From an uncultured Granulosicoccaceae bacterium (GTDB taxonomy: Bacteria; Pseudomonadota; Gammaproteobacteria; Granulosicoccales; Granulosicoccaceae), in assembly GCA_938006335.1 (NCBI GenBank), contig CALLMF010000002.1, positions 1-64,000 of the forward strand: 64,000 nucleotides of DNA, read 5' to 3'. Below the pieces are notes generated by a model. The model had not been told where the DNA came from. It was given only the letters and a program-made list of their open reading frames with translations, and ran no database searches. This document shows, one piece after another, positions 1 to 64,000 of this stretch. The first letter of the stretch is position 1, and every line of letters begins with the position of its first letter. The translations under genes and the position numbers were made by a program.

Positions 1-533
1 GAGAAGGGCGCCCAGCCGTCGGCGAAGACACGGGTCTTGCCGATCAGGATGCGTCTTCCGACAATGCAGTCGCCGACGTTGACTTCAAGCAGATCGTCCA
101 GCCGCTCGACGCGACGCGGCGGTGCGTCGCTACCGTGTCGCTGCACCCGTAGCCACGGGCCTTCGCCGACGTCCACGACATTCCAGAGGCGGGGTGTCGC
201 GGTAGCGAGGCCTCCAAGAAACTGACGCACCACAGGGCGCTTGCGCAGCTGCTTGTCCGCCTGCAACTCCTCCAGTTGGCTCGGGCCATCGGGCGGCGTC
301 CAGAGCATGATCTCATCCAGCAGGAACGCGGCGAAACAGGGACCGGTACCCCCTGAGAGCAGCTGCGCCTCGATCGTGTGCGTGTCGCTGTCCACGATGC
401 CGGCAACAGCCCCGCACAGTCGGTTGACCACGGCCTGTTGCGCACGCAGGAAGCTTTCGTTGGCCTTCGTGGCCCTGTCCGCCATGCGGCGGTAGACGCG
501 AAGCACCTCGCGGGTGGTTTTTTCCGGTGACAT
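1..533 (-). CDS. Hypothetical protein, 3' end outside the window
   Basis: An open frame runs from an ATG at 533 to the window edge with no stop, giving about 177 residues that begin MSPEKTTREVLRVYRRMADR. The N-terminal third looks helical and charged; the rest mixes short hydrophobic stretches with Gly and Asp turns. There is no signal peptide or membrane segment in the visible part. I do not recognise the family. It is divergent from the AsmA-like gene at 651, and the 117 bases between them probably hold both promoters. A long frame at 44-1162 overlaps it antisense and partly covers the AsmA-like gene; I treat that one as a shadow. Confidence 0.6.
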   Translation of the reverse strand, partial: MSPEKTTREVLRVYRRMADRATKANESFLRAQQAVVNRLCGAVAGIVDSDTHTIEAQLLSGGTGPCFAAFLLDEIMLWTPPDGPSQLEELQADKQLRKRPVVRQFLGGLATATPRLWNVVDVGEGPWLRVQRHGSDAPPRRVERLDDLLEVNVGDCIVGRRILIGKTRVFADGWAPF

Positions 534-650
534 GCGGGCAGGTGGTGACTGCGGGTCGCTACAGAATATCCGGTAGGCGGCTTACAGCAATTTTTACGCG
601 AAACCGATCGGGCCACCGGGTCTGTCGGGGTCGCCGGTAATCTGTGGAAG

Positions 651-2630
651 ATGAGGGTTCTCAAGATTCTGCTTGTCCCGCTGTGCTTGCCCGTGCTCGC
701 CCTGTTGGCGCTCGAGTTCGCCCCGCCTGCCTGGTTGGGGCCGACCGTGGCCGGTTTGGTGCGGGACCGCACCGATGTGCCGGTACAGCTGGAAGAGCTT
801 GATCTGCATGTGTTCACGCTCGAGCCCGAGGTGCGTATCCGGTCGCTGGATGTACCCACCGAGCCCGAGCCGCTGGCCATGGGCGTCGATGGCGAAGCGT
901 CGGTCAGCCTGGTGTCGGCGATGCGAGGCGAACTGCGGTTTCCGCGCATCGCGCTGCGTGATGCCGAGATCACCGTGTACCGCAGCGCCGACGGTGAAGG
1001 CAACTGGGAGCAACTCCTGCCAGAGTCGCAAGCCGAAGCGGTCGACGACACGTCGGACGATGAGCCGATCACGCTCCCTATCATCGAGCAGTTGTCGATC
1101 GATAACGTGGCGATCACTGCACTGGACGAGATCAGTGTGTTCACCTCTTCACTGACGCTCAACGCAAGCGGCTCGATGGTCGAGTCGACTCAGGATGAGG
1201 CGGTCCCGCTCTCGATCGAGGCCGCTGGGTTCATCCAGTCGAACGGAGGCACCGAGTGGCCCTTGTCGGTCGCGCTGACAACGGATGAGCCGGTACAGTC
1301 GCTACAGCATCCGGTATCGGTACGGCTGGACGCGCAACTGGACACACTGGACCTGCGTGTCCAGAGCGAACTCGAGGCTGCGCCGGCGATTGACGATCTG
1401 CCGGAACTCGAGCTTGCGCTCACGGGCGACTCGCTCGACGCTATCGTCGACTTGTTCGACGTGCAGCTGCCGGATGTGCCGAACTTCTCTCTCGATACCG
1501 CTGTCATTGCAGACTCCATCGAAGAGGACACGACCTGGACTCTCAGGCGGTTTGACGCCGTACTCGGCGACAGTGTGTTCGAAGGGGATGTGCGCGTGGC
1601 GCCGACGACAGTGCCGCCACAGTTGTATGCCAACGTGATCTTCACCGCGCTCGACTTCGATGAATTCCTCGCCATCGCGGTAGGAGAGGGCGTCGAGACC
1701 GCGAGCGAGGACGAGATAGAGGATGAAATCGTCGCAGGTAGCGGTGCCTGGTTTCCGGACCAACCGCTTGGATTGTCTGCGCTCATCGATGTGTTCGAGG
1801 GAGCTGTGGATCTGAACATCCAGCAGATTGAATCCGATTACCCGATCGATGGGCTCACTGCCGTCGCCCGTCTTGACAAGACCGGTGTGACGGTCGATCC
1901 GATGACTGTGGAGGTCGCCGCCGGTGTGGTATCCGGCACGCTCGAGCTGTCTTCTCCGGACGAGCAGCCCGAAGCCAATTTGTCGGTGGACATCAAGCAG
2001 GTGCAGCTACAACAACTGCTCGACGTGTTCGGGATCGACAGTGGCGGATCTGAGGCGGGGACCTTGGGTGGACGCGCTCGATTCTGGGCGCAGGGCGACG
2101 ACATTGCGAGCCTTGCCGGATCGCTGGACGGCGGTGTGTTTGTGTTGATGGACGGTGGCAAGCTGTTGGCAATCCTCAACGAGCTCACGACGCTGGATGT
2201 CGTGGAGACCCTGACCCTTCTACTGGATCCGGAAGAGGTCCGCACCGATATCGATTGTGCCTACATCGATCTACAAGCCCGGACCGGTGTGGTGGACATC
2301 AGCCGGTTCGTCATTGACACGGCAGATGCGGTGTACATCGCCGATGGCGAGATCAACCTTGGCGCGCAAACGCTCGACGTATCGCTGGAGCCGCACGCCA
2401 AGGATGTTTCGCTGTTCAGCGGGCAAAGCGCGGTCACCATCGAAGGCGGTGCCGAAGCGGGTTACAGCGTGGTCCCGGGACCGGAGTTGATTACACGTGC
2501 CGGACTAGCCGCTTTGCTTGCGAGCGTTGCATCGCCCGCAGCCGCGCTGCTGCCGTTCGTACAGCTCGGTCAAGGAGAAGGCTCCGAGTACTGTGACGGT
2601 CTGGTTGAATCGATGGAGGAGGCAAGGTGA
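651..2630 (+). CDS. AsmA-like membrane-anchored periplasmic protein
   Basis: The 659-residue protein begins with one hydrophobic segment (about residues 4-28), which fits an inner-membrane anchor with the rest in the periplasm. The body is repetitive beta-rich sequence with many VD, LD and EL steps and short hydrophobic strands, as in AsmA/DUF748-type proteins that help maintain outer-membrane lipid composition. The region around residues 440-560 (GTLGGRARFWAQGDD, then SLDGGVFVLMDGGKL) resembles the C-terminal AsmA domain, where a reduced-rank repeat precedes a Gly-rich strand. The next gene starts inside its stop codon (GTGA), so the two are probably co-expressed. Function is inferred from family resemblance only. 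Confidence 0.7.
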   Translation: MRVLKILLVPLCLPVLALLALEFAPPAWLGPTVAGLVRDRTDVPVQLEELDLHVFTLEPEVRIRSLDVPTEPEPLAMGVDGEASVSLVSAMRGELRFPRIALRDAEITVYRSADGEGNWEQLLPESQAEAVDDTSDDEPITLPIIEQLSIDNVAITALDEISVFTSSLTLNASGSMVESTQDEAVPLSIEAAGFIQSNGGTEWPLSVALTTDEPVQSLQHPVSVRLDAQLDTLDLRVQSELEAAPAIDDLPELELALTGDSLDAIVDLFDVQLPDVPNFSLDTAVIADSIEEDTTWTLRRFDAVLGDSVFEGDVRVAPTTVPPQLYANVIFTALDFDEFLAIAVGEGVETASEDEIEDEIVAGSGAWFPDQPLGLSALIDVFEGAVDLNIQQIESDYPIDGLTAVARLDKTGVTVDPMTVEVAAGVVSGTLELSSPDEQPEANLSVDIKQVQLQQLLDVFGIDSGGSEAGTLGGRARFWAQGDDIASLAGSLDGGVFVLMDGGKLLAILNELTTLDVVETLTLLLDPEEVRTDIDCAYIDLQARTGVVDISRFVIDTADAVYIADGEINLGAQTLDVSLEPHAKDVSLFSGQSAVTIEGGAEAGYSVVPGPELITRAGLAALLASVASPAAALLPFVQLGQGEGSEYCDGLVESMEEAR

Positions 2631-2932
2631 CCTACCGAACGAGCATCGTGATCGCATTCTGTCTGACCGTGACTCTAGCGGCCTGCGTGGATCCACCTGG
2701 GCGGGAGCTGGATCAGCTCGACCCGGAACGTGTCGAGCGCACCGCAACGGTCAAGATCGCCCTGATTGACGATGCAGACGTCAGCGCGGCTTCCATCCGC
2801 GTGCTGGATGAGGATGAAGGCATTGTGCTGGACGGCTTTGTCGCCAGTGAAGAGGAGCGAGAGGCAGCCCTTGCCGCCGCTCGCACAGCAATGCCTGGCG
2901 AAACCATAGTCGATCGGCTCAAGCTGCGTTGA
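2627..2932 (+). CDS. Small lipoprotein with BON-like C-terminal half
   Basis: This 101-residue protein starts at a GTG that overlaps the stop of the AsmA-like gene by four bases. Residues 1-20 form a lipoprotein signal with a LAAC lipobox, predicting a lipid-anchored periplasmic product. The C-terminal part (KIALIDDADVSAASIRVLD, then VLDGFVASEEEREAA, ending VDRLKLR) follows the pattern of a BON domain, in which one short alpha/beta unit is thought to bind membranes. The tight coupling suggests it works with the AsmA-like protein at the envelope. The BON assignment is by eye. Confidence 0.65.
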   Translation: MTYRTSIVIAFCLTVTLAACVDPPGRELDQLDPERVERTATVKIALIDDADVSAASIRVLDEDEGIVLDGFVASEEEREAALAAARTAMPGETIVDRLKLR

Positions 2933-2942
2933 GCCGCCAGGG

Positions 2943-3155
2943 TCAACTGTCAGCTTCGAGCTCGCTGCAGAGCTTCAGCACGTTGTTGCCGTCGTCACTG
3001 TCGACGTAGCAGGCCGGGTCGTCCTTGCTGCCGTTGCGCGTGACCTCGTTACCATCGATCTTTCGCGTGGTCTTTTCCTCGAACACGGACTGGATCGTGC
3101 CATGCCCGTAGCCGTTGCCCCACGCCCACTTGACCTTGTCACCTGGACTGCACAT
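2943..3155 (-). CDS. DUF2945 (Tudor-like) small protein
   Basis: This 70-residue protein starts near GDKVKWAWGNGYGHGTIQSV, the signature of DUF2945 proteins (predicted small Tudor-like beta barrel, also called hypervirulence-associated TUDOR domain). The second half keeps the pattern of charged turns, YVDSDDGNNVLKLCSEL, typical of the family. No signal peptide is present, so it is likely cytosolic. Its stop lies ten bases from the stop of the convergent lipoprotein gene. The molecular role of the family is not established. Confidence 0.75.
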   Translation of the reverse strand: MCSPGDKVKWAWGNGYGHGTIQSVFEEKTTRKIDGNEVTRNGSKDDPACYVDSDDGNNVLKLCSELEADS

Positions 3156-3305
3156 GCGACGCTCCTGTTGTAGATGTCGCCCGGTAGTGTCGCGGTCGAA
3201 CTGGCTTGTCAGATGTGGTGTGTAGGATCTACCGGATAGGAGCGCCTACCCTTGGGCGACATACTCGCTGAGTATCAGCATCAAATCCTGCTGAGGTGTG
3301 TTCCG
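3156..3305. other. Spacer at the left edge of the accessory island
   Basis: No gene is visible between the DUF2945 start and the end of the 152-residue gene. From about 3200 onward the DNA becomes visibly richer in A and T than the flanking core genes, so this spacer marks the left edge of the island. Confidence 0.4.
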
Positions 3306-3764
3306 CTAGCCCGATATCTTCTCGACAGTAGGCGGTGTAGTGGACACTACGTCGATCTTCTGATCAAAGCAGAAGAAGCAGTAATGTGTAAACGGCCCCG
3401 GATGTTCATGCGTCGCATAGGTCGCTTCTTCGACATATCTGAGGAACGCAGAATCGGTATGGATCCCTGCCTTCTTTCCGTCAGACTGTCCATCATCAGT
3501 GACCAGAAAAACGATGTTGGTCGCTGCGTAGGATATGTAACTGTTGAAGACAATCTGGTACCGGGTGCTGTTGCTCGACAGCGTTATCGGCTTGCTCCCC
3601 TTCAGTAAAACCTGCAACTTTGGGTTCGGCATATCCGCAGCAGACACTGCTGGCGCATCTGCATCTACACCACCTTCGGCTAGTACAAGCCTCAGGCGAT
3701 GTATCTTGAATTCCTGCATTTCCTGCAGGAACAGATATTTGCATGCGTTGAGCTCGGCAAACAT
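3306..3764 (-). CDS. Hypothetical protein, immunity-like by context
   Basis: The frame encodes 152 residues with a believable globular composition, beginning MFAELNACKYLFLQEMQEF. A beta-rich middle (KPITLSSNSTRYQIVFNSYI) is followed by a Cys/His/Phe-rich stretch near residues 115-135. There is no signal peptide. It lies 46 bases downstream of the frameshifted gene at 3810-4249 on the same strand and could share its transcript. Its frame is favoured over the overlapping plus-strand frame 3252-3608 by composition. I do not recognise it. The idea that it is an immunity protein rests only on its place beside small orphan genes and toxin-tail-like fragments. Confidence 0.55.
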   Translation of the reverse strand: MFAELNACKYLFLQEMQEFKIHRLRLVLAEGGVDADAPAVSAADMPNPKLQVLLKGSKPITLSSNSTRYQIVFNSYISYAATNIVFLVTDDGQSDGKKAGIHTDSAFLRYVEEATYATHEHPGPFTHYCFFCFDQKIDVVSTTPPTVEKISG

Positions 3765-3809
3765 ATGTGCGATTCATTCTGGATCGTATGTCGTTGGGCG
3801 ATGGTAGTT

Positions 3810-4249
3810 TCAATCAACCACCGAGGAACACTGGCGCTGCCAGCGAGCCCAGACTGCTTGCGCGGATCGATTCATAGGGTCAGATAGGGTCGCTGCGGTG
3901 AGCTCAGTTTTTATGGCAACCAGCGGATCAACGCCCCACGCTTGCAAGCTGACCTTATGGTGCTCGACAAACGCAAGAAGCACATGAAACCACTCGTCAG
4001 GAGTGGCCTTGGGCAGCGTTTTGTGTACGTAATCAATGTAGGTGTCTAGTGGCAATCTGCGTGTCTGGGCGAAGCACTCCAGCCACACCTGCAGGGTCGC
4101 TGCATCACTGGGCTTTCCGCTCGGCCCGAGCTTCATGCCGCTAAGCAGAATTCGAAGGTCATCCGATTGGTGTGCATTGAAATAGGGTTCAGAACTTCGA
4201 ACGCCGCGTTGAAGGCTTCTAGTGTATTGATCTGGACTTCTTCATTCAT
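3810..4249 (-). pseudogene. Frameshifted hypothetical gene (about 146 residues), immunity-like
   Basis: Two minus-strand frames join into one plausible protein. The first starts at an ATG at 4249 (MNEEVQINTLEAFNAAFEVL). The second continues EPYFNAHQSDDLRILLSGMK and runs to the stop at 3810. Restoring one base near 4192 would join them without loss; as written, the first frame stops early and the second has an internal ATG at 4136 that would give 108 residues. The restored product is mostly helical, acidic and soluble. It starts 36 bases downstream of a start-less C-terminal fragment, the arrangement of a toxin tail followed by its immunity gene. A sequencing error could mimic the frameshift. 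Function unknown. Confidence 0.5.
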
Positions 4250-4285
4250 GCCACTGATGATCGGTGATTTTCAGGTGCGCCGATG

Positions 4286-4450
4286 TCACTCGAACAGGTA
4301 ATTTACGCCGCCATTCTCCCTGTTCGCTGAGACGAGCGAGTCATGAACGGTGATACGGATGGATTTGGATGGTGTGCGACCACGGTTTATGCTTGAAACA
4401 AGTTGTCTTGCACAGCAGATCACGGTCCGGAATTGATGTGAGGCTGACAC
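4286..4450 (-). pseudogene. Orphan C-terminal protein fragment, possible toxin tail
   Basis: An open minus-strand frame ends at 4286 with the convincing terminal sequence SIRITVHDSLVSANRENGG, then VNYLFE and TGA. About 54 residues can be read back to a GTG at 4450, and the frame stays open further into the 51-bp repeat. No proper start or ribosome site is visible, so it looks like the 3' end of a longer gene that was lost. A small soluble gene follows after 36 bases. The short frame 4341-4649 overlaps it in another phase and has poor composition. The reading as a toxin C-terminus is inference. Confidence 0.35.
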
Positions 4451-4501
4451 GGTACGGAAGCCATTCCCTAGCCGATTGTGGAAAATCCCCAGACTGTGCC
4501 C
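4451..4501. repeat. Degenerate 51-bp direct repeat, copy 1
   Basis: This stretch aligns without gaps to 6540-6590: 42 of 51 bases match, including the shared blocks GGTACGGAA, AGCCGAT, GGAAAA and AGACT. Both copies point the same way and both sit, on the minus strand, upstream of small orphan genes. Read on the minus strand in one phase, both give a similar peptide (SLG-F--RLG-GFRT), so the repeat may be a coding remnant rather than a pure DNA site. Confidence 0.6.
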
Positions 4502-4612
4502 GTCGCTTGTTGCCTGAGTATGAGCGTAAAATACTCTTTATCGCTCCACCAGGATCACCCCCATCCCGCAATCCAGCGTCTGTTTGATGCTCTACTACCG
4601 AAGAGCCACTAA

Positions 4613-5329
4613 ATGCCAATGACACTGCTGCCCCCGTTAGCGCTCGCACTCGGGAGTTGCCTGCTGTTAGTGGGTTGTCCTCGACTGCACTATGCGCAGT
4701 TCGATGGGTTCGACGCGTCGAATGTCGCGTCGTGGAGTATGGGTGAAAACATTGGGGACATCGTTGAGTTTGTTGACGAACGCGGATCCTCTATTGATTT
4801 GACCCTCATGAGTCGAAGTGACAGCGAGCCTCATCGCATCATCCTTCGGCAGAACTACCAAAGTGACAACATGCCATGCCGAAATTGGTCGGTCAGACGA
4901 TACGAAATCCAGGGTACCGAAACCGTATTTCGTATTTCATTAGGGAATATGGAGCGGTTCCGCGGTCAAAGCCCGGATCAACAGCCGCTGACCCTTCGTA
5001 TCCTGCCGGAGAGTCTTGATGGCGTGCCTTATGGAACCTACCTTACCTTCAACCAGCTAAACAGCCCTGAGAGTTATTACCCAGACGAATTTCAGGAGTT
5101 TGATTCCACTTCAAACAGTCCAACGAAACAACGCTTGGTCGCCGATGCGACGATTGGTTCGGTGACTTTTCCATACATGATGGAACAAGTTCATGACTAT
5201 CCGGAGCAAATTACATTGGAAGACAAAAGCCTTGCCACTCGCAGAGTAACAATCGCCAACGGGGTCGGTATCGTGCAGTTCGAGCAGTACAGCGGGCGCG
5301 TATTTACCCGCGCTAGTCTGTTTGATTGA
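4613..5329 (+). CDS. Putative lipoprotein of unknown function
   Basis: The 238-residue protein has a short signal peptide ending in a clear lipobox (LLLVGC, Cys at about residue 22), so it is expected to be lipid-anchored in the envelope. The mature part is beta-rich with many polar strands and no recognisable domain; it resembles carbohydrate-binding or jelly-roll type sequences only in general composition. A second ATG two codons downstream (4619) is an equally good start. It is the only plus-strand gene in the accessory island, and its codon use appears less GC-biased than that of the core genes around it. I do not recognise the family. Confidence 0.65.
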   Translation: MPMTLLPPLALALGSCLLLVGCPRLHYAQFDGFDASNVASWSMGENIGDIVEFVDERGSSIDLTLMSRSDSEPHRIILRQNYQSDNMPCRNWSVRRYEIQGTETVFRISLGNMERFRGQSPDQQPLTLRILPESLDGVPYGTYLTFNQLNSPESYYPDEFQEFDSTSNSPTKQRLVADATIGSVTFPYMMEQVHDYPEQITLEDKSLATRRVTIANGVGIVQFEQYSGRVFTRASLFD

Positions 5330-5397
5330 AATAGGTCGCCAGACGCTAGGCTTGCTTCGTCTGAATCAGTCATTGGACGCTCACAGTGCTTGAGTTT

Positions 5398-5997
5398 TCA
5401 TGGCCTGACTGGCGGGAAGCCTCCAGGAACTCGCTTTTCAAGCGTTGTGTCAGGCCGCGGCAAATTCGAAGAGTATTTCGGCAGCCCGTACTCTTGCAGA
5501 AGTTCCGGATCTGACAAGGCAGATCCGATGACGGCAATTCCGTCGTTGTCAAACGTATTTGATCGGCTGGTCGCGGTGTTTACGAACTGCTTGCTCCCAG
5601 CATAGATCAGGTGATCATGCGCGGTGTGGAGCACGATCGCATCCAAGGCGTCGTTGAATATCAGCCTGTCCCAATACTGAACATCTCCTTCTGCATCGTA
5701 GTACTCCGACCGAAAATGCTCATAGGTGGTAGGCACCGAGTGAATACAGTCTGTGTCCAATGAGTTTTCGAACAAATACTTGGTGACACACCAGTTGAAA
5801 CTATTCAGGCCCATGTCGTTGAACGCTGTCATCAGCGCTATCGCTTCCTCGTTGAAGAGAAAGTTGTCGTCAACAAGTACGACGCGCAGGTTCCGAAATG
5901 TTGCGAAGTCTTTTGATAAAACAGACGGACTAGATAGAGCCTCTGTGAGCTGATCCAGAGCGATGCGCCGCGTTCCAGATGAATTAGTCGTTGCCAT
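5398..5997 (-). CDS. Hypothetical soluble protein, candidate immunity protein
   Basis: This 199-residue protein has no signal peptide and a mixed alpha/beta look: a central strand NLRVVLVDDNFLFNEE, helices around residues 50-75, and a C-terminal Pro-rich tail. It starts at ATG 5997, preceded by GGGAG at good spacing. That ribosome site and the first four codons lie inside the end of a start-less upstream fragment (5984-6196), giving a 14-base overlap. Such tight overlap is typical of toxin-immunity pairs. The protein itself matches no family I recognise, so the immunity role is inferred only from this arrangement. Confidence 0.6.
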   Translation of the reverse strand: MATTNSSGTRRIALDQLTEALSSPSVLSKDFATFRNLRVVLVDDNFLFNEEAIALMTAFNDMGLNSFNWCVTKYLFENSLDTDCIHSVPTTYEHFRSEYYDAEGDVQYWDRLIFNDALDAIVLHTAHDHLIYAGSKQFVNTATSRSNTFDNDGIAVIGSALSDPELLQEYGLPKYSSNLPRPDTTLEKRVPGGFPPVRP

Positions 5998-6196
5998 ATC
6001 GTATCTCCCGAGAATGACCGCGCATCGGCCGTCCGTTCGCGTCTAGCTCGGTTATTTCTATCGTCGGTCGACCGTCTGCACTTGGTCTACGAGTTACCCG
6101 AGTTCCGTCGGGAAGCGTACCGGTTCGAACCTCTCCTCGGCTACCTTTATGTGCTTCTACGTTTGCGATGCGTGCAGCGCAGACGTCTGCTTTACA
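5984..6196 (-). pseudogene. Orphan C-terminal fragment resembling polymorphic-toxin tails
   Basis: Seventy codons are open between a TGA just upstream of 6196 and the TAA at 5984-5986, with no ATG, GTG or TTG near the 5' end. The sequence contains GTLPDGTRVTRRPS, GRPTIEI and a terminal REIRYGND. The order LPDG-R-RPS, GRPT(I/L)EI, then IRYG at the extreme end is what I associate with C-termini of Rhs, CDI and other polymorphic toxins. This is family knowledge recalled, not searched. The lack of a start means it is either a displaced tail cassette or a decayed gene. It overlaps the start of the 199-residue gene downstream. Confidence 0.45.
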
Positions 6197-6232
6197 TCAA
6201 GCGCTAGGTGTCCATGCACGCCGTCAGACACT

Positions 6233-6448
6233 CTATGACTCCCCAATGAAAATCCTGATGATTATCACGACGCCGATAGCCAATGCAATCACGGTCGTAT
6301 ATCCGATGACAGTGTGAGCAGCCAAGGTGTGCTCCCACTTGGATGGGAGAAACTTTTTCGTCAATCGGCGACCGACAGCGCGTGCAAACTCATCAACTAG
6401 CAGCGTTGCGACAATCCAGCGGAGAGCTGCGAATACAGTGTCAAACAT
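6233..6448 (-). CDS. Small membrane protein, 71 residues
   Basis: The N-terminal part (residues 1-20) is moderately hydrophobic and amphipathic. A basic middle (RRLTKKFLPSK) follows, then a strong membrane span near residues 48-67 (VIALAIGVVIIIRIFIG). It could be a small inner-membrane protein with one or two spans. It lies on the minus strand 36 bases upstream of the orphan toxin-tail-like frame and about 90 bases downstream of the second 51-bp repeat copy. Family and role are unknown. A membrane-acting immunity protein or a small toxin are both possible, with nothing here to decide between them. Confidence 0.5.
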   Translation of the reverse strand: MFDTVFAALRWIVATLLVDEFARAVGRRLTKKFLPSKWEHTLAAHTVIGYTTVIALAIGVVIIIRIFIGES

Positions 6449-6539
6449 TCCTTATGCTTCTCTGGACTCAACGGCAAGTGTTCCAACGTTAATCTGTCAA
6501 CGGGGACCATGACGTGTCAATTGCTTGGACGTCCATGCC

Positions 6540-6590
6540 GGTACGGAATCCACCCCCAAGCCGATAGAGGAAAAACCCTAGACTTTGCCC
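6540..6590. repeat. Degenerate 51-bp direct repeat, copy 2
   Basis: This partner of 4451-4501 overlaps the last 13 bases of the oxygenase gene, including its stop, so the repeat begins exactly where the conserved core gene ends on this side of the island. That position suits an insertion or recombination boundary but does not prove one. Confidence 0.6.
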
Positions 6591-7936
6591 ACTTTGTTTC
6601 CCGCAAGCCTGAAGTGCACGAACACATTGGCAAATCGCTCACCGTCAAGCGGTGTTTCTCTGCCGTGCAGTAATCGGGCACCCTCGTACAGCACCATGTC
6701 TCCCGGTGCGAGGATGACTTCGTGACGTCGGTAGTGGTGATCTTCTATCTGCAGTGGCCAGTCCTGTGACACTTCCTGATCGATATTCAGTATGGCGCTC
6801 GCGACATGGGTTTCGTGACGATCGCGGTGGCACTTCAGTGTGCTGCCACGACGGTATTCCCGGATCCCGTAGACCCAGGTCGCCTCGAGGTAGTCGCCAA
6901 TCCAGGCTTCCAGGATGGGTTGCAGCTCTTGGTGTACCTCTACTCGCAGCTCGTCACTGAGTTCGATCAACACGCTGGGGGCATCCCCGTTTGAGGAGTT
7001 TATGAATTCCGGTATCGATTCTTCCGACGTGGCGTCGCGCCCTTGTTGATAGAAATCGAGCAAGCGCTGTTGCAACGCTTTGGGTGTGCGTGTATTTACA
7101 AAGCCGGAGCGCGTCAGCGGTGGGAGATATACGTTGGTCTCCTTGCTGAACGTGACCACAGGCTCCGCACAACGAAACCATTTTGTCAGTATGGCCTTGA
7201 AGCCACTTTCAACCGGTGTGCCGTGATGAATCGTTTGTTCGTTCAAGCTGCCATCGGCGCGTCGATTGTTCCAGAGCAATGCGCTGCCGGCCTGCGGACT
7301 TACATCAAGATCCAGATGTGGAAAACGAGTCGCACCGCCTTTGCGAGTGGTGTTGAGGTACACCATTACAGTCCAGCTGCGCTGCCCGCGTTGACCGACG
7401 TGCTCGGCATACCCCGGGCTACCCGGGTCGAAGTAGTCCGTGTGCGCCTTGAATTCCTGGCCGACGTCATACCATTGTCCTTCCAGTGGCTCGCCAAGCG
7501 CGGGATCGATACCCAGGTAGGCGCACAAGCGCCGATCGATTTCGGCGACCAGTGGATCATTGAGAGCGCCTAGCTCGCACGTGCGACTCGTCCGAAATTC
7601 CGAGACACCTTCTTCGGTTGTGGTTGACGCGCGCAAGTGCTGCCGGATGAGGGCGACGAGGTGAGCGCATTCCGCATCGTTCAGCAAGCCATCAACACCA
7701 TAGAGTTCGACATCCGTATCGCACAGGGTCAATGCTGTTGGCAGGAACAGGCCGTTGTCTGGCCCCGAGGGCTCCGCTTGTGGCCCCGCGTGTGTCGTCG
7801 CTACTGAGGTTTCTGCAAGCAGGGCCTGGGCGTCGTCAGACGAGAACCCCTTGTCGACCATGATCGACACCAATTCGTCCTTGTCGCAGCCTCGCTCCAG
7901 GTTTTCTGCCGCCCAGTCGCTCCATGTCGCTTCCAT
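6578..7936 (-). CDS. Fused double 2-oxoglutarate/Fe(II) oxygenase (prolyl-4-hydroxylase type)
   Basis: The ATG at 7936 is preferred over one 30 bases upstream because GGAGGA lies seven bases before it; this gives 452 residues. Residues 1-40 form a helical UBA-like segment. A first oxygenase domain of the P4Hc type holds HTDYF (the HxD iron motif), the strand GGATRFPHLDLDVSPQAG, the distal QTIHHGTPV His and a following Lys (FKAILTKWF). A second oxygenase domain in the last 140 residues holds CHRDRHETHV (HxD), LAPGDMVLYEGARLLHG with the distal His, and an Arg (GERFANVFVHFR). Both triads look complete. The substrate is unknown; protein prolyl hydroxylation is the likeliest activity for domain one. 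Confidence 0.82.
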   Translation of the reverse strand: MEATWSDWAAENLERGCDKDELVSIMVDKGFSSDDAQALLAETSVATTHAGPQAEPSGPDNGLFLPTALTLCDTDVELYGVDGLLNDAECAHLVALIRQHLRASTTTEEGVSEFRTSRTCELGALNDPLVAEIDRRLCAYLGIDPALGEPLEGQWYDVGQEFKAHTDYFDPGSPGYAEHVGQRGQRSWTVMVYLNTTRKGGATRFPHLDLDVSPQAGSALLWNNRRADGSLNEQTIHHGTPVESGFKAILTKWFRCAEPVVTFSKETNVYLPPLTRSGFVNTRTPKALQQRLLDFYQQGRDATSEESIPEFINSSNGDAPSVLIELSDELRVEVHQELQPILEAWIGDYLEATWVYGIREYRRGSTLKCHRDRHETHVASAILNIDQEVSQDWPLQIEDHHYRRHEVILAPGDMVLYEGARLLHGRETPLDGERFANVFVHFRLAGNKVGKV

Positions 7937-8015
7937 ATCGTGCTCCTCCGTGGATAAGCACGACATGCCTTGCCTGCCCAGTCAAGTCAAGCGGGCTGTA
8001 GTGAAACCTTGATGG

Positions 8016-8765
8016 TCAATCCAGCACGAACTCCACCATCAAGCCAGGGTAATTGACTCCGCCGCCACCATCGCCAAACAGCCCGAACACGGTGGAGCGA
8101 TGGAAGATGCTGTAGCCGATCCAGGCGTTGCTCAGCGCTCCTCCGCTGCGCGCACCGAAAAGCCCGAGTATCGAATTCACCGGGATCTGCAGTGACCATT
8201 CGAGATAGTGAACGGTTTGTGCAGACTGCTGCGGTTCAAAATCAATCTGCTCGACGATCGGTATTCGCGAGGCGTAGCTCAAGCCCTGACCGAGTCCGAA
8301 GCGCAGTGGCAGTGCGCCGGATAGCAGGCGAGGGCGCCACGTCTTGTAGACCTTCCAGTAGGCCGTTACACCGAGCGCATCAGCCTGTAGCCCACGCTCC
8401 ACATAGTGCTGCACGCCGACAAAGCCGACGACTTCAGCGCTGTACCCGAAGAAGGAGTCGGCGATCTGACTACCGAGGCTGACGCCGTAGTAGTACGTGC
8501 CCTGGTCCGCCGGGTCTGTCAAAAAAAGAAGGCTGGGGCCAAAATCTTCCTCGGAGGCAAAGCCGCCTTGCACGTTGATGTAGTAGGGACGCTCGGTGAT
8601 CCAACTGACTAGATCAACGGCGAGCGACGTACGCGGCAGCAGGCAGGACACGCCGACGAGCAGGGCGACAAGCGCCGGGTGCACAGAGCGGCGCGTCGTT
8701 GCCGTCAGCACAGCTAGGCCAAGTGTCAGCTCAGCGTGGCAAGTCGTCTCTTTGCACGTTCTCAA
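8016..8765 (-). CDS. Outer-membrane beta-barrel protein, possibly PagL-like
   Basis: The 249-residue frame has a signal peptide ending near LLPRTSLA and then alternating amphipathic strands (YYYGVSLGSQIADSFFGYS, LRFGLGQGLSYASR), ending in a Phe-containing terminal strand (VEFVLD) as in outer-membrane barrels. Near the C-terminus is FHRST; lipid A deacylases of the PagL family use a His-x-Ser pair in the same region, so that role is possible but unproven. The first residues overlap the lipocalin gene by 35 bases; a GTG at 8711, twenty bases past the lipocalin stop, would give a more usual signal peptide. It is the last gene of the four-gene minus-strand operon. Confidence 0.6.
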   Translation of the reverse strand: MRTCKETTCHAELTLGLAVLTATTRRSVHPALVALLVGVSCLLPRTSLAVDLVSWITERPYYINVQGGFASEEDFGPSLLFLTDPADQGTYYYGVSLGSQIADSFFGYSAEVVGFVGVQHYVERGLQADALGVTAYWKVYKTWRPRLLSGALPLRFGLGQGLSYASRIPIVEQIDFEPQQSAQTVHYLEWSLQIPVNSILGLFGARSGGALSNAWIGYSIFHRSTVFGLFGDGGGGVNYPGLMVEFVLD

Positions 8766-9276
8766 TCAGACCGCTGAGGTCATACCCGTCGGCCGCGGCC
8801 TCGCTCTTGAAGCGTTCCAGTACCGATGCAGGCGGGTTGGGTTCGCGCGATAGCAGCCAGAGATACTTCTTGTTGTAGCCAGTGACAAAGGCTGTTCTGT
8901 ACTCGTCGTCCAAGTCGTAGACGACGTAGGAGCCATAGAAGGGTCCGAAGAAGGACACTTTAAGGTGTGCAACGTCCGGGCTGCTGACAAACTTCGCCTT
9001 GCCTTCGGCGCTGTTCCACTCGGCGTCTTCTTCACTGTAACCACGATTGAGCACACTGATGCTGCCGTCATCGTTACGAGCGTAGGTTGCCGTCACGTTG
9101 TACAGGCCTCGTTCAAAGCTGTGATCAAGCCGGGCGACTTCGTACCACGTACCGAGGTAGCGGTCGGCGTCAAACCCGGCAACAGGCTCCATGCCGTCGG
9201 GTATTGCCGTGCAGGCACTACCAGTGACAAGGGCGATGCAGGCAAGTGCAGCTGTGCGAATAAAACGAAGTGTCAT
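8731..9276 (-). CDS. blc: Bacterial lipocalin
   Basis: The 181-residue protein carries a lipoprotein signal (LVTGSAC lipobox) and the lipocalin hallmark near the start of the barrel (ADRYLGTWYEVARLDHSFER). Later conserved segments are YNVTATYARNDDG, FFGPFYGSYVVYDLD and YLWLLSREP, as in Blc proteins, which bind lysophospholipids and fatty acids at the inner face of the outer membrane. Length matches the family (about 175-180). It overlaps the stop of the DUF1501 gene by four bases (ATGA), so it is probably translationally coupled to it. Confidence 0.93.
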   Translation of the reverse strand: MTLRFIRTAALACIALVTGSACTAIPDGMEPVAGFDADRYLGTWYEVARLDHSFERGLYNVTATYARNDDGSISVLNRGYSEEDAEWNSAEGKAKFVSSPDVAHLKVSFFGPFYGSYVVYDLDDEYRTAFVTGYNKKYLWLLSREPNPPASVLERFKSEAAADGYDLSGLIENVQRDDLPR

Positions 9277-10739
9277 GTCTTGAAGAAACCGAGATCTCGG
9301 GTGTTGAAGTTGGCGAGCCCCGGAAATACCTCGTCCAGCGCTGCGTCGTCCACGCCCATCCAGCGCGACAACGTGGCCCCATACTGATTCACCGACAGTG
9401 CAGGAATCAACCGCCCTGCAAAACCGCGCCCGTCGTCGGCATCATCGGGGTTGTTGGTGGCCGAGAAGCTCGGTAGTTCGCCGTACAGCTGGCCTCCGTC
9501 GACGGCGCCACCGAAAACAAAGGCATGGCCACCCCAGCCGTGATCGGTGCCGTTGCCGTTGCTGCTGAGGGTTCGGCCGAAGTCGGATGCGGTGAATGTA
9601 GTGACATCCTGCTCGACACCGAGCGTTTCCAACGCTTGTGTGAACGGCGCCAACGCGGACTCCAGTTGCGAGAGCAGGACGGGGAACCGCTCGTTCTGGT
9701 TGGAGTGTGTGTCCCAGCCGCCCATGCGAACGAAGAAGAGTTGTCGCGATTGTCCGAGCGCCTCCCTCGCTGCGATAAGTCGCGCGACAAGATGCAGTTG
9801 CGTCTCCAGTCGGTTGGCGGGGTTGGCTTTCCAGTCCCCGAGAACTGACGCCGCACCCGGTGCATCGGTCTGTTCGAGCGCGTCATATAGAGCTTCGGTC
9901 GATGAGAGTGATGCCTCGACGGCGTCAGCCGCTTCACGGGCCATCAGTGAGTCCTGCACCTCGGCTTCTCGAAACAGTGACTCCAATCGAGTCGCCACCG
10001 GCAGACGAGAGTCCTCCTTTATCCAGGTCGCGATGTCCGAGTTGAATCCGTACAGGCGTTGGATGGCTATGTTCGGATTCAGGGTGGTGGAGCGAGTTCC
10101 GCGCGATGACTGCCAGGCATTGCTTCCGGCCATCGAAAACGCACCGCCGATGGATGCACCGGCATTGAGATGAGCGATGCGTTCGGCAAGACTTCCGCCC
10201 CAGCCGTAGCCGCTGGAACCGCTGACGCGGTCCGCAGCGGTCTGCCAGAGCTTTTGTTGCGTATTGTGTGCAAACAGGCTCTCGGGCAGATTGCGTCGAT
10301 CACGATAGTCCTGCTGTGTGGTCGGTCGTGACAGCGGGCCGAGGTTTGCGACAACAGCGAGCTGCCTTGCCTTGTATAGCCGGGAGAACGTGGGGAGTGC
10401 ACGATGTAGTGCAAGTCCGCCCCCAACGTCGTCAAGCAGGCTTTCATCGATCGCAAGATCGCTACGCGACTCGCGGTAGTCCTGGTAGCGTGCATCGCTC
10501 GGGACCACCATGTTGAACGAGTCCGCGCCGCCGGCAAGAAACAGGCACACCAGAGACCGGGGTTGTGCCGCGGACGGTTCTGCCGCAATGCTGGTGCCCG
10601 CGGCAAGAGACGTCAGTGATACCCCGCCGATACGCCAGCTGGGTGCGAGCATTGACGCGCCTAGCGAGCGTGCGAGAAAGCGGCGGCGTTCGAGTCGCGC
10701 CTTCCGGGCCTGTGCTGTCCGTTCAGTTGAATCGCTCAT
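9273..10739 (-). CDS. DUF1501 family exported protein
   Basis: The 488-residue protein begins with a twin-arginine signal (ERRRFLARSLGASMLAP). The body has DUF1501 landmarks: LVCLFLAGGADSFNMVVP near residue 65, a central MGGWDTHSNQ and the later TASDFGRTLSSNGNGTDHGW, which resembles the metal-binding core of sulfatase/phosphatase-like proteins. DUF1501 and DUF1800 genes are habitually adjacent, and here they overlap by four bases. The enzymatic activity is not established for the family. Location is presumably periplasmic or extracellular after Tat export. Confidence 0.88.
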   Translation of the reverse strand: MSDSTERTAQARKARLERRRFLARSLGASMLAPSWRIGGVSLTSLAAGTSIAAEPSAAQPRSLVCLFLAGGADSFNMVVPSDARYQDYRESRSDLAIDESLLDDVGGGLALHRALPTFSRLYKARQLAVVANLGPLSRPTTQQDYRDRRNLPESLFAHNTQQKLWQTAADRVSGSSGYGWGGSLAERIAHLNAGASIGGAFSMAGSNAWQSSRGTRSTTLNPNIAIQRLYGFNSDIATWIKEDSRLPVATRLESLFREAEVQDSLMAREAADAVEASLSSTEALYDALEQTDAPGAASVLGDWKANPANRLETQLHLVARLIAAREALGQSRQLFFVRMGGWDTHSNQNERFPVLLSQLESALAPFTQALETLGVEQDVTTFTASDFGRTLSSNGNGTDHGWGGHAFVFGGAVDGGQLYGELPSFSATNNPDDADDGRGFAGRLIPALSVNQYGATLSRWMGVDDAALDEVFPGLANFNTRDLGFFKT

Positions 10740-12499
10740 TGCACCATGTGATCCGGTGAGGCGAGGGTCAGATACAAGGTATCCAGGACCAGTGAAAGGG
10801 CGCCCTCGTCATCCAGAGTGGCAACAGGCGTTGATGCGTCATCGGCCATGCTCCCTTGCTCGATGTGCTCAAGCAAGGTGTTGCGAAGTGCCGTACTCAT
10901 CTGGCCGCCCAGTGCCACGAGTTCCAGCCAGTCGATCCAGGGTTCCGGGCCTTTCTTGAAAAGCTTCAGCGGTTTTTCGATATCCAGGACCACGGCGGTG
11001 CCGCTGGCGCCAGCGCGGGAGTGGTGGTCGTATACCAGGCGGTGCAGGTCATTGTTGATACTGGCTATGACCGATTCGGTCAGTATCTGCCGCTCTGGTG
11101 CGACCAGTGGCCGTCCATCGTCGGTGGCGTTGGTGGTGCCGGCTCGTGCGTCCGGTTGAAAGAAGTTGAACACCGATGGTGAGCGCATCACGCCTTGCCC
11201 GTATACCTCATCCACGCGATCGGCGGTGCGGGTGGCACCGTTGTAGACGCCACCACTGTTGGCACCGGGCGTCGCGTTGAGTGCGCGCATAAGATGGGTG
11301 AGCCGGATGACCGGCTCGTCGAGCTTGCCGAATGTCGGCGCGTTGTTGCCGTCGTCTTGCGCTTCCATGTCCAGTAGCAGAGCCTTGATTACCGCGCCGA
11401 GGTTGCCGCGCACGCCGATACCGTCATCGTTGAACACCGCAGCGATGCGTTGCACATACTCGGCAGACGGATTGCTGGTGACCAGCCGTTCGATCAGCCG
11501 CCGGGCCATGAAGGGCCCGACATTCGGGTGATTGGCAATACTGTCCAATGCGATCTCGAGGTCTTCGCGCATGCTGATACCGGCCGGGGATGTGATGCCA
11601 CCCAGCAATATCTTGGCGCCATCGTCGTGATACTCGGGCACCGGCACCATCGGTGTGATCTTGTCGAAGGGCGTCATGTCTATCGACTGCCACTTGTCGG
11701 TGTTCGCAAAGTTCCAGCCCGTGAACACACGGGCATATTCCTCGACGGTACGCTGGGTATAGGCTGGCGTCGGGTTGTCGGCCGGTACCGGGCGCCCGCC
11801 CGCATCCAGTTCATGCAGCCCGATCGAAAACAGCTGCAGTACCTCGCGTGCGTAGTTTTCGTCAGGGCGTATGTTGCGGGACGGGTCGGCCTTTTCGTTG
11901 CGCACCATGCTCAGATACACGCCCATGACCGGGTGCAGGGTCACGCGTTCCAGCAGGTTTCTATAACTACCGAAGGCGTGCGTTGCCAACATGTCGTAGT
12001 AGCTCGCCATGCCGTACTGCGCGTTCGACAAGGTGTAGTCAAGATCGGACACCACGAAGATCTCTGACAGCGCAAACGCCACTCTCTGTCTGAGCTGGTC
12101 GTCGCCCTCGATGGCGTTCTGCCACCAGATCTCATGGCGAGCAGTCCCGTTGCTCCCGTTGCTGTTGGCCTCTGTGTAGGGCAGTTGCAGAGAAGCTGGC
12201 AATGCCATTTGTGCGTCGATCCATGCACCGTGATCGGGATAGTCGAGCACCTCCTGTAGCGAAGCATCGGACGGGCCAAAACTTGCGCGAGTCAGCAGTC
12301 GTGCGGCGGCTTGAGCGCGCTCACTCGGTGGGGTGACTGGCGATATCGTGGCTGGCGCAGCTTCGGCGGTCTGCGCTTCGCCCAGCGGGGGTGAGGTGAG
12401 TTTGCCACCGGGCTCACACGCGGCGGCCAGGCTTGTGAACAGCAACGCCGCCCACCGGCCGAGTCGCACACGTCGCAGGTTGGGTGAGTCTGGTGTCAT
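10736..12499 (-). CDS. DUF1800 family protein, probable lipoprotein
   Basis: The 587-residue protein has an N-terminal segment ending in a lipobox (LAAAC at about residues 24-28). The DUF1800 pattern follows: ARLLTRASFGPSDASLQEVL, then QRVAFALSEIFVVSD, then DENYAREVLQLFSIGLHELD and a closing MRSPSVFNFFQPDA. This family is always found with DUF1501 proteins and has no settled function; proposed roles concern export or surface polymers. It is the first gene of the minus-strand operon DUF1800-DUF1501-lipocalin-barrel. Confidence 0.88.
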   Translation of the reverse strand: MTPDSPNLRRVRLGRWAALLFTSLAAACEPGGKLTSPPLGEAQTAEAAPATISPVTPPSERAQAAARLLTRASFGPSDASLQEVLDYPDHGAWIDAQMALPASLQLPYTEANSNGSNGTARHEIWWQNAIEGDDQLRQRVAFALSEIFVVSDLDYTLSNAQYGMASYYDMLATHAFGSYRNLLERVTLHPVMGVYLSMVRNEKADPSRNIRPDENYAREVLQLFSIGLHELDAGGRPVPADNPTPAYTQRTVEEYARVFTGWNFANTDKWQSIDMTPFDKITPMVPVPEYHDDGAKILLGGITSPAGISMREDLEIALDSIANHPNVGPFMARRLIERLVTSNPSAEYVQRIAAVFNDDGIGVRGNLGAVIKALLLDMEAQDDGNNAPTFGKLDEPVIRLTHLMRALNATPGANSGGVYNGATRTADRVDEVYGQGVMRSPSVFNFFQPDARAGTTNATDDGRPLVAPERQILTESVIASINNDLHRLVYDHHSRAGASGTAVVLDIEKPLKLFKKGPEPWIDWLELVALGGQMSTALRNTLLEHIEQGSMADDASTPVATLDDEGALSLVLDTLYLTLASPDHMVQ

Positions 12500-12570
12500 A
12501 CCGCGCAGGCATTATTGGAGCTCGGGGCGTGCATGGTATGTCGGCAAGGTGATGAGCTGCATGTCGCGAG

Positions 12571-13296
12571 GTGTCCACGTGGTCATGTGCTTCGTGCGAC
12601 AGTGTGCGCCCGCACCAACGAGTATCCGTCCAAGAGGTGTCTGCGCTGTCCATTCCGTCTCGCTGGTTGTCCGTGCTCGCCGTGTTGCTGCTGGTTGCTG
12701 TCGTGTGGTTCACGGCGTCCCTTGGCGAACACCTGCCACTGTCCGAGTGGCGTGAAAGCTTGCGTGGGGCAGGTCCGCGCGGGGTCCTGTTGTTTTTGCT
12801 GGTCGGGGTTGGTGCTGTCGCCGTCGGGCTGCCGCGCCAGTTGTTGGCAGGCGTCGCGGGCTATGCCTACGGGTTCTGGTCTGGAGCCGGGGTGGCGCTG
12901 CTTGCGGCCATCGGTGGTTGTGCCGTCACCGTGTTGCTGTCAAGGCGGTTTCTGTCAGCGACGCTACGGCGGCACCAAGCGCGGCCCATCGCCTGGTTGG
13001 AGCGTATCAGCCAGGATGATCTGTTTCTCAAGATCCTGCTGTTGCGGCTACAGCCATTTGGAACCAATCTGGCAACCAACATTGCCGCGGGGGTGGTCAA
13101 GCTGCATGTGCCGACATTTCTTGCAGCCTCCGTCATCGGTTACCTACCGCAGATGCTGGTTTTCGCAATGGCCGGTAGTGGCATCGCGTCTGATTCCAGG
13201 ATCGAGCTCGTGACGTCGATCGTGCTGTTCATCGCGTCGTTGGTGCTCGCTTTCTGGCTATGGAGACGCCATCAAACCGACGTGGATCTGCAATGA
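12571..13296 (+). CDS. TVP38/TMEM64 (VTT domain) inner-membrane protein
   Basis: The 241-residue frame contains about five hydrophobic segments. The VTT-domain core is clear: GLPRQLLAGVAGYAYGFWSG near residue 87, followed by LAAIGGCAVTVLLSRRFL, and the later RLQPFGTNLATNIAAG. These proteins (also called SNARE-associated or DedA-like) are thought to scramble or flip lipids. The first 22 residues look unlike a membrane protein N-terminus, and a GTG at 12637 (VSALSIPSRW) could be the true start. It is divergent from the DUF1800 gene. Confidence 0.8.
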   Translation: MSTWSCASCDSVRPHQRVSVQEVSALSIPSRWLSVLAVLLLVAVVWFTASLGEHLPLSEWRESLRGAGPRGVLLFLLVGVGAVAVGLPRQLLAGVAGYAYGFWSGAGVALLAAIGGCAVTVLLSRRFLSATLRRHQARPIAWLERISQDDLFLKILLLRLQPFGTNLATNIAAGVVKLHVPTFLAASVIGYLPQMLVFAMAGSGIASDSRIELVTSIVLFIASLVLAFWLWRRHQTDVDLQ

Positions 13297-13616
13297 AAAA
13301 TGTAGATTCTTCATCTGGTGCTGTTTTATCCGGTACTTGGCTGCAACACAATTGACAGCTTGATGGCACGGGTCTTTACTGCACAGGCAGGCGGATCCGC
13401 TGGTTCGTCTGCAACCTCCTCCAAGTGGTACTTGCCGGTAGGGACACCACGCACCGCCAAGGATGGCGACCTTTTTTGGGGCGATACGAGGCAAAAGGCC
13501 AGAGGCAGGGACCCTGGCACCCGGCGCGAATCATGCATTGCTCCTGCGAAGGCTCATGCGCGTGTGTATTGCGCGCTACAGCCACCTTCTCAACCTTCCA
13601 GGACCGGGTGTAGCCG
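13297..13616 (+). promoter_or_regulatory. Intergenic region with strong sigma-70-like promoter at 13352-13380
   Basis: This 320-base gap shows no convincing gene. It contains TTGACA at 13352-13357 and TTTACT at 13375-13380 with a 17-base spacer, close to the sigma-70 consensus. Transcription from here would give the first ompA-like gene a leader of roughly 230 bases, recalling the long leaders of ompA messages that affect stability. Confidence 0.55.
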
Positions 13617-14813
13617 ATGGCGCTTTCCCCATTTGTACTGGCAGCCGCTGTGCTGTCGCTATCCAGTGTTGTGACATCGGTCACAGCTGCCGAACGTAGT
13701 TGGTACGCTGCTGTCGGTGCCGGTGTGTCCAATCTGTCTCCGGATGCGAGTAACGCAACCCTGGAGGTCACGCAAGAGCAGTCTGTGGCTGGCAGTGTCT
13801 GGTTGGGTCGCGATCTGACCACACGATTCAGTGCTGAACTTGGTGTCGCGACTCTTGGCGAAGCCACGTTGACAGGTGAGGAAACCATTTCCTACAACGC
13901 GATTTCCGGTGGTGTCATCGCCTACGTGCTTGGTGACAGACGTGCGATTGACGAGCGGGAGGGCCTGGCGATGTATGTGCGCGGCGGCGTGAGCGTCATG
14001 GACAATGAATCCGAACTCCAGCTGGAACGCGCCGACAACATCGCGTTGTGGGCGGGCGCGGGTGTCGAGTGGCCGTTTTCACGCCATTTTGGTGTGCGGG
14101 CCGAAGTTGCCAGTTATGACGGTGATGCGCAAGCTGCCTACCTTGGCATTGTCGGTCGGTTCCGAGCGTCACGCGCACCTGCGCGCATCGCACGGGCGCC
14201 GCAGCAGGTTCCGCAGCAGGCGAGTACTCCGACACCTGAGCCATCCATTGCTCAGCGACCTCAGATTCAGCGACCGGTGATCGGGCCACGGCCTGACGAT
14301 GCGTCTACGGCTCAGGCTGGGACGTCGCAGTCCGGAGTTCCCGCGATTTCGCGACCGCAGGCCCCCGCAAGTCAAACCCGGTTGCCCGCAAACACGGCGC
14401 CTGAGGCGAGTGCTGAGAGCACCTGCGTTTCACCGGCACCGAACGAGCCGGTCGATAATCGTGGCTGCGCCATATTCAGCGGCGTTGTCGCAGGCGTCGA
14501 TTTTGAAGGCGGTAGTGCACAGTTGACCCGAACCGGTCGAGTACTTCTTGATCGGCTAGCCCAGCAGCTGCTCCGAAGCCCGTCGGTCGTTGTGGAGATC
14601 CAGTCGCACACCGAGCGCATGGCTTCTGCCGAAGCGGCGACGGTACTGTCACGGCAGCGTGCCATCGAGGTGGCGCGGCAGCTGGCGAGTGCTGGCGTTC
14701 CGATCGAGCGTCTGCGAGCTCGAGCCTTCGGGGACACCCGGCCGCGAGCGGATAATGCGACCGCTGGCGGGCGACGGCTGAACAACCGTATTGCCTTGCG
14801 GGTTCTACCGTGA
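13617..14813 (+). CDS. OmpA family outer-membrane protein, paralog 1
   Basis: The 398-residue protein has a signal peptide (cleavage near SVTA-AERSW), an N-terminal beta-barrel-like domain (residues about 27-185), a Pro/Gln/Ala-rich linker and a C-terminal OmpA-like domain (about 285-398). The linker is typical of proteins that span to the peptidoglycan. The OmpA-like domain is unusual: the canonical HTDN loop reads HTERM, and the closing NRRVE reads NNRIA, so the Asp that normally contacts the peptidoglycan peptide is replaced, while the LSxxRA Arg remains. The gene heads a row of three paralogs. Confidence 0.87.
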   Translation: MALSPFVLAAAVLSLSSVVTSVTAAERSWYAAVGAGVSNLSPDASNATLEVTQEQSVAGSVWLGRDLTTRFSAELGVATLGEATLTGEETISYNAISGGVIAYVLGDRRAIDEREGLAMYVRGGVSVMDNESELQLERADNIALWAGAGVEWPFSRHFGVRAEVASYDGDAQAAYLGIVGRFRASRAPARIARAPQQVPQQASTPTPEPSIAQRPQIQRPVIGPRPDDASTAQAGTSQSGVPAISRPQAPASQTRLPANTAPEASAESTCVSPAPNEPVDNRGCAIFSGVVAGVDFEGGSAQLTRTGRVLLDRLAQQLLRSPSVVVEIQSHTERMASAEAATVLSRQRAIEVARQLASAGVPIERLRARAFGDTRPRADNATAGGRRLNNRIALRVLP

Positions 14814-14950
14814 TGCAAAAGCGTGGAAAACGTTCAGGAACGCTTATTGCTTGGCAGAGGTGTCACTCGACACGGCAACGCCAACGAGCTGCTCTGATGC
14901 AAGCGGACTTTACATCTTCAAAAATCGATGGGTCGACCTCTGGCCTGCCG

Positions 14951-16900
14951 ATGATCACGGCGCGTCGCACTGTCCGCCTGTTCATCATGCGAGTCGGCAC
15001 GGTGGCCGTCGGGCTTGCTCTGGCCAGTTGCTCGGGTGGCTCGCTGAACGAACATTTGTCAACCCTCAAGGTACCGGGTAACGACCCGTCGTTTCGTACA
15101 CGCGTGTATGGCGGTGCGGCCGTGGGTAGCTCGAATCTCAAGCCCGATACCAGCGAGACCGTGTTTACGATCGAGGATGAGAGCGACAGCGCATCGTCCT
15201 TGCGAATTGGCGTGGACGTACACAACCTGTTCGCTTTCGAACTGGAAAGCGCAGTGCTCGGAGCTGCAAAGCTCCGTGAAGCAAATACGGACGTCTCTTA
15301 TTCTGCCGTTTCTCTGAACGCGCTCGTCTACGGACTCAACGGAGTTCAGATGCGTTCGCGGCGTGAGGGATGGAGTGCCTATGGGCGGTTCGGCTTTGCG
15401 CAGATTTCAAAGTCGTCGCAAGTATTGACTCTGGATCAAGGTGGTACATCGCCGGTCATGGGTGTCGGTGTGGAATACGGATTCGGTGGCGGACTTGGCG
15501 TACGTGGTGAATTCACACGTTACTCAGAGGAAGCCCAGCAGTTTGGATTTGGAGCGGTTTATCGCTTTGGTCGATCACCGCGCGAGATTGGGCAGCTGAT
15601 AGCTGATACCGCCCGTCCGGTGCTGGTGACAGAAGAAACTCGCGTTGTCGATAGAAGTCGTAAAGACGCACCGTCAGGCAGGTTTGGCACTGAAGGCGAG
15701 GGTGAGGATGATGTCGCCTACCTGGCTGCAACTGCAGCCCGGGTCGCAGGTGATCGAGCGCAACCGGCAGCGACGACGTATCAGATGTCCGCGGCGAACG
15801 ACCGCGATCGGGACAATGTGCGCGATGACCTGGATCGGTGTCTCGGTACCAACCCGGGCGTCACAGTAGACAAGTACGGATGTGGCCTTTTCGATGTGGT
15901 ACTCGGTGACGTGACCTTCAAGCCGGGCTCTTCGCGATTGAGCGCCCGCGCGCGCGGTGCGCTTGATCTTGTGGCGGCCAAGCTGGTGGCTTTTCCGGAA
16001 GTGCGCGTTGAGGTTCGCGCTCACACCGATTCGCAAGGTGTGGCGGATGCCAATCTTGCATTGTCGGCTCGGCGGGCAGAGGAAGTTGTCAAGTACTTGC
16101 GCAGCCAGGAGATCGGCGAGCTTCAGTTGATTGGTGCAGGCATGGGAGAAGCCCAGCCGATCGCCAGCAATGACAGCCCAGTGGGTCGAAAGGCGAACCG
16201 ACGAGTCGAGCTCGTCACACTCGCAAGCATTGATCAAGGCGTGCTCGATGGCACGCGTACGCTGAGTCGCGTGTGGCGCTACCCGGTCGTTCGTGAAGCG
16301 GAGGATGTCTTGCGTGAAATCGAGGACGGCGTACTCGATGTCGTGCCCGACACCACGACACCGCGAATGTCCAGAGCGCACGTCGCCGACCTGCCGGTCG
16401 AGGTTGCTGTCGCACCGAATACCGTTGCACCTTCGGCAGAACAGGATGATGAGCCCGTCATGGGAGCTGCCGTGGCCTCAGCCGCCAGGACTGGTCTGCC
16501 CCCTCTGGAAGGGCTCAAGCCAGCGGCTCTACCGGCACCTGCCTACGTATCAGGTTTTGACATGAGCGGCGTCGTCGATGGGCTCGGTTTTGTGCAAGGC
16601 TCGGATCAGATGACCGATACCGGCCCTGAGGCCATTGATCGCATTCGCGTGGCGATGGAGCAGAATCCGTCGGCGCGCATCATGGTCATCGCGCACACCG
16701 ACAATGTCGGTGACAGCGACGACAACCAGTTGCTGTCACAGCAGAGGGCAAAACGTGTTGTCGACGCGCTCGTGGACGCGGGTGTGGATCGCTACCGTCT
16801 TGAGCCTGAGGGCTATGGCGAGACCCTTCCGTTGGTGCAGAACGTGACCGATGCCGATCGGGCGCGTAACCGCCGGGTCGAAATCCGTCTGATGCGCTGA
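14951..16900 (+). CDS. OmpA family lipoprotein with two OmpA-like domains, paralog 2
   Basis: I choose ATG 14951, which gives a signal peptide of 26 residues ending in a lipobox (LALASC); the frame is open back to 14810 but those residues look non-coding. The 649-residue product has a barrel-like domain, a short thrombospondin-type-3-like calcium motif (DRDRDNVRDDLDRC) and two OmpA-like domains. The first has HTDSQG, LSARRA and NRRVE; the second has HTDNVG, LSQQRA and NRRVE. Both keep the residues expected for peptidoglycan binding. Two such domains in one chain could bridge two glycan strands. It lies between two OmpA-like paralogs. Confidence 0.85.
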   Translation: MITARRTVRLFIMRVGTVAVGLALASCSGGSLNEHLSTLKVPGNDPSFRTRVYGGAAVGSSNLKPDTSETVFTIEDESDSASSLRIGVDVHNLFAFELESAVLGAAKLREANTDVSYSAVSLNALVYGLNGVQMRSRREGWSAYGRFGFAQISKSSQVLTLDQGGTSPVMGVGVEYGFGGGLGVRGEFTRYSEEAQQFGFGAVYRFGRSPREIGQLIADTARPVLVTEETRVVDRSRKDAPSGRFGTEGEGEDDVAYLAATAARVAGDRAQPAATTYQMSAANDRDRDNVRDDLDRCLGTNPGVTVDKYGCGLFDVVLGDVTFKPGSSRLSARARGALDLVAAKLVAFPEVRVEVRAHTDSQGVADANLALSARRAEEVVKYLRSQEIGELQLIGAGMGEAQPIASNDSPVGRKANRRVELVTLASIDQGVLDGTRTLSRVWRYPVVREAEDVLREIEDGVLDVVPDTTTPRMSRAHVADLPVEVAVAPNTVAPSAEQDDEPVMGAAVASAARTGLPPLEGLKPAALPAPAYVSGFDMSGVVDGLGFVQGSDQMTDTGPEAIDRIRVAMEQNPSARIMVIAHTDNVGDSDDNQLLSQQRAKRVVDALVDAGVDRYRLEPEGYGETLPLVQNVTDADRARNRRVEIRLMR

Positions 16901-17033
16901 TGAGGTAAAAGCTCGTCATGCAGGAGTGTCGGAAGCTCGACACGTGTCGATAACGCGTCTACGCTTGAGTTCTTCCTGCCGTGACAACCGTTGCGGCACA
17001 TGATTTTCCCACAGACCGACACGGGATAGCATT
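16901..17033. promoter_or_regulatory. Spacer with 14-bp perfect palindrome at 16937-16950
   Basis: TCGACACGTGTCGA is a perfect palindrome; an upstream GTGTCG at 16926-16931 can also pair with its CGACAC half. It may be a regulator site or a processing hairpin between the second and third ompA-like genes. No T-run follows, so it is not a classical terminator. Confidence 0.35.
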
Positions 17034-18167
17034 GTGACGAACTTGCACAAAAGCACATTTATCGCTGGGGTGTGTGCCACCACGTTAGCGCTCAGCGCCT
17101 GCGGGGCGCTCGACTCGCCACGTCGTGACCGCGATCGCGACTTCGACGGCCGCTTCTATGTCGGCGGTGGCGTCTTGTTGAGCCAGCTCGAGCCCGACAC
17201 CGATGAAGTCGACGGCGTGTCGGTCAATGAGACCGAGAGCGCCGGCGGAAGCCTTGCAGTCGGTTACGATTTGTCCAGCCGATTCTCGGTAGAGGGTCAT
17301 TACGCTGCCCTTGGGCAGGCTGGCCTGGCCGTTGACGGTGCCGCTGACGAGGATGTCGACTACCAGGTGTTTGGCCTTAGCGGGCTCATCTACGGCCTCA
17401 ACGACCGTGAAGACAGGGCTCGTCGCGAAGGCTTTTCGCTGTTCGGTCGTCTTGGGGTAGGCGGCATGCAAAACGAGTCGGACATCGCCTACGAGCGCGT
17501 CAACGACGTTCATCTCGTGGCGGGTATCGGTGCGGAGTACGGGTTTCGCAATGGCCTCGCCCTGCGCGGCGAGCTCGTTGGACACGACACCGATGCCCGC
17601 TACGGGCAGCTCGGACTCGTCTACCGCTTTGGTGACGTCGACCGACGACGCGCTCGGCGGCCTGCTGAGCCGGCGAGCGACGGCACGCAGATTACTCCGC
17701 TCCCAGTGCCGGCTGATGAGCCGGTGCGCACCGACCTGGATAGCGATCAGGACGGCGTCGAGGATCTCAACGACCAGTGCCTGGATACCGCATTTGGCAG
17801 CCCGGTAGATGCATCCGGCTGCGACATTTTTGGCGGTGTCATCGAGGGGGTCAAGTTCGAGTCAGGTAGCGATACCTTGACCGCCGGTGCCCAGCTTGAG
17901 CTGGACCAGGTGGCGCAGACCCTCAGCGAGTACCAGGACCTGGATATCAACATCGATGCTCACACCGACAATACCGGTAGCGCCGAGTCCAACCTCCAGC
18001 TGTCACGCCGCCGGGCTGTTTCGGTTGCGCGATACCTGGTCGGGCAAGGCGTTGCCGGTGACCGCCTGAAGCCGCGAGCATTTGGCGAGTCCCAGCCGCG
18101 CACCACCAACGCAAGTGCCGAAGGTCGTGCAGCCAACCGGCGGGTTGAGTTCACCATCGCGCAGTAA
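17034..18167 (+). CDS. OmpA family lipoprotein, paralog 3
   Basis: Starting at a GTG, this 377-residue protein has a lipoprotein signal (LALSAC), an N-terminal barrel-like domain paralogous to those of the two preceding genes (shared pattern G-S-L-PD, then YGLNDREDRARREGFSLFGR), a TSP3-like calcium motif (DLDSDQDGVEDLNDQC) and a canonical OmpA-like domain with HTDNTGS, LSRRRA and NRRVEF. It should anchor the outer membrane to peptidoglycan. A strong hairpin terminator follows the stop, so the three-gene cluster ends here. Confidence 0.88.
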   Translation: MTNLHKSTFIAGVCATTLALSACGALDSPRRDRDRDFDGRFYVGGGVLLSQLEPDTDEVDGVSVNETESAGGSLAVGYDLSSRFSVEGHYAALGQAGLAVDGAADEDVDYQVFGLSGLIYGLNDREDRARREGFSLFGRLGVGGMQNESDIAYERVNDVHLVAGIGAEYGFRNGLALRGELVGHDTDARYGQLGLVYRFGDVDRRRARRPAEPASDGTQITPLPVPADEPVRTDLDSDQDGVEDLNDQCLDTAFGSPVDASGCDIFGGVIEGVKFESGSDTLTAGAQLELDQVAQTLSEYQDLDINIDAHTDNTGSAESNLQLSRRRAVSVARYLVGQGVAGDRLKPRAFGESQPRTTNASAEGRAANRRVEFTIAQ

Positions 18168-18215
18168 TCGGGCGATCCACCGTCGTTGCGAATGTAAACA
18201 GTCGTGTCGAATCAA

Positions 18216-18255
18216 CCGGTCTGCGTCCACGCGCAGACCGGCTGTTTGTACCTTT
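18216..18255 (+). terminator. Hairpin terminator after the OmpA cluster
   Basis: CCGGTCTGCG (18216-18225) pairs perfectly with CGCAGACCGG (18232-18241) around a six-base loop, followed by a T-rich stretch. This fits an intrinsic terminator for the paralog cluster. Confidence 0.75.
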
Positions 18256-18396
18256 TGTTACCCAAATGCGCCGTTTAGCGACCCTTGTCGCGGAAATGTG
18301 GCCCGTATCCGGTGATCAGGTCACCGACATGAAATTGGCGCTTTGGTACCATCATTAATAGTGCGCGCAATCGTCGCGCTTGGCGGATCTCTACCC

Positions 18397-20370
18397 ATGT
18401 TCACACGCACTCAGATTGCGTCACTCGTTACTGCGGCATCGCGCCCGTTGATTGTCTGCACCAGCGTCTGTTTTGCTGCGGGCGTGCAGGCTGCCGACAC
18501 GGGAGATGCACCGGATTCCTACGGCCTTGCGACGCACGAGGTCGTCAGTGGGGCCCCGTTCCTGGGTGAGGCGCCGCCCGAGGACAACGATGCGGTAGCC
18601 AGCGTCGGCGCTGATGGCGACGATATTGCCAATGGCGACGATGAGGATGGCGTATTTGCTTTCCCCACCCTCGTCGAATTCGGCAAGGCCTACACCACCA
18701 ACGTGTTTGCGACCAACCCCGGTCCTGAAGACGCCACGCTCGTCGGTTGGGTCGACTTTGACGGAGACGGTGTTTTCAGCGCCGATGAAGCGGCGACAGC
18801 GATCGTGCCGCCCGGTACGGTCAACGAGAAGTTCAAGCTCACCTGGAACGAGCTGAGCGGTATTACCTCCGACTTCGTCGGTACCAGCTACGCGCGTTTT
18901 CGAATCACGAGCGACCCGATCGGCGTGGGCGAAGCCGTCGGCTCCAAAAGCAACGGCGAAGTGGAGGACTACACCCTCGAGATCCAGGCCGACAACGATG
19001 GTGATGAAATGCCCGACGTCGACGATCTTGACGACGACAACGACGGCATCCCGGACAGCGTTGAAGTCATCGGTACCGACACTGATGGCGATGGCGTATC
19101 CAACCATTTTGACCGCGATTCCGACGACGATGGCATCCCGGATTTCGTGGAAGCGGGCCCGGTAGCAGCCAACCCGACAGACACCGATGGTGACGGTGCG
19201 CCCGACTACGTGGATCTTGATTCAAACAATGACGGGGTCCTCGACAGTGAACCGGTCGCCGATGACGTTGATGGCGATGGCCTGACCTCGGATCTTGAAG
19301 GTACCGGCGACCGTGACGGAGACGGCATTCTCAACGTCGACGATCTCGATTCCGATAATGACAGCATCCCCGATGCCGTCGAGGCCGGTAACACCGGTTC
19401 CTCCATCGACACTGACGGTGACCTGATTCCTGACTTCCTGGACCTGGACTCCGACAACGACGGCATTCCCGATCTGTACGAGGGAAGCTCAGGGGAAATC
19501 AACACACTCGAGCTCGACGCTGACGGCGACGGTCAGATAGATGCCGGCGGTAACTTCGGTGTCAATGGCCTGCTCGATATCGTGGAAACCACGCCCGACT
19601 CAGGCGTGCCTGTGTATGCGGTGCCCGACACCGACGGCGACGGGGTCCGTGACTTCCAGGACCTTGACAGCGATAACGACGGTTTCAACGACGTGACCGA
19701 AGCGGGTGGCAGCGACGCGGACGCCAATGGGCGTGTCGACGCACTCGTCGATGCTGACGACGACGGTCTGCCCGACACCATTGATGTCGACAGCACCGGT
19801 GGCGTCGATGCAGACGGAGACAACATCGACGATGCATTCGATGCGGATTACGCCTCTGGCGAAGATCTCGACAACGACGGTATTGTCGATTCCGTAGACA
19901 TCGACCTCAACAATGACGGCATCGTCGACGGCAGCAACCTGTTTGCTGACGGCAACATACCCGACGCTGACGACGATGGCCGTCCTGATTTTCAGGACAC
20001 GGACAACTCACCACTTGCGCCGGTTGAGCCAGTTGATCCAGCTGAGCCAGCTGAGCCAGCTGAGCCAGCTGAGCCAGTTGAGCCAGTTGAGCCAGTTGAT
20101 CCAGTTGATCCAGTTGATCCAGTTGATCCGGAAGAGACAACGGATCCCGAGCCCGGCACTGATGTCGGCGCCAACGCGGACTCCGACCCGATCATCCAGA
20201 CGGGCCTCAACGGAGCGCCTGGATGCAGCATTCACTCTGCTGGCATCGATGCGCAGCGCGACCCGGTGTTCTTCCTTGCGGTACTCGCGGCTGTAGGTGC
20301 GCTGTTTGGGCGACGTAAAAGACGGATGCTTACGCGCATTCCGTTGGGTCGTACACAAAACATCAAATAG
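18397..20370 (+). CDS. GEVED/TSP3-repeat surface protein with C-terminal sorting-type tail
   Basis: ATG 18397 (MFTRTQIASL) is chosen; the frame extends to a TTG at 18343 but the signal peptide fits the ATG. The order is signal peptide (cleavage near GVQA), a GEVED-type domain that ends GEVEDYTLEI, then more than a dozen calcium-binding repeats of the DxDxDGxxD kind, and a Pro/Glu/Asp tract made of twelve three-residue units (VEP, AEP, VDP). The C-terminus has GCSI, a hydrophobic stretch (FFLAVLAAVGALFG) and RRKRR, the Cys-hydrophobic-basic order of JDVT/MYXO-CTERM sorting tails. The protein is probably surface-exposed and calcium-stabilised. The nearby OmpA-like genes carry shorter copies of the same calcium motif. 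Confidence 0.82.
   Translation: MFTRTQIASLVTAASRPLIVCTSVCFAAGVQAADTGDAPDSYGLATHEVVSGAPFLGEAPPEDNDAVASVGADGDDIANGDDEDGVFAFPTLVEFGKAYTTNVFATNPGPEDATLVGWVDFDGDGVFSADEAATAIVPPGTVNEKFKLTWNELSGITSDFVGTSYARFRITSDPIGVGEAVGSKSNGEVEDYTLEIQADNDGDEMPDVDDLDDDNDGIPDSVEVIGTDTDGDGVSNHFDRDSDDDGIPDFVEAGPVAANPTDTDGDGAPDYVDLDSNNDGVLDSEPVADDVDGDGLTSDLEGTGDRDGDGILNVDDLDSDNDSIPDAVEAGNTGSSIDTDGDLIPDFLDLDSDNDGIPDLYEGSSGEINTLELDADGDGQIDAGGNFGVNGLLDIVETTPDSGVPVYAVPDTDGDGVRDFQDLDSDNDGFNDVTEAGGSDADANGRVDALVDADDDGLPDTIDVDSTGGVDADGDNIDDAFDADYASGEDLDNDGIVDSVDIDLNNDGIVDGSNLFADGNIPDADDDGRPDFQDTDNSPLAPVEPVDPAEPAEPAEPAEPVEPVEPVDPVDPVDPVDPEETTDPEPGTDVGANADSDPIIQTGLNGAPGCSIHSAGIDAQRDPVFFLAVLAAVGALFGRRKRRMLTRIPLGRTQNIK
20023..20130 (+). 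repeat. 9-bp tandem repeat, 12 units, Pro-rich stalk
   Basis: Twelve 9-base units of the form GTTGAGCCA / GCTGAGCCA / GTTGATCCA encode the alternating Val/Ala-Glu/Asp-Pro stalk of the surface protein. Neighbouring units of the same kind are clustered, which suggests growth by local duplication. Unit number could vary between strains. Confidence 0.85.
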
Positions 20371-20403
20371 AAATCAAACTACCGGTAATTTCCTGAGAAG
20401 ACC

Positions 20404-20440
20404 GCCAGCAGCCGCCATGCGCGACTGCTGGCTTTTTTTT
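20404..20440 (+). terminator. Intrinsic terminator after the surface-protein gene
   Basis: GCCAGCAG (20404-20411) pairs with CTGCTGGC (20425-20432) and is followed directly by eight T residues, a textbook rho-independent terminator. Confidence 0.9.
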
Positions 20441-20489
20441 GCCTGCAGTAAAGCCCTGAAACCAAACGCTTTCATCACAACTCACAATT

Positions 20490-20504
20490 TGTAGTTAAAC
20501 TACA
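20490..20504. promoter_or_regulatory. 15-bp palindrome upstream of pckA, candidate operator
   Basis: TGTAGTTAAACTACA is a perfect inverted repeat of seven bases about a central A. It sits just before a TTGACT and about 200 bases upstream of pckA, a gene usually under carbon-source control. The cognate regulator is not identified. Confidence 0.5.
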
Positions 20505-20707
20505 TATTTGACTCCCTAATCACGCAAGTACCTGTTTTTAATACGTATTTTTGTGTGTCGCGTCTACACTGAGGCGCGAATGCGTCGTATAGTCCGCGGC
20601 CTTCCGGTCGATAAGCTTCTGGTGCCAGACACTTAGGAGTGATGTCCCATCGACATCTGTGACCGGTCCGCATCTTTCGCTGACACTGATACCAGGGAGT
20701 TGTGCCG

Positions 20708-22342
20708 ATGAATCTGCCGGCCCGTGCTGTAAACGAGTTCCGTACGCCGATCGACTTGTCGCCGCATGGAATCGACCATGCCGCCGAGATCGTCTACAAC
20801 CCGAGTTTCGAGCAACTGTTCGAGGAAGAAACGGCGCTGGGCTTGTCAGAGCGCGAACGCTGCACGCTGACCTCGTCGGGCGCGGTGGCTGTCGACACCG
20901 GCGCATTCACTGGCCGAAGCCCCAAAGACAAGTTCATCGTCGAGGACGCACTCACACGCGACACCCTGTGGTGGGCGGGCGACGATGCCAGGAACGACAA
21001 CAAGCCGATCACCGAGAGCACCTGGGCTGAGCTCAAGGCGCTTGTCACTGGCCATCTGACCGGCAAGCGCCTGTTTGTGGTTGATACCTACTGTGGCGCC
21101 AACGAGAGCACGCGTGTCAATGTGCGCTTCGTCACCGAGGTTGCCTGGCAGGCCCATTTCGTGACCAACATGTTCATCCGCCCGACCGTAGAAGAACTCG
21201 CCACCTACGAGCCGGATTTCGTCGTCATGAACGCGGCCGCTGTGACCAACCCGGATTTCGAGCGTCACGGGATGAGTTCCGAGAACTTCGTCGCGTTCAA
21301 TTTCAGCGAAAAGATGCAGCTGATTGGCGGGACCTGGTATGGCGGCGAGATGAAGAAGGGTCTGTTCTCGTACATGAACTTCCTGCTCCCGCTCAAGGGC
21401 ATTGCGTCCATGCACTGTTCTGCCAATGTGGGCGAGGCGGGCGATACCGCCGTATTCTTCGGCCTTTCCGGCACCGGCAAGACTACCCTGTCGACCGACC
21501 CCAAACGGCGCTTGATCGGTGATGACGAGCACGGCTGGGATGACGATGGCGTGTTCAATTTCGAAGGCGGTTGCTACGCCAAGACCATCGACCTGTCAGC
21601 GGAGGCTGAACCTGACATTCACGGGGCTATCCGTCGCGATGCCTTGCTTGAGAACGTGGTCGTGCTGGACGACGGCGAAGTCGATTACACCGATGGCCGC
21701 AAGACTCAGAACACGCGCGTCAGCTACCCGATCAACCACATCGACAACATCGTCAAGCCGGTATCCCGAGCCGGTCATGCCAAACGCGTGATCTTCCTCA
21801 CCGCGGATGCTTTCGGTGTGCTTCCCGCGGTATCCGTGCTGTCCGATGAGCAGGCTCAATACCACTTCTTGTCGGGATTCACGGCCAAGCTTGCCGGTAC
21901 CGAGCTCGGGGTAACCAGCCCGCAGCCGACGTTTTCAGCGTGCTTTGGCAAGGCGTTCCTCAGCTTGCACCCAACCACCTATGCAGCGGAGCTGTCCAAG
22001 CGCATGGCGGCGTCAGGTGCACGTGCCTATCTTGTGAACACCGGCTGGAACGGTAGCGGTAAGCGCATTTCGATAAAGGCGACTCGCGCCATCATCGACG
22101 CGATTCTCGACGGCAGTCTCGATGATGCTGCGACGACCACCATCCCGGTGTTCGGACTGCAGGCACCCATCGACGTCGAGGGCGTTGATCCGATGCTTCT
22201 GGATCCGCGCAAGAGCTATGCGAACGCGTCAGAATGGCAAGGCAAGGCCGAGGAGCTCGCCGCCTTGTTCATCGAGAACTTCTCGCAGTACACCGATACC
22301 GATAGTGGTCGGGCATTGCTGTCGGCCGGCCCCTCGCTCTGA
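20708..22342 (+). CDS. pckA: ATP-dependent phosphoenolpyruvate carboxykinase
   Basis: This enzyme converts oxaloacetate and ATP to phosphoenolpyruvate, ADP and CO2, the first step of gluconeogenesis. ATG 20708 is preferred over the GTG two codons upstream because AGGGAG then lies at eight bases. The 544-residue length matches the family (E. coli 540). Visible motifs are the P-loop [14 protein letters not shown], the metal-binding [20 protein letters not shown], an early [11 protein letters not shown], and [12 protein letters not shown] near the C-terminus. All point to the ATP rather than the GTP enzyme. It stands alone, with its own control region, facing the bepA-like gene. Confidence 0.97.
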
Positions 22343-22396
22343 CCCGAGGACATCGATACGGTGTAGGCCGACGCGCACTAAAGGCTGAAACGGAGT

Positions 22397-23914
22397 TCAG
22401 CCCTTGCGTCGGGCGATGCGATCCTTGACCGCCTTGAGGCTTGCGCGAAGGCGCAGTTCGTCCTGGGACGCGGTAGGCACGTGACGCAAGGCCAGTTCGA
22501 GCTGACCGCGCGCACGTTCAAGCTCGTTGAGGCGCTCGAAGTAATGCGCCAGGGCCTCGTGACTACCTGCCGAGTCGCCGACTTGCTGCCGGAGACTGGC
22601 GAGTGTTCGCCAGGTTCTGGGGTCAGGTTTTTCAGCGTCCCTCAGGTAGCGGTTGGCGATGTCCTCGGCCTTGTCGATCTGACGGGCATTCTGCAGGTGT
22701 TCCAGCCGCCTTTCGATGATCGAGAAGCGGGTAGGGTAGACGGCGTCCAGGTCTTCCAGTAACTCTATCGCCGCGTCGCGGTCACCTCGGGCGGCCAGGA
22801 TGTCGCTACGCAACAGGGCGACACTGAGATGGCGAGAGACGCTTGCCGGTATGTCATCGAGATGCCTCGCCGCCTCGCCAAAATCACCGGCTCTCAAGGC
22901 GAGCAGCGATAGCGCATATCGGGTTCCGGCCCCAGGCGAACGCGCAGCACGCGCGGCGTACGCGCGGGTCAGCGCAGCTTCGTCGTCCGCGGTGAGTACA
23001 GCCAGGCGCGCGCGGAACAGGGCGTAGTCGACTTCAATGGTGCGCACGCGTGCTGGCAGCCCCGCCGCCCGGTCGGCAGCTTCCGCGATCCGATTCTCGT
23101 CCAGAGGGTGGGTGCGCAGATACTCGAGCTGCAGCCCCGACGTGTTGAGGCTGTTCTTGCGCCGCAAAATCGCAAAGGACTCTGCCATGGCGCCTGGATC
23201 GAACTGCGCATTGGCAAGGATCTCGATGCCGATACGATCGGCCTCGATCTCGTTGGCTCGCGTGAAATTGATGGCGCGCTGTTGCGTGGCGGCAAGGCCT
23301 GCGGCCAGGGCCGCTTGCCCGGCTTCCGGCGAAGCCGCCCCGATCAATATGGCCGCCAGCACCGCAGCTGCCGTACTCAAGGACGCGGTCTTGCCGGTGG
23401 CAAAGGCACGAGCATGGTGGCGCTGTGTTACGTGGGCAACCTCATGGGCGAGAACGCTGGCGAGCTGTTCCTCACGTGCCATTGCGTCGATCAGGCCGAC
23501 GTACACGCCAACATAGCCGCCGGGGATCGCAAACGCGTTGACGGCCGGGTCGTCGATGATGAAGAAGGTGAACTTGTCCTCGCCGCCACGACCGGAGGCG
23601 AGGGCAAGGCGCTCGCCAAGCAGTTGGATGTACTCTGCGGTTTCCGTGTCCGTGACGATGGGCAGCCTTGCGCGAATCTGGCGCATGAACTCGGCCCCGA
23701 GTTGCTGTTCTTCTACCGGTGAGAGGGCATTGTCAGCGGGCTCCCCCATGGTCGGCAGGTTCTGCTGCGCCGAGGCGGGAAGCGCGAGGAGAGTCACTGT
23801 TATCAAGGCAGCAGCGACGCTGCGGCCAGTGGCTGCAGCATGGCGGAGTCCTCTTACGCCGCGACGAGGGCGTATCAGAACCTTGCGAAGTGCTTGAGTA
23901 ACGGAAAGCGGCAC
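22397..23914 (-). CDS. bepA: M48-family periplasmic metalloprotease with TPR tail (BepA-like)
   Basis: The 505-residue protein has a basic N-terminus and a signal peptide (cleavage near LPASAQ). The M48 zinc site is complete: HEVAH with a following His-rich turn, and the third ligand in NEIEADRIGIEIL. A long helical C-terminal half looks like TPR repeats, as in BepA, which supports LptD assembly and degrades stalled outer-membrane proteins. The start could lie further in, at the Met/Val before the signal peptide. It converges on pckA with 54 bases between stops. Confidence 0.9.
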   Translation of the reverse strand: MPLSVTQALRKVLIRPRRGVRGLRHAAATGRSVAAALITVTLLALPASAQQNLPTMGEPADNALSPVEEQQLGAEFMRQIRARLPIVTDTETAEYIQLLGERLALASGRGGEDKFTFFIIDDPAVNAFAIPGGYVGVYVGLIDAMAREEQLASVLAHEVAHVTQRHHARAFATGKTASLSTAAAVLAAILIGAASPEAGQAALAAGLAATQQRAINFTRANEIEADRIGIEILANAQFDPGAMAESFAILRRKNSLNTSGLQLEYLRTHPLDENRIAEAADRAAGLPARVRTIEVDYALFRARLAVLTADDEAALTRAYAARAARSPGAGTRYALSLLALRAGDFGEAARHLDDIPASVSRHLSVALLRSDILAARGDRDAAIELLEDLDAVYPTRFSIIERRLEHLQNARQIDKAEDIANRYLRDAEKPDPRTWRTLASLRQQVGDSAGSHEALAHYFERLNELERARGQLELALRHVPTASQDELRLRASLKAVKDRIARRKG

Positions 23915-24409
23915 GGTGTTCAGCTTAGGCGGCGACTACCTGTGGTCGGTCGAGGCAGGTTCGCAAATGAGGCGTGGTCGATGGTTCCGACGTCGTCCCT
24001 TAACGAGGTGTTGCGTGCATCGTGCCAATCTAGCACGCAAGCGGCCCCTGGCTCTCATGCATGGCGCTTATCTCTGCTGCTATTCGTTATACTCGGAGCG
24101 TCGAGGGGACGACACGATCAGGCCCCATGGCAGAACGTTGGCAGCTCGCCCGTACACCCGTGCGAGACCGTCACGACGGACCACCCGCACCCGTTCAGAC
24201 GCTCCGACGTTCGCGCTCGTACAAGCACCCGGAGGGTGTGCATACGGGCACTGCCATGTGCCACCTTCGCGATTGTCACGCGCCGCTCCCCCGAACCACA
24301 CCGTGGCAGGGGCGGTGTCTTCCTTAACATCTACGCTCGGATGCGTATCCGTCGCCTCTTGCCAGAGGCCTCGCGGGTGCGACCCTCCGGCGTCATCGAG
24401 AGTCTTGAG
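23915..24409 (+). promoter_or_regulatory. Long leader region upstream of ilvB
   Basis: There is no convincing gene in these 495 bases. A -10-like TATACT sits at 24088-24093, leaving a leader of about 310 bases before the ilvB ATG. Near 24285-24320 a C-rich and a G-rich segment can pair (CCGCTCCCC with GGGGCGG), a possible attenuator stem. I did not find a clear leader peptide rich in Ile, Val and Leu codons. Control by attenuation is therefore only a possibility. Confidence 0.35.
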
Positions 24410-26128
24410 ATGGAATTGTCTGGCGGCGAAGTATTGATCGAAGCGCTCAAGGAGGAAGGGGTCGAGTTCATATTCGGCTACCCCGGCGGCGCGGTTCTGC
24501 ATATCTACGATGCTCTGTATGAGCAGAATTCCGTGAAGCACATTCTTGTGCGGCACGAGCAAGGCGCCACGCACGCAGCTGACGGCTATGCGCGCGCCAC
24601 CGGCAAACCCGGCGTCGTGCTGGTCACCTCGGGCCCGGGTGCGACCAACGCAGTCACCGGTATCGCCACCGCCTTCATGGACTCGATTCCGATGGTTGTG
24701 CTGTCCGGACAGGTACAGAGCCGCTTCATCGGATCGGACGCTTTCCAGGAAGTCGATTGCGTGGGTATCACGCGCCCCTGCGTCAAGCACAACTTCCTAG
24801 TGGATTGTCTGGAGAACTTCGCGACCACCCTGAAAAAGGCTTTCCATGTAGCAACCACCGGCAGACCCGGGCCCGTTGTCGTGGATATCCCCAAGGACTT
24901 CACCACGCCAGGTGTCACCACACCTTTCATGTATCCCAAGAAAATCACGATGCGCTCCTACACGCCGCCGGTGCAGGGTCATCCTGGTCAGATCAGAAAG
25001 GCCGTCGACCTGATCCTGTCGGCCAAGCGGCCGATGATCTATTCCGGGGGTGGCGTTGTGCTCGGCAACGCCGCCAAGCAGCTGATCGAGTTTACCGAGC
25101 ACCTCGGTTATCCGATTACCCAGACCCTCATGGGTCTCGGCGCATTCCCGGCATCCAATCAGCAGAACCTCGGCATGCTTGGCATGCACGGCACGGTCGA
25201 AGCGAACATGGGCATGCACGAGTGCGATGTGCTGATCGCCATCGGCGCCCGCTTTGACGATCGGGTCACCGGTGAGACGAGCAGTTTCTGTCCCAACGCC
25301 AAGATTGTTCATGTGGATGTGGACCCGGCGTCCATCTCCAAGACTGTGACCGTGGACGTGCCGATTGTCGGCAACGTCGAGCAGGTGCTCGAGGCGATGA
25401 TCAGTCTGCTCAAGGAAACCGACCGACGCCCGGACCAGGAGGCGCTCGCGGCCTGGTGGAAGCACCTGAACGGGCTGCGTGACACCAAATGCCTGGCCTA
25501 CGACACCTCGCCTGATCTGATCAAGCCGCAAGCCGTCGTGGAAGCCTTGCACCGTGTAACCGATGGTGATGCCTACGTAACGTCTGATGTCGGCCAGCAC
25601 CAGATGTGGGCTGCCCAGTACTACGGCTTTGACAAGCCGCGCCGTTGGATAAACTCCGGGGGACTCGGGACCATGGGCTTCGGGCTGCCGGCCGCCATCG
25701 GCGTGCAACTCGCCTTCCCGGATGAAATCGTCGCCTGTATCACCGGTGAGGCGAGTATCCAGATGTGTATCCAGGAGCTGTCGACCTGCTTGCAATACGA
25801 TTTGCCGGTCAAGGTCATCTGCCTAAACAACCGGTACATGGGCATGGTGCGACAGTGGCAGGAGTTCAGTTATGAGAAAAGGTATTCGCACTCGTACATG
25901 GATGCGCTGCCAGACTTTGTGAAATTGACCGAGAGCTACGGCCACGTAGGCATGCGAATCGAAGATCCTGCCGATGTCGATGGGGCGCTGAAGGAGGCAT
26001 TCGGAATGCGCAATCGCCTGGTCTTCATGGATTTCCAGACCGACCAATCAGAGAACGTGTACCCGATGATCGAGGCGGGCAAGGGCCACCACGAAATGCG
26101 ACTCAACCCGGCACGGGAGCTCGCCTGA
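24410..26128 (+). CDS. ilvB: Acetolactate synthase, large (catalytic) subunit
   Basis: This ThDP enzyme joins two pyruvates to acetolactate (valine, leucine) or pyruvate and ketobutyrate to acetohydroxybutyrate (isoleucine). The frame is open far upstream but the family N-terminus begins at MELSGGEVLIEALKEEGVEF, at ATG 24410, giving 572 residues, a usual length. The catalytic Glu is in RHEQGATHAADGYARATGKP. The FAD and C-terminal ThDP domains follow, with NNRYMGMVRQWQ. The ThDP-metal motif reads GEAS where many homologues have GDGS. The stop overlaps the ilvN ATG by one base, so the subunits are coupled. Confidence 0.95.
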   Translation: MELSGGEVLIEALKEEGVEFIFGYPGGAVLHIYDALYEQNSVKHILVRHEQGATHAADGYARATGKPGVVLVTSGPGATNAVTGIATAFMDSIPMVVLSGQVQSRFIGSDAFQEVDCVGITRPCVKHNFLVDCLENFATTLKKAFHVATTGRPGPVVVDIPKDFTTPGVTTPFMYPKKITMRSYTPPVQGHPGQIRKAVDLILSAKRPMIYSGGGVVLGNAAKQLIEFTEHLGYPITQTLMGLGAFPASNQQNLGMLGMHGTVEANMGMHECDVLIAIGARFDDRVTGETSSFCPNAKIVHVDVDPASISKTVTVDVPIVGNVEQVLEAMISLLKETDRRPDQEALAAWWKHLNGLRDTKCLAYDTSPDLIKPQAVVEALHRVTDGDAYVTSDVGQHQMWAAQYYGFDKPRRWINSGGLGTMGFGLPAAIGVQLAFPDEIVACITGEASIQMCIQELSTCLQYDLPVKVICLNNRYMGMVRQWQEFSYEKRYSHSYMDALPDFVKLTESYGHVGMRIEDPADVDGALKEAFGMRNRLVFMDFQTDQSENVYPMIEAGKGHHEMRLNPARELA

Positions 26129-26619
26129 TGCGGCATGTGATTTCCGTTCTTATCGAGAACGAATCCGGCGCGTTGTCACGTGTTGCCGGTTTGTTCAGCG
26201 CGCGTGGTTACAACATCGAGTCGTTGACCGTGGCACCCACACATGACCCGACGCTGTCGCGCATGACCATCACCACGCGCGGCACCGAGCGCGTGGTCGA
26301 GCAGATCATCAAGCAGCTGAACAAGCTCGTTGACATCGTGCGTCTTACCGACCTCACTGAAGTGCAGTTCATCGAGCGTGAGATCATGCTCGTGAAGGTG
26401 CGAGCAGTGGAAGCGGGGCGGGAAGAGGTCAAGCGCCTCACAGATATATTTCGCGGGCATATTCTTGACGTAACAGACAACAGCTATGTCGTCGAGCTGA
26501 CGGGTGATGACCACAAGCTGTGCGCGTTCCTGGATGCTGTCAATCGTGACAATGTCATCGAAGTGGTACGCAGTGGCGCTACCGGCATCGCTCGGGGTGA
26601 CAAGGCCTTGCGCGTTTGA
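26128..26619 (+). CDS. ilvN: Acetolactate synthase, small (regulatory) subunit
   Basis: The 163-residue protein starts MRHVISVLIENESGALSRVA, the hallmark of the ACT domain that binds valine and gives feedback inhibition. YNIESLTVAPTHDPTLSRMT follows, as in IlvH/IlvN. The C-terminal half (about 80-163) is the second alpha/beta domain that activates the large subunit. Length matches IlvH (163). Which of the gene names ilvN or ilvH is better cannot be decided from sequence by eye. Confidence 0.95.
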   Translation: MRHVISVLIENESGALSRVAGLFSARGYNIESLTVAPTHDPTLSRMTITTRGTERVVEQIIKQLNKLVDIVRLTDLTEVQFIEREIMLVKVRAVEAGREEVKRLTDIFRGHILDVTDNSYVVELTGDDHKLCAFLDAVNRDNVIEVVRSGATGIARGDKALRV

Positions 26620-26760
26620 GAGCCGGTCACCACGCGGTTGCTTCATCGTATTGTTCACCGGTGTGCTCCCACTTCATTCGACGTTAGCTCCTTGGCAAAC
26701 GGTGAGTATCGTGTTTGTGGACAGCCCTCAATTGTGGACCGTAACCGGGAACCGACGGCG

Positions 26761-27666
26761 ATGATCTTCTGTGTGTTTTCCTACAACCGCGGCGATTTTC
26801 TCAAGCATTGCATCGAGACCATCGAGCGTTGTGCCGCGTCGGCGGAGATCGCGGTGTTCGACGATAACAGTGACGATGAAAACACGCGTGTCGTTCTGGC
26901 CGATATCGCAGGCAGGCATCGCGTGTACTACACGCAAGAGAGTTCCACACACAAGCTAGGTGGGCTGTACGGCAATATCCGGGCGGCGGTCAACGCGTTT
27001 CCTGATGCTCCAGCGCTTTGCCTGTTGCAAGACGACATGCAAATGGTCAGACCGGTGAGTGCATCCGAGCTTGCTGATATCGAAGCGTGCTTCTCCCACA
27101 ATTCTCGGCTCGCCTTCATTCATCCCTGTTTCATCAAGACAACCACCAACAAGAAGTATCGTCGAGCATTGGATTATCGGGAGCACGAGGGATTGTATTT
27201 CCGTCAGGGGATGGGTCATGGTGCCGGCAACTTCTTTTCTGCGGTATCCATTTTGTGCCCGGTACGGCTACGAGCGGCCGGCTGGAAATTCGCTACGTCG
27301 GAGCCGGCAAATGATCAAAGGGCATCCCAGCTCTTCGACAACCTCGCTCAACTGCGCAATCCGTTTGCCATGTGGCTCCCGGAGGTACCCGCATACCGCG
27401 GCAAGATCAAGACCTTGGCTCTGCGGCTGAGCGAGCGTGCTCGAGGTGTCGGACTCTATCCGTTCCGCGTGATGTCGGAGGAGGAAAATCAGCGATTTAT
27501 CGGGCGAGAAGCAGAGGTGCTGCCCGTGGCGGAGGATTTTCTCGAGCTCGTTGGTGAGGGGCCTGCCAAACCCTGGGAGTACTATCCCTTGCAAAACAAA
27601 CCCTGGCTCAAGCGGCTGAACGGGTTGGAGCTCGCTGCGCGACGCCTGTGGGCGAGATTTTCGTGA
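26761..27666 (+). CDS. GT-A fold glycosyltransferase-like protein
   Basis: Starting at ATG 26761 ([20 protein letters not shown]), the 301-residue protein opens like a family-2 glycosyltransferase: a first strand with an Asn-Arg nucleotide contact, then [15 protein letters not shown], and a DxD-like LLQDDMQMV that would bind metal and the sugar nucleotide. No membrane span is visible. The C-terminus is basic and aromatic and might touch the membrane. It sits between ilvN and ilvC, with 141 bases before and 106 bases after, so it may use its own promoter. Substrate unknown. Confidence 0.7.
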
Positions 27667-27772
27667 TTGCACGGCAATGGGTCCGCACTCAGGGCCGAGT
27701 TTAAATTTACACAAAGGGCGATCGGCCGTAACATTCGGCCTCTTCCCGTCAGACAACCCGCGACTGATTTCA

Positions 27773-29245
27773 ATGGCCAACTATTTCAACACCCTGCCAC
27801 TACGCCTACAGGTGGCAGAGCTCGCCAAATGCCGCTTCATGCATCTCGACGAGTTTTCCGATGGTGTCGAAGCGCTTCGCGGCAAGAAGATGGTCGTCAT
27901 CGGCTGTGGTGCCCAGGGCCTCAACCAGGGCCTCAACCTTCGTGACAGCGGGCTCGACGTGTCTTACGCACTGCGTCAGGCAGCGATCGACGAGAAGCGC
28001 CAGTCGTGGAAGAACGCCAGCGAGAACGGCTTCACCGTTGGCACCTACGAGGAACTCATCCCGGGTGCCGATGTCGTCCTGAACCTGACCCCCGACAAGC
28101 AGCACACGTCCGTGGTCAATGCCGTGATGCCACTGATGAAGCAGGGGTCCTGCCTGTCGTATTCACACGGTTTCAACATCGTTGAAGAGGGCATGCAGGT
28201 ACGTGAGGACATCACCGTGATCATGGTGGCTCCCAAGTGCCCCGGCTCTGAGGTGCGCGCCGAATATGTACGTGGCTTCGGTGTACCGACGCTTATCGCC
28301 GTGCACGAGGACAACGATCCGCGTGGGGAGGGCCTGGCACTGGCCAAGGCCTATGCGGTCGGCACCGGTGGGCACAAGGCGGGCGTGCTTCAGTCGTCGT
28401 TCATCGCCGAGGTCAAATCGGATCTGATGGGCGAGCAGACGATTCTCTGCGGCATGTTGCAGACCGGCTCGCTGCTGTGCTTCGACAAGATGGTCGAGGA
28501 GGGAGTCGATGCGGGCTACGCCTCAAAGCTCATCCAGTACGGGTGGGAGACCGTTACCGAAGCACTCAAGTACGGTGGCGTCACCAACATGATGGATCGC
28601 CTGTCCAATCCGGCCAAGATCATTGCGTATGATCTTTCCGAACAAATGAAGGACATCATGCGTCCGCTGTATCAGAAGCACCAGGACGACATCATGGACG
28701 GTACGTTCTCCAGCACCATGATGGCCGACTGGGCAAATGATGATGCCGAGCTGCTGGGATGGCGTGCCGACACCGCGCAAACCGCCTTCGAGAAAACGCC
28801 TGCTGGCGACATGGACATCAGCGAACAGGAGTATTTCGACCACGGTATTCTGATGGTCGCGATGGTCAAGGCGGGTGTGGAACTCGCCTTCGAGACCATG
28901 ACCGCTGCGGGCATCATTGCCGAGTCTGCCTACTATGAGTCCCTGCACGAGACGCCGTTGATCGCGAACACCATTGCACGCAAGAAGCTGCACGAAATGA
29001 ACGCGACCATTTCCGACACGGCCGAGTACGGTTGCTACCTCTACAACCATGCCTGCGTACCGCTTCTCAAGGACTTCATGAAGCCCATCAAAAGCGATGT
29101 GATCGGGCGTGGCCTGCAGCTCAACGACGCGGGTGTCGACAACGCCCGTCTGATCGAAGTGAACGCCGCCCTGCGCGAGCATCCGGTCGAGCTGATCGGT
29201 GCTGAACTGCGTGGCTACATGGCCGACATGAAGCGCATCATCTGA
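27773..29245 (+). CDS. ilvC: Ketol-acid reductoisomerase, class II
   Basis: The start [13 protein letters not shown] matches the E. coli IlvC N-terminus, so ATG 27773 is used; the product has 490 residues, the length of the long (class II) form. The Rossmann NADPH site is [20 protein letters not shown], with the basic selector in SYALRQ. Metal and substrate residues lie in the duplicated C-terminal helical domains ([18 protein letters not shown] and later [10 protein letters not shown]). It catalyses the second common step of branched-chain amino-acid synthesis, following IlvBN. Confidence 0.97.
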
Positions 29246-29326
29246 CAACGATCGGTTTGACAATGCCGAGTGTGAACCGATCTTGTGCAAGGCAACGTGC
29301 GAGTCTCGTGATCGTCGCGCCCAGGC

Positions 29327-30760
29327 ATGGCTGAGTCAGGTATTCGTCTTGACGGCCTGTCGGTTGATTTCGATGGTCGCTTCCGGCTCAACGATATCGA
29401 TTGGGCGCTGGATGCCGGGCAGCACTGGTTGCTGCTTGGTGCCAATGGCGCGGGCAAATCTGCATTGGCGGCGGTGCTTGCAGGCCATGGCGATCGGCTT
29501 GGCGGAAGCCTCAGCGGATTGCCCGAGCGCGTCGCCATCGTCTCCTTCGAAGCGCAGGCAGAGTTGATAGCCGCGGAGCGTCGCAAGGACGACGCGGATA
29601 TTCTCGATGTGATCAGTGAAGGTACGCCTGCGCGCGAGATGATCTTCACCGACGATCGCGATGCAGCGCTGGCTGCTGAACTCTGCACCATGTTCGGTCT
29701 CGAGCCACTGCTGGACCGCGCCTTTCGAAAACTCTCCACCGGTGAGACGCGCAAGCTCATGCTGGCTCGGGCGCTGAGTAGTCGGCCTCAGCTGCTGATT
29801 CTCGACGAGCCCTTCGACGGTCTGGATGCGGCAGCACAAGCGCAGCTGCTTTCTCACCTTCATGCGCTGGCAGAGACCACGCAGATGGTTCTCGTGCTCA
29901 ACCGCATGGTAGAAGCTCCGGCGTTCATCACCGATGTGTGCTGGGTGTCTGACGGTAGCCTGCATGCCTGCATAAAGAAGGACGACGAGGCCTGGGCCGA
30001 GCTCGCTCAGCTGATGCACCTGAAGACGAGCGACCTCGAGCTACCGCCCCCCGATCCCGTTGATCGCTTGCCTTCGCTGGACCCCGACAAGGCCCTCGTG
30101 CATCTGTCCAAGGCAACGGTCCGCTATGGTGACACCGTGATTTTCGAAGACATCGACTGGACGATTCGGCCGGGTGAGCACTGGCAGCTGACCGGACCTA
30201 ACGGCAGTGGCAAGACCGCCTTGCTATCACTGATTACCGGCGATCACCCGCAGTGCTATGTCAACGACATCAACGTGTTCGGTTATCAACGTGGCAACGG
30301 CGAGAGCATCTGGGAAATCAAGCGCTTCATCGGTTACGTCTCCACCGCCTTGCAGTGGGAATACCGTGTCGGTACGAACCTGCGCAACGTCATCGTATCG
30401 GGATTTCACGACAGCATCGGGCTCTACACCAAGTACACCGACGAGCAGGGACGCATCGCGGATGCCTGGCTTGAGGTGCTCGGGATGAGTGACCGGGCGA
30501 CGCAACCGTTTACCAGCCTATCGTATGGCGATCAACGTCTGCTGCTGATTGCCCGTGCGATGGTCAAGCATCCGCCGTTGCTTGTGCTCGATGAGCCCTG
30601 CCTCGGGCTCGATGACATGAACCGACAGCTGGTTATCGCCCTGATCGAGCGAATCTGTGCAGGCGGCGAAACCACCGTTCTTTATGTGAACCACCACTCG
30701 GTTGATCGCATCAATGGCATCGAGAAGATGCTTGCCCTGGGTAGCGTAGAGGCTGCGTAG
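29327..30760 (+). CDS. modF: Tandem-ABC ATPase, ModF-like
   Basis: The 477-residue soluble protein has two ABC ATPase modules without membrane segments. Module one has GANGAGKSAL, the signature LSTGETRKL and LLILDEPFDG; module two has GPNGSGKTALL, LSYGDQRLLLIAR and LLVLDEPCLGLDD. This layout and length match E. coli ModF (490). ModF is linked to molybdate genes there, but its role is uncertain, and no molybdate genes lie here, so I would not infer transport. It is separated from ilvC by about 80 bases. Confidence 0.82.
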   Translation: MAESGIRLDGLSVDFDGRFRLNDIDWALDAGQHWLLLGANGAGKSALAAVLAGHGDRLGGSLSGLPERVAIVSFEAQAELIAAERRKDDADILDVISEGTPAREMIFTDDRDAALAAELCTMFGLEPLLDRAFRKLSTGETRKLMLARALSSRPQLLILDEPFDGLDAAAQAQLLSHLHALAETTQMVLVLNRMVEAPAFITDVCWVSDGSLHACIKKDDEAWAELAQLMHLKTSDLELPPPDPVDRLPSLDPDKALVHLSKATVRYGDTVIFEDIDWTIRPGEHWQLTGPNGSGKTALLSLITGDHPQCYVNDINVFGYQRGNGESIWEIKRFIGYVSTALQWEYRVGTNLRNVIVSGFHDSIGLYTKYTDEQGRIADAWLEVLGMSDRATQPFTSLSYGDQRLLLIARAMVKHPPLLVLDEPCLGLDDMNRQLVIALIERICAGGETTVLYVNHHSVDRINGIEKMLALGSVEAA

Positions 30761-30825
30761 GGCACGACGTCGTTTTCGTTGGCCAATCGCCGTGCCGATG
30801 CGCGACATCATCGAGCCGACGTAAC

Positions 30826-31359
30826 TCAGTCTCCGAGTTGCCGATCAAGGCTGTCGACAATCTCGTCGAGCGTCTCATCGATCTTGCCGCCATCGGTAAT
30901 CGCCGTGAGCAGAATCTGCCCGGTCACGCGGTCGACCATTCGTGCGGTCAAGCGGGTGTACTCAAGCCGTTTGATGCCGAAGCGTCGCTTGCGCCTCCAC
31001 TGATGACTCACTTCGAACACGTAGCGAGAGGCGAAGCCATTATCTTCGGGCGCGTCGTCCGGAATGGCATTCGACACCCTGCGAAGTCGACCTGGCAGCA
31101 CGGCATCCGCTTGCTCCGTCGCTCCCTGGTTGACGGGCAGGGAGGCGATGACGTTGTATCCGCGGCTGATCAATCGAGCCGTGAGGCGCGAGCGCGTCTC
31201 GGTCACGTCGTCTTCTGCGGCAATCGCGAAGCTGGAGGAGCGCGTCAGGCCATTCTCAGGCTTGTTGTGCACGCTGACTGATGTACAGGCTGCGAGCCAC
31301 AGGCCACAGCCGAGTGTGCTCGCGGTGGTGAGAAACTGGCGTCGGGTCTGTCGGGACAT
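30826..31359 (-). CDS. Putative Tat-exported lipoprotein
   Basis: ATG 31359 is chosen because a GGAG ribosome site lies at suitable spacing; the frame is open further upstream without support. The 177-residue product begins MSRQTRRQFLTTASTLGC with a twin-arginine pattern and a lipobox (LAAC), so it may be exported folded and lipid-anchored. The mature part is basic and alpha/beta; near the C-terminus there is a VDRVTGQILLTAITDGG strand. I do not recognise the family. It converges on the modF-like gene with 65 bases between the stops. Confidence 0.6.
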   Translation of the reverse strand: MSRQTRRQFLTTASTLGCGLWLAACTSVSVHNKPENGLTRSSSFAIAAEDDVTETRSRLTARLISRGYNVIASLPVNQGATEQADAVLPGRLRRVSNAIPDDAPEDNGFASRYVFEVSHQWRRKRRFGIKRLEYTRLTARMVDRVTGQILLTAITDGGKIDETLDEIVDSLDRQLGD

Positions 31360-31548
31360 GAAATCTCCGGAGCGTGTACTGGCAGAGCGTGGACGGCCCA
31401 CCAGAAACCCATCGGCCGATTGTCGGCGTCGTGCAGTCCGTGCCGGCTGCCTTTGGCGGCTGTACGTCGAAGCGGTGATCAAGGTCTCTGTTTACGCCTG
31501 CGTTCTGTGATCCGTGTTCGATGCCCGTTGCCGCGATAGACTGGGGTC

Positions 31549-32388
31549 ATGGGTTCAGACGACACACAAGACGTGACGGCAGCTCGCGGGGCTTCCCCGG
31601 GCTCTACCGTCGGTGACGCAAGCAGCAATCCGTCGGCGCCCATGCGGCAGCGCTCGCGCAGCATCTACCTGTTGCCGAATCTGTTCACCACCAGTGCAAT
31701 GCTCGCCGGGTTCTACGCGATCGTCATGGCACATGCCGGTGAGTACCGCACCGCGGGCATGGCGATCGTTGCTGCCGCGGTACTCGATGGCTTCGACGGT
31801 CGGGTCGCACGCATGACCAATACCTCGACGCCGTTTGGGGCCGAGTACGACAGCATGTCTGACATGGTGTCCTTTGGCATGGCTCCAGCCTACCTGGCCT
31901 ACGTGTGGTCGCTCTCCAGCCTGGATCAGGCGGATTGGGGGCAGCTCGGCTGGGTTATCGCCTTCGTATTCACCGCCTGCTGTGGTCTGCGACTGGCGCG
32001 CTTCAATGTGGCCGTCGGTACTGCCGACAAGCGCTTTTTTCAAGGGCTCGCCTGCCCGACCGCCGGCGTCGTGCTTGCCACGCTCGTGTGGGTGTGCGAG
32101 GACCTCGATATCGCTGGAACCAGTATCGTGCCGCTGGTATTGCCCGTCACTTGTACGCTCGGGCTGCTGATGGTCAGCAACTTCGCGTACTACAGTTTCA
32201 AGGACATCGGCCAGCGCAAGAGCGTGCCATTCGCCGTGCTTATTGCGCTGGTGCTGGTGTTGCTCACCACGGCAATAGACCCCGCCAAGATGATTCTGGT
32301 GCTTGGTGTGTTGTATGCCGCGTCGGGGCCGGCCTGGTCCGGTTGGAGTCGTTGGCGCAAGCACACCCGGGGAGATCCTCGTGGCTGA
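31549..32388 (+). CDS. pssA: CDP-diacylglycerol--serine O-phosphatidyltransferase
   Basis: This inner-membrane enzyme makes phosphatidylserine, the precursor of phosphatidylethanolamine. The 279-residue protein has an N-terminal polar stretch and then several membrane spans. The CDP-alcohol phosphotransferase motif is complete: DGFDGRVAR followed by GAEYDSMSD, with all the Asp ligands. It is the long form typical of proteobacteria that keep pssA near ilvC. The next gene starts inside its last codons. Confidence 0.93.
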   Translation: MGSDDTQDVTAARGASPGSTVGDASSNPSAPMRQRSRSIYLLPNLFTTSAMLAGFYAIVMAHAGEYRTAGMAIVAAAVLDGFDGRVARMTNTSTPFGAEYDSMSDMVSFGMAPAYLAYVWSLSSLDQADWGQLGWVIAFVFTACCGLRLARFNVAVGTADKRFFQGLACPTAGVVLATLVWVCEDLDIAGTSIVPLVLPVTCTLGLLMVSNFAYYSFKDIGQRKSVPFAVLIALVLVLLTTAIDPAKMILVLGVLYAASGPAWSGWSRWRKHTRGDPRG

Positions 32389-33049
32389 ACTCGGTCGACT
32401 CGAAGCCGCTACCCGGTTCTCTGCAGCACAGCTCCAGGTGATGTCTGCGATGGGTCTCGTGCCGTGGATCCAGCGTGGCATTACGGCCTCCGAGGGAGTA
32501 CCTGTCGGCGCGCCTTCTTCGCCGGTGGTGGCAGCGGTCACGCCGGTCAGTAAGCGGCCCGTAGTCGTGGAGCCATTGGATCTGATGGCGCGACCGGTGC
32601 AGATGCTGAAGCCTGCGTCGGGCCTTGCACGGGTGCTCGTGCTCGTGGACCGTGTGTCTGACAGTGAGGTGGGGTCGGCCTGGGGGGTAGATCAAGCTCG
32701 ATTGCTGTCTCTGATGCTTCAATCGATCCACGTGCGGGACGACGAATACGCACTCGCCACACTGGCGGGACGCGCGGATACAATCGGGGCAGGCCGTACC
32801 GTGCGGGACCTCGTTGAGCCCGGGCTTGCTGCGGTGTTGTTGTTGTCCCACGACATCGAACCTCGACAGCCTGTCGATGAATGCCGTTCGGTGCTGGCGG
32901 CCAATGGACGCGAGCTCGCCGGCTTTCAGGTACACCACCCTGATATCCTGTTGCAGCAGCCCGCCGAAAAGCGACTGGCATGGGAGACGCTCAAGCAACT
33001 GCGCGTGGTCCTGGGTGGCGTAGCCGCGACGCCATCTGCCCGCCAGTAA
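32381..33049 (+). CDS. HolD-like protein (possible DNA polymerase III psi subunit)
   Basis: The start is a GTG at 32381 preceded by GGGGAG; it overlaps the pssA stop by eight bases. The 222-residue product starts VAELGRLEAATRFSAAQLQV, then has a linker and a C-terminal alpha/beta domain ending HHPDILLQQPAEKRLAWETL. That ending resembles the HxP-LL-x-PxxKR segment of uracil-DNA glycosylase family 4 and of psi-like proteins that descend from that fold. In many gammaproteobacteria holD sits directly before rimI, as this gene does. Active-site residues of a glycosylase are not obvious. I infer psi from context with moderate confidence. Confidence 0.5.
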   Translation: MAELGRLEAATRFSAAQLQVMSAMGLVPWIQRGITASEGVPVGAPSSPVVAAVTPVSKRPVVVEPLDLMARPVQMLKPASGLARVLVLVDRVSDSEVGSAWGVDQARLLSLMLQSIHVRDDEYALATLAGRADTIGAGRTVRDLVEPGLAAVLLLSHDIEPRQPVDECRSVLAANGRELAGFQVHHPDILLQQPAEKRLAWETLKQLRVVLGGVAATPSARQ

Positions 33050-33083
33050 CGCTTGTCCGTCCAACTCGAATCACCCCCGTAGC

Positions 33084-33554
33084 ATGAGCGCGCGCCCCGA
33101 GTCAGGTCTTGCGGAGTTCTCGCCGGTCCGGATCGCCGATGTCGAGAGCATTGGCGTCGTCGAGCGACGCAACTACGAGTTCCCATGGACTGATGGGATC
33201 TTCCGGGACTGTGTGCGTGCGGGCTATGTGTGTGAACAGGTACGTGTCGACGGGGCCTTGTGTGGCTACGGCATACTGCAAGTCGCCGCCGACGAAGCGC
33301 ATGTCCTCAACCTCTGCATCGACCGCGAACGTCAGCGCCGTGGCCTGGGTCGCGCGATGCTCGAGCACCTCACCACGATCGCGGTGAATGCTGGCGCACG
33401 AACCCTGTTCCTCGAAGTGCGGCCGTCCAACCCGCGCGCCTTCGAGATGTATCTGGCGGCAGGCTTCAACGAGGTCGGTGTGCGTCCCGGCTACTACGAC
33501 AGTCACCGGGGGCGTGAAGATGCGATCGTGATGGCGCGTGCAATCCACTCGTGA
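33084..33554 (+). CDS. rimI: Ribosomal protein S18 alanine N-acetyltransferase
   Basis: The 156-residue GNAT protein has the acetyl-CoA site RQRRGLGRAMLEHL after the strand AHVLNLCIDRE, then LFLEVRPSNPRAFEMYLAAG and the Tyr-rich GVRPGYYDS that RimI uses in catalysis. It acetylates the N-terminal Ala of S18. The length matches the family (about 150). It lies 34 bases after the HolD-like gene and 48 before prfC. Confidence 0.93.
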   Translation: MSARPESGLAEFSPVRIADVESIGVVERRNYEFPWTDGIFRDCVRAGYVCEQVRVDGALCGYGILQVAADEAHVLNLCIDRERQRRGLGRAMLEHLTTIAVNAGARTLFLEVRPSNPRAFEMYLAAGFNEVGVRPGYYDSHRGREDAIVMARAIHS

Positions 33555-33602
33555 TCGAATCTGCCCCGTATACTGCTCGCGCTTCCTCCCACGCAGCCCC
33601 AG

Positions 33603-35189
33603 ATGGAACCCGACAACGAGATCGCGCGCCGTCGCACCTTCGCGATCATTTCGCATCCGGATGCCGGCAAAACCACGCTGACTGAAAAGCTGCTGTTGTT
33701 CGGTGGTGCCATTCAGCTCGCCGGTACCGTCAAGGGCCGCAAGGCTGCGCGGCACGCCACCTCCGACTGGATGGCGATGGAGCAGGAACGAGGCATCTCC
33801 GTGACGTCCTCGGTCATGCAGTTCCCGTATCGCGATCGCATCGTGAACCTTCTGGATACACCGGGCCACGAGGATTTTTCCGAAGACACCTACCGCACGC
33901 TCACCGCTGTTGACTCGGCCCTGATGGTCATCGATGTGGCCAAGGGCGTGGAGGAGCGCACCGAAAAGCTGATGGATGTCTGTCGCCTGCGCACCACGCC
34001 GGTCATGACCTTCATCAACAAGCTTGACCGCGAGGGTCGCGACCCGATCGAACTGATGGATGAGGTCGAGCGCATGCTGAATATCCGGTGTGCGCCAGTC
34101 ACCTGGCCAATTGGCATGGGCAAACGCTTCAAGGGCGTGTACCACCTGCACGATGGCACGGTGCACTTCTATTCACCGACTCATGGTGGGCGTATTCAGG
34201 AAGGCGAGACCGTTCAGGGGTTGGATAACCCCAAACTCGACGAGATTCTCGGTGACATGGCGGTTGAGCTGCGCGAGGAAATCGAGCTGGTTCAAGGTGC
34301 CTGTCATCCCTTCGATGTGGACGAGTACCTTGCCGGAGATCTCACGCCCGTGTATTTCGGATCGGCGATCAACAACTTCGGTGTGTCAGAACTACTGGAT
34401 GGCTTTGTGCAGTACGCGCCGCCTCCGCAGGCACGGCCCACCGTGACACGAGAAGTGAATCCGGAGGAAGAACGCTTTACCGGATTTGCGTTCAAGATCC
34501 AGGCGAACATGGACCCGCAGCACCGTGATCGCGTGGCCTTCGTTCGCATTTGCTCGGGCAAGTACCAGAAAGGCATGAAGGCAAGGCATGTGCGGCTCGA
34601 CAAGGACATCCGTTTTGCGGACGCCTTGACCTTTCTGGCGAGTGATCGTGGGCATGTCGAAGAAGCCTTTGCAGGCGACATCATCGGCCTGCACAATCAC
34701 GGCACCATCCGTATTGGCGACACCTTCACGGTAGGCGAGAATCTCGCGTTCACCGGTATCCCGAACTTTGCGCCGGAGCTGTTTCGTCGTGCCGTGCTCA
34801 AGGATCCCTTGAAGATGAAAGCGTTGCAGAAAGGTCTTTCTCAGCTGTGTGAGGAGGGTGCAACGCAGTTGTTCAAGCCGATGATTTCCAACGACCTGAT
34901 TCTGGGCGCCGTGGGCATTCTGCAGTTTGAAGTCGTCGCGCAACGCTTGCGTGATGAGTACAAGGTGGAGTGCCAGTTCGAAACCGTGAACGTTCAGCAG
35001 GCACGCTGGATTCGGTGTGGTGATGAAAAAATGCTCGCCGACTTCCGAAAGAAGCTGGACGTGCATCTGTCCATCGACCACGCCGATGAGCTCGTGTATC
35101 TCGCACCTACTCGTGTCAACCTGCAGATGAGTCAGGAGCGATGGCCGGATGTCGAGTTTCTTGCAACGCGCGAGCAGGTATTCAACTGA
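33603..35189 (+). CDS. prfC: Peptide chain release factor 3 (GTPase)
   Basis: RF3 removes RF1 or RF2 from the ribosome after termination. The 528-residue length matches E. coli (529). GTPase motifs are [15 protein letters not shown] (G1), [15 protein letters not shown] (G2), [11 protein letters not shown] (G3) and [10 protein letters not shown] (G4). The later part has the RF3-specific [19 protein letters not shown] and [13 protein letters not shown]. It closes the plus-strand group that begins at pssA. Confidence 0.97.
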
Positions 35190-35227
35190 ATCCGAGTGTT
35201 ACCCAACACGGTGTGTCACTCGCGCCA

Positions 35228-35247
35228 TTGTCGACAACATGTTGTCG
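35228..35247. promoter_or_regulatory. Overlapping perfect palindromes upstream of a barrel gene
   Basis: TTGTCGACAA (35228-35237) and CGACAACATGTTGTCG (35232-35247) are both perfect palindromes and overlap. The first has the TnGTnnACnA look of GntR-family operators. The pair lies about 125 bases before the barrel gene and could control it. No regulator gene is adjacent. Confidence 0.45.
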
Positions 35248-35370
35248 CCTCTGTCGCCGGCTCAGCAGTCGCGCCTTGCTGGTAGTAGAGTTGTCCACGT
35301 AAGGCCACCGTGCGAGACTTCCCGATAGCGGTTGCTCGCTAATTCCATGGAACAGGTCCCGGAGATGAAC

Positions 35371-36012
35371 ATGAAACTTCGTCAAACACTAGTTGGTCCC
35401 GTGCTGGTCGCGGCAGTCGCACTCGGCGCAAGCCTGCCTGCATCGGCTGATATCAACGGTTTCCTGAATGGACGCCCCTCCGACCCGGGCGGCTTGCCTC
35501 CGCTATCAATCGAGGTAGGTATTCAGGATCTCGGTTTTGCCCGTTCAATTGGCGCAAGAATCAACTTCCCTGTCGGTGGCAACATCACCGGTTTTGCCAA
35601 CCTCGCGACCATCGACTACGACTTCAGCGACGTCGATGGCTTTTCTGTTGGTGGGGGCGCGTTCATTCACCTGCCCAACCAGCGCATCTCGGACGCGATC
35701 GATATCGCCATGAAGCCGACGCTCAACTACTTCACGGTAGAAGGGACGTTCTTCGAGCGTGACATCATCACGGCGGGTTTCGAGTTCGCGGTCAGCGGCA
35801 AGGAGCCCATCGCAAGCACCTCTCTGAACTGGTTCGCCAATGCGGGTATCGCCGTGCTCATCAATGACGGGACTGGCAACGACGACACGGACTTCGAGCC
35901 GATCATCGGTGGTGGCCTCTACATGCCGCTCGGCCCCGGCCAGTTCTATTTCGGCGCGGAACTCTTCGACGGTGATTTCGATCCTGGCGTGGGCTACCGC
36001 TTCTTCCTGTAA
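35371..36012 (+). CDS. Small outer-membrane beta-barrel protein (YfaZ-like)
   Basis: ATG 35371 (MKLRQTLVGPVLV) is used because GGAG lies six bases before it; earlier ATGs are open. The 213-residue product has a signal peptide ending SLPASA-DI and then alternating Gly/aromatic strands, with a terminal GYRFFL ending in Leu after Phe-Phe, typical of outer-membrane barrels. It resembles YfaZ-type proteins only in general layout. Function unknown. Confidence 0.6.
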   Translation: MKLRQTLVGPVLVAAVALGASLPASADINGFLNGRPSDPGGLPPLSIEVGIQDLGFARSIGARINFPVGGNITGFANLATIDYDFSDVDGFSVGGGAFIHLPNQRISDAIDIAMKPTLNYFTVEGTFFERDIITAGFEFAVSGKEPIASTSLNWFANAGIAVLINDGTGNDDTDFEPIIGGGLYMPLGPGQFYFGAELFDGDFDPGVGYRFFL

Positions 36013-36083
36013 AGCCGTTCCGCACCCTCGCCTGACGGGCTGGCCGCTGCTACAGTGGCCTGCCACGTCAAGGCTTCAGTTTC

Positions 36084-37118
36084 ATGACCATCAAGACCGA
36101 CGTCGTCATCATCGGCGCCGGGCCAACCGGCCTGTTTCAGGTGTTCGAGCTCGGACTGCAGGGTATCAAGGCGCATGTTGTGGATGCGTTGCCGCAGACC
36201 GGCGGCCAGTGCACCGAGCTCTACCCGGACAAGCCCATATTCGACATCCCGGCTGTTCCAGAGTGCACCGGGCAGCAACTCATCGACAATCTGGAGCGGC
36301 AGATCGCGCCGTTCAGCCCCACAGTGCACCTCGACCAGACCGTCGAGTCACTGGAAAAACGGGGTGATCTGGATTTCCTGCTGACAACCTCCGCCGGTAC
36401 CGAGATTGAGTGCCGGTCGGTCGTCATTGCGGCGGGCGCGGGTTCGTTCACGCCGGTGCGCGTACGGCTCGAAGGCATCGAGCAGTTCGAGGGTGACCAG
36501 CTCTTGTACCGCGTGCGAGATCCGTCACGGCACGTCGGTCGGGACATCGTGATTCTCGGCGGCGGCGACTCCGCCCTCGATTGGGCGCTGCAACTGGCCG
36601 ACACGGCGAAGAGTCTGACCGTCGTCAATCGCACCGAGCGATTTCGCGCAGCCGAAGCCTCGGTTACCAAGCTGCAGTCACTGGCCGATGCCGGCAAGGC
36701 AAGGATCATGTACGGGCGGGCCAGTGCCTTCAGCAGTGACGACGCCGGGCGCCTGACGCACCTGTCGATTGCGCCTCGCGACGACGAGGAGAATATCGTC
36801 GACCTGCCGGTGGATGACTTGCTGGTGTTCTTCGGCCTGTCGCCCAAGCTCGGCCCGATCGAGAACTGGGAGCTCGAGCTGGAACGCAAGCTCATCTCGA
36901 TCGATCAGTCTACCTTCGAGACCTCGGTACCTGGCATCTATGCCATCGGTGACATCAACACCTATCCCGGCAAGAAGAAGCTGATCCTGTCGGGATTTCA
37001 TGAGGCTGCGCTCGCCGCCTTTGCGATAAAGCAACGGTTTGAACCGGACAAGAAGGTCAATCTGCAATACACCACGACCAGTCCCGCCATGCACGAGCGC
37101 CTCGGCGTAACCGGTTGA
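36084..37118 (+). CDS. Ferredoxin/flavodoxin--NADP+ reductase, thioredoxin-reductase-like type
   Basis: This 344-residue flavoprotein has the FAD site GAGPTGLFQVFELG and the NADPH site ILGGGDSALDWALQL. It lacks the CxxC of thioredoxin reductase, and the C-terminal segment AIGDINTYPGKKKLILSGFH is the one seen in the YumC-type ferredoxin-NADP reductases. It would pass electrons between NADPH and ferredoxin or flavodoxin. It lies 13 bases before the cysB-type gene, so the two may share control, with sulfur or redox metabolism the likely link. Confidence 0.9.
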   Translation: MTIKTDVVIIGAGPTGLFQVFELGLQGIKAHVVDALPQTGGQCTELYPDKPIFDIPAVPECTGQQLIDNLERQIAPFSPTVHLDQTVESLEKRGDLDFLLTTSAGTEIECRSVVIAAGAGSFTPVRVRLEGIEQFEGDQLLYRVRDPSRHVGRDIVILGGGDSALDWALQLADTAKSLTVVNRTERFRAAEASVTKLQSLADAGKARIMYGRASAFSSDDAGRLTHLSIAPRDDEENIVDLPVDDLLVFFGLSPKLGPIENWELELERKLISIDQSTFETSVPGIYAIGDINTYPGKKKLILSGFHEAALAAFAIKQRFEPDKKVNLQYTTTSPAMHERLGVTG

Positions 37119-37131
37119 TACGGCGCGACAG

Positions 37132-38115
37132 GTGAAGCTTCAACAACTGCGCTGTATCGTTGCCATGGTGCGCCACCGCCTCAACGTGTCCGAGACCGCA
37201 TTGGCGCTGCATACCTCGCAGCCCGGCGTCAGCAAGCAGATTCGCCAGCTCGAAGACGAGCTCGGTGTCGACCTGTTCGAGCGAGCGGGGCGCCAGATCA
37301 CCACCGTCACTCCGGCAGGGGAGGACGTCATCCGTATCGCCGAGCGGGTGCTTGCCGGTTGCGAGGATATTCGCGACGCTGGCCGCCAGCATGCAGATCC
37401 GCATGCCGGTGAGTTACGACTTGCGACCACGCACACGCAGGCGCGCTATGTGCTGCCGCCCATCATTGAAGCGTTCGGGCAAGCCTGGCCACGAGTCAAC
37501 CTGCATCTGCACCAGGGTACTCCGGAGCAGATGGCAGCGATGGTGCAATCCGGTGAGGTGGATTTCGTGATCGCGACCGAAGGTCTGCATCACTACCAGG
37601 GCCTCGTGATGATGCCGTGTTCTCGTTGGCACCGCGCGGTGATCGTGCCCAGGGGACATACCTTGTTCAAGATGGACCGACTCGACGGTCTCAGCCTGGA
37701 GGCACTCGCTAACTTTCCGTTGGTCACCTACACCTTCGGCTTCAGTGAACGCTCCACGCTGGATCAAGCCTTTCAGGCAGCAGGACTTGAGCCCAAGGTC
37801 GTGCTGACCGCTGTCGATGCTGATGTCATCAAGACCTACGTACGCACGGGTCTTGGCGTCGGACTGATTGCCCGGATGGCGTTCGAGGCTGCCGACCAGC
37901 CGGAACTGATTGCGCTGGACGCCTCGCACCTCTTTGCACCCAGCACCACACATATGGGCATGCGGCCGCGACGCAGCTTGCGCCCCTTCATGTACGACTT
38001 TATCGAACGATTTGCAGCGCACCTGACGCGCGAACGCATTGACGACGCTCTCGCTGCATCGTCAGCGCGCGAGCGTGAAGCGGTGTTTGCAAACGTCGAG
38101 TTGCCGGTGTACTGA
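37132..38115 (+). CDS. cysB: CysB-type LysR transcriptional regulator
   Basis: Starting at a GTG, the 327-residue protein has the LysR helix-turn-helix (NVSETALALHTSQPGVSKQI, then LEDELGVDLFERAGRQIT) and a periplasmic-binding-like effector domain whose segments (LATTHTQARYVLPPII, then RGHTLFKMDRL, then VRTGLGVGLIARMAF) are those of CysB and Cbl. CysB senses N-acetylserine and activates sulfate assimilation. Length agrees with CysB (324). CysB versus Cbl cannot be settled by eye. Confidence 0.88.
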   Translation: MKLQQLRCIVAMVRHRLNVSETALALHTSQPGVSKQIRQLEDELGVDLFERAGRQITTVTPAGEDVIRIAERVLAGCEDIRDAGRQHADPHAGELRLATTHTQARYVLPPIIEAFGQAWPRVNLHLHQGTPEQMAAMVQSGEVDFVIATEGLHHYQGLVMMPCSRWHRAVIVPRGHTLFKMDRLDGLSLEALANFPLVTYTFGFSERSTLDQAFQAAGLEPKVVLTAVDADVIKTYVRTGLGVGLIARMAFEAADQPELIALDASHLFAPSTTHMGMRPRRSLRPFMYDFIERFAAHLTRERIDDALAASSAREREAVFANVELPVY

Positions 38116-38125
38116 GCACGAGCGC

Positions 38126-39706
38126 ATGACAGCAGAAGCCATTCATCCCGGCATCGCCCCGGGCTCGCTTGATCAGCCGCTTGCAGAACTTGCCGGGATA
38201 AGCAAGGCGTATCCCGGCGTGCTGGCAAACGATGCCATCGATCTTGTTGTCGAGCCAGGCAGGATTCACGCGCTGCTCGGTGAGAACGGGGCAGGCAAGA
38301 GCACGCTGGTCAAGATTCTCTATGGATTGTTGAGCGCCGATAGCGGAACGCTGCGGTGGCAAGGTGCGGATGTCACCATTGACTCACCCAATACTGCTCG
38401 TCGCCTGGGTATCGCGATGGTGTTCCAGCACTTCTCCTTGTTCGACAGCCTGACCGTGCTGGAGAACATCGCTCTCGGTATGGGCGTCGATGCCGACACC
38501 GACCTCGCCACACGCATAGAAGACGTCTCCACCCGATACGGATTGCCTCTGGATGCGTCGCGGTCGGTATTCGAGCTATCTGTCGGGGAGCGACAGCGCA
38601 TCGAGATCGTGCGTTGCCTGTTGCAGGATCCAAAACTGCTGGTCATGGACGAGCCGACATCGGTGCTGACACCGGCAGAGGTGGAGCAGCTGTTCGTGAC
38701 CTTGCGACGCCTTGCATCCGAGGGTGTCGCCATCCTGTACATCAGCCACAAGCTCGAGGAGATTCGCGTCTTGTGCGATACCGCGACCATCCTTCGGAGC
38801 GGTCGGGTGGTGGCCACTGCCTCACCGGCAGATGAGTCCGCCGCTTCGCTTGCCACGCTGATGATGGGGGAGAACGCGCCGAACGGCTCAAGCCTCGCGG
38901 TGTCCGCACCGTCATCTCAAGGCAGGTCATCGCTGTTGCGGGTCAACGATCTGGAGGTGCCTGCCAGCAGTAGTGACGCCCAGTCCCTATCGGGCATTAC
39001 CCTCAGCTTGGTCGCTGGCACGATCACCGGCATTGCGGGGGTCGCAGGCAATGGTCAGGACGAACTGCTTGCGGTGCTCACCGGAGAACTCACGCTATCG
39101 GGTCTCGGCAAGATCCGCATGGGCGACACCGATGTCGGTGAGCTGGGCGTCGCGCAGCGTCGGCGCTTGGGCCTGTCTGCCGTGCCGGAAGAACGACTGG
39201 GTCATGGTGCGGTGCCCAATATGTCGCTCAGCGAAAACGCTGCCCTGACCGGCTTTACACGACGTGGTCTGGCGCGAGGCGGGTGGCTGCGCACAGGTGC
39301 CGCGCGTCACTTCGCCCAGGAAATCATCGACCGATTCGATGTGCGATGCGACGGGCCACAGAGTCTCGCCGGCAGTCTCTCCGGCGGCAATCTGCAGAAA
39401 TTCGTGGTGGGTCGCGAGGTGCTGCAAGCGCCTTCCGTACTGGTCGTTTCGCAGCCGACATGGGGGGTCGACGCTGGTGCTGCCGCAGCCATTCATGCAG
39501 CGTTGCGCGAGCTGGCCAACACGGGCTCGGCGGTGTTGGTCATCTCGCAGGATCTCGATGAACTGATGCAACTCACCGACTGGCTCGGCGCCTTGTGTGC
39601 GGGCCGCTTGTCCCGCTTCTACCCGACGGCCTCGCTCGACGTCCAGCAGGTCGGTTTGTTGATGGGCGGTGCGAATGCACTCGAAGGCATGGAGTCCCGC
39701 GCATGA
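38126..39706 (+). CDS. Nucleoside-type ABC importer, tandem ATPase subunit
   Basis: ATG 38126 is used; it lies ten bases after cysB and gives 526 residues. The first ATPase module has GENGAGKSTLVKILYG, LSVGERQRIEIVRCL and LLVMDEPTSVLTP. The second has a degenerate GVAGNGQDELLAVL, the signature LSGGNLQKFVVGREV and SQPTWGVDAGAAAAIHAA, exactly as in the BMP-family importers (YufO, NupO, RbsA-like). The four following genes form one coupled set ending in the binding protein. Confidence 0.93.
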   Translation: MTAEAIHPGIAPGSLDQPLAELAGISKAYPGVLANDAIDLVVEPGRIHALLGENGAGKSTLVKILYGLLSADSGTLRWQGADVTIDSPNTARRLGIAMVFQHFSLFDSLTVLENIALGMGVDADTDLATRIEDVSTRYGLPLDASRSVFELSVGERQRIEIVRCLLQDPKLLVMDEPTSVLTPAEVEQLFVTLRRLASEGVAILYISHKLEEIRVLCDTATILRSGRVVATASPADESAASLATLMMGENAPNGSSLAVSAPSSQGRSSLLRVNDLEVPASSSDAQSLSGITLSLVAGTITGIAGVAGNGQDELLAVLTGELTLSGLGKIRMGDTDVGELGVAQRRRLGLSAVPEERLGHGAVPNMSLSENAALTGFTRRGLARGGWLRTGAARHFAQEIIDRFDVRCDGPQSLAGSLSGGNLQKFVVGREVLQAPSVLVVSQPTWGVDAGAAAAIHAALRELANTGSAVLVISQDLDELMQLTDWLGALCAGRLSRFYPTASLDVQQVGLLMGGANALEGMESRA

Positions 39707-40791
39707 GCGTGATCCTCGAACGTCGGCCCACTCCATCCGGATTAATGGGGTGGTTGGCTCCGGTGTTGGCTCTGGTCATGACCGTAGCAGCTAGCGTGTT
39801 GTTGTTTTTGCTGCTCGGATTACCTGCGGGCGCTGCCTTGCACGCCTTTTTCATCGAGCCGGTGAGTTCTCGCTACGGCCTTGCCGAGTTGGCGGTCAAG
39901 GCCGCGCCGCTGATCATGATCGGTGTAGCCTTGTCGATCGGTTTTCGCGCACAGGTGTTCAACATCGGTGCCGAAGGACAGTTGATTCTGGGAGGTATCG
40001 CTGGCGGTGCGGTTGCCTTGGCCTTGTACCCGGTCAACGGATGGTTCGTGTTGCCATTGATGGCATTGGCAGGCATTGCGGGAGGCATGGGCTGGGCTGC
40101 CATTCCCGCGCTTCTCAAAACTCGTTTTGGCGCCAACGAGATCCTGACCAGTCTGATGCTGACCTACGTCGCTGTGCTGTTGTTGTCGTACATGGTGACC
40201 GGTCCGTTGCGTGATCCGGACGGATTCAACTTCCCCGAGTCTCGCTTGTTTCAGTCGTCCGCATTGCTCCCACGTATTCTATCGGGGACGCGCTTGCATA
40301 TCGGTTTTCCGATAGCCATTGCCATTGCACTGATCGGCTGGGTGTTCCTGTCGCGCACCTTGCTGGGCTTTGCCTTGCGCATAAATGGCGAGGCGCCACG
40401 CGCTGCGCGGTTCGCCGGCTTCAATTCGGGTCGATTGGTATGGGTGGCCCTGTTGATCGGGGGTGGCGTGTCGGGGCTTGCCGGTTTGTTCGAGGTGGCA
40501 GGTCCCATCGGACAGCTGTTGCCGAACATTTCACCGGGCTATGGCTTCACCGCCATTATCGTCGCCTTCCTCGGTCGCTTGCATCCGGTCGGTGTCGTGT
40601 TTGCAGGGTTGGTGATGGCCTTGTCATACCTCGGTGGGGAAGCCGCGCAAATCACCATGAATCTGCCTGTTGCGGTGACTGGCGTTTTTCAGGGCATGTT
40701 GCTGTTCTTCCTGCTCGCCGCTGATGTACTGATCAACTACCGACTGCGTTGGTCCGGCAAGACGCGTTCTATCACGAGTAGCCAGCCATGA
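39703..40791 (+). CDS. Nucleoside-type ABC importer, permease 1
   Basis: The ATG at 39703 overlaps the ATPase stop by four bases. The 362-residue protein has about eight to ten membrane spans and the branched-chain/ribose-type permease core (FNIGAEGQLILGGIAGG near residue 85, FGANEILTSLMLTYVAV). It would form half of the membrane channel with the next gene's product. It matches YufP/NupP type permeases. Confidence 0.9.
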   Translation: MSVILERRPTPSGLMGWLAPVLALVMTVAASVLLFLLLGLPAGAALHAFFIEPVSSRYGLAELAVKAAPLIMIGVALSIGFRAQVFNIGAEGQLILGGIAGGAVALALYPVNGWFVLPLMALAGIAGGMGWAAIPALLKTRFGANEILTSLMLTYVAVLLLSYMVTGPLRDPDGFNFPESRLFQSSALLPRILSGTRLHIGFPIAIAIALIGWVFLSRTLLGFALRINGEAPRAARFAGFNSGRLVWVALLIGGGVSGLAGLFEVAGPIGQLLPNISPGYGFTAIIVAFLGRLHPVGVVFAGLVMALSYLGGEAAQITMNLPVAVTGVFQGMLLFFLLAADVLINYRLRWSGKTRSITSSQP

Positions 40792-41711
40792 GTGATGCAC
40801 TGATTCTTTCGATTCTCACCATCGTGACTGCATCCACGCCGCTGGTGTTTGCTGGCATCGGCGAGTTGGTGGTCGAGCGGTCCGGTGTGTTGAACCTCGG
40901 TGTCGAGGGCATGATTCTGGTGGGGGCAGTCAGTGGCTTTGCTTTGGCCAACCTGTCCGGGAGTGCAACGATAGGTGTGGTGGGTGCGTGTGTAGCCGGC
41001 GCTGTGCTTGCCTCACTGTTTGCGTTTCTCACGCTCAACCTCAAGAGCTCTCAGGTAGCTACCGGGCTTGCGTTGACGATCTTTGGTGCCGGCGTGTCAG
41101 CGCTGATGGGGCAGTCCTACGTCGGTATTGCTGTCGGTGGGCTGCCCAAGATGAACATGCCCGGTCTCACCGATCTGCCGGTGATCGGGCCCTTGCTGTT
41201 CGGTCACGACGCCTTGGTATACCTCTCGTTTGCACTGGTAGCCTCAGTCACCTGGTTTCTTCGACGTAGCCGGGCCGGACTGGTACTGCGCGCGGTCGGG
41301 GATTCACATGATTCGGCCCACGCGCTCGGTTATCGGGTAATCCGGGTGCGATGGGGAGCCATCCTGTTCGGCGGGGCCTGCTCGGGGCTTGCGGGGGCGT
41401 ATCTGTCGCTCGCCTACACGCCGATGTGGGCGGAAAACATGAGTGCCGGGCGCGGTTGGATCGCGCTGGCACTGGTGGTGTTTGCCGTGTGGCAGCCGGG
41501 GCGATTGCTGCTGGGCGCGTACATATTCGGCGGCATCAGCATCCTGCAGTTGCACATTCAGGCCCTCGGCTTGAGCGTTCCGTCGCAGCTGATGTCGATG
41601 TTACCCTACGTCGTGACCATCATCGTGCTGGTGGTGATTTCGCGGGATTCTGCGCGTATCCGCAGGAATGCGCCCGCCAGCATCGGCAAACCGTTTCACC
41701 CGACGGCATGA
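40788..41711 (+). CDS. Nucleoside-type ABC importer, permease 2
   Basis: This 307-residue membrane protein overlaps the previous gene by four bases. The core LNLGVEGMILVGAVSGFAL and the later ALGYRVIRVRWGAILFGGAC are typical of YufQ/NupQ permeases. Its spans alternate along the whole length. It pairs with permease 1. Confidence 0.9.
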   Translation: MSDALILSILTIVTASTPLVFAGIGELVVERSGVLNLGVEGMILVGAVSGFALANLSGSATIGVVGACVAGAVLASLFAFLTLNLKSSQVATGLALTIFGAGVSALMGQSYVGIAVGGLPKMNMPGLTDLPVIGPLLFGHDALVYLSFALVASVTWFLRRSRAGLVLRAVGDSHDSAHALGYRVIRVRWGAILFGGACSGLAGAYLSLAYTPMWAENMSAGRGWIALALVVFAVWQPGRLLLGAYIFGGISILQLHIQALGLSVPSQLMSMLPYVVTIIVLVVISRDSARIRRNAPASIGKPFHPTA

Positions 41712-41773
41712 CGCCACCCGGTCCACCATCTGCCCGAATATTCAAGGCTCAACTCAGGAAACCGAGATTCATC

Positions 41774-42871
41774 ATGTTATCTCCTCTCGTCAAGACCACG
41801 CGACGCGCGGTGCTCGGCCTTGCCAGTGCGGTAGCACTGGGTGCGCTTTCATCCGTTGCCTTCGCCGCCGATCCGGTCAAGGTCGGATTCGTCTACGTCG
41901 GCCCGATCAGCGATCACGGCTGGACCTACCGTCATGACGTCGGCCGTCTCGCCATTGAAGAGGCCTTCGGCGATGCAGTCGAAACCACGTACGTGGAGAG
42001 CGTTCCCGAAGGCGCCGACGCGGAACGTGTGATACGTAATCTCGCTTCCAGCGGCCATGATCTGATCTTCACTACCTCGTTCGGCTACATGAACCCGACC
42101 ATCAAGGTGGCAAGGGATTTCCCCGACGTGAAGTTCGAGCATGCGACCGGTTACCAGCGGGCTGATAACGTATCGACGTATTCGGCGCGCTTCTATGAGG
42201 GCCGGGCCGTGCTGGGCACCATGGCCGGCATGATGACCGAGTCAAACGTCATCGGATATATCGCCTCGTTTCCGATTCCGGAAGTCGTACGCGGTATCAA
42301 TGCATTCACGATTGCCATGCGCAAGGTCAACCCGGATGCCGAGGTCAAGGTCGTCTGGGTGAATACCTGGTACGACCCGGGCAAGGAGGCTGATGCTGCG
42401 AAAACCCTGATCGATCAAGGTGCGGACATCATCACTCAGCACACCGATTCACCGGCTCCCCTGCAGGTGGCTCAAGAGCGTGGTGTACTCGGGTTTGGAC
42501 AAGCATCTGACATGCAGAGCTTCGCACCGGAAGCCCAGCTCACCTCCATCATCGACGACTGGAACCCCTACTACGTCGCACGCGTGCAAGCCGTGATGGA
42601 CGGTAGCTGGGAATCCCAGGACACCTGGACCGGCATCGACGACGGCATGGTTGGCTTCCCCGGCTATGGCCCGGCCGTCAGTGAAGATGTACAAGCCGCA
42701 GCAGAGACGGTCAAGGAGAGCATCGTTGCCGGCACCTTGCACCCCTTCGCTGGGCCCATCGTCAATCAGGCCGGAGAAGTCGTGGTCGAAGAGGGTGAGA
42801 CTCTCGACGACAAGGCGCTGCTCGGCATGAACTACTACGTGGAAGGCGTGCAGGGCAGCCTGCCCAAGTAA
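41774..42871 (+). CDS. BMP-family substrate-binding protein
   Basis: ATG 41774 gives a 365-residue protein with a signal peptide containing TTRRAVLGLAS, a possible twin-arginine export signal. The mature part opens VKVGFVYVGPISDHGWTYRH and has the BMP pattern (RNLASSGHDLIFTTSFGY, GRAVLGTMAGMMTES, VWVNTWYDPGKE). BMP proteins bind nucleosides such as inosine or guanosine, or related purine compounds; the exact ligand is unknown. It ends the importer operon and is followed by a bidirectional hairpin. Confidence 0.92.
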   Translation: MLSPLVKTTRRAVLGLASAVALGALSSVAFAADPVKVGFVYVGPISDHGWTYRHDVGRLAIEEAFGDAVETTYVESVPEGADAERVIRNLASSGHDLIFTTSFGYMNPTIKVARDFPDVKFEHATGYQRADNVSTYSARFYEGRAVLGTMAGMMTESNVIGYIASFPIPEVVRGINAFTIAMRKVNPDAEVKVVWVNTWYDPGKEADAAKTLIDQGADIITQHTDSPAPLQVAQERGVLGFGQASDMQSFAPEAQLTSIIDDWNPYYVARVQAVMDGSWESQDTWTGIDDGMVGFPGYGPAVSEDVQAAAETVKESIVAGTLHPFAGPIVNQAGEVVVEEGETLDDKALLGMNYYVEGVQGSLPK

Positions 42872-42888
42872 GTACGCGTCTGCTTGCC

Positions 42889-42920
42889 GGAGGTCGCCCC
42901 ATCTGACGAGGGCGGCCTCC
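42889..42920. terminator. Hairpin between convergent importer and xthA
   Basis: GGAGGTCGCCC (42889-42899) pairs with GGGCGGCCTCC (42910-42920), with one G-T pair and a ten-base loop. It lies between the convergent importer operon and the xthA gene and could serve both; no T-run follows, so it is a weak or Rho-aided terminator. Confidence 0.55.
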
Positions 42921-42941
42921 CTGCGCCACGCTCGGTGTCTA

Positions 42942-43775
42942 TCAGCCCAGATCGAAGCTCGACCAGACCGGACAGTGATCCGAAGGCGTCTCCATGGCGC
43001 GCACTTCATAGTCGATACCAGAGTCGATCAAGCGGCTCGTCAAGGTGCTGGTTGTCAGCAGGTGATCGATACGCAGTCCGCGTTTGGGTTCTCGGTCAAA
43101 GCCCTTGCTCCGATAGTCGAACCAACTGAAGAACTCGGCAGAATCCGGGTACTTCACGCGGTAGGTGTCGTCAAGTCCCCAGTCGACAAGTCGTTGAAAC
43201 CACTCGCGCTCCTCGGGCAGAAAGCTGGTAGCGCCCGAGCGTAACCAGCGCTTGCGGTTGTCATCGCCAATACCGATATCCGCGTCCACCGGCGCGATGT
43301 TGAAGTCTCCCATCACGATGAGCGGGTCCGCGGTATTGCACTCGGCGTCGAGCAAGGACATCAGGTCTGCGTAGAAGCGTTGCTTGGCGGGGAACTTGAC
43401 GGGGTGATCGCGGCTTTCCCCTTGCGGAAAGTAACCGTTGATGACGCGCACGCGCGTGCCGTTGGATGCGCTCACCGTGCCGCGAATCAATCGCTTTTGT
43501 GCGTCCTCGGCATCCCCCGGATAGCCCATCGCCACATCTTCTGCTGGTGTGCGTGTCAGCAAGGCCACGCCGTAGTGGGTCTTTTGTCCGGTGTACGCGG
43601 AGTGGTAGCCAAGTTCTTTCAGCGCCTCTTCCGGGTAGTCCTCGTCGGTAACCTTGGTTTCCTGCAAGCCGATCACATCGGGTGCATGTCGTTCGGTCAC
43701 CGCCGCGATCTGATGCAAGCGCTTGCGCAAGCTATTGACGTTGAAAGACATCGCAGTGAAAGACGTTACAGTCAT
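42942..43775 (-). CDS. xthA: Exodeoxyribonuclease III
   Basis: This DNA repair nuclease cuts 5' to abasic sites and has 3'-5' exonuclease activity. The 277-residue protein opens TAMSFNVNSLRKRLHQIAAV and has the metal and catalytic motifs LQETKVTD, GYFPQGES, VMGDFNIAPVDADIG, LRIDHLL and the final SDHCPVW. Length matches E. coli XthA (268). It is the last gene of the minus-strand set avtA-rapA-xthA. Confidence 0.95.
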   Translation of the reverse strand: MTVTSFTAMSFNVNSLRKRLHQIAAVTERHAPDVIGLQETKVTDEDYPEEALKELGYHSAYTGQKTHYGVALLTRTPAEDVAMGYPGDAEDAQKRLIRGTVSASNGTRVRVINGYFPQGESRDHPVKFPAKQRFYADLMSLLDAECNTADPLIVMGDFNIAPVDADIGIGDDNRKRWLRSGATSFLPEEREWFQRLVDWGLDDTYRVKYPDSAEFFSWFDYRSKGFDREPKRGLRIDHLLTTSTLTSRLIDSGIDYEVRAMETPSDHCPVWSSFDLG

Positions 43776-43793
43776 GGTCTTGCTCGTTGACGA

Positions 43794-46562
43794 TCAGTTG
43801 TTGAAGAGCACGCGGATGGACACCGGCCGTGCGAGGCTGGTTTCGAGTGCCTGGAGGCGGCGGTCGCGCAAGTCGTCGAGTTCGGCAAGCTCGCGCTGAT
43901 CCACCGACGGGTTGACCTCGGCCAGACTCGACAAGCGCCCGTGGGTGTCCGCGTGCTCGGCCTGAATTGCCTGACGTGCCTCATCGACGAGTGCGGGTAA
44001 TGCTGCCTCGGCCAACTCGGCGGTCTTGTCCACGAGCTTCTCAAGCGCTGCACGATTGCGCCTGGTTACCTGGCGCAGCTGATTGCGGTCGTATTTCACG
44101 CGTATCGAGTCGATCTCGATAGTGTTGAATTGCTCGGTCCAGTCAGCGTTGTCGAGCCCTATTTGCCAGGATTGCACGCGCGCGGGCAGGAAGCGCTCCA
44201 GGCCAAGCGAGGGTGGGGCGATGCATTCGAGGGCGTAGCTGCCATCGACTACCGCAAGCCCGGGCGTCAGTTCCAGTGAGCGGATCACCTGGCAGTCTGC
44301 CTGACCGAAACCCTCATCGAGAATCAAGTCCATCGAGTCGTTCACCATCGGGTGATCCCAGGTCAGAAACACGAGATCCTCGCGTTCGAGCGCGACTGAG
44401 CGGGTGAACGTGACCGACAGGCCTTCAGCCGGCAGGTGCGGAAAACTCTCGAGCTGCATGTTGTCCGATGGGGCGAGTATCCAGTAGTCGCCGGCCTGCT
44501 CGGAGACCTCGACGCCGAAGCGATCAAAGATGTTCGACATGAAATCCTCGAGGCTGAAATCGCGGTCTGCACGTGAGAAGGCATCGAGGTGTTCCTGAAT
44601 ACGCTCAGGGCGATTGGAATTGAGCTCGAGCAAGCGGTCACGCCCTTGTTCGAGTTCGGTGGCGAAGCGCTTGGACAGCTGTTGGCTCTCGTCGATGATG
44701 TCGCTCATGGCAGTGCCGGAGTCGAGCGCCTTGAGCAGTGATTCACCGAGTGCATCTCGTACGGCGTTGCCGGTGCGACACAGCGATTCAAAGGCATTCA
44801 GCCCCTCGTGGTACCACTGGGCAAGTCGTGCGTCGCGACTGTCTGGCATGACGGGTACATGAATCTGTACATCCTGTTGCTGTCCGATACGGTCCAGTCG
44901 ACCAATACGCTGCTCCAGCACATCGGGGGACTCGGGGAGTTCCACGGTGACCAGTGTGTGCAGAAACTGGAAGTTGCGTCCTTCACTACCGATCTCCGAA
45001 CAGAGCAGCAACCGGCAGCTGTCTTCCGGGTCTGAGAACCAGGCGGCCGCGCGGTCGCGTTCCACGATGGACATGCCTTCATGAAATTGCGCGGTATCGA
45101 TGCCGAGCAAGCGCAGCTCCTCCGCCACCTCTTGTACGGTCTCGCGGCGCGATGCTATGAACAGGATCTTCTCCGGATGCCGCTCTGAGAGGAAGTCCTT
45201 GAGCCAGGCCGCCATGCCGTTCGGGCTGTCGTCGTCGAGCAGTTCGGGCAGATAATGGCGTGTCGGGAAGCCGGGCACCGCGCGGCGCGTGTTGCGAAAC
45301 AGGAGTCGACCGGTGCCGTGGCGGTCCACCAGGTCCTGCACCAGCGTGCCGGGCAAGTCGCTGGCGGATAACGCTGCGTCAGATCCGAGCGTCTTGCGCT
45401 CCGTCTCTGTGAAGCTGCGCGACAGTACACGCTCAAGCTCTGCGATGCCGTCGGCGTCCAGCGCCTGTGCATCGTCCAGTTGGCTGGCGATGGTCGCGAC
45501 CTGCTGGAATTGGCCTTCTTCAGCGGCAAAGCGTGCCTCGTCGTTAAAGCGTGCGGGGTCAAGCAGACGCAAGCGCGCGAAGTGCCCGCTCTTGCCGAGT
45601 TGCTCGGGCGTTGCCGTCAGTAGCAGTACCGAGGGTACAACGGCGGCGAGCGCTGCAACGACGTCGTAGGTTTCACCTTCGAGATGATGCGCTTCATCGA
45701 CAACCATCATGTCGAAGCCGGCCGCCACTGCAGCATCACCGATATCGAGCCCGGCAGCATCATCGATCAAGGTGTCCGTTGACAGCAATACCAGCTGCTC
45801 GGCAAGGAAGGGATTGCCGTCGGGAGCAGATTCGGCCGCTGCCTCAAAGCGTTCTTCGTCGTAGAGTGCGAAGCGCAGATTGAACTTGCGCAGCATCTCC
45901 ACAAGCCATTGGTGCAGTAGCGGTGATGGCACGGCGATCAGCACACGCGAGATCTCGCGCCGCACCAGCTTGGCGTGAAGGATCAAACCCGCCTCGATGG
46001 TCTTGCCAAGCCCCACTTCGTCGGCGAGGAGCAAACGCGGCGCAGGACGTGAAAGCGCCTCGACTGCAACGTGTATCTGATGAGGCAGTACCGCGACACG
46101 TGCGCCTTCCAGGCCTCTGATCGGCGAGCGGGCGATTCTGTCCCGGTGTTCGAATACCTGACGCCTCAGTTGGAACCAGCGGTTGCCATCAATCAGGCCG
46201 GCAAACAGGCGATCACGCGGTGTGCGAAAACGCAGGAAGTTATCCAGGTCGCCTTCGTCCAGGGCGGTGAGTTCACCGGTATCGCCACGGGTGCCGAAGT
46301 AGGTGATGACGCCATCCTCGGTATCCAGTGAGGAGATGGTCATGTGCCATCCGGCATGGCTGGTGACGCTGTCGCCAACCGCAAAGGCAACGCGGGTCAG
46401 GGGAGCTGTCTCCTTGGCGTAACGACGAGTATCGCCGGTAGCCAGAAACACGATGGCGATCTGTCGGTGTTCTACCTCAAGAATGGTACCGAGGCCAAGG
46501 TCTGTTTCGGTGTCGCTGATCCAGCGTTGACCAACGGCAAAATCTTCCATCTGGGCGGGCAT
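43794..46562 (-). CDS. rapA: RNA polymerase-associated Swi2/Snf2 ATPase RapA
   Basis: RapA recycles stalled RNA polymerase. The 922-residue protein starts with GQRWISDTETDLGLGTI, the RapA Tudor-like N-terminus; a second ATG four codons in is equally possible. Snf2 motifs are LLADEVGLGKTIEAGLIL, DEAHHLEGE, LLLTATPEQLG, and in the second lobe ILFIASRRETVQEVAEEL and LEQRIGRLDRIGQ. The C-terminal third holds the RapA-specific Spacer and DUF regions. Length is a little under the E. coli protein (968). Confidence 0.95.
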   Translation of the reverse strand: MPAQMEDFAVGQRWISDTETDLGLGTILEVEHRQIAIVFLATGDTRRYAKETAPLTRVAFAVGDSVTSHAGWHMTISSLDTEDGVITYFGTRGDTGELTALDEGDLDNFLRFRTPRDRLFAGLIDGNRWFQLRRQVFEHRDRIARSPIRGLEGARVAVLPHQIHVAVEALSRPAPRLLLADEVGLGKTIEAGLILHAKLVRREISRVLIAVPSPLLHQWLVEMLRKFNLRFALYDEERFEAAAESAPDGNPFLAEQLVLLSTDTLIDDAAGLDIGDAAVAAGFDMMVVDEAHHLEGETYDVVAALAAVVPSVLLLTATPEQLGKSGHFARLRLLDPARFNDEARFAAEEGQFQQVATIASQLDDAQALDADGIAELERVLSRSFTETERKTLGSDAALSASDLPGTLVQDLVDRHGTGRLLFRNTRRAVPGFPTRHYLPELLDDDSPNGMAAWLKDFLSERHPEKILFIASRRETVQEVAEELRLLGIDTAQFHEGMSIVERDRAAAWFSDPEDSCRLLLCSEIGSEGRNFQFLHTLVTVELPESPDVLEQRIGRLDRIGQQQDVQIHVPVMPDSRDARLAQWYHEGLNAFESLCRTGNAVRDALGESLLKALDSGTAMSDIIDESQQLSKRFATELEQGRDRLLELNSNRPERIQEHLDAFSRADRDFSLEDFMSNIFDRFGVEVSEQAGDYWILAPSDNMQLESFPHLPAEGLSVTFTRSVALEREDLVFLTWDHPMVNDSMDLILDEGFGQADCQVIRSLELTPGLAVVDGSYALECIAPPSLGLERFLPARVQSWQIGLDNADWTEQFNTIEIDSIRVKYDRNQLRQVTRRNRAALEKLVDKTAELAEAALPALVDEARQAIQAEHADTHGRLSSLAEVNPSVDQRELAELDDLRDRRLQALETSLARPVSIRVLFNN

Positions 46563-46628
46563 GTAAAAGGGGCAACTCTTGATAATTGTCGGATGGGGTG
46601 ACAGACGTGATACATCTGCCTGATGGGG

Positions 46629-47936
46629 TCAGGCAGCGCCGTCGTACAACTGATGGGCGTGGCTGGCGATGATTTCGAGTCCGCGGATCACTTCAGCCTC
46701 CTCGCCGGCAAAGCTTACCCGCAAGCACTCGTGTCGATGCTGCCACGGTTGTGCAGGGTCGTCCTCAAGTCCCGGGAAGAAGTGATGTCCGGACAGCACG
46801 ACAACCCCGTCATCGTGCAGCTGCTGGTAAAACTCAGCGCTACTGATCGGCAGGTTCTCGAACCACAACCAAAGAAAGATCGCACCTTCGTGAACATGAG
46901 CGCGCACCGGCAGTGTGCCGAACAGTTCGTCGAACAGCTGCAGTGCGCGATCCGCGCGCGCGCGGTACCAGGGAAGCACGTGTTGCTCGCACAGCGCCTC
47001 GAGTTCGCCACTGGCAAGCAAGGGGGCTGTCATGCCTGGGGCGATACTGCCGGGCGCAAGATTCATCACCGCGTTCATCTCCGCAAGTGCCCGGATCACC
47101 TCGGCATCGGCGACAAGAATGCCGGTGCGAGCACCGGGTAATCCGACCTTCGACAAGCTCATCGACAGAATGACCTGTGGTGAGCGCGGTAACGTCGCGG
47201 GGACGTGGATGATGTTCGGGAAAGGTGCGCCGTAGGCGTTGTCGATGATCAGTGGAATATCGCGTGACTCCGCAAGTGCCACCAGGGCATCAATTTCTGC
47301 ATCGGTGAGTACGTTGCCGGTCGGGTTGGTCGGCCGCGACACGCACAGTGCCGCGATGCGGTCGTGTTCTTCCAGACCCACGTCATCGCAGGTGCCCAGC
47401 CCGCTGAGCTCCAGGCCGTACTTGAAGCGTGAGCCCGGCAGCACATCGACCGTCGGGCGACGCGACACGAACAGATCATCACCAACGGCGAGGTCGCCGT
47501 AGCCGATGTATTCCGGTGCCATCGGCAACAGGACCCGATGGCGCAAGCCTTCAGCGCAAACGCTGCCACCGAAGAGATTGAACAGCTGCACAAACGCGTT
47601 CTGACTGCCATTGGTGAGCAAAACGTTCTCTGGGCGGATCGACAAGCCGTCTCTTTTTCCTATTCTTTCGCATAGGGCTTCAATGAATACGGGGTCGCCT
47701 TGGGGTGCGTCGTAGCGACCCAATGTGGCTTCGAAGCGGGCAGTGTCAGCGGCGAGTTCTGCAAGCGCTGTCCGGAAGCGGTCCATGACCGCTGGAATCA
47801 GTGCAGGGTTGCCGCCACCCAGCCTGCAGGCCGCGGTGCGCCCGGCTGGCAGCGACGGCAGCCGTGACAGATCCCGCATGAGCGAGCCGGTACCCGTGCC
47901 ACTGGAAAACCGCGAGCCGAAATCGGAAAAACGCAT
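46629..47936 (-). CDS. avtA: Valine--pyruvate aminotransferase
   Basis: This PLP enzyme moves the amino group between valine and pyruvate, so it links to the branched-chain genes at 24410-29245. The 435-residue protein aligns by eye with E. coli AvtA along its length: [53 protein letters not shown] and the Schiff-base Lys in [28 protein letters not shown] near the end is also shared. It starts the minus-strand set avtA-rapA-xthA, about 66 bases before rapA. Confidence 0.93.
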
Positions 47937-48232
47937 GCCTGCACCGGGGCGCCAAGGGAGCGAATTGTAGCCGAAGCCGGCGGCAACTCCGCGACGCCAA
48001 TCATTTGTCGCCTTGTGTTCGAACTGTGAACTCCTTATATTGTTGCTGTGGTTCGGATTTTTTTCCGATTCGCATCGAGGATCTGGAAGTTTCCGGGTCC
48101 GATCGTTCGGACGGTGTCGTTAGCTTTCAGGGCGCCAATGCTCGGGAAAACTCCATTGGGGTGGCCTCGGCAGGTAACCGGCTAGAGGATGTCCGTCTAA
48201 AACAGCAGTTTTTTCGATACAGGGTTATTGTT
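47937..48232 (+). promoter_or_regulatory. Promoter and long 5' leader of the cold-shock gene
   Basis: TTGTGT (48013-48018) and TATATT (48036-48041) are 17 bases apart, a good sigma-70 pair. The leader from there to the csp start is about 185 bases, as in cspA-type genes whose leaders act as temperature-sensing structures. The frame happens to be open through it, but the composition is not protein-like. Confidence 0.55.
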
Positions 48233-48436
48233 TTGAGTACTGGTACAGTCAAGTGGTTCGACGCGGCGAAGGGCTTCGGCTTCATCGCTCCGGAAGATGG
48301 TGGCAAGGACGTCTTCGTTCATCACACAGCCATCAACGGTGATGGGTACAAGACCCTCGATGAAGGTCAGAAGGTGACTTTCGACATCGAGCAGGGTCAG
48401 AAGGGTCCGGCAGCAGTCAACGTTACTGCAGCCTGA
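48233..48436 (+). CDS. Cold-shock protein (CspA family)
   Basis: The family N-terminus ([17 protein letters not shown]) requires a TTG start at 48233. The 67-residue product has RNP1 (KGFGFI) and RNP2 (DVFVHHTA) and ends PAAVNVTAA. It is an OB-fold single-stranded nucleic-acid binding protein, probably an RNA chaperone. The single-gene unit has its own promoter, a long leader and a strong terminator. Confidence 0.93.
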
Positions 48437-48509
48437 GGCACTTCCTCTTGGCCCGCGAGTATCCGGGTCGCGGTGAACCGGCGTTGACGGCTTGCCGATT
48501 TTAGTAACC

Positions 48510-48545
48510 GAAAGCCCCGCCTGTTGCGGGGCTTTCGCATTTTTG
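48510..48545 (+). terminator. Intrinsic terminator after csp
   Basis: GAAAGCCCCGC pairs perfectly with GCGGGGCTTTC around the five-base loop CTGTT, followed by GCATTTTT. The stem is long and GC-rich, a strong rho-independent terminator. Confidence 0.92.
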
Positions 48546-48569
48546 GGCAACCACGCCTAGACTTTCCGG

Positions 48570-50447
48570 ATGCTAGTACTCGTACTCAATTGCGGATCGT
48601 CCAGCGTCAAATTCGCAGTCTTCGACCTCACTGCCGTGGAGCGTGGGGAGCGCGGCAGCGGGCAGGCACCTGCCGCACTGCTGGAAGGTCACCACGAGCG
48701 GCTGGACGTCTCCGGCCCGAGCGATCACGCCGCAGCCATCGCCAAGGTACTGGCCGAGGCCAATGAGGTCCTGCAGGGCAGGCCACTGGCCGCTGTTGGA
48801 CACCGTGTCGTTCACGGCGGATCCGATTTCACCGCTCCTGTCCAAATCACGGAGACGGTGCTTGCCGCGATAGAAGCCGCAGCAATAGTCGCACCTTTGC
48901 ATAACCCCTATGCGGTAGCTGCCATGCGTGCCGTCAGCAGCCTCGATCCGTCGTTACCGCAGATCGCAAGCTTCGACACCGCCTTCCACGCCGGCATGCC
49001 ACGCCGAGCGACGACGTACGCGATCGATCAGGACGTGGCCAAGGCGCACGATATCCGTCGTCACGGTTTCCATGGGTTGTCACACGAGTACGTGAGTGGG
49101 GTGGCCGCACGGTTTCTGGAGCGTCCCTTATCCGATCTTCGCCTCGTGACATTACATCTTGGCAACGGCGCGAGCGCCTGCGCTGTCGAGTATGGCCGCT
49201 CCGCAGAGACCAGCATGGGTGCGACGCCACTGGAAGGATTGGTCATGGGCACGCGGTCCGGTGATGTCGATGCCGGCGCATTGCTTGCGCTGCTCCGGTC
49301 GGGTCTTGACGTCGACGAGCTGGACGACTTGCTCAATCGCCGCAGCGGTCTTGCTGGCTTGTCCGGCTTGTCCGGTGATCTGCGCGAGATCGAGACCGCA
49401 GCCGCCGATGGCGATGACCGTGCCCGGCTCGCGATCAACGTGTTTGCACACCGCGCACGCAAATACATCGGTGCCTATGCGGCTGCCATGGGTGGGCTGG
49501 ACGCCATCGTGTTTACTGGAGGCATTGGCGAGAACAGCGCGACCATGCGCGCTCGTATCCTGCAACGACTCGAATTTCTCGGGGTACATCTGGATGTCGA
49601 TCGCAATCGCGACGCGAGCTCACCGGGCGATGGCGAGTATCGGCGCATCAGCACCTCGCGCTCGCGTATCGATGTACTGGTTGTGCGCAGCAATGAGGAG
49701 CTGATGATTGCCCGCCACGTCGCGGCCTTGTTGAAACAGAGCTCGGTTGCAGCCGTCGAGGAGCCATTGACCATGCCCATCGCCGTGAGTGCCAGGCATT
49801 GTCATTTGACTGAAGCAACCTTCAAGGTGCTGTTTGGCGAGAATGCTACTCCTACCGAAGACAAGCCCTTGACTCAACCGGGTCAGTACGCGTGCAAGGA
49901 GCGCGTCAGTCTTGTGGGTCCGCGTGCCCGTATGGATGGAGTCCGAGTGCTTGGACCGCTACGTTCAGTGGATCAGATTGAAATCTCACGCACCGATGAG
50001 TTCCGACTGGGTGTTGATGCACCCGTGAGGGACTCGGGCCAGGTTGCCGGCTCCGCACCGATCACACTCGAAGGGCCGGCAGGCTCGGTGACGCTCCGCG
50101 AAGGGCTCATCTGCGCTCGTCGCCATGTACACATGCATCCCGATGATGCCGAGAGGTTTGGTGTCAGCGACCGCGACGAAGTTGCTGTAAGCATTGTTGG
50201 TGGCCCGCGTGATCTTGTCTTTGGCGACGTACTTGTCCGCGTCAAGGACAGTTACGCGCTGGAGATGCATATCGATACCGACGAAGCCAACGCGGCCGAA
50301 ATCGGTCGGGGAGCGCGCGGCGGCCTGTCGACTCGGGACGTGGACGATACGCCCGGTGATGAAGCAACGAATCAGCAAATCCCGGTGCTGGAGCGCGTAG
50401 ACGGCGTGCACGCACGGGTGAATGGCTTCAGCAAGCGCGCGTCATGA
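48570..50447 (+). CDS. Acetate kinase fused to PduL phosphotransacylase
   Basis: One 625-residue chain joins two enzymes of the acetyl-CoA/acetate pathway. Residues 1-395 are acetate kinase: NCGSSSVKF, GHRVVHGG, RRHGFHGLSHEYV, LHLGNGASACAV, GTRSGDVDAGAL and FTGGIGENSATMR. Residues about 410-600 are PduL-type phosphotransacylase: PIAVSARHCHLT, LTQPGQYACKERVSLVGP, LGPLRSVDQIEIS, ARRHVHMHPDDAERFGV and EMHIDTDEANAAEIG, with the zinc-binding His residues present. Acetyl-CoA plus phosphate would go to acetyl phosphate in one domain and to acetate plus ATP in the other. The photolyase gene starts within its stop. Confidence 0.95.
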   Translation: MLVLVLNCGSSSVKFAVFDLTAVERGERGSGQAPAALLEGHHERLDVSGPSDHAAAIAKVLAEANEVLQGRPLAAVGHRVVHGGSDFTAPVQITETVLAAIEAAAIVAPLHNPYAVAAMRAVSSLDPSLPQIASFDTAFHAGMPRRATTYAIDQDVAKAHDIRRHGFHGLSHEYVSGVAARFLERPLSDLRLVTLHLGNGASACAVEYGRSAETSMGATPLEGLVMGTRSGDVDAGALLALLRSGLDVDELDDLLNRRSGLAGLSGLSGDLREIETAAADGDDRARLAINVFAHRARKYIGAYAAAMGGLDAIVFTGGIGENSATMRARILQRLEFLGVHLDVDRNRDASSPGDGEYRRISTSRSRIDVLVVRSNEELMIARHVAALLKQSSVAAVEEPLTMPIAVSARHCHLTEATFKVLFGENATPTEDKPLTQPGQYACKERVSLVGPRARMDGVRVLGPLRSVDQIEISRTDEFRLGVDAPVRDSGQVAGSAPITLEGPAGSVTLREGLICARRHVHMHPDDAERFGVSDRDEVAVSIVGGPRDLVFGDVLVRVKDSYALEMHIDTDEANAAEIGRGARGGLSTRDVDDTPGDEATNQQIPVLERVDGVHARVNGFSKRAS

Positions 50448-51901
50448 GCACCGCGATCGTCTGGATTCGGCAGGACATCCGTCTGGCCGACAACCCCGCT
50501 CTTGCCGCGGCGGTTCGGTCCGGTGCGCGAGTGGTTCCCATCTGGATCGATGAACCCACCGAGCGCGGCGCATCCGCTATCGGTGCGGCCGCTCGTGTGT
50601 GGCTGCATCACTCCTTGGGGCTGCTCAGCGACGCGCTTGCCGAGCGCGGTGTGCCGTTGCTGTTTGCGCAAGGTGACGCGCTGACTGTGCTTGAAAGACT
50701 CGTCAAGGCAACTGACGCCAGTGCCATTTACTGGAACCGCCGCTACGACCCGGAATCCATCCGCGTCGACAAGAACATCAAGGCACACTTCTCTGATCTC
50801 ACGATCAGCTCATGCAAGGGCGCGTTGATATTCGAGCCCTGGGAAATCCTGAAAGGCGATGGGGACCCGTATCGCGTGTTTACTCCGTACTGGCGTCGCG
50901 TGGCGGCCCGGCTTGCCGAAGAAGGGCTTGCCAGACCGGTCGCTGTACCGCGTTCGATGCCAGAGTGGACACTGTCGGATACCGATGTTGCATCGAGCAA
51001 GGCACCACGCTTCGTGACCGATGTGAATGAGCTGGAGCTGTTGCCGTCACTGCCGTGGGCAGACACGATGATGGAAGGATGGCACGTTGGCGAAAAAGCG
51101 GCGCGAAAGCGCTTGAGTACCTTCATCTGCGGCGAAGCGGTGCAGGCCTATGACTCGGCGCGAGACTACCCTGCGGTAGACGCAACTTCCATGCTGTCGC
51201 CTGCCTTGCACCATGGCGAGCTCTCTCCCCGACACGTGGTGTCGAAGGTCATGGCGGGGCGCAGTGTGCACGAGCTCAACGATGATGAGACCACCTTCGT
51301 CAAGGAGGTGGTGTGGCGCGAGTTTGCCCACTCGATGCTGTACCACTTTCCCGACACCTTGGAACATCCATTGGACCGGCGCTTTGAACGCTTCGAGTGG
51401 GCCAAGGAACAAGACGAGCCCTTTGCGGCCTGGTGTGAGGGTCGAACCGGGGTGCCCATCGTCGATGCCGGCATGCGTCAGCTCTACCAGACCGGCTGGA
51501 TGCATAACCGTGTGCGCATGATCGTGGCGTCCTATCTCGTCAAGAACCTGCTGATTCCGTGGCAACGGGGAGAGGCCTGGTTTCGCGACACGTTGGTGGA
51601 CGCTGATGCTGCCAGCAATACCTTCGGTTGGCAGTGGGCAGCTGGCTGTGGCGCGGATGCAGCGCCGTTCTTCCGGGTATTCAACCCGGTGTTGCAAGGC
51701 GAAAAGTTCGACAAGGAAGGCGAGTACGTCAGGCATTGGGTGCCAGAGATCTCGGACCTGCCCAACAAATTCGTGCACAAGCCGTGGGAGTGCCCGAACG
51801 ATCTGATGACCTCACTCGACGGTTACCCGTCGCCGTTGGTGGATCTCAAGGTCAGTCGTCAGCGAGCGCTCGACGCATTTGCCGCATTGAAAAGTACTTG
51901 A
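50444..51901 (+). CDS. phrB: Deoxyribodipyrimidine photolyase
   Basis: This flavoprotein splits cyclobutane pyrimidine dimers with blue light. The 485-residue protein opens AIVWIRQDIRLADNPALAAA (antenna-binding alpha/beta domain) and ends with the FAD domain: SARDYPAVDATSMLSPALHH, VWREFAHSMLYHFP, PIVDAGMRQLYQTGWMHNR and NTFGWQWAAGCGADAAPFF. The conserved Trp electron-transfer residues appear present. Length agrees with class I photolyases (472). Its ATG overlaps the stop of the acetate kinase fusion (ATGA), an unusual partner. Confidence 0.94.
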   Translation: MSTAIVWIRQDIRLADNPALAAAVRSGARVVPIWIDEPTERGASAIGAAARVWLHHSLGLLSDALAERGVPLLFAQGDALTVLERLVKATDASAIYWNRRYDPESIRVDKNIKAHFSDLTISSCKGALIFEPWEILKGDGDPYRVFTPYWRRVAARLAEEGLARPVAVPRSMPEWTLSDTDVASSKAPRFVTDVNELELLPSLPWADTMMEGWHVGEKAARKRLSTFICGEAVQAYDSARDYPAVDATSMLSPALHHGELSPRHVVSKVMAGRSVHELNDDETTFVKEVVWREFAHSMLYHFPDTLEHPLDRRFERFEWAKEQDEPFAAWCEGRTGVPIVDAGMRQLYQTGWMHNRVRMIVASYLVKNLLIPWQRGEAWFRDTLVDADAASNTFGWQWAAGCGADAAPFFRVFNPVLQGEKFDKEGEYVRHWVPEISDLPNKFVHKPWECPNDLMTSLDGYPSPLVDLKVSRQRALDAFAALKST

Positions 51902-51962
51902 ACCGGGCACCTGAGGTTTGCGGTGCTAGTCTTTACGCACACTGGATACGGATACGTGTGTC

Positions 51963-52622
51963 TTGCATCTTCATGACCGTACGACTGCTGCCCAGGCCCG
52001 CTTGAGTGGTGGTACATCATCAATCGGATCGGTAGACCTGACGCTGCGCCATGAGCGACGAAAAACCGGCGCACCTGCGTGGCTTCTGGGTCCGCTTGGT
52101 CTGCTTGCGTGGTTGCTTTGCGCCGACGCTCACGCCCAGACTTATACATTCCGTCCGTATGTGGAAGGCTTTGCGGCTGTCAGTGGCGTCAATGTCGGTG
52201 ACCTTGAATATTTCCCGGCGTTTGGCGGCGTGTCGGCCGGGGCCTTCCTGCGACCGGGTATCGGTCTTGAGTTGCATGCCGAGGGCGAACTGCGTGCGGG
52301 TGACGACGACGACTTCGAGTTCGCCTACGAGAACGGCCTTGGTGCGTCGTTGCGTTTGCAATCGCCGCCGCAGCGCGGCATCTCCGGGTATGTGTTGCTC
52401 GGCTACGCACGGTTTTCGGTTCGTCAGGAACGCGAGAATGGGGCCGGCGCAGGTGCTCAACTGAGTGAAACCTTTGGAGGTCCAAGGGTCAGCATCGGCC
52501 TGGTGCAGCGCTTGGAGCGTTGGCCTCTGCTGTCGGTCAGTGCGGAATTTCGCAAGTACTACGTCGAGGACGGTATCGACATTGATTCCTTTGTGCTGGG
52601 ACTACGGATGGGAAGGCGATGA
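51963..52622 (+). CDS. Outer-membrane beta-barrel protein
   Basis: The frame starts at TTG 51963 and gives 219 residues, but the signal peptide (about residues 40-58, LLGPLGLLAWLLCADAHAQ) lies well inside, so the true start is probably downstream at an unclear codon. The mature part has alternating strands (YVEGFAAVSGVNVGDLEYF, GYVLLGYARFSVRQE) and ends FVLGLRMGRR. Function unknown. It overlaps the Ig-like lipoprotein gene by four bases, so the two are coupled. Confidence 0.5.
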   Translation: MHLHDRTTAAQARLSGGTSSIGSVDLTLRHERRKTGAPAWLLGPLGLLAWLLCADAHAQTYTFRPYVEGFAAVSGVNVGDLEYFPAFGGVSAGAFLRPGIGLELHAEGELRAGDDDDFEFAYENGLGASLRLQSPPQRGISGYVLLGYARFSVRQERENGAGAGAQLSETFGGPRVSIGLVQRLERWPLLSVSAEFRKYYVEDGIDIDSFVLGLRMGRR

Positions 52623-53827
52623 AGGCTCTCACGACCTCCTTGTTGATCGCTCTTCCGCTGATGCTGGTCGGGTGTACCGGCGATGAGCGCCCGTTCGAAG
52701 AAGCCATTGAAGCGGCGGAAAACAACATTGCCAGTCTTGAAGTGACGGCATTGCCGGGTGTGCTGGAGCCACCGACGATCAGAGTGGGTGAGCGTATCCG
52801 CCTGACCGCTATCGCGTTCAACCCGGCCGGTGTCGATAGTGAGTTCGATACTGAAGATCGCAACTGGAGTGTCTCCGACACCAGTGTGGCAAGCATCGAT
52901 CGCAATGGCATCCTGCTCGGACGTGCCGATGGCCAGGTGGACGTCAGTCTCGACTTCGGGGGCGTGAGCACGACCTCCCTCACCGTCAACGTCTCGAGTG
53001 CGGCGCTCGCGGGGGTGACATCGATCAACGGCCCCAGTGAGCTCGAGGCTTGCCAGGGAGCAGAGTATCTGGCGATCGGCACACTGTCGGACGGTAACGA
53101 CGTGAACCTGCTTGATGTGGACTGGGCGCGCGAGCCAGTCGACAGCACAGAGCTCATCAGTCAGGCCGCAGACCAACCTGGGCGTATCGTCCTCGTTGCC
53201 AGCGAGCCTGGCCAAGTGATGCTCTCGGCTACGTCCGATGGATTCAGTCTATCGACTGAGTTCGAGGTGCTCGACAATCTCACGGATCTGTCGTTCCCTT
53301 CCGGCCTGCGCGCAGTGGACGAGGGCAGCACCATCGAGTTGTCGGCCATCGGTACCTACACGCGCGAAGACGCGGATACGTTAGTGGATGTCACTGAATT
53401 CGTTTCCTGGTCCGTGACTGACGGCACTGGAAGCGCCACCATTACCAATGGTCCTGTGGATCGAGGTGCGCTCACTGGAGTGGGTTCGGGAACGGTCAAT
53501 GTCGAAGTGGTGTGCGGCGGATTCAGGGCATCGAACATCGTCCAGATCACATCGGATGACGACGATGATGACGATGGGCTTGCGTTTGCCAACGGCACGT
53601 CACTGACCGTTTCGCTGACGAGTGGTGGTACCCAGTTGGCCGTGTCCACCGGCAGCAGTTACGACCAGGATAACGATGTCAGCGATGATGTCACCTGGCA
53701 GTCTCTCGATACCAGCATCGTCTCCATCACCTCCGATGGCGTCATCTTCCCGATGTCTGCTGGCACGGTGACAATACTGGTTACTCTCGATGAGGAGTCA
53801 GCTACCTTGTCGGTAACCGTTGTCTAG
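52619..53827 (+). CDS. Lipoprotein with bacterial Ig-like repeats
   Basis: The 402-residue protein has a lipoprotein signal (LMLVGC). The mature part has Big2-type Ig-like strands: WSVSDTSVASIDRNGILLG near residue 80 and again VTWQSLDTSIVSITSDGV near the end, each followed by GTV-type Gly strands. A seven-residue Asp run lies near residue 315, possibly a calcium site or linker. It would sit on the outer or inner membrane face as a binding or structural module. It overlaps the barrel gene by four bases and precedes moxR by 37 bases. Confidence 0.78.
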   Translation: MKALTTSLLIALPLMLVGCTGDERPFEEAIEAAENNIASLEVTALPGVLEPPTIRVGERIRLTAIAFNPAGVDSEFDTEDRNWSVSDTSVASIDRNGILLGRADGQVDVSLDFGGVSTTSLTVNVSSAALAGVTSINGPSELEACQGAEYLAIGTLSDGNDVNLLDVDWAREPVDSTELISQAADQPGRIVLVASEPGQVMLSATSDGFSLSTEFEVLDNLTDLSFPSGLRAVDEGSTIELSAIGTYTREDADTLVDVTEFVSWSVTDGTGSATITNGPVDRGALTGVGSGTVNVEVVCGGFRASNIVQITSDDDDDDDGLAFANGTSLTVSLTSGGTQLAVSTGSSYDQDNDVSDDVTWQSLDTSIVSITSDGVIFPMSAGTVTILVTLDEESATLSVTVV

Positions 53828-53845
53828 TTGAGCAGGTTCATTCTT

Positions 53846-53851
53846 TACAAT
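53846..53851 (+). promoter_or_regulatory. Candidate -10 box before moxR
   Basis: TACAAT lies 14 bases before the moxR ATG. No good -35 box is seen at normal spacing, so this is a weak candidate. It would allow the Bat operon to be made apart from the lipoprotein. Confidence 0.25.
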
Positions 53852-53864
53852 GCACGTTTGACCC

Positions 53865-54875
53865 ATGAGCGTATTGCCAGCTATCACCGCCCTGGGGCGA
53901 GATCTGCAGACGACGGTCATCGGCCAGGAATACCTGGTCGAGAGGATGCTCATTGCCTTGCTCGTCGACGGACATCTCCTCGTGGAAGGAGCCCCGGGCC
54001 TTGCCAAGACCCGGGCTATCAAGGCTCTGGCGGAGCGTCTTGAAGTCGATTTCCAACGTATTCAGTTCACTCCGGATCTGCTGCCCGCGGATCTGACCGG
54101 TACCGAAGTCTATCGGCCGCAGGACGCCAGCTTCGTGTTTCAGTCCGGCCCCTTGTTCAATCACGTGGTACTTGCTGACGAGATCAATCGCGCGCCTGCC
54201 AAGGTCCAATCTGCCTTGCTTGAAGCCATGGCGGAGCAGCAGATCACCGTAGGTCAGGAAACCTACCGCCTGCCATCACCTTTCATGGTGATGGCAACGC
54301 AGAACCCCATCGAGCAGGAAGGTACCTATCCACTTCCAGAAGCGCAGCTCGACCGATTTCTGATGCACGTTCGTGTTGGCTACCCTGATATTTCCCGGGA
54401 AGCCGATATCCTGCGTCTGGTGCGTGAGGAAGCACGCACGGCGGCGATGGCGCTGGCACGCGATCCGGCGGGGTCTCAGCGACGGTCAACTGACAGCGCG
54501 GTATCGCATGGACGGTTGGAGCTGGACACCTTGTTTGCAGCGCGTTGCGAAGTGCTCGATGTCCATCTTGCGGACAATGTGGAGGACTACATCGTGCGTC
54601 TGGTGGATGCCAGTCGTGACGCTGCACACCTTGATGCGTCGCTGAGTCGTTGGCTGGACTTCGGTGCCAGCCCACGCGGCACGCTCGCCCTGGACGCTGC
54701 TGGTCGAGCATGCGCATGGTTGGATGGGCGCGACTACGTCACCCCTGCTGATGTCCAGGCAGTGATTCACGATGTGTTACGTCATCGTCTTGTGTTGTCT
54801 TTCGAGGCAGAAGCAGACGGCGTCGGGCCGGATGCGGTCATCGATGCCTTGCTGGAACAGGTCGCGGTGCCGTGA
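53865..54875 (+). CDS. MoxR-family AAA+ ATPase
   Basis: The 336-residue protein has the Walker A EGAPGLAKTRAIK, Walker B LADEINRAPAKVQSALLEAM, sensor-1 ATQNPIEQEGTYPLPEAQLD and a C-terminal lid domain. MoxR proteins act as chaperones with VWA proteins, which follow in the same operon. It is the first gene of the Bat-type operon and overlaps the DUF58 gene by four bases. Confidence 0.95.
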   Translation: MSVLPAITALGRDLQTTVIGQEYLVERMLIALLVDGHLLVEGAPGLAKTRAIKALAERLEVDFQRIQFTPDLLPADLTGTEVYRPQDASFVFQSGPLFNHVVLADEINRAPAKVQSALLEAMAEQQITVGQETYRLPSPFMVMATQNPIEQEGTYPLPEAQLDRFLMHVRVGYPDISREADILRLVREEARTAAMALARDPAGSQRRSTDSAVSHGRLELDTLFAARCEVLDVHLADNVEDYIVRLVDASRDAAHLDASLSRWLDFGASPRGTLALDAAGRACAWLDGRDYVTPADVQAVIHDVLRHRLVLSFEAEADGVGPDAVIDALLEQVAVP

Positions 54876-55855
54876 GTGCGCCGCGATTCGCGTCGCCCGC
54901 CAGTACCTCGCTCGATGAGCTCGTGCAGTTGCGGAGCGAGGCGTCGGTGCTCCGTCGACGCAAGCGTTTTCGTCGTGACGCTCCCCGTAGCGGTGAGATT
55001 GCCTCGCGCCGTCTCGGACGAGGTCTTGACTTTGCCGAGCTGCGTGAATACCAGCCGGGTGATGACGTACGACTGATCGACTGGAAGGTAACCGCGCGTA
55101 CCGGCCGACCACATACCAAGTTGTTCACCGAAGAGCGCGAGCGTCCGGTGTTCCTCGTGATCGATTTCCGATCGGCCATGCGATTCGGCACGCGCGGTTC
55201 CTACAAATCGGTGTTGGCGTCCCGTCTTGCCGCCATTGTTGGCTGGACGGCGGTTGCTGCGCGTGATCGCGTCGGCGGCGTGGTGTTTACCGACGACTGG
55301 CATGCCGATATCCGTGCACAAGGTGGCAGGCGTGGGCTGATGAATGTGTTTCAGAGCATCATGCACGGTCAGAATCGTGTTCCGAGAGAGTCGAGCATCA
55401 CGCTTGCGGACACCCTGGAGCGCGTGGCGACGGTGGCGCATCCCGGAAGCGCGGTGCGTATCTTCAGTGATTTCTCTGGCTTCGATAGCCACTGTGCCCG
55501 CGCGCTTGGCGGTGCACTCGCTGTTCAGGATGTGGTGGGTGTGCACATCTCCGACCCGATCGACCAGGAGTTGCCGCGCGGGCGGTTACCGCTCGTGGCG
55601 AGGTCGGCGATGTCGCGAGACGGTCTTGGGCGCCGTTTCTTTGTTGGTACATCGACACATCAACGTGATCATGCCACGCGTTACCGGCGAGAGATGCAGG
55701 GGCTGTCCGTGAGTTTTTCACGCGGTCGGCACCGACTGGTCTCCGTGTCCACCGAAGATGCACTTCTCGACAATGCAGCTCTGGTAATTGGGGCGACGAG
55801 CTCTGCCATGGCCGTATCGACCGCGCTCATGGAACCTGACGGTGCGCACCGGTGA
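54872..55855 (+). CDS. DUF58 domain protein
   Basis: Starting at a GTG, the 327-residue protein has the DUF58 signature FAELREYQPGDDVRLIDWKV followed by TARTGRPHTKLF. The C-terminal part includes an alpha/beta fold distantly like VWA (VFLVIDFRSAM, RIFSDFSGFD). DUF58 always pairs with MoxR. It is probably soluble, on the cytoplasmic side of the complex. It overlaps both neighbours by four bases. Confidence 0.92.
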   Translation: MSAPRFASPASTSLDELVQLRSEASVLRRRKRFRRDAPRSGEIASRRLGRGLDFAELREYQPGDDVRLIDWKVTARTGRPHTKLFTEERERPVFLVIDFRSAMRFGTRGSYKSVLASRLAAIVGWTAVAARDRVGGVVFTDDWHADIRAQGGRRGLMNVFQSIMHGQNRVPRESSITLADTLERVATVAHPGSAVRIFSDFSGFDSHCARALGGALAVQDVVGVHISDPIDQELPRGRLPLVARSAMSRDGLGRRFFVGTSTHQRDHATRYRREMQGLSVSFSRGRHRLVSVSTEDALLDNAALVIGATSSAMAVSTALMEPDGAHR

Positions 55856-56445
55856 GTGACAGACAGCTCCCCGTCAGCGAGCTACCGGCGGACCCGGAAG
55901 CGCTGCTCTCGGCGCTTGAGGGACTGGAATATCCCGATACGGGTGTTTCACCCTGGGTGTATGTCATCGCACTTCTTGTGCTGGTGGCGGCGGTCGCGGT
56001 CGTCTTCGCACTGGTTTCCCTGTGGCGGCGCCGTCGGCAGCGACAAACGCTGCTCGCCTGGAAGCCGCAGGCCGATCGTGAACTTGCAGCATTGCGCGGT
56101 CGTGTCGATCAGAGCGAACAGGGTGGGGACATGCTGATCGAGCCCGGAGCCTGCGCACAACGGCTCTCGGAAGCCTCGGCGCTAGCGCGGCGCATCGCAT
56201 TGGTGGCTGACTCTCGCAGCGATGTGGCGCCGTTGTCGGGTGGCGATTGGCTCAGGCACCTGGACCGTCTTACCGGTAGTGGTTCTCGATTCAGTGCGGG
56301 TACCGCGCGGGCGCTCGCGGATGCGCCGTACCAGCGGGCACCGCAATTTTCACGGGCGCAGTTGCACGAAATCATTGACGCCATACAGGCAGCAGCAAAT
56401 GCTCATGCAAGACGTCAATCACGGTCTGCGGCGTTGCCTTCCTGA
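55852..56445 (+). CDS. DUF4381 membrane protein
   Basis: The 197-residue protein has an N-terminal polar stretch, one strong membrane span (about residues 37-60, VYVIALLVLVAAVAVVFALV), a basic stop-transfer RRRRQRQ and a helical cytoplasmic tail. Position between DUF58 and the first VWA gene, and this layout, match DUF4381 of Bat-type operons. Start is the GTG that overlaps DUF58. Its last base is the first of the next gene. Confidence 0.85.
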   Translation: MSDRQLPVSELPADPEALLSALEGLEYPDTGVSPWVYVIALLVLVAAVAVVFALVSLWRRRRQRQTLLAWKPQADRELAALRGRVDQSEQGGDMLIEPGACAQRLSEASALARRIALVADSRSDVAPLSGGDWLRHLDRLTGSGSRFSAGTARALADAPYQRAPQFSRAQLHEIIDAIQAAANAHARRQSRSAALPS

Positions 56446-57443
56446 TGCTGATTCCCGTTCCTGGCGAACTGGTGTGGGCCTGGCCATGGTGTGCGCTTGC
56501 ATTGCCGTTGCCTTTGCTGGTGAGACTCTTTCTGCCTCCGCGCAGTGTTCAGGGTGGGCGTGCGTTACGGGTGCCGGATCTTTCGCGTTTCGGGATCGAT
56601 GGCAAGGAGTCGTCCACGCCGGGTCTGGACCTGTTGTCGGTGTTGTTGCTGCTTGTCATGTGGTGCTGCCTCGTGGCAGCTGCTGCTCGCCCGCAAGCCT
56701 TGGGAAAACCATTGACCGTACCGCAGGAGGTCCGTGATCTTCTGCTTGCGATCGATATCTCCCCCAGCATGGAAACAGCGGACATAGTCGTTGGCGGCAG
56801 ACGGACGACGCGCATCGCAGCGGTGCGCGAAGTGGCCCGCGTCTTTGTCGAGGGCCGTGGCGGCGATAGGGTGGGGCTGCTGCTGTTTGGCTCGCGTGCC
56901 TATGTGCAAACGCCCTTGACGACAGACCATGCGACGGTCCAGCACTTCATCGATGAAGCCGACACGCATCTTGCTGGAGACAGAACCGCGATTGGCGACG
57001 CGATCGGTTTGTCGGTCAAGCGTCTGCGCGACAGGCCAGAGCAATCCAGAGTACTGATCCTGCTCACTGATGGAAGAAACTCGGCCGGCAGTCTCTCCCC
57101 GATCGATGCTGCCGGGCTCGCAGCCGACAACAACATTCGAATACATACCATCGGTATTGGCGGTGACCGTGGTTCCTTGTTCGGGCGTTTGCGAGGTGGC
57201 GAGGAAATCGACGAAGTCACGCTCACCGAAGTGGCGGAACTTACGGGGGGGCTCTATTTTCGTGCACGCAATCGTAGTGATCTTGCAGCCATCTACGCGG
57301 AAATCGATCAACTGGAGCCGGTCGAGGACACCAGCGAGACGTGGCGACCTGTCAAGGAACTGCAAGCATGGCCTTTGGCGGTGGCGCTGCTGGCAAGTCT
57401 GCTCTGGGCGATCCGACGGAACGCCTTTGGTGGTGGCCTGTGA
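56445..57443 (+). CDS. batA: VWA-domain membrane protein BatA
   Basis: The 332-residue protein has two membrane spans before the VWA domain and one after it (about 305-325). The metal site DIDSPSM-like DISPSMETAD (DxSxS) and the later LLTDGRNSAGS indicate an intact MIDAS. BatA and BatB face the periplasm and probably form a complex with MoxR and the TPR protein. Its stop overlaps the next GTG start. Confidence 0.92.
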   Translation: MLIPVPGELVWAWPWCALALPLPLLVRLFLPPRSVQGGRALRVPDLSRFGIDGKESSTPGLDLLSVLLLLVMWCCLVAAAARPQALGKPLTVPQEVRDLLLAIDISPSMETADIVVGGRRTTRIAAVREVARVFVEGRGGDRVGLLLFGSRAYVQTPLTTDHATVQHFIDEADTHLAGDRTAIGDAIGLSVKRLRDRPEQSRVLILLTDGRNSAGSLSPIDAAGLAADNNIRIHTIGIGGDRGSLFGRLRGGEEIDEVTLTEVAELTGGLYFRARNRSDLAAIYAEIDQLEPVEDTSETWRPVKELQAWPLAVALLASLLWAIRRNAFGGGL

Positions 57444-58465
57444 TCGAGACTGCAGACGTGACCCTGACCGGTCTGCACTGGCTTCGCCCGCAGTGGCTCT
57501 GGGCGCTGCTAGTGCTTGCCACAGCCGCATTCCTCTGGTGGTACCGAGAATCACGCACCGTGTCTGTCTGGAATTCGGCCATCGATGAGGAGCTTCGACC
57601 CTATGTCCTCGAGGGCGAGAACTCCGGTTCGCGCCTGCTGGGGCTGATGTTTCTGTTGAGCGCGGCGCTGGCGGTCCTCATCCTGGCGGGCCCCGTGTTC
57701 GAGCAAGAACAGCGACCCGTGGTGGAGGCGCGTCGAGCGGAGGTGCTCGTGATTGATCTGACTCGGTCCATGTACGCCGATGATCTTGCGCCTGATCGCA
57801 TCTCTCGAGCGCGCTTCAAGATTGCTGACCTGCTGAACCGTGCCGGTGACGATAGGATAGGGCTTGTCGCGTTTGCTGAACGTCCCTATGTCATCAGTCC
57901 CCTGACGGATGATGTTCAAACCTTGCTCTCCTTCCTGCCCTCACTTGAACCGGAGCTCATGCCCGCCCAGGGCAGTCGGCTTGATCTTGCGATTGACCTC
58001 GCCTGGCAACTGCTGGAGGGGGCTGGGGTCACGAGTGGCCACGTCGTGCTGGTGACCGATGCGTCGCCGAACGCTGCTGCTGTGCAGATGGCAGAGAGGG
58101 TCGCAAACGACGGTCACCGCTTGTCTGTACTGGCGGTGGGCACGCCCACCGGTGTGCCTCTCAAGGACGACGCTGGAGGGTTCGTCAACGATGCGCAAGG
58201 GCAGATCGTGATCCCGCAACTTGACCTGGCAGCTCTGAGTGAATTGGCCAGCGCAGGGGGCGGCGAAATGACCTCGATCACCAGCGATGACCAGGATGTC
58301 GAGACACTCGAGGGAGCACGACGCCGTGCTGCATTGCAGGGCAGCGAGGGCGAGACAACCGTGAGCAACGGCACTGCGACACAATGGATCGAGCGCGGCC
58401 CATGGCTGGTGCCTCTACTTGCGCTACTGTCCTTGTATCTGTTTCGTCGTGGGGTCGCCTCCTGA
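57440..58465 (+). CDS. batB: VWA-domain membrane protein BatB
   Basis: GTG 57440 is used; the frame extends further up but overlaps batA too deeply. The 341-residue protein has membrane spans near the N-terminus (WALLVLATAAFLWWY, LLSAALAVLILAGP) and a C-terminal LVPLLALLSLYLF. The MIDAS motif VIDLTRSMYADD is intact. It is the second VWA gene of the operon and overlaps batC by one base. Confidence 0.92.
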   Translation: MIETADVTLTGLHWLRPQWLWALLVLATAAFLWWYRESRTVSVWNSAIDEELRPYVLEGENSGSRLLGLMFLLSAALAVLILAGPVFEQEQRPVVEARRAEVLVIDLTRSMYADDLAPDRISRARFKIADLLNRAGDDRIGLVAFAERPYVISPLTDDVQTLLSFLPSLEPELMPAQGSRLDLAIDLAWQLLEGAGVTSGHVVLVTDASPNAAAVQMAERVANDGHRLSVLAVGTPTGVPLKDDAGGFVNDAQGQIVIPQLDLAALSELASAGGGEMTSITSDDQDVETLEGARRRAALQGSEGETTVSNGTATQWIERGPWLVPLLALLSLYLFRRGVAS

Positions 58466-59412
58466 TGCGATGGCCATATGCGCATGGTGGTCTGATCACC
58501 CTGGTGCTGCTGAGCGCGAGCTCGACTGCATTGGCCGTCGATCTGCCGGATTGGTTGCGCACGCCAGCCTCGCGAGCGGCGGATCATCTGGAGCAAGGCG
58601 ATCTTCAGGCAGCGCTGGCCGAGTCCCCGGATGCCGAGTGGAAAGGTCTTGCGCTCGAACAGAGCGGGGAGTACGGGCAGGCACATGAAGCGTTTACCGA
58701 ACGTCTGAATTCGCTTGAAGCCAAGGCGGGTGTCGATCCCGAACAGGTGCAGCGACTGTATTACAACCGTGGCACAGTCGCCATCAAGGAAGGGCGTCTC
58801 GAAGAAGCCATCGCAGATCTCGACCGGGCGCTGGAGCTTGACCCTGACTCGTTCAGTGCGCGTCGCAACCGTGAGATCGCGCAGCGTCTGCGCGATCTGC
58901 AAGAGCAAAGCCAGCAACAAGGCGGCGAACAGAGCGGCGAACAGAGCGGCGAACAGAGCGGCGAACAGAGCGGCGAACAGAGCGGCGAGCAGAGCGGCGA
59001 GCAGAGCGGCGAGCAGAGCGGCGAGCAGAGCGGCGAGCAGAGCGGCGAGCAAAGCGGCGAGCAAAGCGGCGAGCAGAGCGGCGAGCAAAGCGGCGAGCAG
59101 AGCGGCGAGCAGAGCGGCGAGCAAAGCGGCGAGCAGGATGCTGATGCCGAGGAGCGCGAGATCGCTCGGGAAGCGATGGCTGGCAACGTCAACGGTGATT
59201 CAGAGTCGAGCGATAGCGACGATACGGATCTGACGGATCTTGCTGTCGATGATGCAGCTGCACCGGAACAACCGATGACCGAACGCGAACAGGCGATGGA
59301 AGAACTGCTACGTCGCATCCCGGACGACCCGAGCGGGCTGTTACGTGAAAAGATATTGCAGACACATCGCATCGAGTATCCGGATGTTCGAGATTCCCCG
59401 AATGATTTCTAG
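58465..59412 (+). CDS. batC: BatC-type TPR protein with (Ser-Gly-Glu-Gln) repeat tract
   Basis: ATG 58465 gives 315 residues: a signal peptide (LSASSTALA), two to three TPR helix pairs (GLALEQSGEYGQAHEAFTER, LYYNRGTVAIKEGRLEEAI, LDRALELDPDSFSAR) and a long Gln/Glu/Gly/Ser tract of 17 repeats (58924-59136), then an acidic tail and RRIPDDPSGLLREKI, the conserved BatC end. In homologues the linker between TPR and tail is usually short and mixed, so the tract is an expansion. The protein may tether the VWA pair to partners. It overlaps batD by eleven bases. Confidence 0.9.
   Translation: MRWPYAHGGLITLVLLSASSTALAVDLPDWLRTPASRAADHLEQGDLQAALAESPDAEWKGLALEQSGEYGQAHEAFTERLNSLEAKAGVDPEQVQRLYYNRGTVAIKEGRLEEAIADLDRALELDPDSFSARRNREIAQRLRDLQEQSQQQGGEQSGEQSGEQSGEQSGEQSGEQSGEQSGEQSGEQSGEQSGEQSGEQSGEQSGEQSGEQSGEQSGEQSGEQDADAEEREIAREAMAGNVNGDSESSDSDDTDLTDLAVDDAAAPEQPMTEREQAMEELLRRIPDDPSGLLREKILQTHRIEYPDVRDSPNDF
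58924..59136 (+). repeat. 12-bp minisatellite, 17 units, inside batC
   Basis: Seventeen 12-base units of GGCGAACAGAGC type, plus nine bases of an eighteenth, encode Gly-Glu-Gln-Ser. The first five use GAA, the rest GAG; scattered CAA replaces CAG. This pattern suggests block duplication. Unit number may vary between strains, keeping the frame because each unit is four codons. Confidence 0.95.
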
Positions 59413-61339
59413 TGGACAGACCACTAGCTGCCGGGGCATCGGGGTCGGCTTGTGGCTGCTGATGCTCTGGCTCATGGTGCTGCCGGCGACTGCGCAGGAT
59501 TTGCCAGGTGTGCCTGGCGTGTCCTCGAGCCTGTCGTCGCCGCGTATTGCCTTCGAGGAATCAGTCACATTCACCGTGCTTGCGCGTGGCGTCGAGGGCG
59601 AACTCGACGTCACGCCCCTGACGCAGGACTTCGAGATAGTCGGACGCTCTGAGTCGCAACAGGTGCGTATCGTGAATGGCGTTAACGATACGCTGCGTCA
59701 GTGGGTGCTTCAGTTGACACCGCGCACCACCGGATTGCTCACTGTGCCCGCCGTCACTGTCGGCGGCGTGTCGAGCAATACGCTTGTTCTGGATGTGGCT
59801 GATGCGCCTACGGGTGCAGATCGGGTGTTGTTTGTCACGCTCGATGTCGATGTGCCTGACCCCTGGGTGCAGCAACAGGTGTACATCACGGTGCGCATCT
59901 TTCATCGAATTCCGGTGGAACGCTATCAGGTCAGCATTCCGGAAGTGCCTGGTCTCAGTGTCTTGCCTATCGAGGGCGAAGTGACCACGAGCGAACAGCG
60001 CGATGGGGTCAGCTACGACGTGATCGAGCGGCGCTATGCGGCCTTTCCGCAGGAGAGCGGCACAGTGACTCTGCAACCCTTCGTATTGACGGCGCTGGTG
60101 CCAGCCGACCCTTCGCGAGTGCGCACCTTCATGTCGCCAACACGTCGTGTGCAGCGTCGCACGGAGGCCATTGATCTGGAGGTAAGGCCGAGGCCTGACG
60201 ATGTCACGACAAGCTGGTGGTTACCGTCGCGATCGTTTGAGCTTGCGAGCGAATGGAATGACGACACGACCGAGGCCCGAGTCGGTGAGCCGCTGTCCCG
60301 GCGCGTCAGTATCGTTGCCGAGGGCGTATTGCCGACGCAATTGCCGGATACCGGTACGCCCGAGGTCGACGGCGCGTCGGTCTATATCGACGAGCCTGAA
60401 GACAGTACGGTGGCTGAGATCAGTGGCTTGGTCACCCAGCGTGTCGTGAACTGGGCCATCATCCCTCAGCGCGAAGGAGAATTGCGTTTACCGGCGATAG
60501 AGGTCGAGTGGTTCGACAGTGATGCGGGGCTCGCTCGCGTCGCACGGCTTCCGGAAGAAGTCATCGATGTACAAGCGGCTGTCGTTGCCCATGTAGCGAC
60601 GGGTACCGCGATCACACCCAGCTCACCGGGAGATGACGGTACGAGCAACGGGACAGGAGTGCCGGCGGAAGTTGCAGACGGCAGTCCGGCGGCATTGATC
60701 GACGATGAGGCCGCCTCGGCGCCTGCGGCCGCGCCTGCAGCCGCCGAAGTGGACGCGCTGCACGATGGCGGAGCATCAGCTGCATCGGTACCGTCTGCTG
60801 TGGCAGATCCTGCGGCGGCCAGCGCAGCCCTCGGCAACGGCATCAACAGTGACGGAAGTGTCTGGCGACTCGTGGCAATGATTGCGCTCGCCGGCTGGCT
60901 GCTGACCGGTCTGGCCTTCGGCTGGAGAGAGCGGGGAAAGCATGGACAACGGCGATCGGACGAGCCTGCATCGGTGCCAGCTGGCGCACGCGCTTCAGCT
61001 GCCTTGAGTGATCTTGATGACGCCGTTGGCCAACAAGACCTGGAAGCTGCGGCGTCAGCCATACGTTCATTGGCATACGCCCGCGGCATTCAAACCGACA
61101 CGCCTGCCAAGCAACGTGTGCCGGGACTGACCACCCTGGCGGCGCGGCAGGAACACGCAGCAATAGCAGACGAACTCCGAGCACTGGACGCCCGCTTGTA
61201 TTCACGCCTGTCTGCACAGTCAAACGCGGATCCGGCATCGAGTATCGATTTGCGTCGGATCTACCGGCATTTTGCCTCGCTCGGCGCACCCGTACAGGAT
61301 CCGGGTGCGGTGCAACCGGGCGGACTGCCGGCGCTCTAG
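59402..61339 (+). CDS. batD: BatD-type protein (oxygen-tolerance family)
   Basis: ATG 59402 gives 645 residues: a signal peptide (LMLWLMVLPATAQ), several beta-rich Ig-like domains (SSLSSPRIAFEESVTFTVL, then VVNWAIIPQREGELRLPAIE), a Pro/Ala-rich linker around residues 400-470 and a membrane span (about 500-518, MIALAGWLLTGLAFGW) before a helical cytoplasmic end. This is the BatD layout. It overlaps batC by eleven bases and closes the operon. Confidence 0.9.
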   Translation: MISSGQTTSCRGIGVGLWLLMLWLMVLPATAQDLPGVPGVSSSLSSPRIAFEESVTFTVLARGVEGELDVTPLTQDFEIVGRSESQQVRIVNGVNDTLRQWVLQLTPRTTGLLTVPAVTVGGVSSNTLVLDVADAPTGADRVLFVTLDVDVPDPWVQQQVYITVRIFHRIPVERYQVSIPEVPGLSVLPIEGEVTTSEQRDGVSYDVIERRYAAFPQESGTVTLQPFVLTALVPADPSRVRTFMSPTRRVQRRTEAIDLEVRPRPDDVTTSWWLPSRSFELASEWNDDTTEARVGEPLSRRVSIVAEGVLPTQLPDTGTPEVDGASVYIDEPEDSTVAEISGLVTQRVVNWAIIPQREGELRLPAIEVEWFDSDAGLARVARLPEEVIDVQAAVVAHVATGTAITPSSPGDDGTSNGTGVPAEVADGSPAALIDDEAASAPAAAPAAAEVDALHDGGASAASVPSAVADPAAASAALGNGINSDGSVWRLVAMIALAGWLLTGLAFGWRERGKHGQRRSDEPASVPAGARASAALSDLDDAVGQQDLEAAASAIRSLAYARGIQTDTPAKQRVPGLTTLAARQEHAAIADELRALDARLYSRLSAQSNADPASSIDLRRIYRHFASLGAPVQDPGAVQPGGLPAL

Positions 61340-61431
61340 TGGACAGACTACCTGCTGGTGCCGGCGGCATGATTGTTGTCAGTTGATCGTGAAGCCGCAG
61401 CTCCTTCCCGAGGCTGCGGTCACCATCAACT

Positions 61432-62880
61432 GTGCACGTGTCACTGCTCCGTCGAATTTCCGATCTCTGGACTATTGGTCGTCAAAATGATGACGATTGG
61501 GTCGTGCCTGCGTGCCTGGCACCGATCGTTTTCGTGTTGCTGGCGCTCGCCAGTGCACAGATTCCGGCAGCCGACGAGATTCCCAACAGCGACATGTGTG
61601 AAGGGATCTTGTCGCGTATCTCTTTTCGTGGCAACCGCGTCACGCGCCCGCAGATCATGCTGCGCGAGCTGGCGCTTCAGGCCGGCGACGAGTGCTCGAT
61701 AGACCGGATCGTTGATGGCGTGCAACGCCTCGCCGATCTCGGGCTCTTTCGCAGCGTACATGCGGAGATCGTTCCGCGTGCGACGCAGGACCGGCCGCCG
61801 CTGGGTGCGGCGCTGTCAACGGATGCCTTGCCGGATGACAGCCGCCAAGGATTTGATGGCATCGAGCTGCAGTATGTAGTCAAGGAGAAATTCTATTTCA
61901 TCGGCTTGCCACGCTTGTCGAGAACCTCGGATGGTGAGGTGCGTGCAGGCATCAGTCTCGAGTGGGACAACTTTCTGGGCCGTTTGCACAAGATGCAGCT
62001 GGTCAGCGAGTGGCGCCAGGAAGATGAGGGGCGTGGGCGCGGTGGCTTTGTGCATGAGCTCGACTACGATGTACCGCGCTGGCTGTCGACCGACTACGGT
62101 TTCAGCGTTCGTTTGCGGGGCGAGAGTCGGCAAGTGGACCTCGCCGTTGACGGCGTGGACTACGGTGAAGGTCGTCGCGACGCGCGCGCCGCAGGGGTCA
62201 CGCTGGCCCGTTGGCTCAATGCCAGCGATGGTGTGCAGGGCTTGCGCATGATTTTTGGCGCTGGAGTGGAGCAGCGTGAATACGACATCTCGAGTGGTGG
62301 CCTCGGCCCGCTACGCGGTGGTGTTGATCTGCACTGGCGTGTGGGCCTTGAGAGTCGTCGCGTGCACAGGGATCGCTACCGTCGAACGGGGCACCGTATC
62401 GGCAGTTCGCTGCGTTTCGCATCATCGGCCATGGGATCAGACTTTGACTGGGTGCGCCTTGATACCTGGATGGCGGCTTATCGCCCGGTCGGGCAGAACT
62501 TCAGCAACCTGAACGCAAAGGTGTCCCTGGGGCTGAGCGACAATGCCCCGTTCGGCGAACGCTTCTATTCGATCGGTGGCGGAGATCTGCTGCGCGGTAT
62601 GACCAAGGGCTCGCGCGAAGGCGACATCCGCCTGGTGGCCAACGTCGAGTATCTGGTGCCGTGGTACAAGCGCCCAACGCTCCGCGGTGTCGTGTTTGCC
62701 GATGTCGGTAACGTCTGGCTACGCGACGAGGTTGACCTGCTGGACCTGGAATGGCGCGGCGGGCTCGGTATCCGCTGGAAGCTGGAGGCGCTGAGCAACA
62801 CCGATATGCGCATCGATGTCGCCTGGGATCCTGATGAGCAAACCCTCACCCCATACATCTCCACGAGTCTGACCTTCTGA
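61432..62880 (+). CDS. Small Omp85-family outer-membrane protein
   Basis: Starting at a GTG, the 482-residue protein has a hydrophobic N-terminus (cleavage near SAQIPA) and one POTRA-like domain (ISFRGNRVTRPQIMLREL and IDRIVDGVQRLADLGLFR), then a barrel beginning AGISLEWDNFLGRLHKMQLV and closing DPDEQTLTPYISTSLTF. The L6-loop motif of Omp85 proteins reads LRGM in GGGDLLRGMTKGS. BamA has five POTRA domains and TamA three, so this is a reduced form. It lies 92 bases after batD. Substrate unknown. Confidence 0.85.
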   Translation: MHVSLLRRISDLWTIGRQNDDDWVVPACLAPIVFVLLALASAQIPAADEIPNSDMCEGILSRISFRGNRVTRPQIMLRELALQAGDECSIDRIVDGVQRLADLGLFRSVHAEIVPRATQDRPPLGAALSTDALPDDSRQGFDGIELQYVVKEKFYFIGLPRLSRTSDGEVRAGISLEWDNFLGRLHKMQLVSEWRQEDEGRGRGGFVHELDYDVPRWLSTDYGFSVRLRGESRQVDLAVDGVDYGEGRRDARAAGVTLARWLNASDGVQGLRMIFGAGVEQREYDISSGGLGPLRGGVDLHWRVGLESRRVHRDRYRRTGHRIGSSLRFASSAMGSDFDWVRLDTWMAAYRPVGQNFSNLNAKVSLGLSDNAPFGERFYSIGGGDLLRGMTKGSREGDIRLVANVEYLVPWYKRPTLRGVVFADVGNVWLRDEVDLLDLEWRGGLGIRWKLEALSNTDMRIDVAWDPDEQTLTPYISTSLTF

Positions 62881-62905
62881 CTCGGTGAGGGGTTATGCTC
62901 GCGCG

Positions 62906-63694
62906 ATGAGCACCCGAAACTCCGATACCGAAAATGCCGTAAAGGCGTGCCCTGATCTGCGCGTAGAGCATGATCGAGGGGTCTGTACGATTTCGCTCGC
63001 GCGGCCCGCCAAGAAGAACGCGTTTACCAATGCGATGTACGCAAGTCTTGCAGACACGCTGGAGTCGCTGAACGGCTCCGATTGCAAATGCGTGCTGATT
63101 CGCGCGGACGGAGACGCCTTCTCGGCTGGAAATGATCTGAACGATTTCCTGTCTCTCGAGCGATTTGAGGATGCGCCGGTCGTACGAATGCTTGCGGCAC
63201 TGGCGGATACTGACGTACCGATCGTCGCAGCGGTCGGTGGTGCGGCTGTGGGTATAGGCACGACAATCCTGCTGCATTGCGATCTGGTGTTTGCGTCTCC
63301 TGAGGCGCGTTTTGCCACCCCCTTCGTACCGTTGGGGCTCGTGCCGGAGGCCGCGTCCAGCCGCTTGTTGCCGGAGGCTCTCGGTTATCGACGTGCCATG
63401 GCGATGTTCCTGCTCGGTGAGTTCCTGGCCGCAGAGCAGGCGTTGGCTGCAGGCCTGGTCAGCCACATGAGCACTCGGGATACGTTGGAGGCCGATGCTC
63501 TTGCAGCCGCTGACAAGATTTCCTTGCTGCCGGCAAACGCGGTGCGTGCAACGCGCCGGCTGTGCCGCATGGCACCCGCTTCCATCCCCGACACGATCGC
63601 CCGTGAGATCGAGGTGTTTGCGGAGCGGTTGCAAGCACCGGATACTCGTCAGGCCATCGAGTCCGTGCTGAAAGCGCGCAGCGCCAAACACTGA
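62906..63694 (+). CDS. Enoyl-CoA hydratase/isomerase family protein
   Basis: ATG 62906 (MSTRNSDTEN) is used; the 262-residue protein has the crotonase pattern ISLARPAKKNAFTNAMYASL, GDAFSAGNDLNDF (oxyanion-hole strand), AAVGGAAVGIGTTILLHCD and ARFATPFVPLGLVPEAASSR. One of the usual catalytic Glu residues is present as PEAASS. It may serve fatty-acid breakdown; the next gene is a FadB/FadJ-type start. Substrate not decidable. Confidence 0.9.
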   Translation: MSTRNSDTENAVKACPDLRVEHDRGVCTISLARPAKKNAFTNAMYASLADTLESLNGSDCKCVLIRADGDAFSAGNDLNDFLSLERFEDAPVVRMLAALADTDVPIVAAVGGAAVGIGTTILLHCDLVFASPEARFATPFVPLGLVPEAASSRLLPEALGYRRAMAMFLLGEFLAAEQALAAGLVSHMSTRDTLEADALAAADKISLLPANAVRATRRLCRMAPASIPDTIAREIEVFAERLQAPDTRQAIESVLKARSAKH

Positions 63695-63724
63695 TAACTG
63701 CTTGGAACCTTGAGTGATCGATCA

Positions 63725-64000
63725 ATGAACGTTACAACGCAAAGCGTAGCGACTGATGGTGCGCCCGGGCCCTTCGAACATTGGCGTGTCGATCTCGACC
63801 AGGAGTCGATCCTGTGGGTGGATTGCGATCGCGCTGGAAAAAGCAGTAACGCGCTTGGTGAAGCGGTTATCGCTGAACTCGACCAGATCCTTGCCTGGGC
63901 TGAGCAAACCGTACTGGCAGGCCTTGTTGTCGGCTCAGCCAAGCCGGCAAGTTTCATCCTGGGTGCCGACATCAACGAGTTTGATGCCTTTACCAGTGCC
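63725..64000 (+). CDS. FadB/FadJ-type multifunctional beta-oxidation protein, 3' end outside the window
   Basis: The frame from ATG 63725 is open to the window edge: 92 residues. It begins like the alpha subunit of the fatty-acid oxidation complex: a hydratase first strand (WRVDLDQESILWVDCDRAGK), SSNALGEAVIAELDQIL and SAKPASFILGADINEFDAF, the latter an oxyanion-hole region. The later dehydrogenase domain lies outside the window. It follows the enoyl-CoA hydratase gene by 30 bases. Confidence 0.75.
   Translation, partial: MNVTTQSVATDGAPGPFEHWRVDLDQESILWVDCDRAGKSSNALGEAVIAELDQILAWAEQTVLAGLVVGSAKPASFILGADINEFDAFTSA

Follow-up and report, generated by a model that had tools for sequence, protein, structure and literature searches.

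The gene at positions 18397 to 20370 (+ strand) of the window, by which we mean the whole 64,000-nucleotide stretch analysed here, encodes a 657-aa protein with a Cys-type sorting tail and is part of a sorting system for Cys tails that resembles JDVT-CTERM/MrtJ in how it works, although the tail itself fails the cut-off of that model. In our main reading, to which we give a probability of roughly 0.6, the product would be a fibrillar surface adhesin whose JDVT-like tail is cut by MrtJ, which is exported by a type II secretion system (T2SS), and which has a TraB-like barrel/OmpA partner. This reading draws on the domains of the protein, on the mrtJ and T2SS genes of the same genome, on a conserved locus, and on the links of tail proteins with barrel/OmpA proteins as neighbours, overlapping genes, and fusions. 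By analogy with known systems, the tail helix would hold the adhesin in the inner membrane after Sec export, Cys610 would be lipidated, MrtJ would cut distal to it, and the T2SS would carry the lipid-anchored adhesin to the surface; there it would work with a barrel+OmpA protein of the kind encoded upstream, most likely OmpA3, which would link it to the wall in the manner of TraB with TraA.

The translation begins with ATG (an in-frame TTG at 18343 is a possible alternative start), contains no internal stop, and bears out the architecture given in a preliminary description of this DNA: a GEVED domain, DxDxDGxxD repeats, a Pro-rich stalk, and a tail of GCSI, hydrophobic span, and RRKRR. All of the following features lie on the + strand. 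A putative signal peptide, recognized by eye and not by a prediction program, spans residues 1 to 32 (AQA/AD; 18397 to 18492). The GEVED domain (PF20009; residues 115 to 194; 18739 to 18978) passes its gathering score of 24.4 with 37.7 bits; a search for solved relatives of the N-terminal domain returned weak matches only, with E values of 0.17 or worse. Ten calcium-type DxDxDGxxD repeats follow at residues 212 to 531 (19030 to 19989), and 5,000 shuffles of the segment from residue 196 to 540 gave 0.30 on average and never more than 5. The Pro-rich stalk (residues 543 to 578; 20023 to 20130) consists of twelve [VA][ED]P units, the same number as had been counted before. The sorting tail, delimited from profile matches and the sequence, covers residues 602 to 643 (20200 to 20325; TGLNGAPGCSIHSAGIDAQRDPVFFLAVLAAVGALFGRRKRR) and comprises a TGL motif, Cys610, the hydrophobic span, and RRKRR; the Cys610 codon (20224 to 20226) would specify the lipid-bearing residue, by analogy with MYXO-CTERM as presented in the available text of PMC11980579. 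GEVED was defined in CshA-type fibrillar adhesins, where, in the part of PMC10952558 covered, it stands ahead of stalk domains; these adhesins share with the window protein the order of GEVED, long stalk, and C-terminal sorting signal, but they carry the LPXTG anchor of Gram-positives, and a Pfam profile search found no match to their NR2 domain in the window protein. In our main reading, the repeats would form a calcium-stiffened stalk and the Pro-rich stretch a spacer ahead of the JDVT-like tail; the protein may serve as an adhesin, a kin receptor, or a wall anchor.

With its Cys motif, hydrophobic span, and C-terminal basic cluster, the window tail has the layout of the JDVT type. The JDVT-CTERM model (NF033191) gives it 20.9 bits (E 2.4e-4), and 24.2 bits (E 1.6e-4) in a six-frame search of the whole genome; the curated cut-off is 27, and this shortfall counts against the main reading. 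The same six-frame search of 14 control genomes produced a match at E <= 10 in 12 of them and none over the cut-off. A model built from 28 tails of other genomes scores the window tail at 19.4 bits, against 3.2 for the best shuffled tail (2,000 shuffled, 132 scored); because these tails were gathered with a pattern that requires Cys, the model is uninformative on the invariance of that residue. The window tail also has the top score with model A2, which includes it, so that this rank arises by construction. The MYXO-CTERM model (TIGR03901) gives 11.7 bits and its cut-off of 20 is not reached; as for GlyGly-CTERM, the window tail holds no Gly-rich Cys-free motif, and that model is absent from the six matches of the NCBIfam search.

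The preliminary description had inferred that a matching sorting protease is encoded elsewhere in the genome, and had proposed a search for further proteins with the same tail and for a rhombosortase-type or CPBP-type protease, the lack of both a second tail and a protease being what would speak against it. In the genome to which the window belongs (3.8 Mb, 66 contigs, 93.75% complete), a single CPBP protein passes the Pfam cut-off, and by NCBIfam it is MrtJ (NF033192; 106.2 bits, cut-off 75); EExxxR, H, and HxxxN, the glutamic-protease residues of CPBP proteins, are invariant in an alignment of MrtJ from nine relatives. The window gene lies on contig C2 and mrtJ on contig C31, so the two do not adjoin. 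A rhombosortase is present as well (151.9 bits, cut-off 84), and gspG, gspK, and gspL of the T2SS exceed their cut-offs; on contig C1 (L019, 2529 to 9107), the rhombosortase gene is divergent from these three, which adjoin it. Besides the window tail, the genome holds four candidate Cys tails: C3:14329, over the JDVT cut-off with 29.3 bits; C8:89770 (KTGLAGHGGCSI), with 39.6 bits from the clade model and not listed with the JDVT model; C65:4811, with 16.5 bits from the JDVT and 30.4 from the clade model; and the marginal C32:79441, with 16.3 and 16.7 bits, respectively. With second tails and both kinds of protease in place, the earlier inference stands. Four weak JDVT matches were set aside: C10:98606, whose 121-aa frame is not tail-like; C2:271822, which resembles FimV; and C18 and C2:186426, where the tail pattern showed no tail in a long frame.

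Across the order, sampled as 48 genomes of one family and six genera, MrtJ exceeds its cut-off in 44 genomes, the four misses being 74 to 88% complete, and rhombosortase is found in 47. JDVT matches at E 0.1 or better occur in 48/48 genomes, 43 of them over the cut-off. Since both proteases are near universal, assignment by co-occurrence within the order was dropped; with rhombosortase in 47/48 genomes, such co-occurrence does not single out MrtJ, and this counts against the main reading. One might suppose, then, that rhombosortase cuts the window tail, as it does GlyGly-CTERM tails, and that MrtJ serves other proteins, all the more so as rhombosortase exceeds its cut-off in the window's own genome and the related fused proteins of the class, described below, mostly have Cys-free tails where MrtJ is absent. 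We consider this quite unlikely: the window tail reads GCSI and has no GlyGly motif, TGLxG...C tail proteins stand in one row with mrtJ at eight loci not named Granulosicoccaceae, and one genome (G030, 94% complete) carries a window-type gene and MrtJ with no rhombosortase match. The GlyGly-CTERM/rhombosortase system resembles the present one in its tripartite tail, in the rhombosortase and T2SS genes, and in one Gly-type tail recognized by eye in the window's own genome (C5, L009), but the window tail is Cys-type and MrtJ belongs to another protease class. The cleavage and anchoring that our main reading ascribes to the window tail would follow the literature on MYXO-CTERM and GlyGly-CTERM; for the former, the available text of PMC11980579 describes export, lipidation of Cys (a proposal there too), cleavage by a CPBP protease distal to Cys, and transfer to the surface by the T2SS.

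At 27/30 loci of the order, mrtJ is preceded on its own strand, at a distance of at most 450 bases, by an OmpA-like gene (two of the other three have no such gene and one is at a contig end), and 21 of these 27 genes overlap the mrtJ open frame or end at most 60 bases from it. Six of the 27 belong to genus g5, where what precedes mrtJ is a more weakly matching OmpA relative: one of the two genes tested has an OmpA domain without a barrel match (L032) and the other is under the cut-off (L041). The best 80 named loci of the MrtJ scan, the nearest of which are from Granulosicoccus and Granulosicoccaceae, overlap in part with the order loci because they come from the same genomes; 40 have the upstream OmpA-like gene, 38 do not, and 2 are contig ends. 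The weaker g5 relative and the 38 loci without the gene count against the main reading, as does the position of mrtJ in the window's own genome, beside an OmpA gene and not a tail gene. The eight rows of tail gene, barrel gene, and mrtJ outside the named family comprise five with barrel+OmpA (L158, L161, L169, L170, and L179) and three with barrel alone (L190, L191, and L195); the barrel, rather than the OmpA domain, therefore seems to be the constant part. The three latter loci are from "Candidatus Thiodiazotropha," and the barrel-only gene between tail gene and mrtJ is 189 aa long there; at 3,174 bases each, L170 and G358:C54 probably represent a single record.

At five further loci (L146, L163, L192, L198, and L206), a Cys-tail gene without calcium repeats directly precedes mrtJ, an arrangement that fits the two-gene pair as which JDVT-CTERM/MrtJ is described in the covered text of PMC11980579, summarizing Haft 2024. 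The window tail shares with that system the Cys, the hydrophobic span, and the basic end, and MrtJ is over its cut-off in the genome; it differs in falling under the tail cut-off, in an extra TG[LVI]xG before the Cys, and in the calcium repeats, and here there are five candidate tail proteins instead of one, with mrtJ following an OmpA gene instead of a tail gene. Motif and repeats go together: when 30 JDVT loci were compared, one per genome, at least three calcium motifs were present in 22/22 with [TS]G[LVI] before the Cys and in 1/8 without it (Fisher 3.9e-6, kinship ignored). All 7 fusions among the 30 loci fall in the [TS]G[LVI] class, as does the window protein.

Profile searches identified three OmpA genes upstream of the window gene, likewise on the + strand: OmpA1 (13617 to 14813), with a barrel and an OmpA domain; OmpA2 (14810 to 16900), with a barrel and two OmpA domains; and OmpA3 (17034 to 18167), with a lipobox (LSAC, by eye), a barrel (PF13505, 51.3 bits), a TSP3-like linker, and an OmpA domain (PF00691, 77.7 bits), both domains being over their cut-offs. 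Within 13617 to 16900, the listed start of OmpA2 overlaps the end of OmpA1 by 4 bases. OmpA3 thus has the TraB-like order of barrel, TSP3-like linker, and OmpA, the linker being recognized by eye only. Identity of the OmpA genes with TraB (NF033763) was rejected, since OmpA3 scores 93.6 bits against a cut-off of 700 and matches in the C-terminal part only. The OmpA-like protein PdsO (TIGR03789), which we take to be a member of a sortase system, offers by its name a parallel of a sorting enzyme with an OmpA-like companion, but OmpA3 scores 74.1 bits with the PdsO model, whose cut-off is 152.2. Between OmpA3 and the tail gene lies a hairpin of 11 pairs (18216 to 18241, + strand), a possible terminator or mRNA structure; the window region has 9 terminator-like sites against 5.6 expected from shuffles. 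Given this hairpin and the roughly 230 bases between the two genes, co-transcription is not clear, which counts against the main reading.

In the covered text of PMC3325183, traA and its barrel-TSP3-OmpA partner traB are encoded next door to each other with a 4-base overlap, and in that of the preprint PMC12045341, TraA and TraB occur 1:1, TraB again being barrel-TSP3-OmpA; in both, a barrel supports the surface protein and grips the wall with its OmpA domain. As far as these sources go, MYXO-CTERM/MrtX and TraA-TraB share with the present system the Cys tail, the CPBP protease, export by the T2SS, and a barrel-TSP3-OmpA partner, although neither the window tail nor OmpA3 reaches the cut-off of the corresponding model.

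To follow the locus in relatives, pckA, the gene 3' of the window gene, was sought in the 48 genomes and found in 44, and up to 14 kb upstream was read, contig permitting. Twenty-five genomes of the window's genus have pckA and 24 could be assessed, G031 being left out because its contig ends at pckA. The gene order is OmpA1-OmpA2-OmpA3-(OmpA4)-tail protein-pckA, some members being absent in individual genomes; at pckA in genera g2, g5, and g6, where some contigs are short, the locus members were not found. A window-type tail gene precedes pckA in 14/24 genomes of the genus, its own included, and in one genome each of two other genera (G002 and G005), and all 16 tails keep TG[LVI]xG...C, the hydrophobic span, and basic residues. 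It is missing in the other 10/24 genomes of the genus, a point against the main reading. A second calcium-repeat tail protein is fused in frame ahead of OmpA3 in 11/24 genomes and encoded by an adjacent gene in 8/24; in the remaining 5/24, the window's own genome included, OmpA3 has no preceding tail protein, which also counts against the main reading. In the adjacent pairs, the overlap at the stop, counted from a Met codon, is 4 bases in five genomes (G020, G021, G043, G044, and G045), 8 bases in G026, and 22 bases in G024 and G025. On the best OmpA3 tree (25 rows, G005 included), the state changes among fused, adjacent, and alone four times, against a minimum of 2 and a shuffled mean of 11; 9/22 inner branches are well supported, and these alone force fewer changes.

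Behind the internal tail, a lipobox is kept in 18/18 fusions of the locus (12 of OmpA3, namely, 11 of the genus plus G005, and 6 of OmpA4), where shuffled hinges would lead one to expect 0.81; the window's OmpA3, which stands alone, likewise has a lipobox. The six OmpA4 fusions include L087, on contig C192 of G015, which we kept although it is very like the G039 locus despite its assignment to another genus and is probably mis-binned. An internal lipobox is useful only if the OmpA half is exported and processed as a lipoprotein, and its retention is easiest to understand if the halves come apart. This bears on the idea that the tail escapes processing and simply anchors the protein, which would stay in the inner membrane. 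Tripartite tails do look like single-pass anchors, but the retained lipobox, the recurrence of Cys with an extended motif in many tails, and the matching protease MrtJ in 28/28 well-completed genomes of the order make it very unlikely. In G005 (L113, 3371 to 9358), the fused tail is without Cys, yet the fusion and the internal lipobox are kept.

The window's own genome contains a fusion of a second kind. On contig C3 (L015, 5585 to 11122), one frame of 1,845 aa comprises a calcium-repeat protein, an internal JDVT tail over the cut-off, a signal-peptide-like helix, a barrel, and OmpA. Six loci carry fusions of this kind (L001, L057, L061, L063, L065, and L071), and in 6/6 the hinge has an AxA stretch and no lipobox; in 3/6 (L061, L063, and L065) there is no Met between tail and barrel, although GTG or TTG could serve as a start. 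The accessible text of PMC11980579 prints one such protein, MXAN_5598 of Myxococcus xanthus, in which an internal tail is followed by barrel and OmpA, and calls internal motifs rare for MYXO-CTERM; it was the only printed fusion of this kind in our literature search, which covered sources other than Haft 2024, the primary MrtJ paper. The window itself has no such fusion, but the C3 protein does match MXAN_5598 in layout, and whereas that is one printed protein, here the fusion is recurrent. The present analysis adds that the fusion recurs in Gammaproteobacteria, with tails of the Cys type and of other types, that at one locus fused and split genes alternate, and that the hinge at this locus keeps a lipobox.

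A model of tail, hinge, barrel, and OmpA was then run over 350 genomes of the class, and among the matches listed, 20 candidate regions were chosen in which the match begins near a tail or sits in a long frame. Four were dropped, one for lack of a visible tail (G358:C238) and three because the barrel is in its own frame (G358:C54, G247:C50, and G148:C105); in the remaining 16 proteins, from 14 genomes, a single frame runs, as judged by eye, through a tail-like helix, basic residues, a second helix, and a barrel. Three of the 14 genomes (G047, G122, and G258) have a Cys-type internal tail, and all three have MrtJ. In the other 11, the internal tail has no Cys motif and is mostly Gly-rich; among these, MrtJ exceeds its cut-off in G099 alone, G178 having a subthreshold match of 56 bits. 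For these 14 genomes the association of Cys tail with MrtJ gives a Fisher value of 0.011, kinship ignored; rhombosortase exceeds its cut-off in all 14. Outside this table stand the window's genus, G007 (L063), with a Cys tail and MrtJ, and G005, with MrtJ and no Cys. On this pattern, the internal tail looks kept in a form open to cutting by a protease of the cell. The fused tails without Cys in G099 and G005, despite MrtJ, speak against tail type following protease and count against the main reading.

The link with OmpA proteins could also be incidental, reflecting abundant envelope genes that cluster, with the fused frames as assembly accidents. OmpA proteins are common, most of the genomes are in many contigs and possibly metagenome bins, the tail and OmpA genes are separate in the window, and the OmpA3 tree, judged by its well-supported branches, requires few changes of state. 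However, relatives show the OmpA3 slot in fused, adjacent, or solitary form, with four changes on the best tree, the three-gene rows recur outside the named family, and a fusion of the C3 kind (L057) occurs in the single-contig genome G020, and we consider an incidental link unlikely. That related genomes again and again pair such tail proteins with an outer-membrane barrel, or fuse the two, suggests an adhesion device made of two parts. As a tentative extension, to which we give a little less than an even chance, adhesin and TraB-like barrel would be made as one polyprotein in many Gammaproteobacteria: the mid-chain tail and the signal peptide or lipobox would form a membrane hairpin excised by the CTERM protease and signal peptidase, leaving a 1:1 pair; tail type would match whichever protease the cell has, Cys for MrtJ and Gly for rhombosortase; TG[LVI]xG, remaining at the terminus of the mature adhesin next to its lipid, would dock the adhesin to the barrel; and the window would hold the split version.

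In the text covered, JDVT-CTERM/MrtJ has so far been a gene pair predicted from sequence. Our data suggest a third component for calcium-repeat substrates, an outer-membrane barrel, usually with an OmpA domain, and this in turn suggests a function, namely, wall-linked adhesion at the surface, comparable to TraAB. The fused forms offer ready-made test constructs, as both halves would be released if the internal tail is cut, and the division between Cys tails and the rest according to protease content yields a prediction of the protease responsible for each kind of tail.

Some further arrangements were observed around the tail, protease, and secretion genes. In g5, a listed JDVT match lies 8.4 to 9.6 kb from rhombosortase in 8/14 genomes, and in two loci that were read (L214 and L215), both in the vicinity of T2SS genes or rhombosortase, at most about 50 bases separate the tail gene from an OmpA gene; in L214 (5743 to 16306), these two genes are a few genes from T2SS genes and rhombosortase, the tail gene lying several genes behind gspI, gspK, and gspL. 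On contig C31 of the window's own genome (L018, 5875 to 8793), a hemB-like gene (by eye), an OmpA-barrel gene, and mrtJ stand in one row, and at L038 and L052 a hemB-like gene (by eye) directly precedes mrtJ. The frame at C8:89770 of the same genome (L210) is 4,169 aa long and ends in a TGLAGHGGCSI tail, making it a very large candidate substrate.
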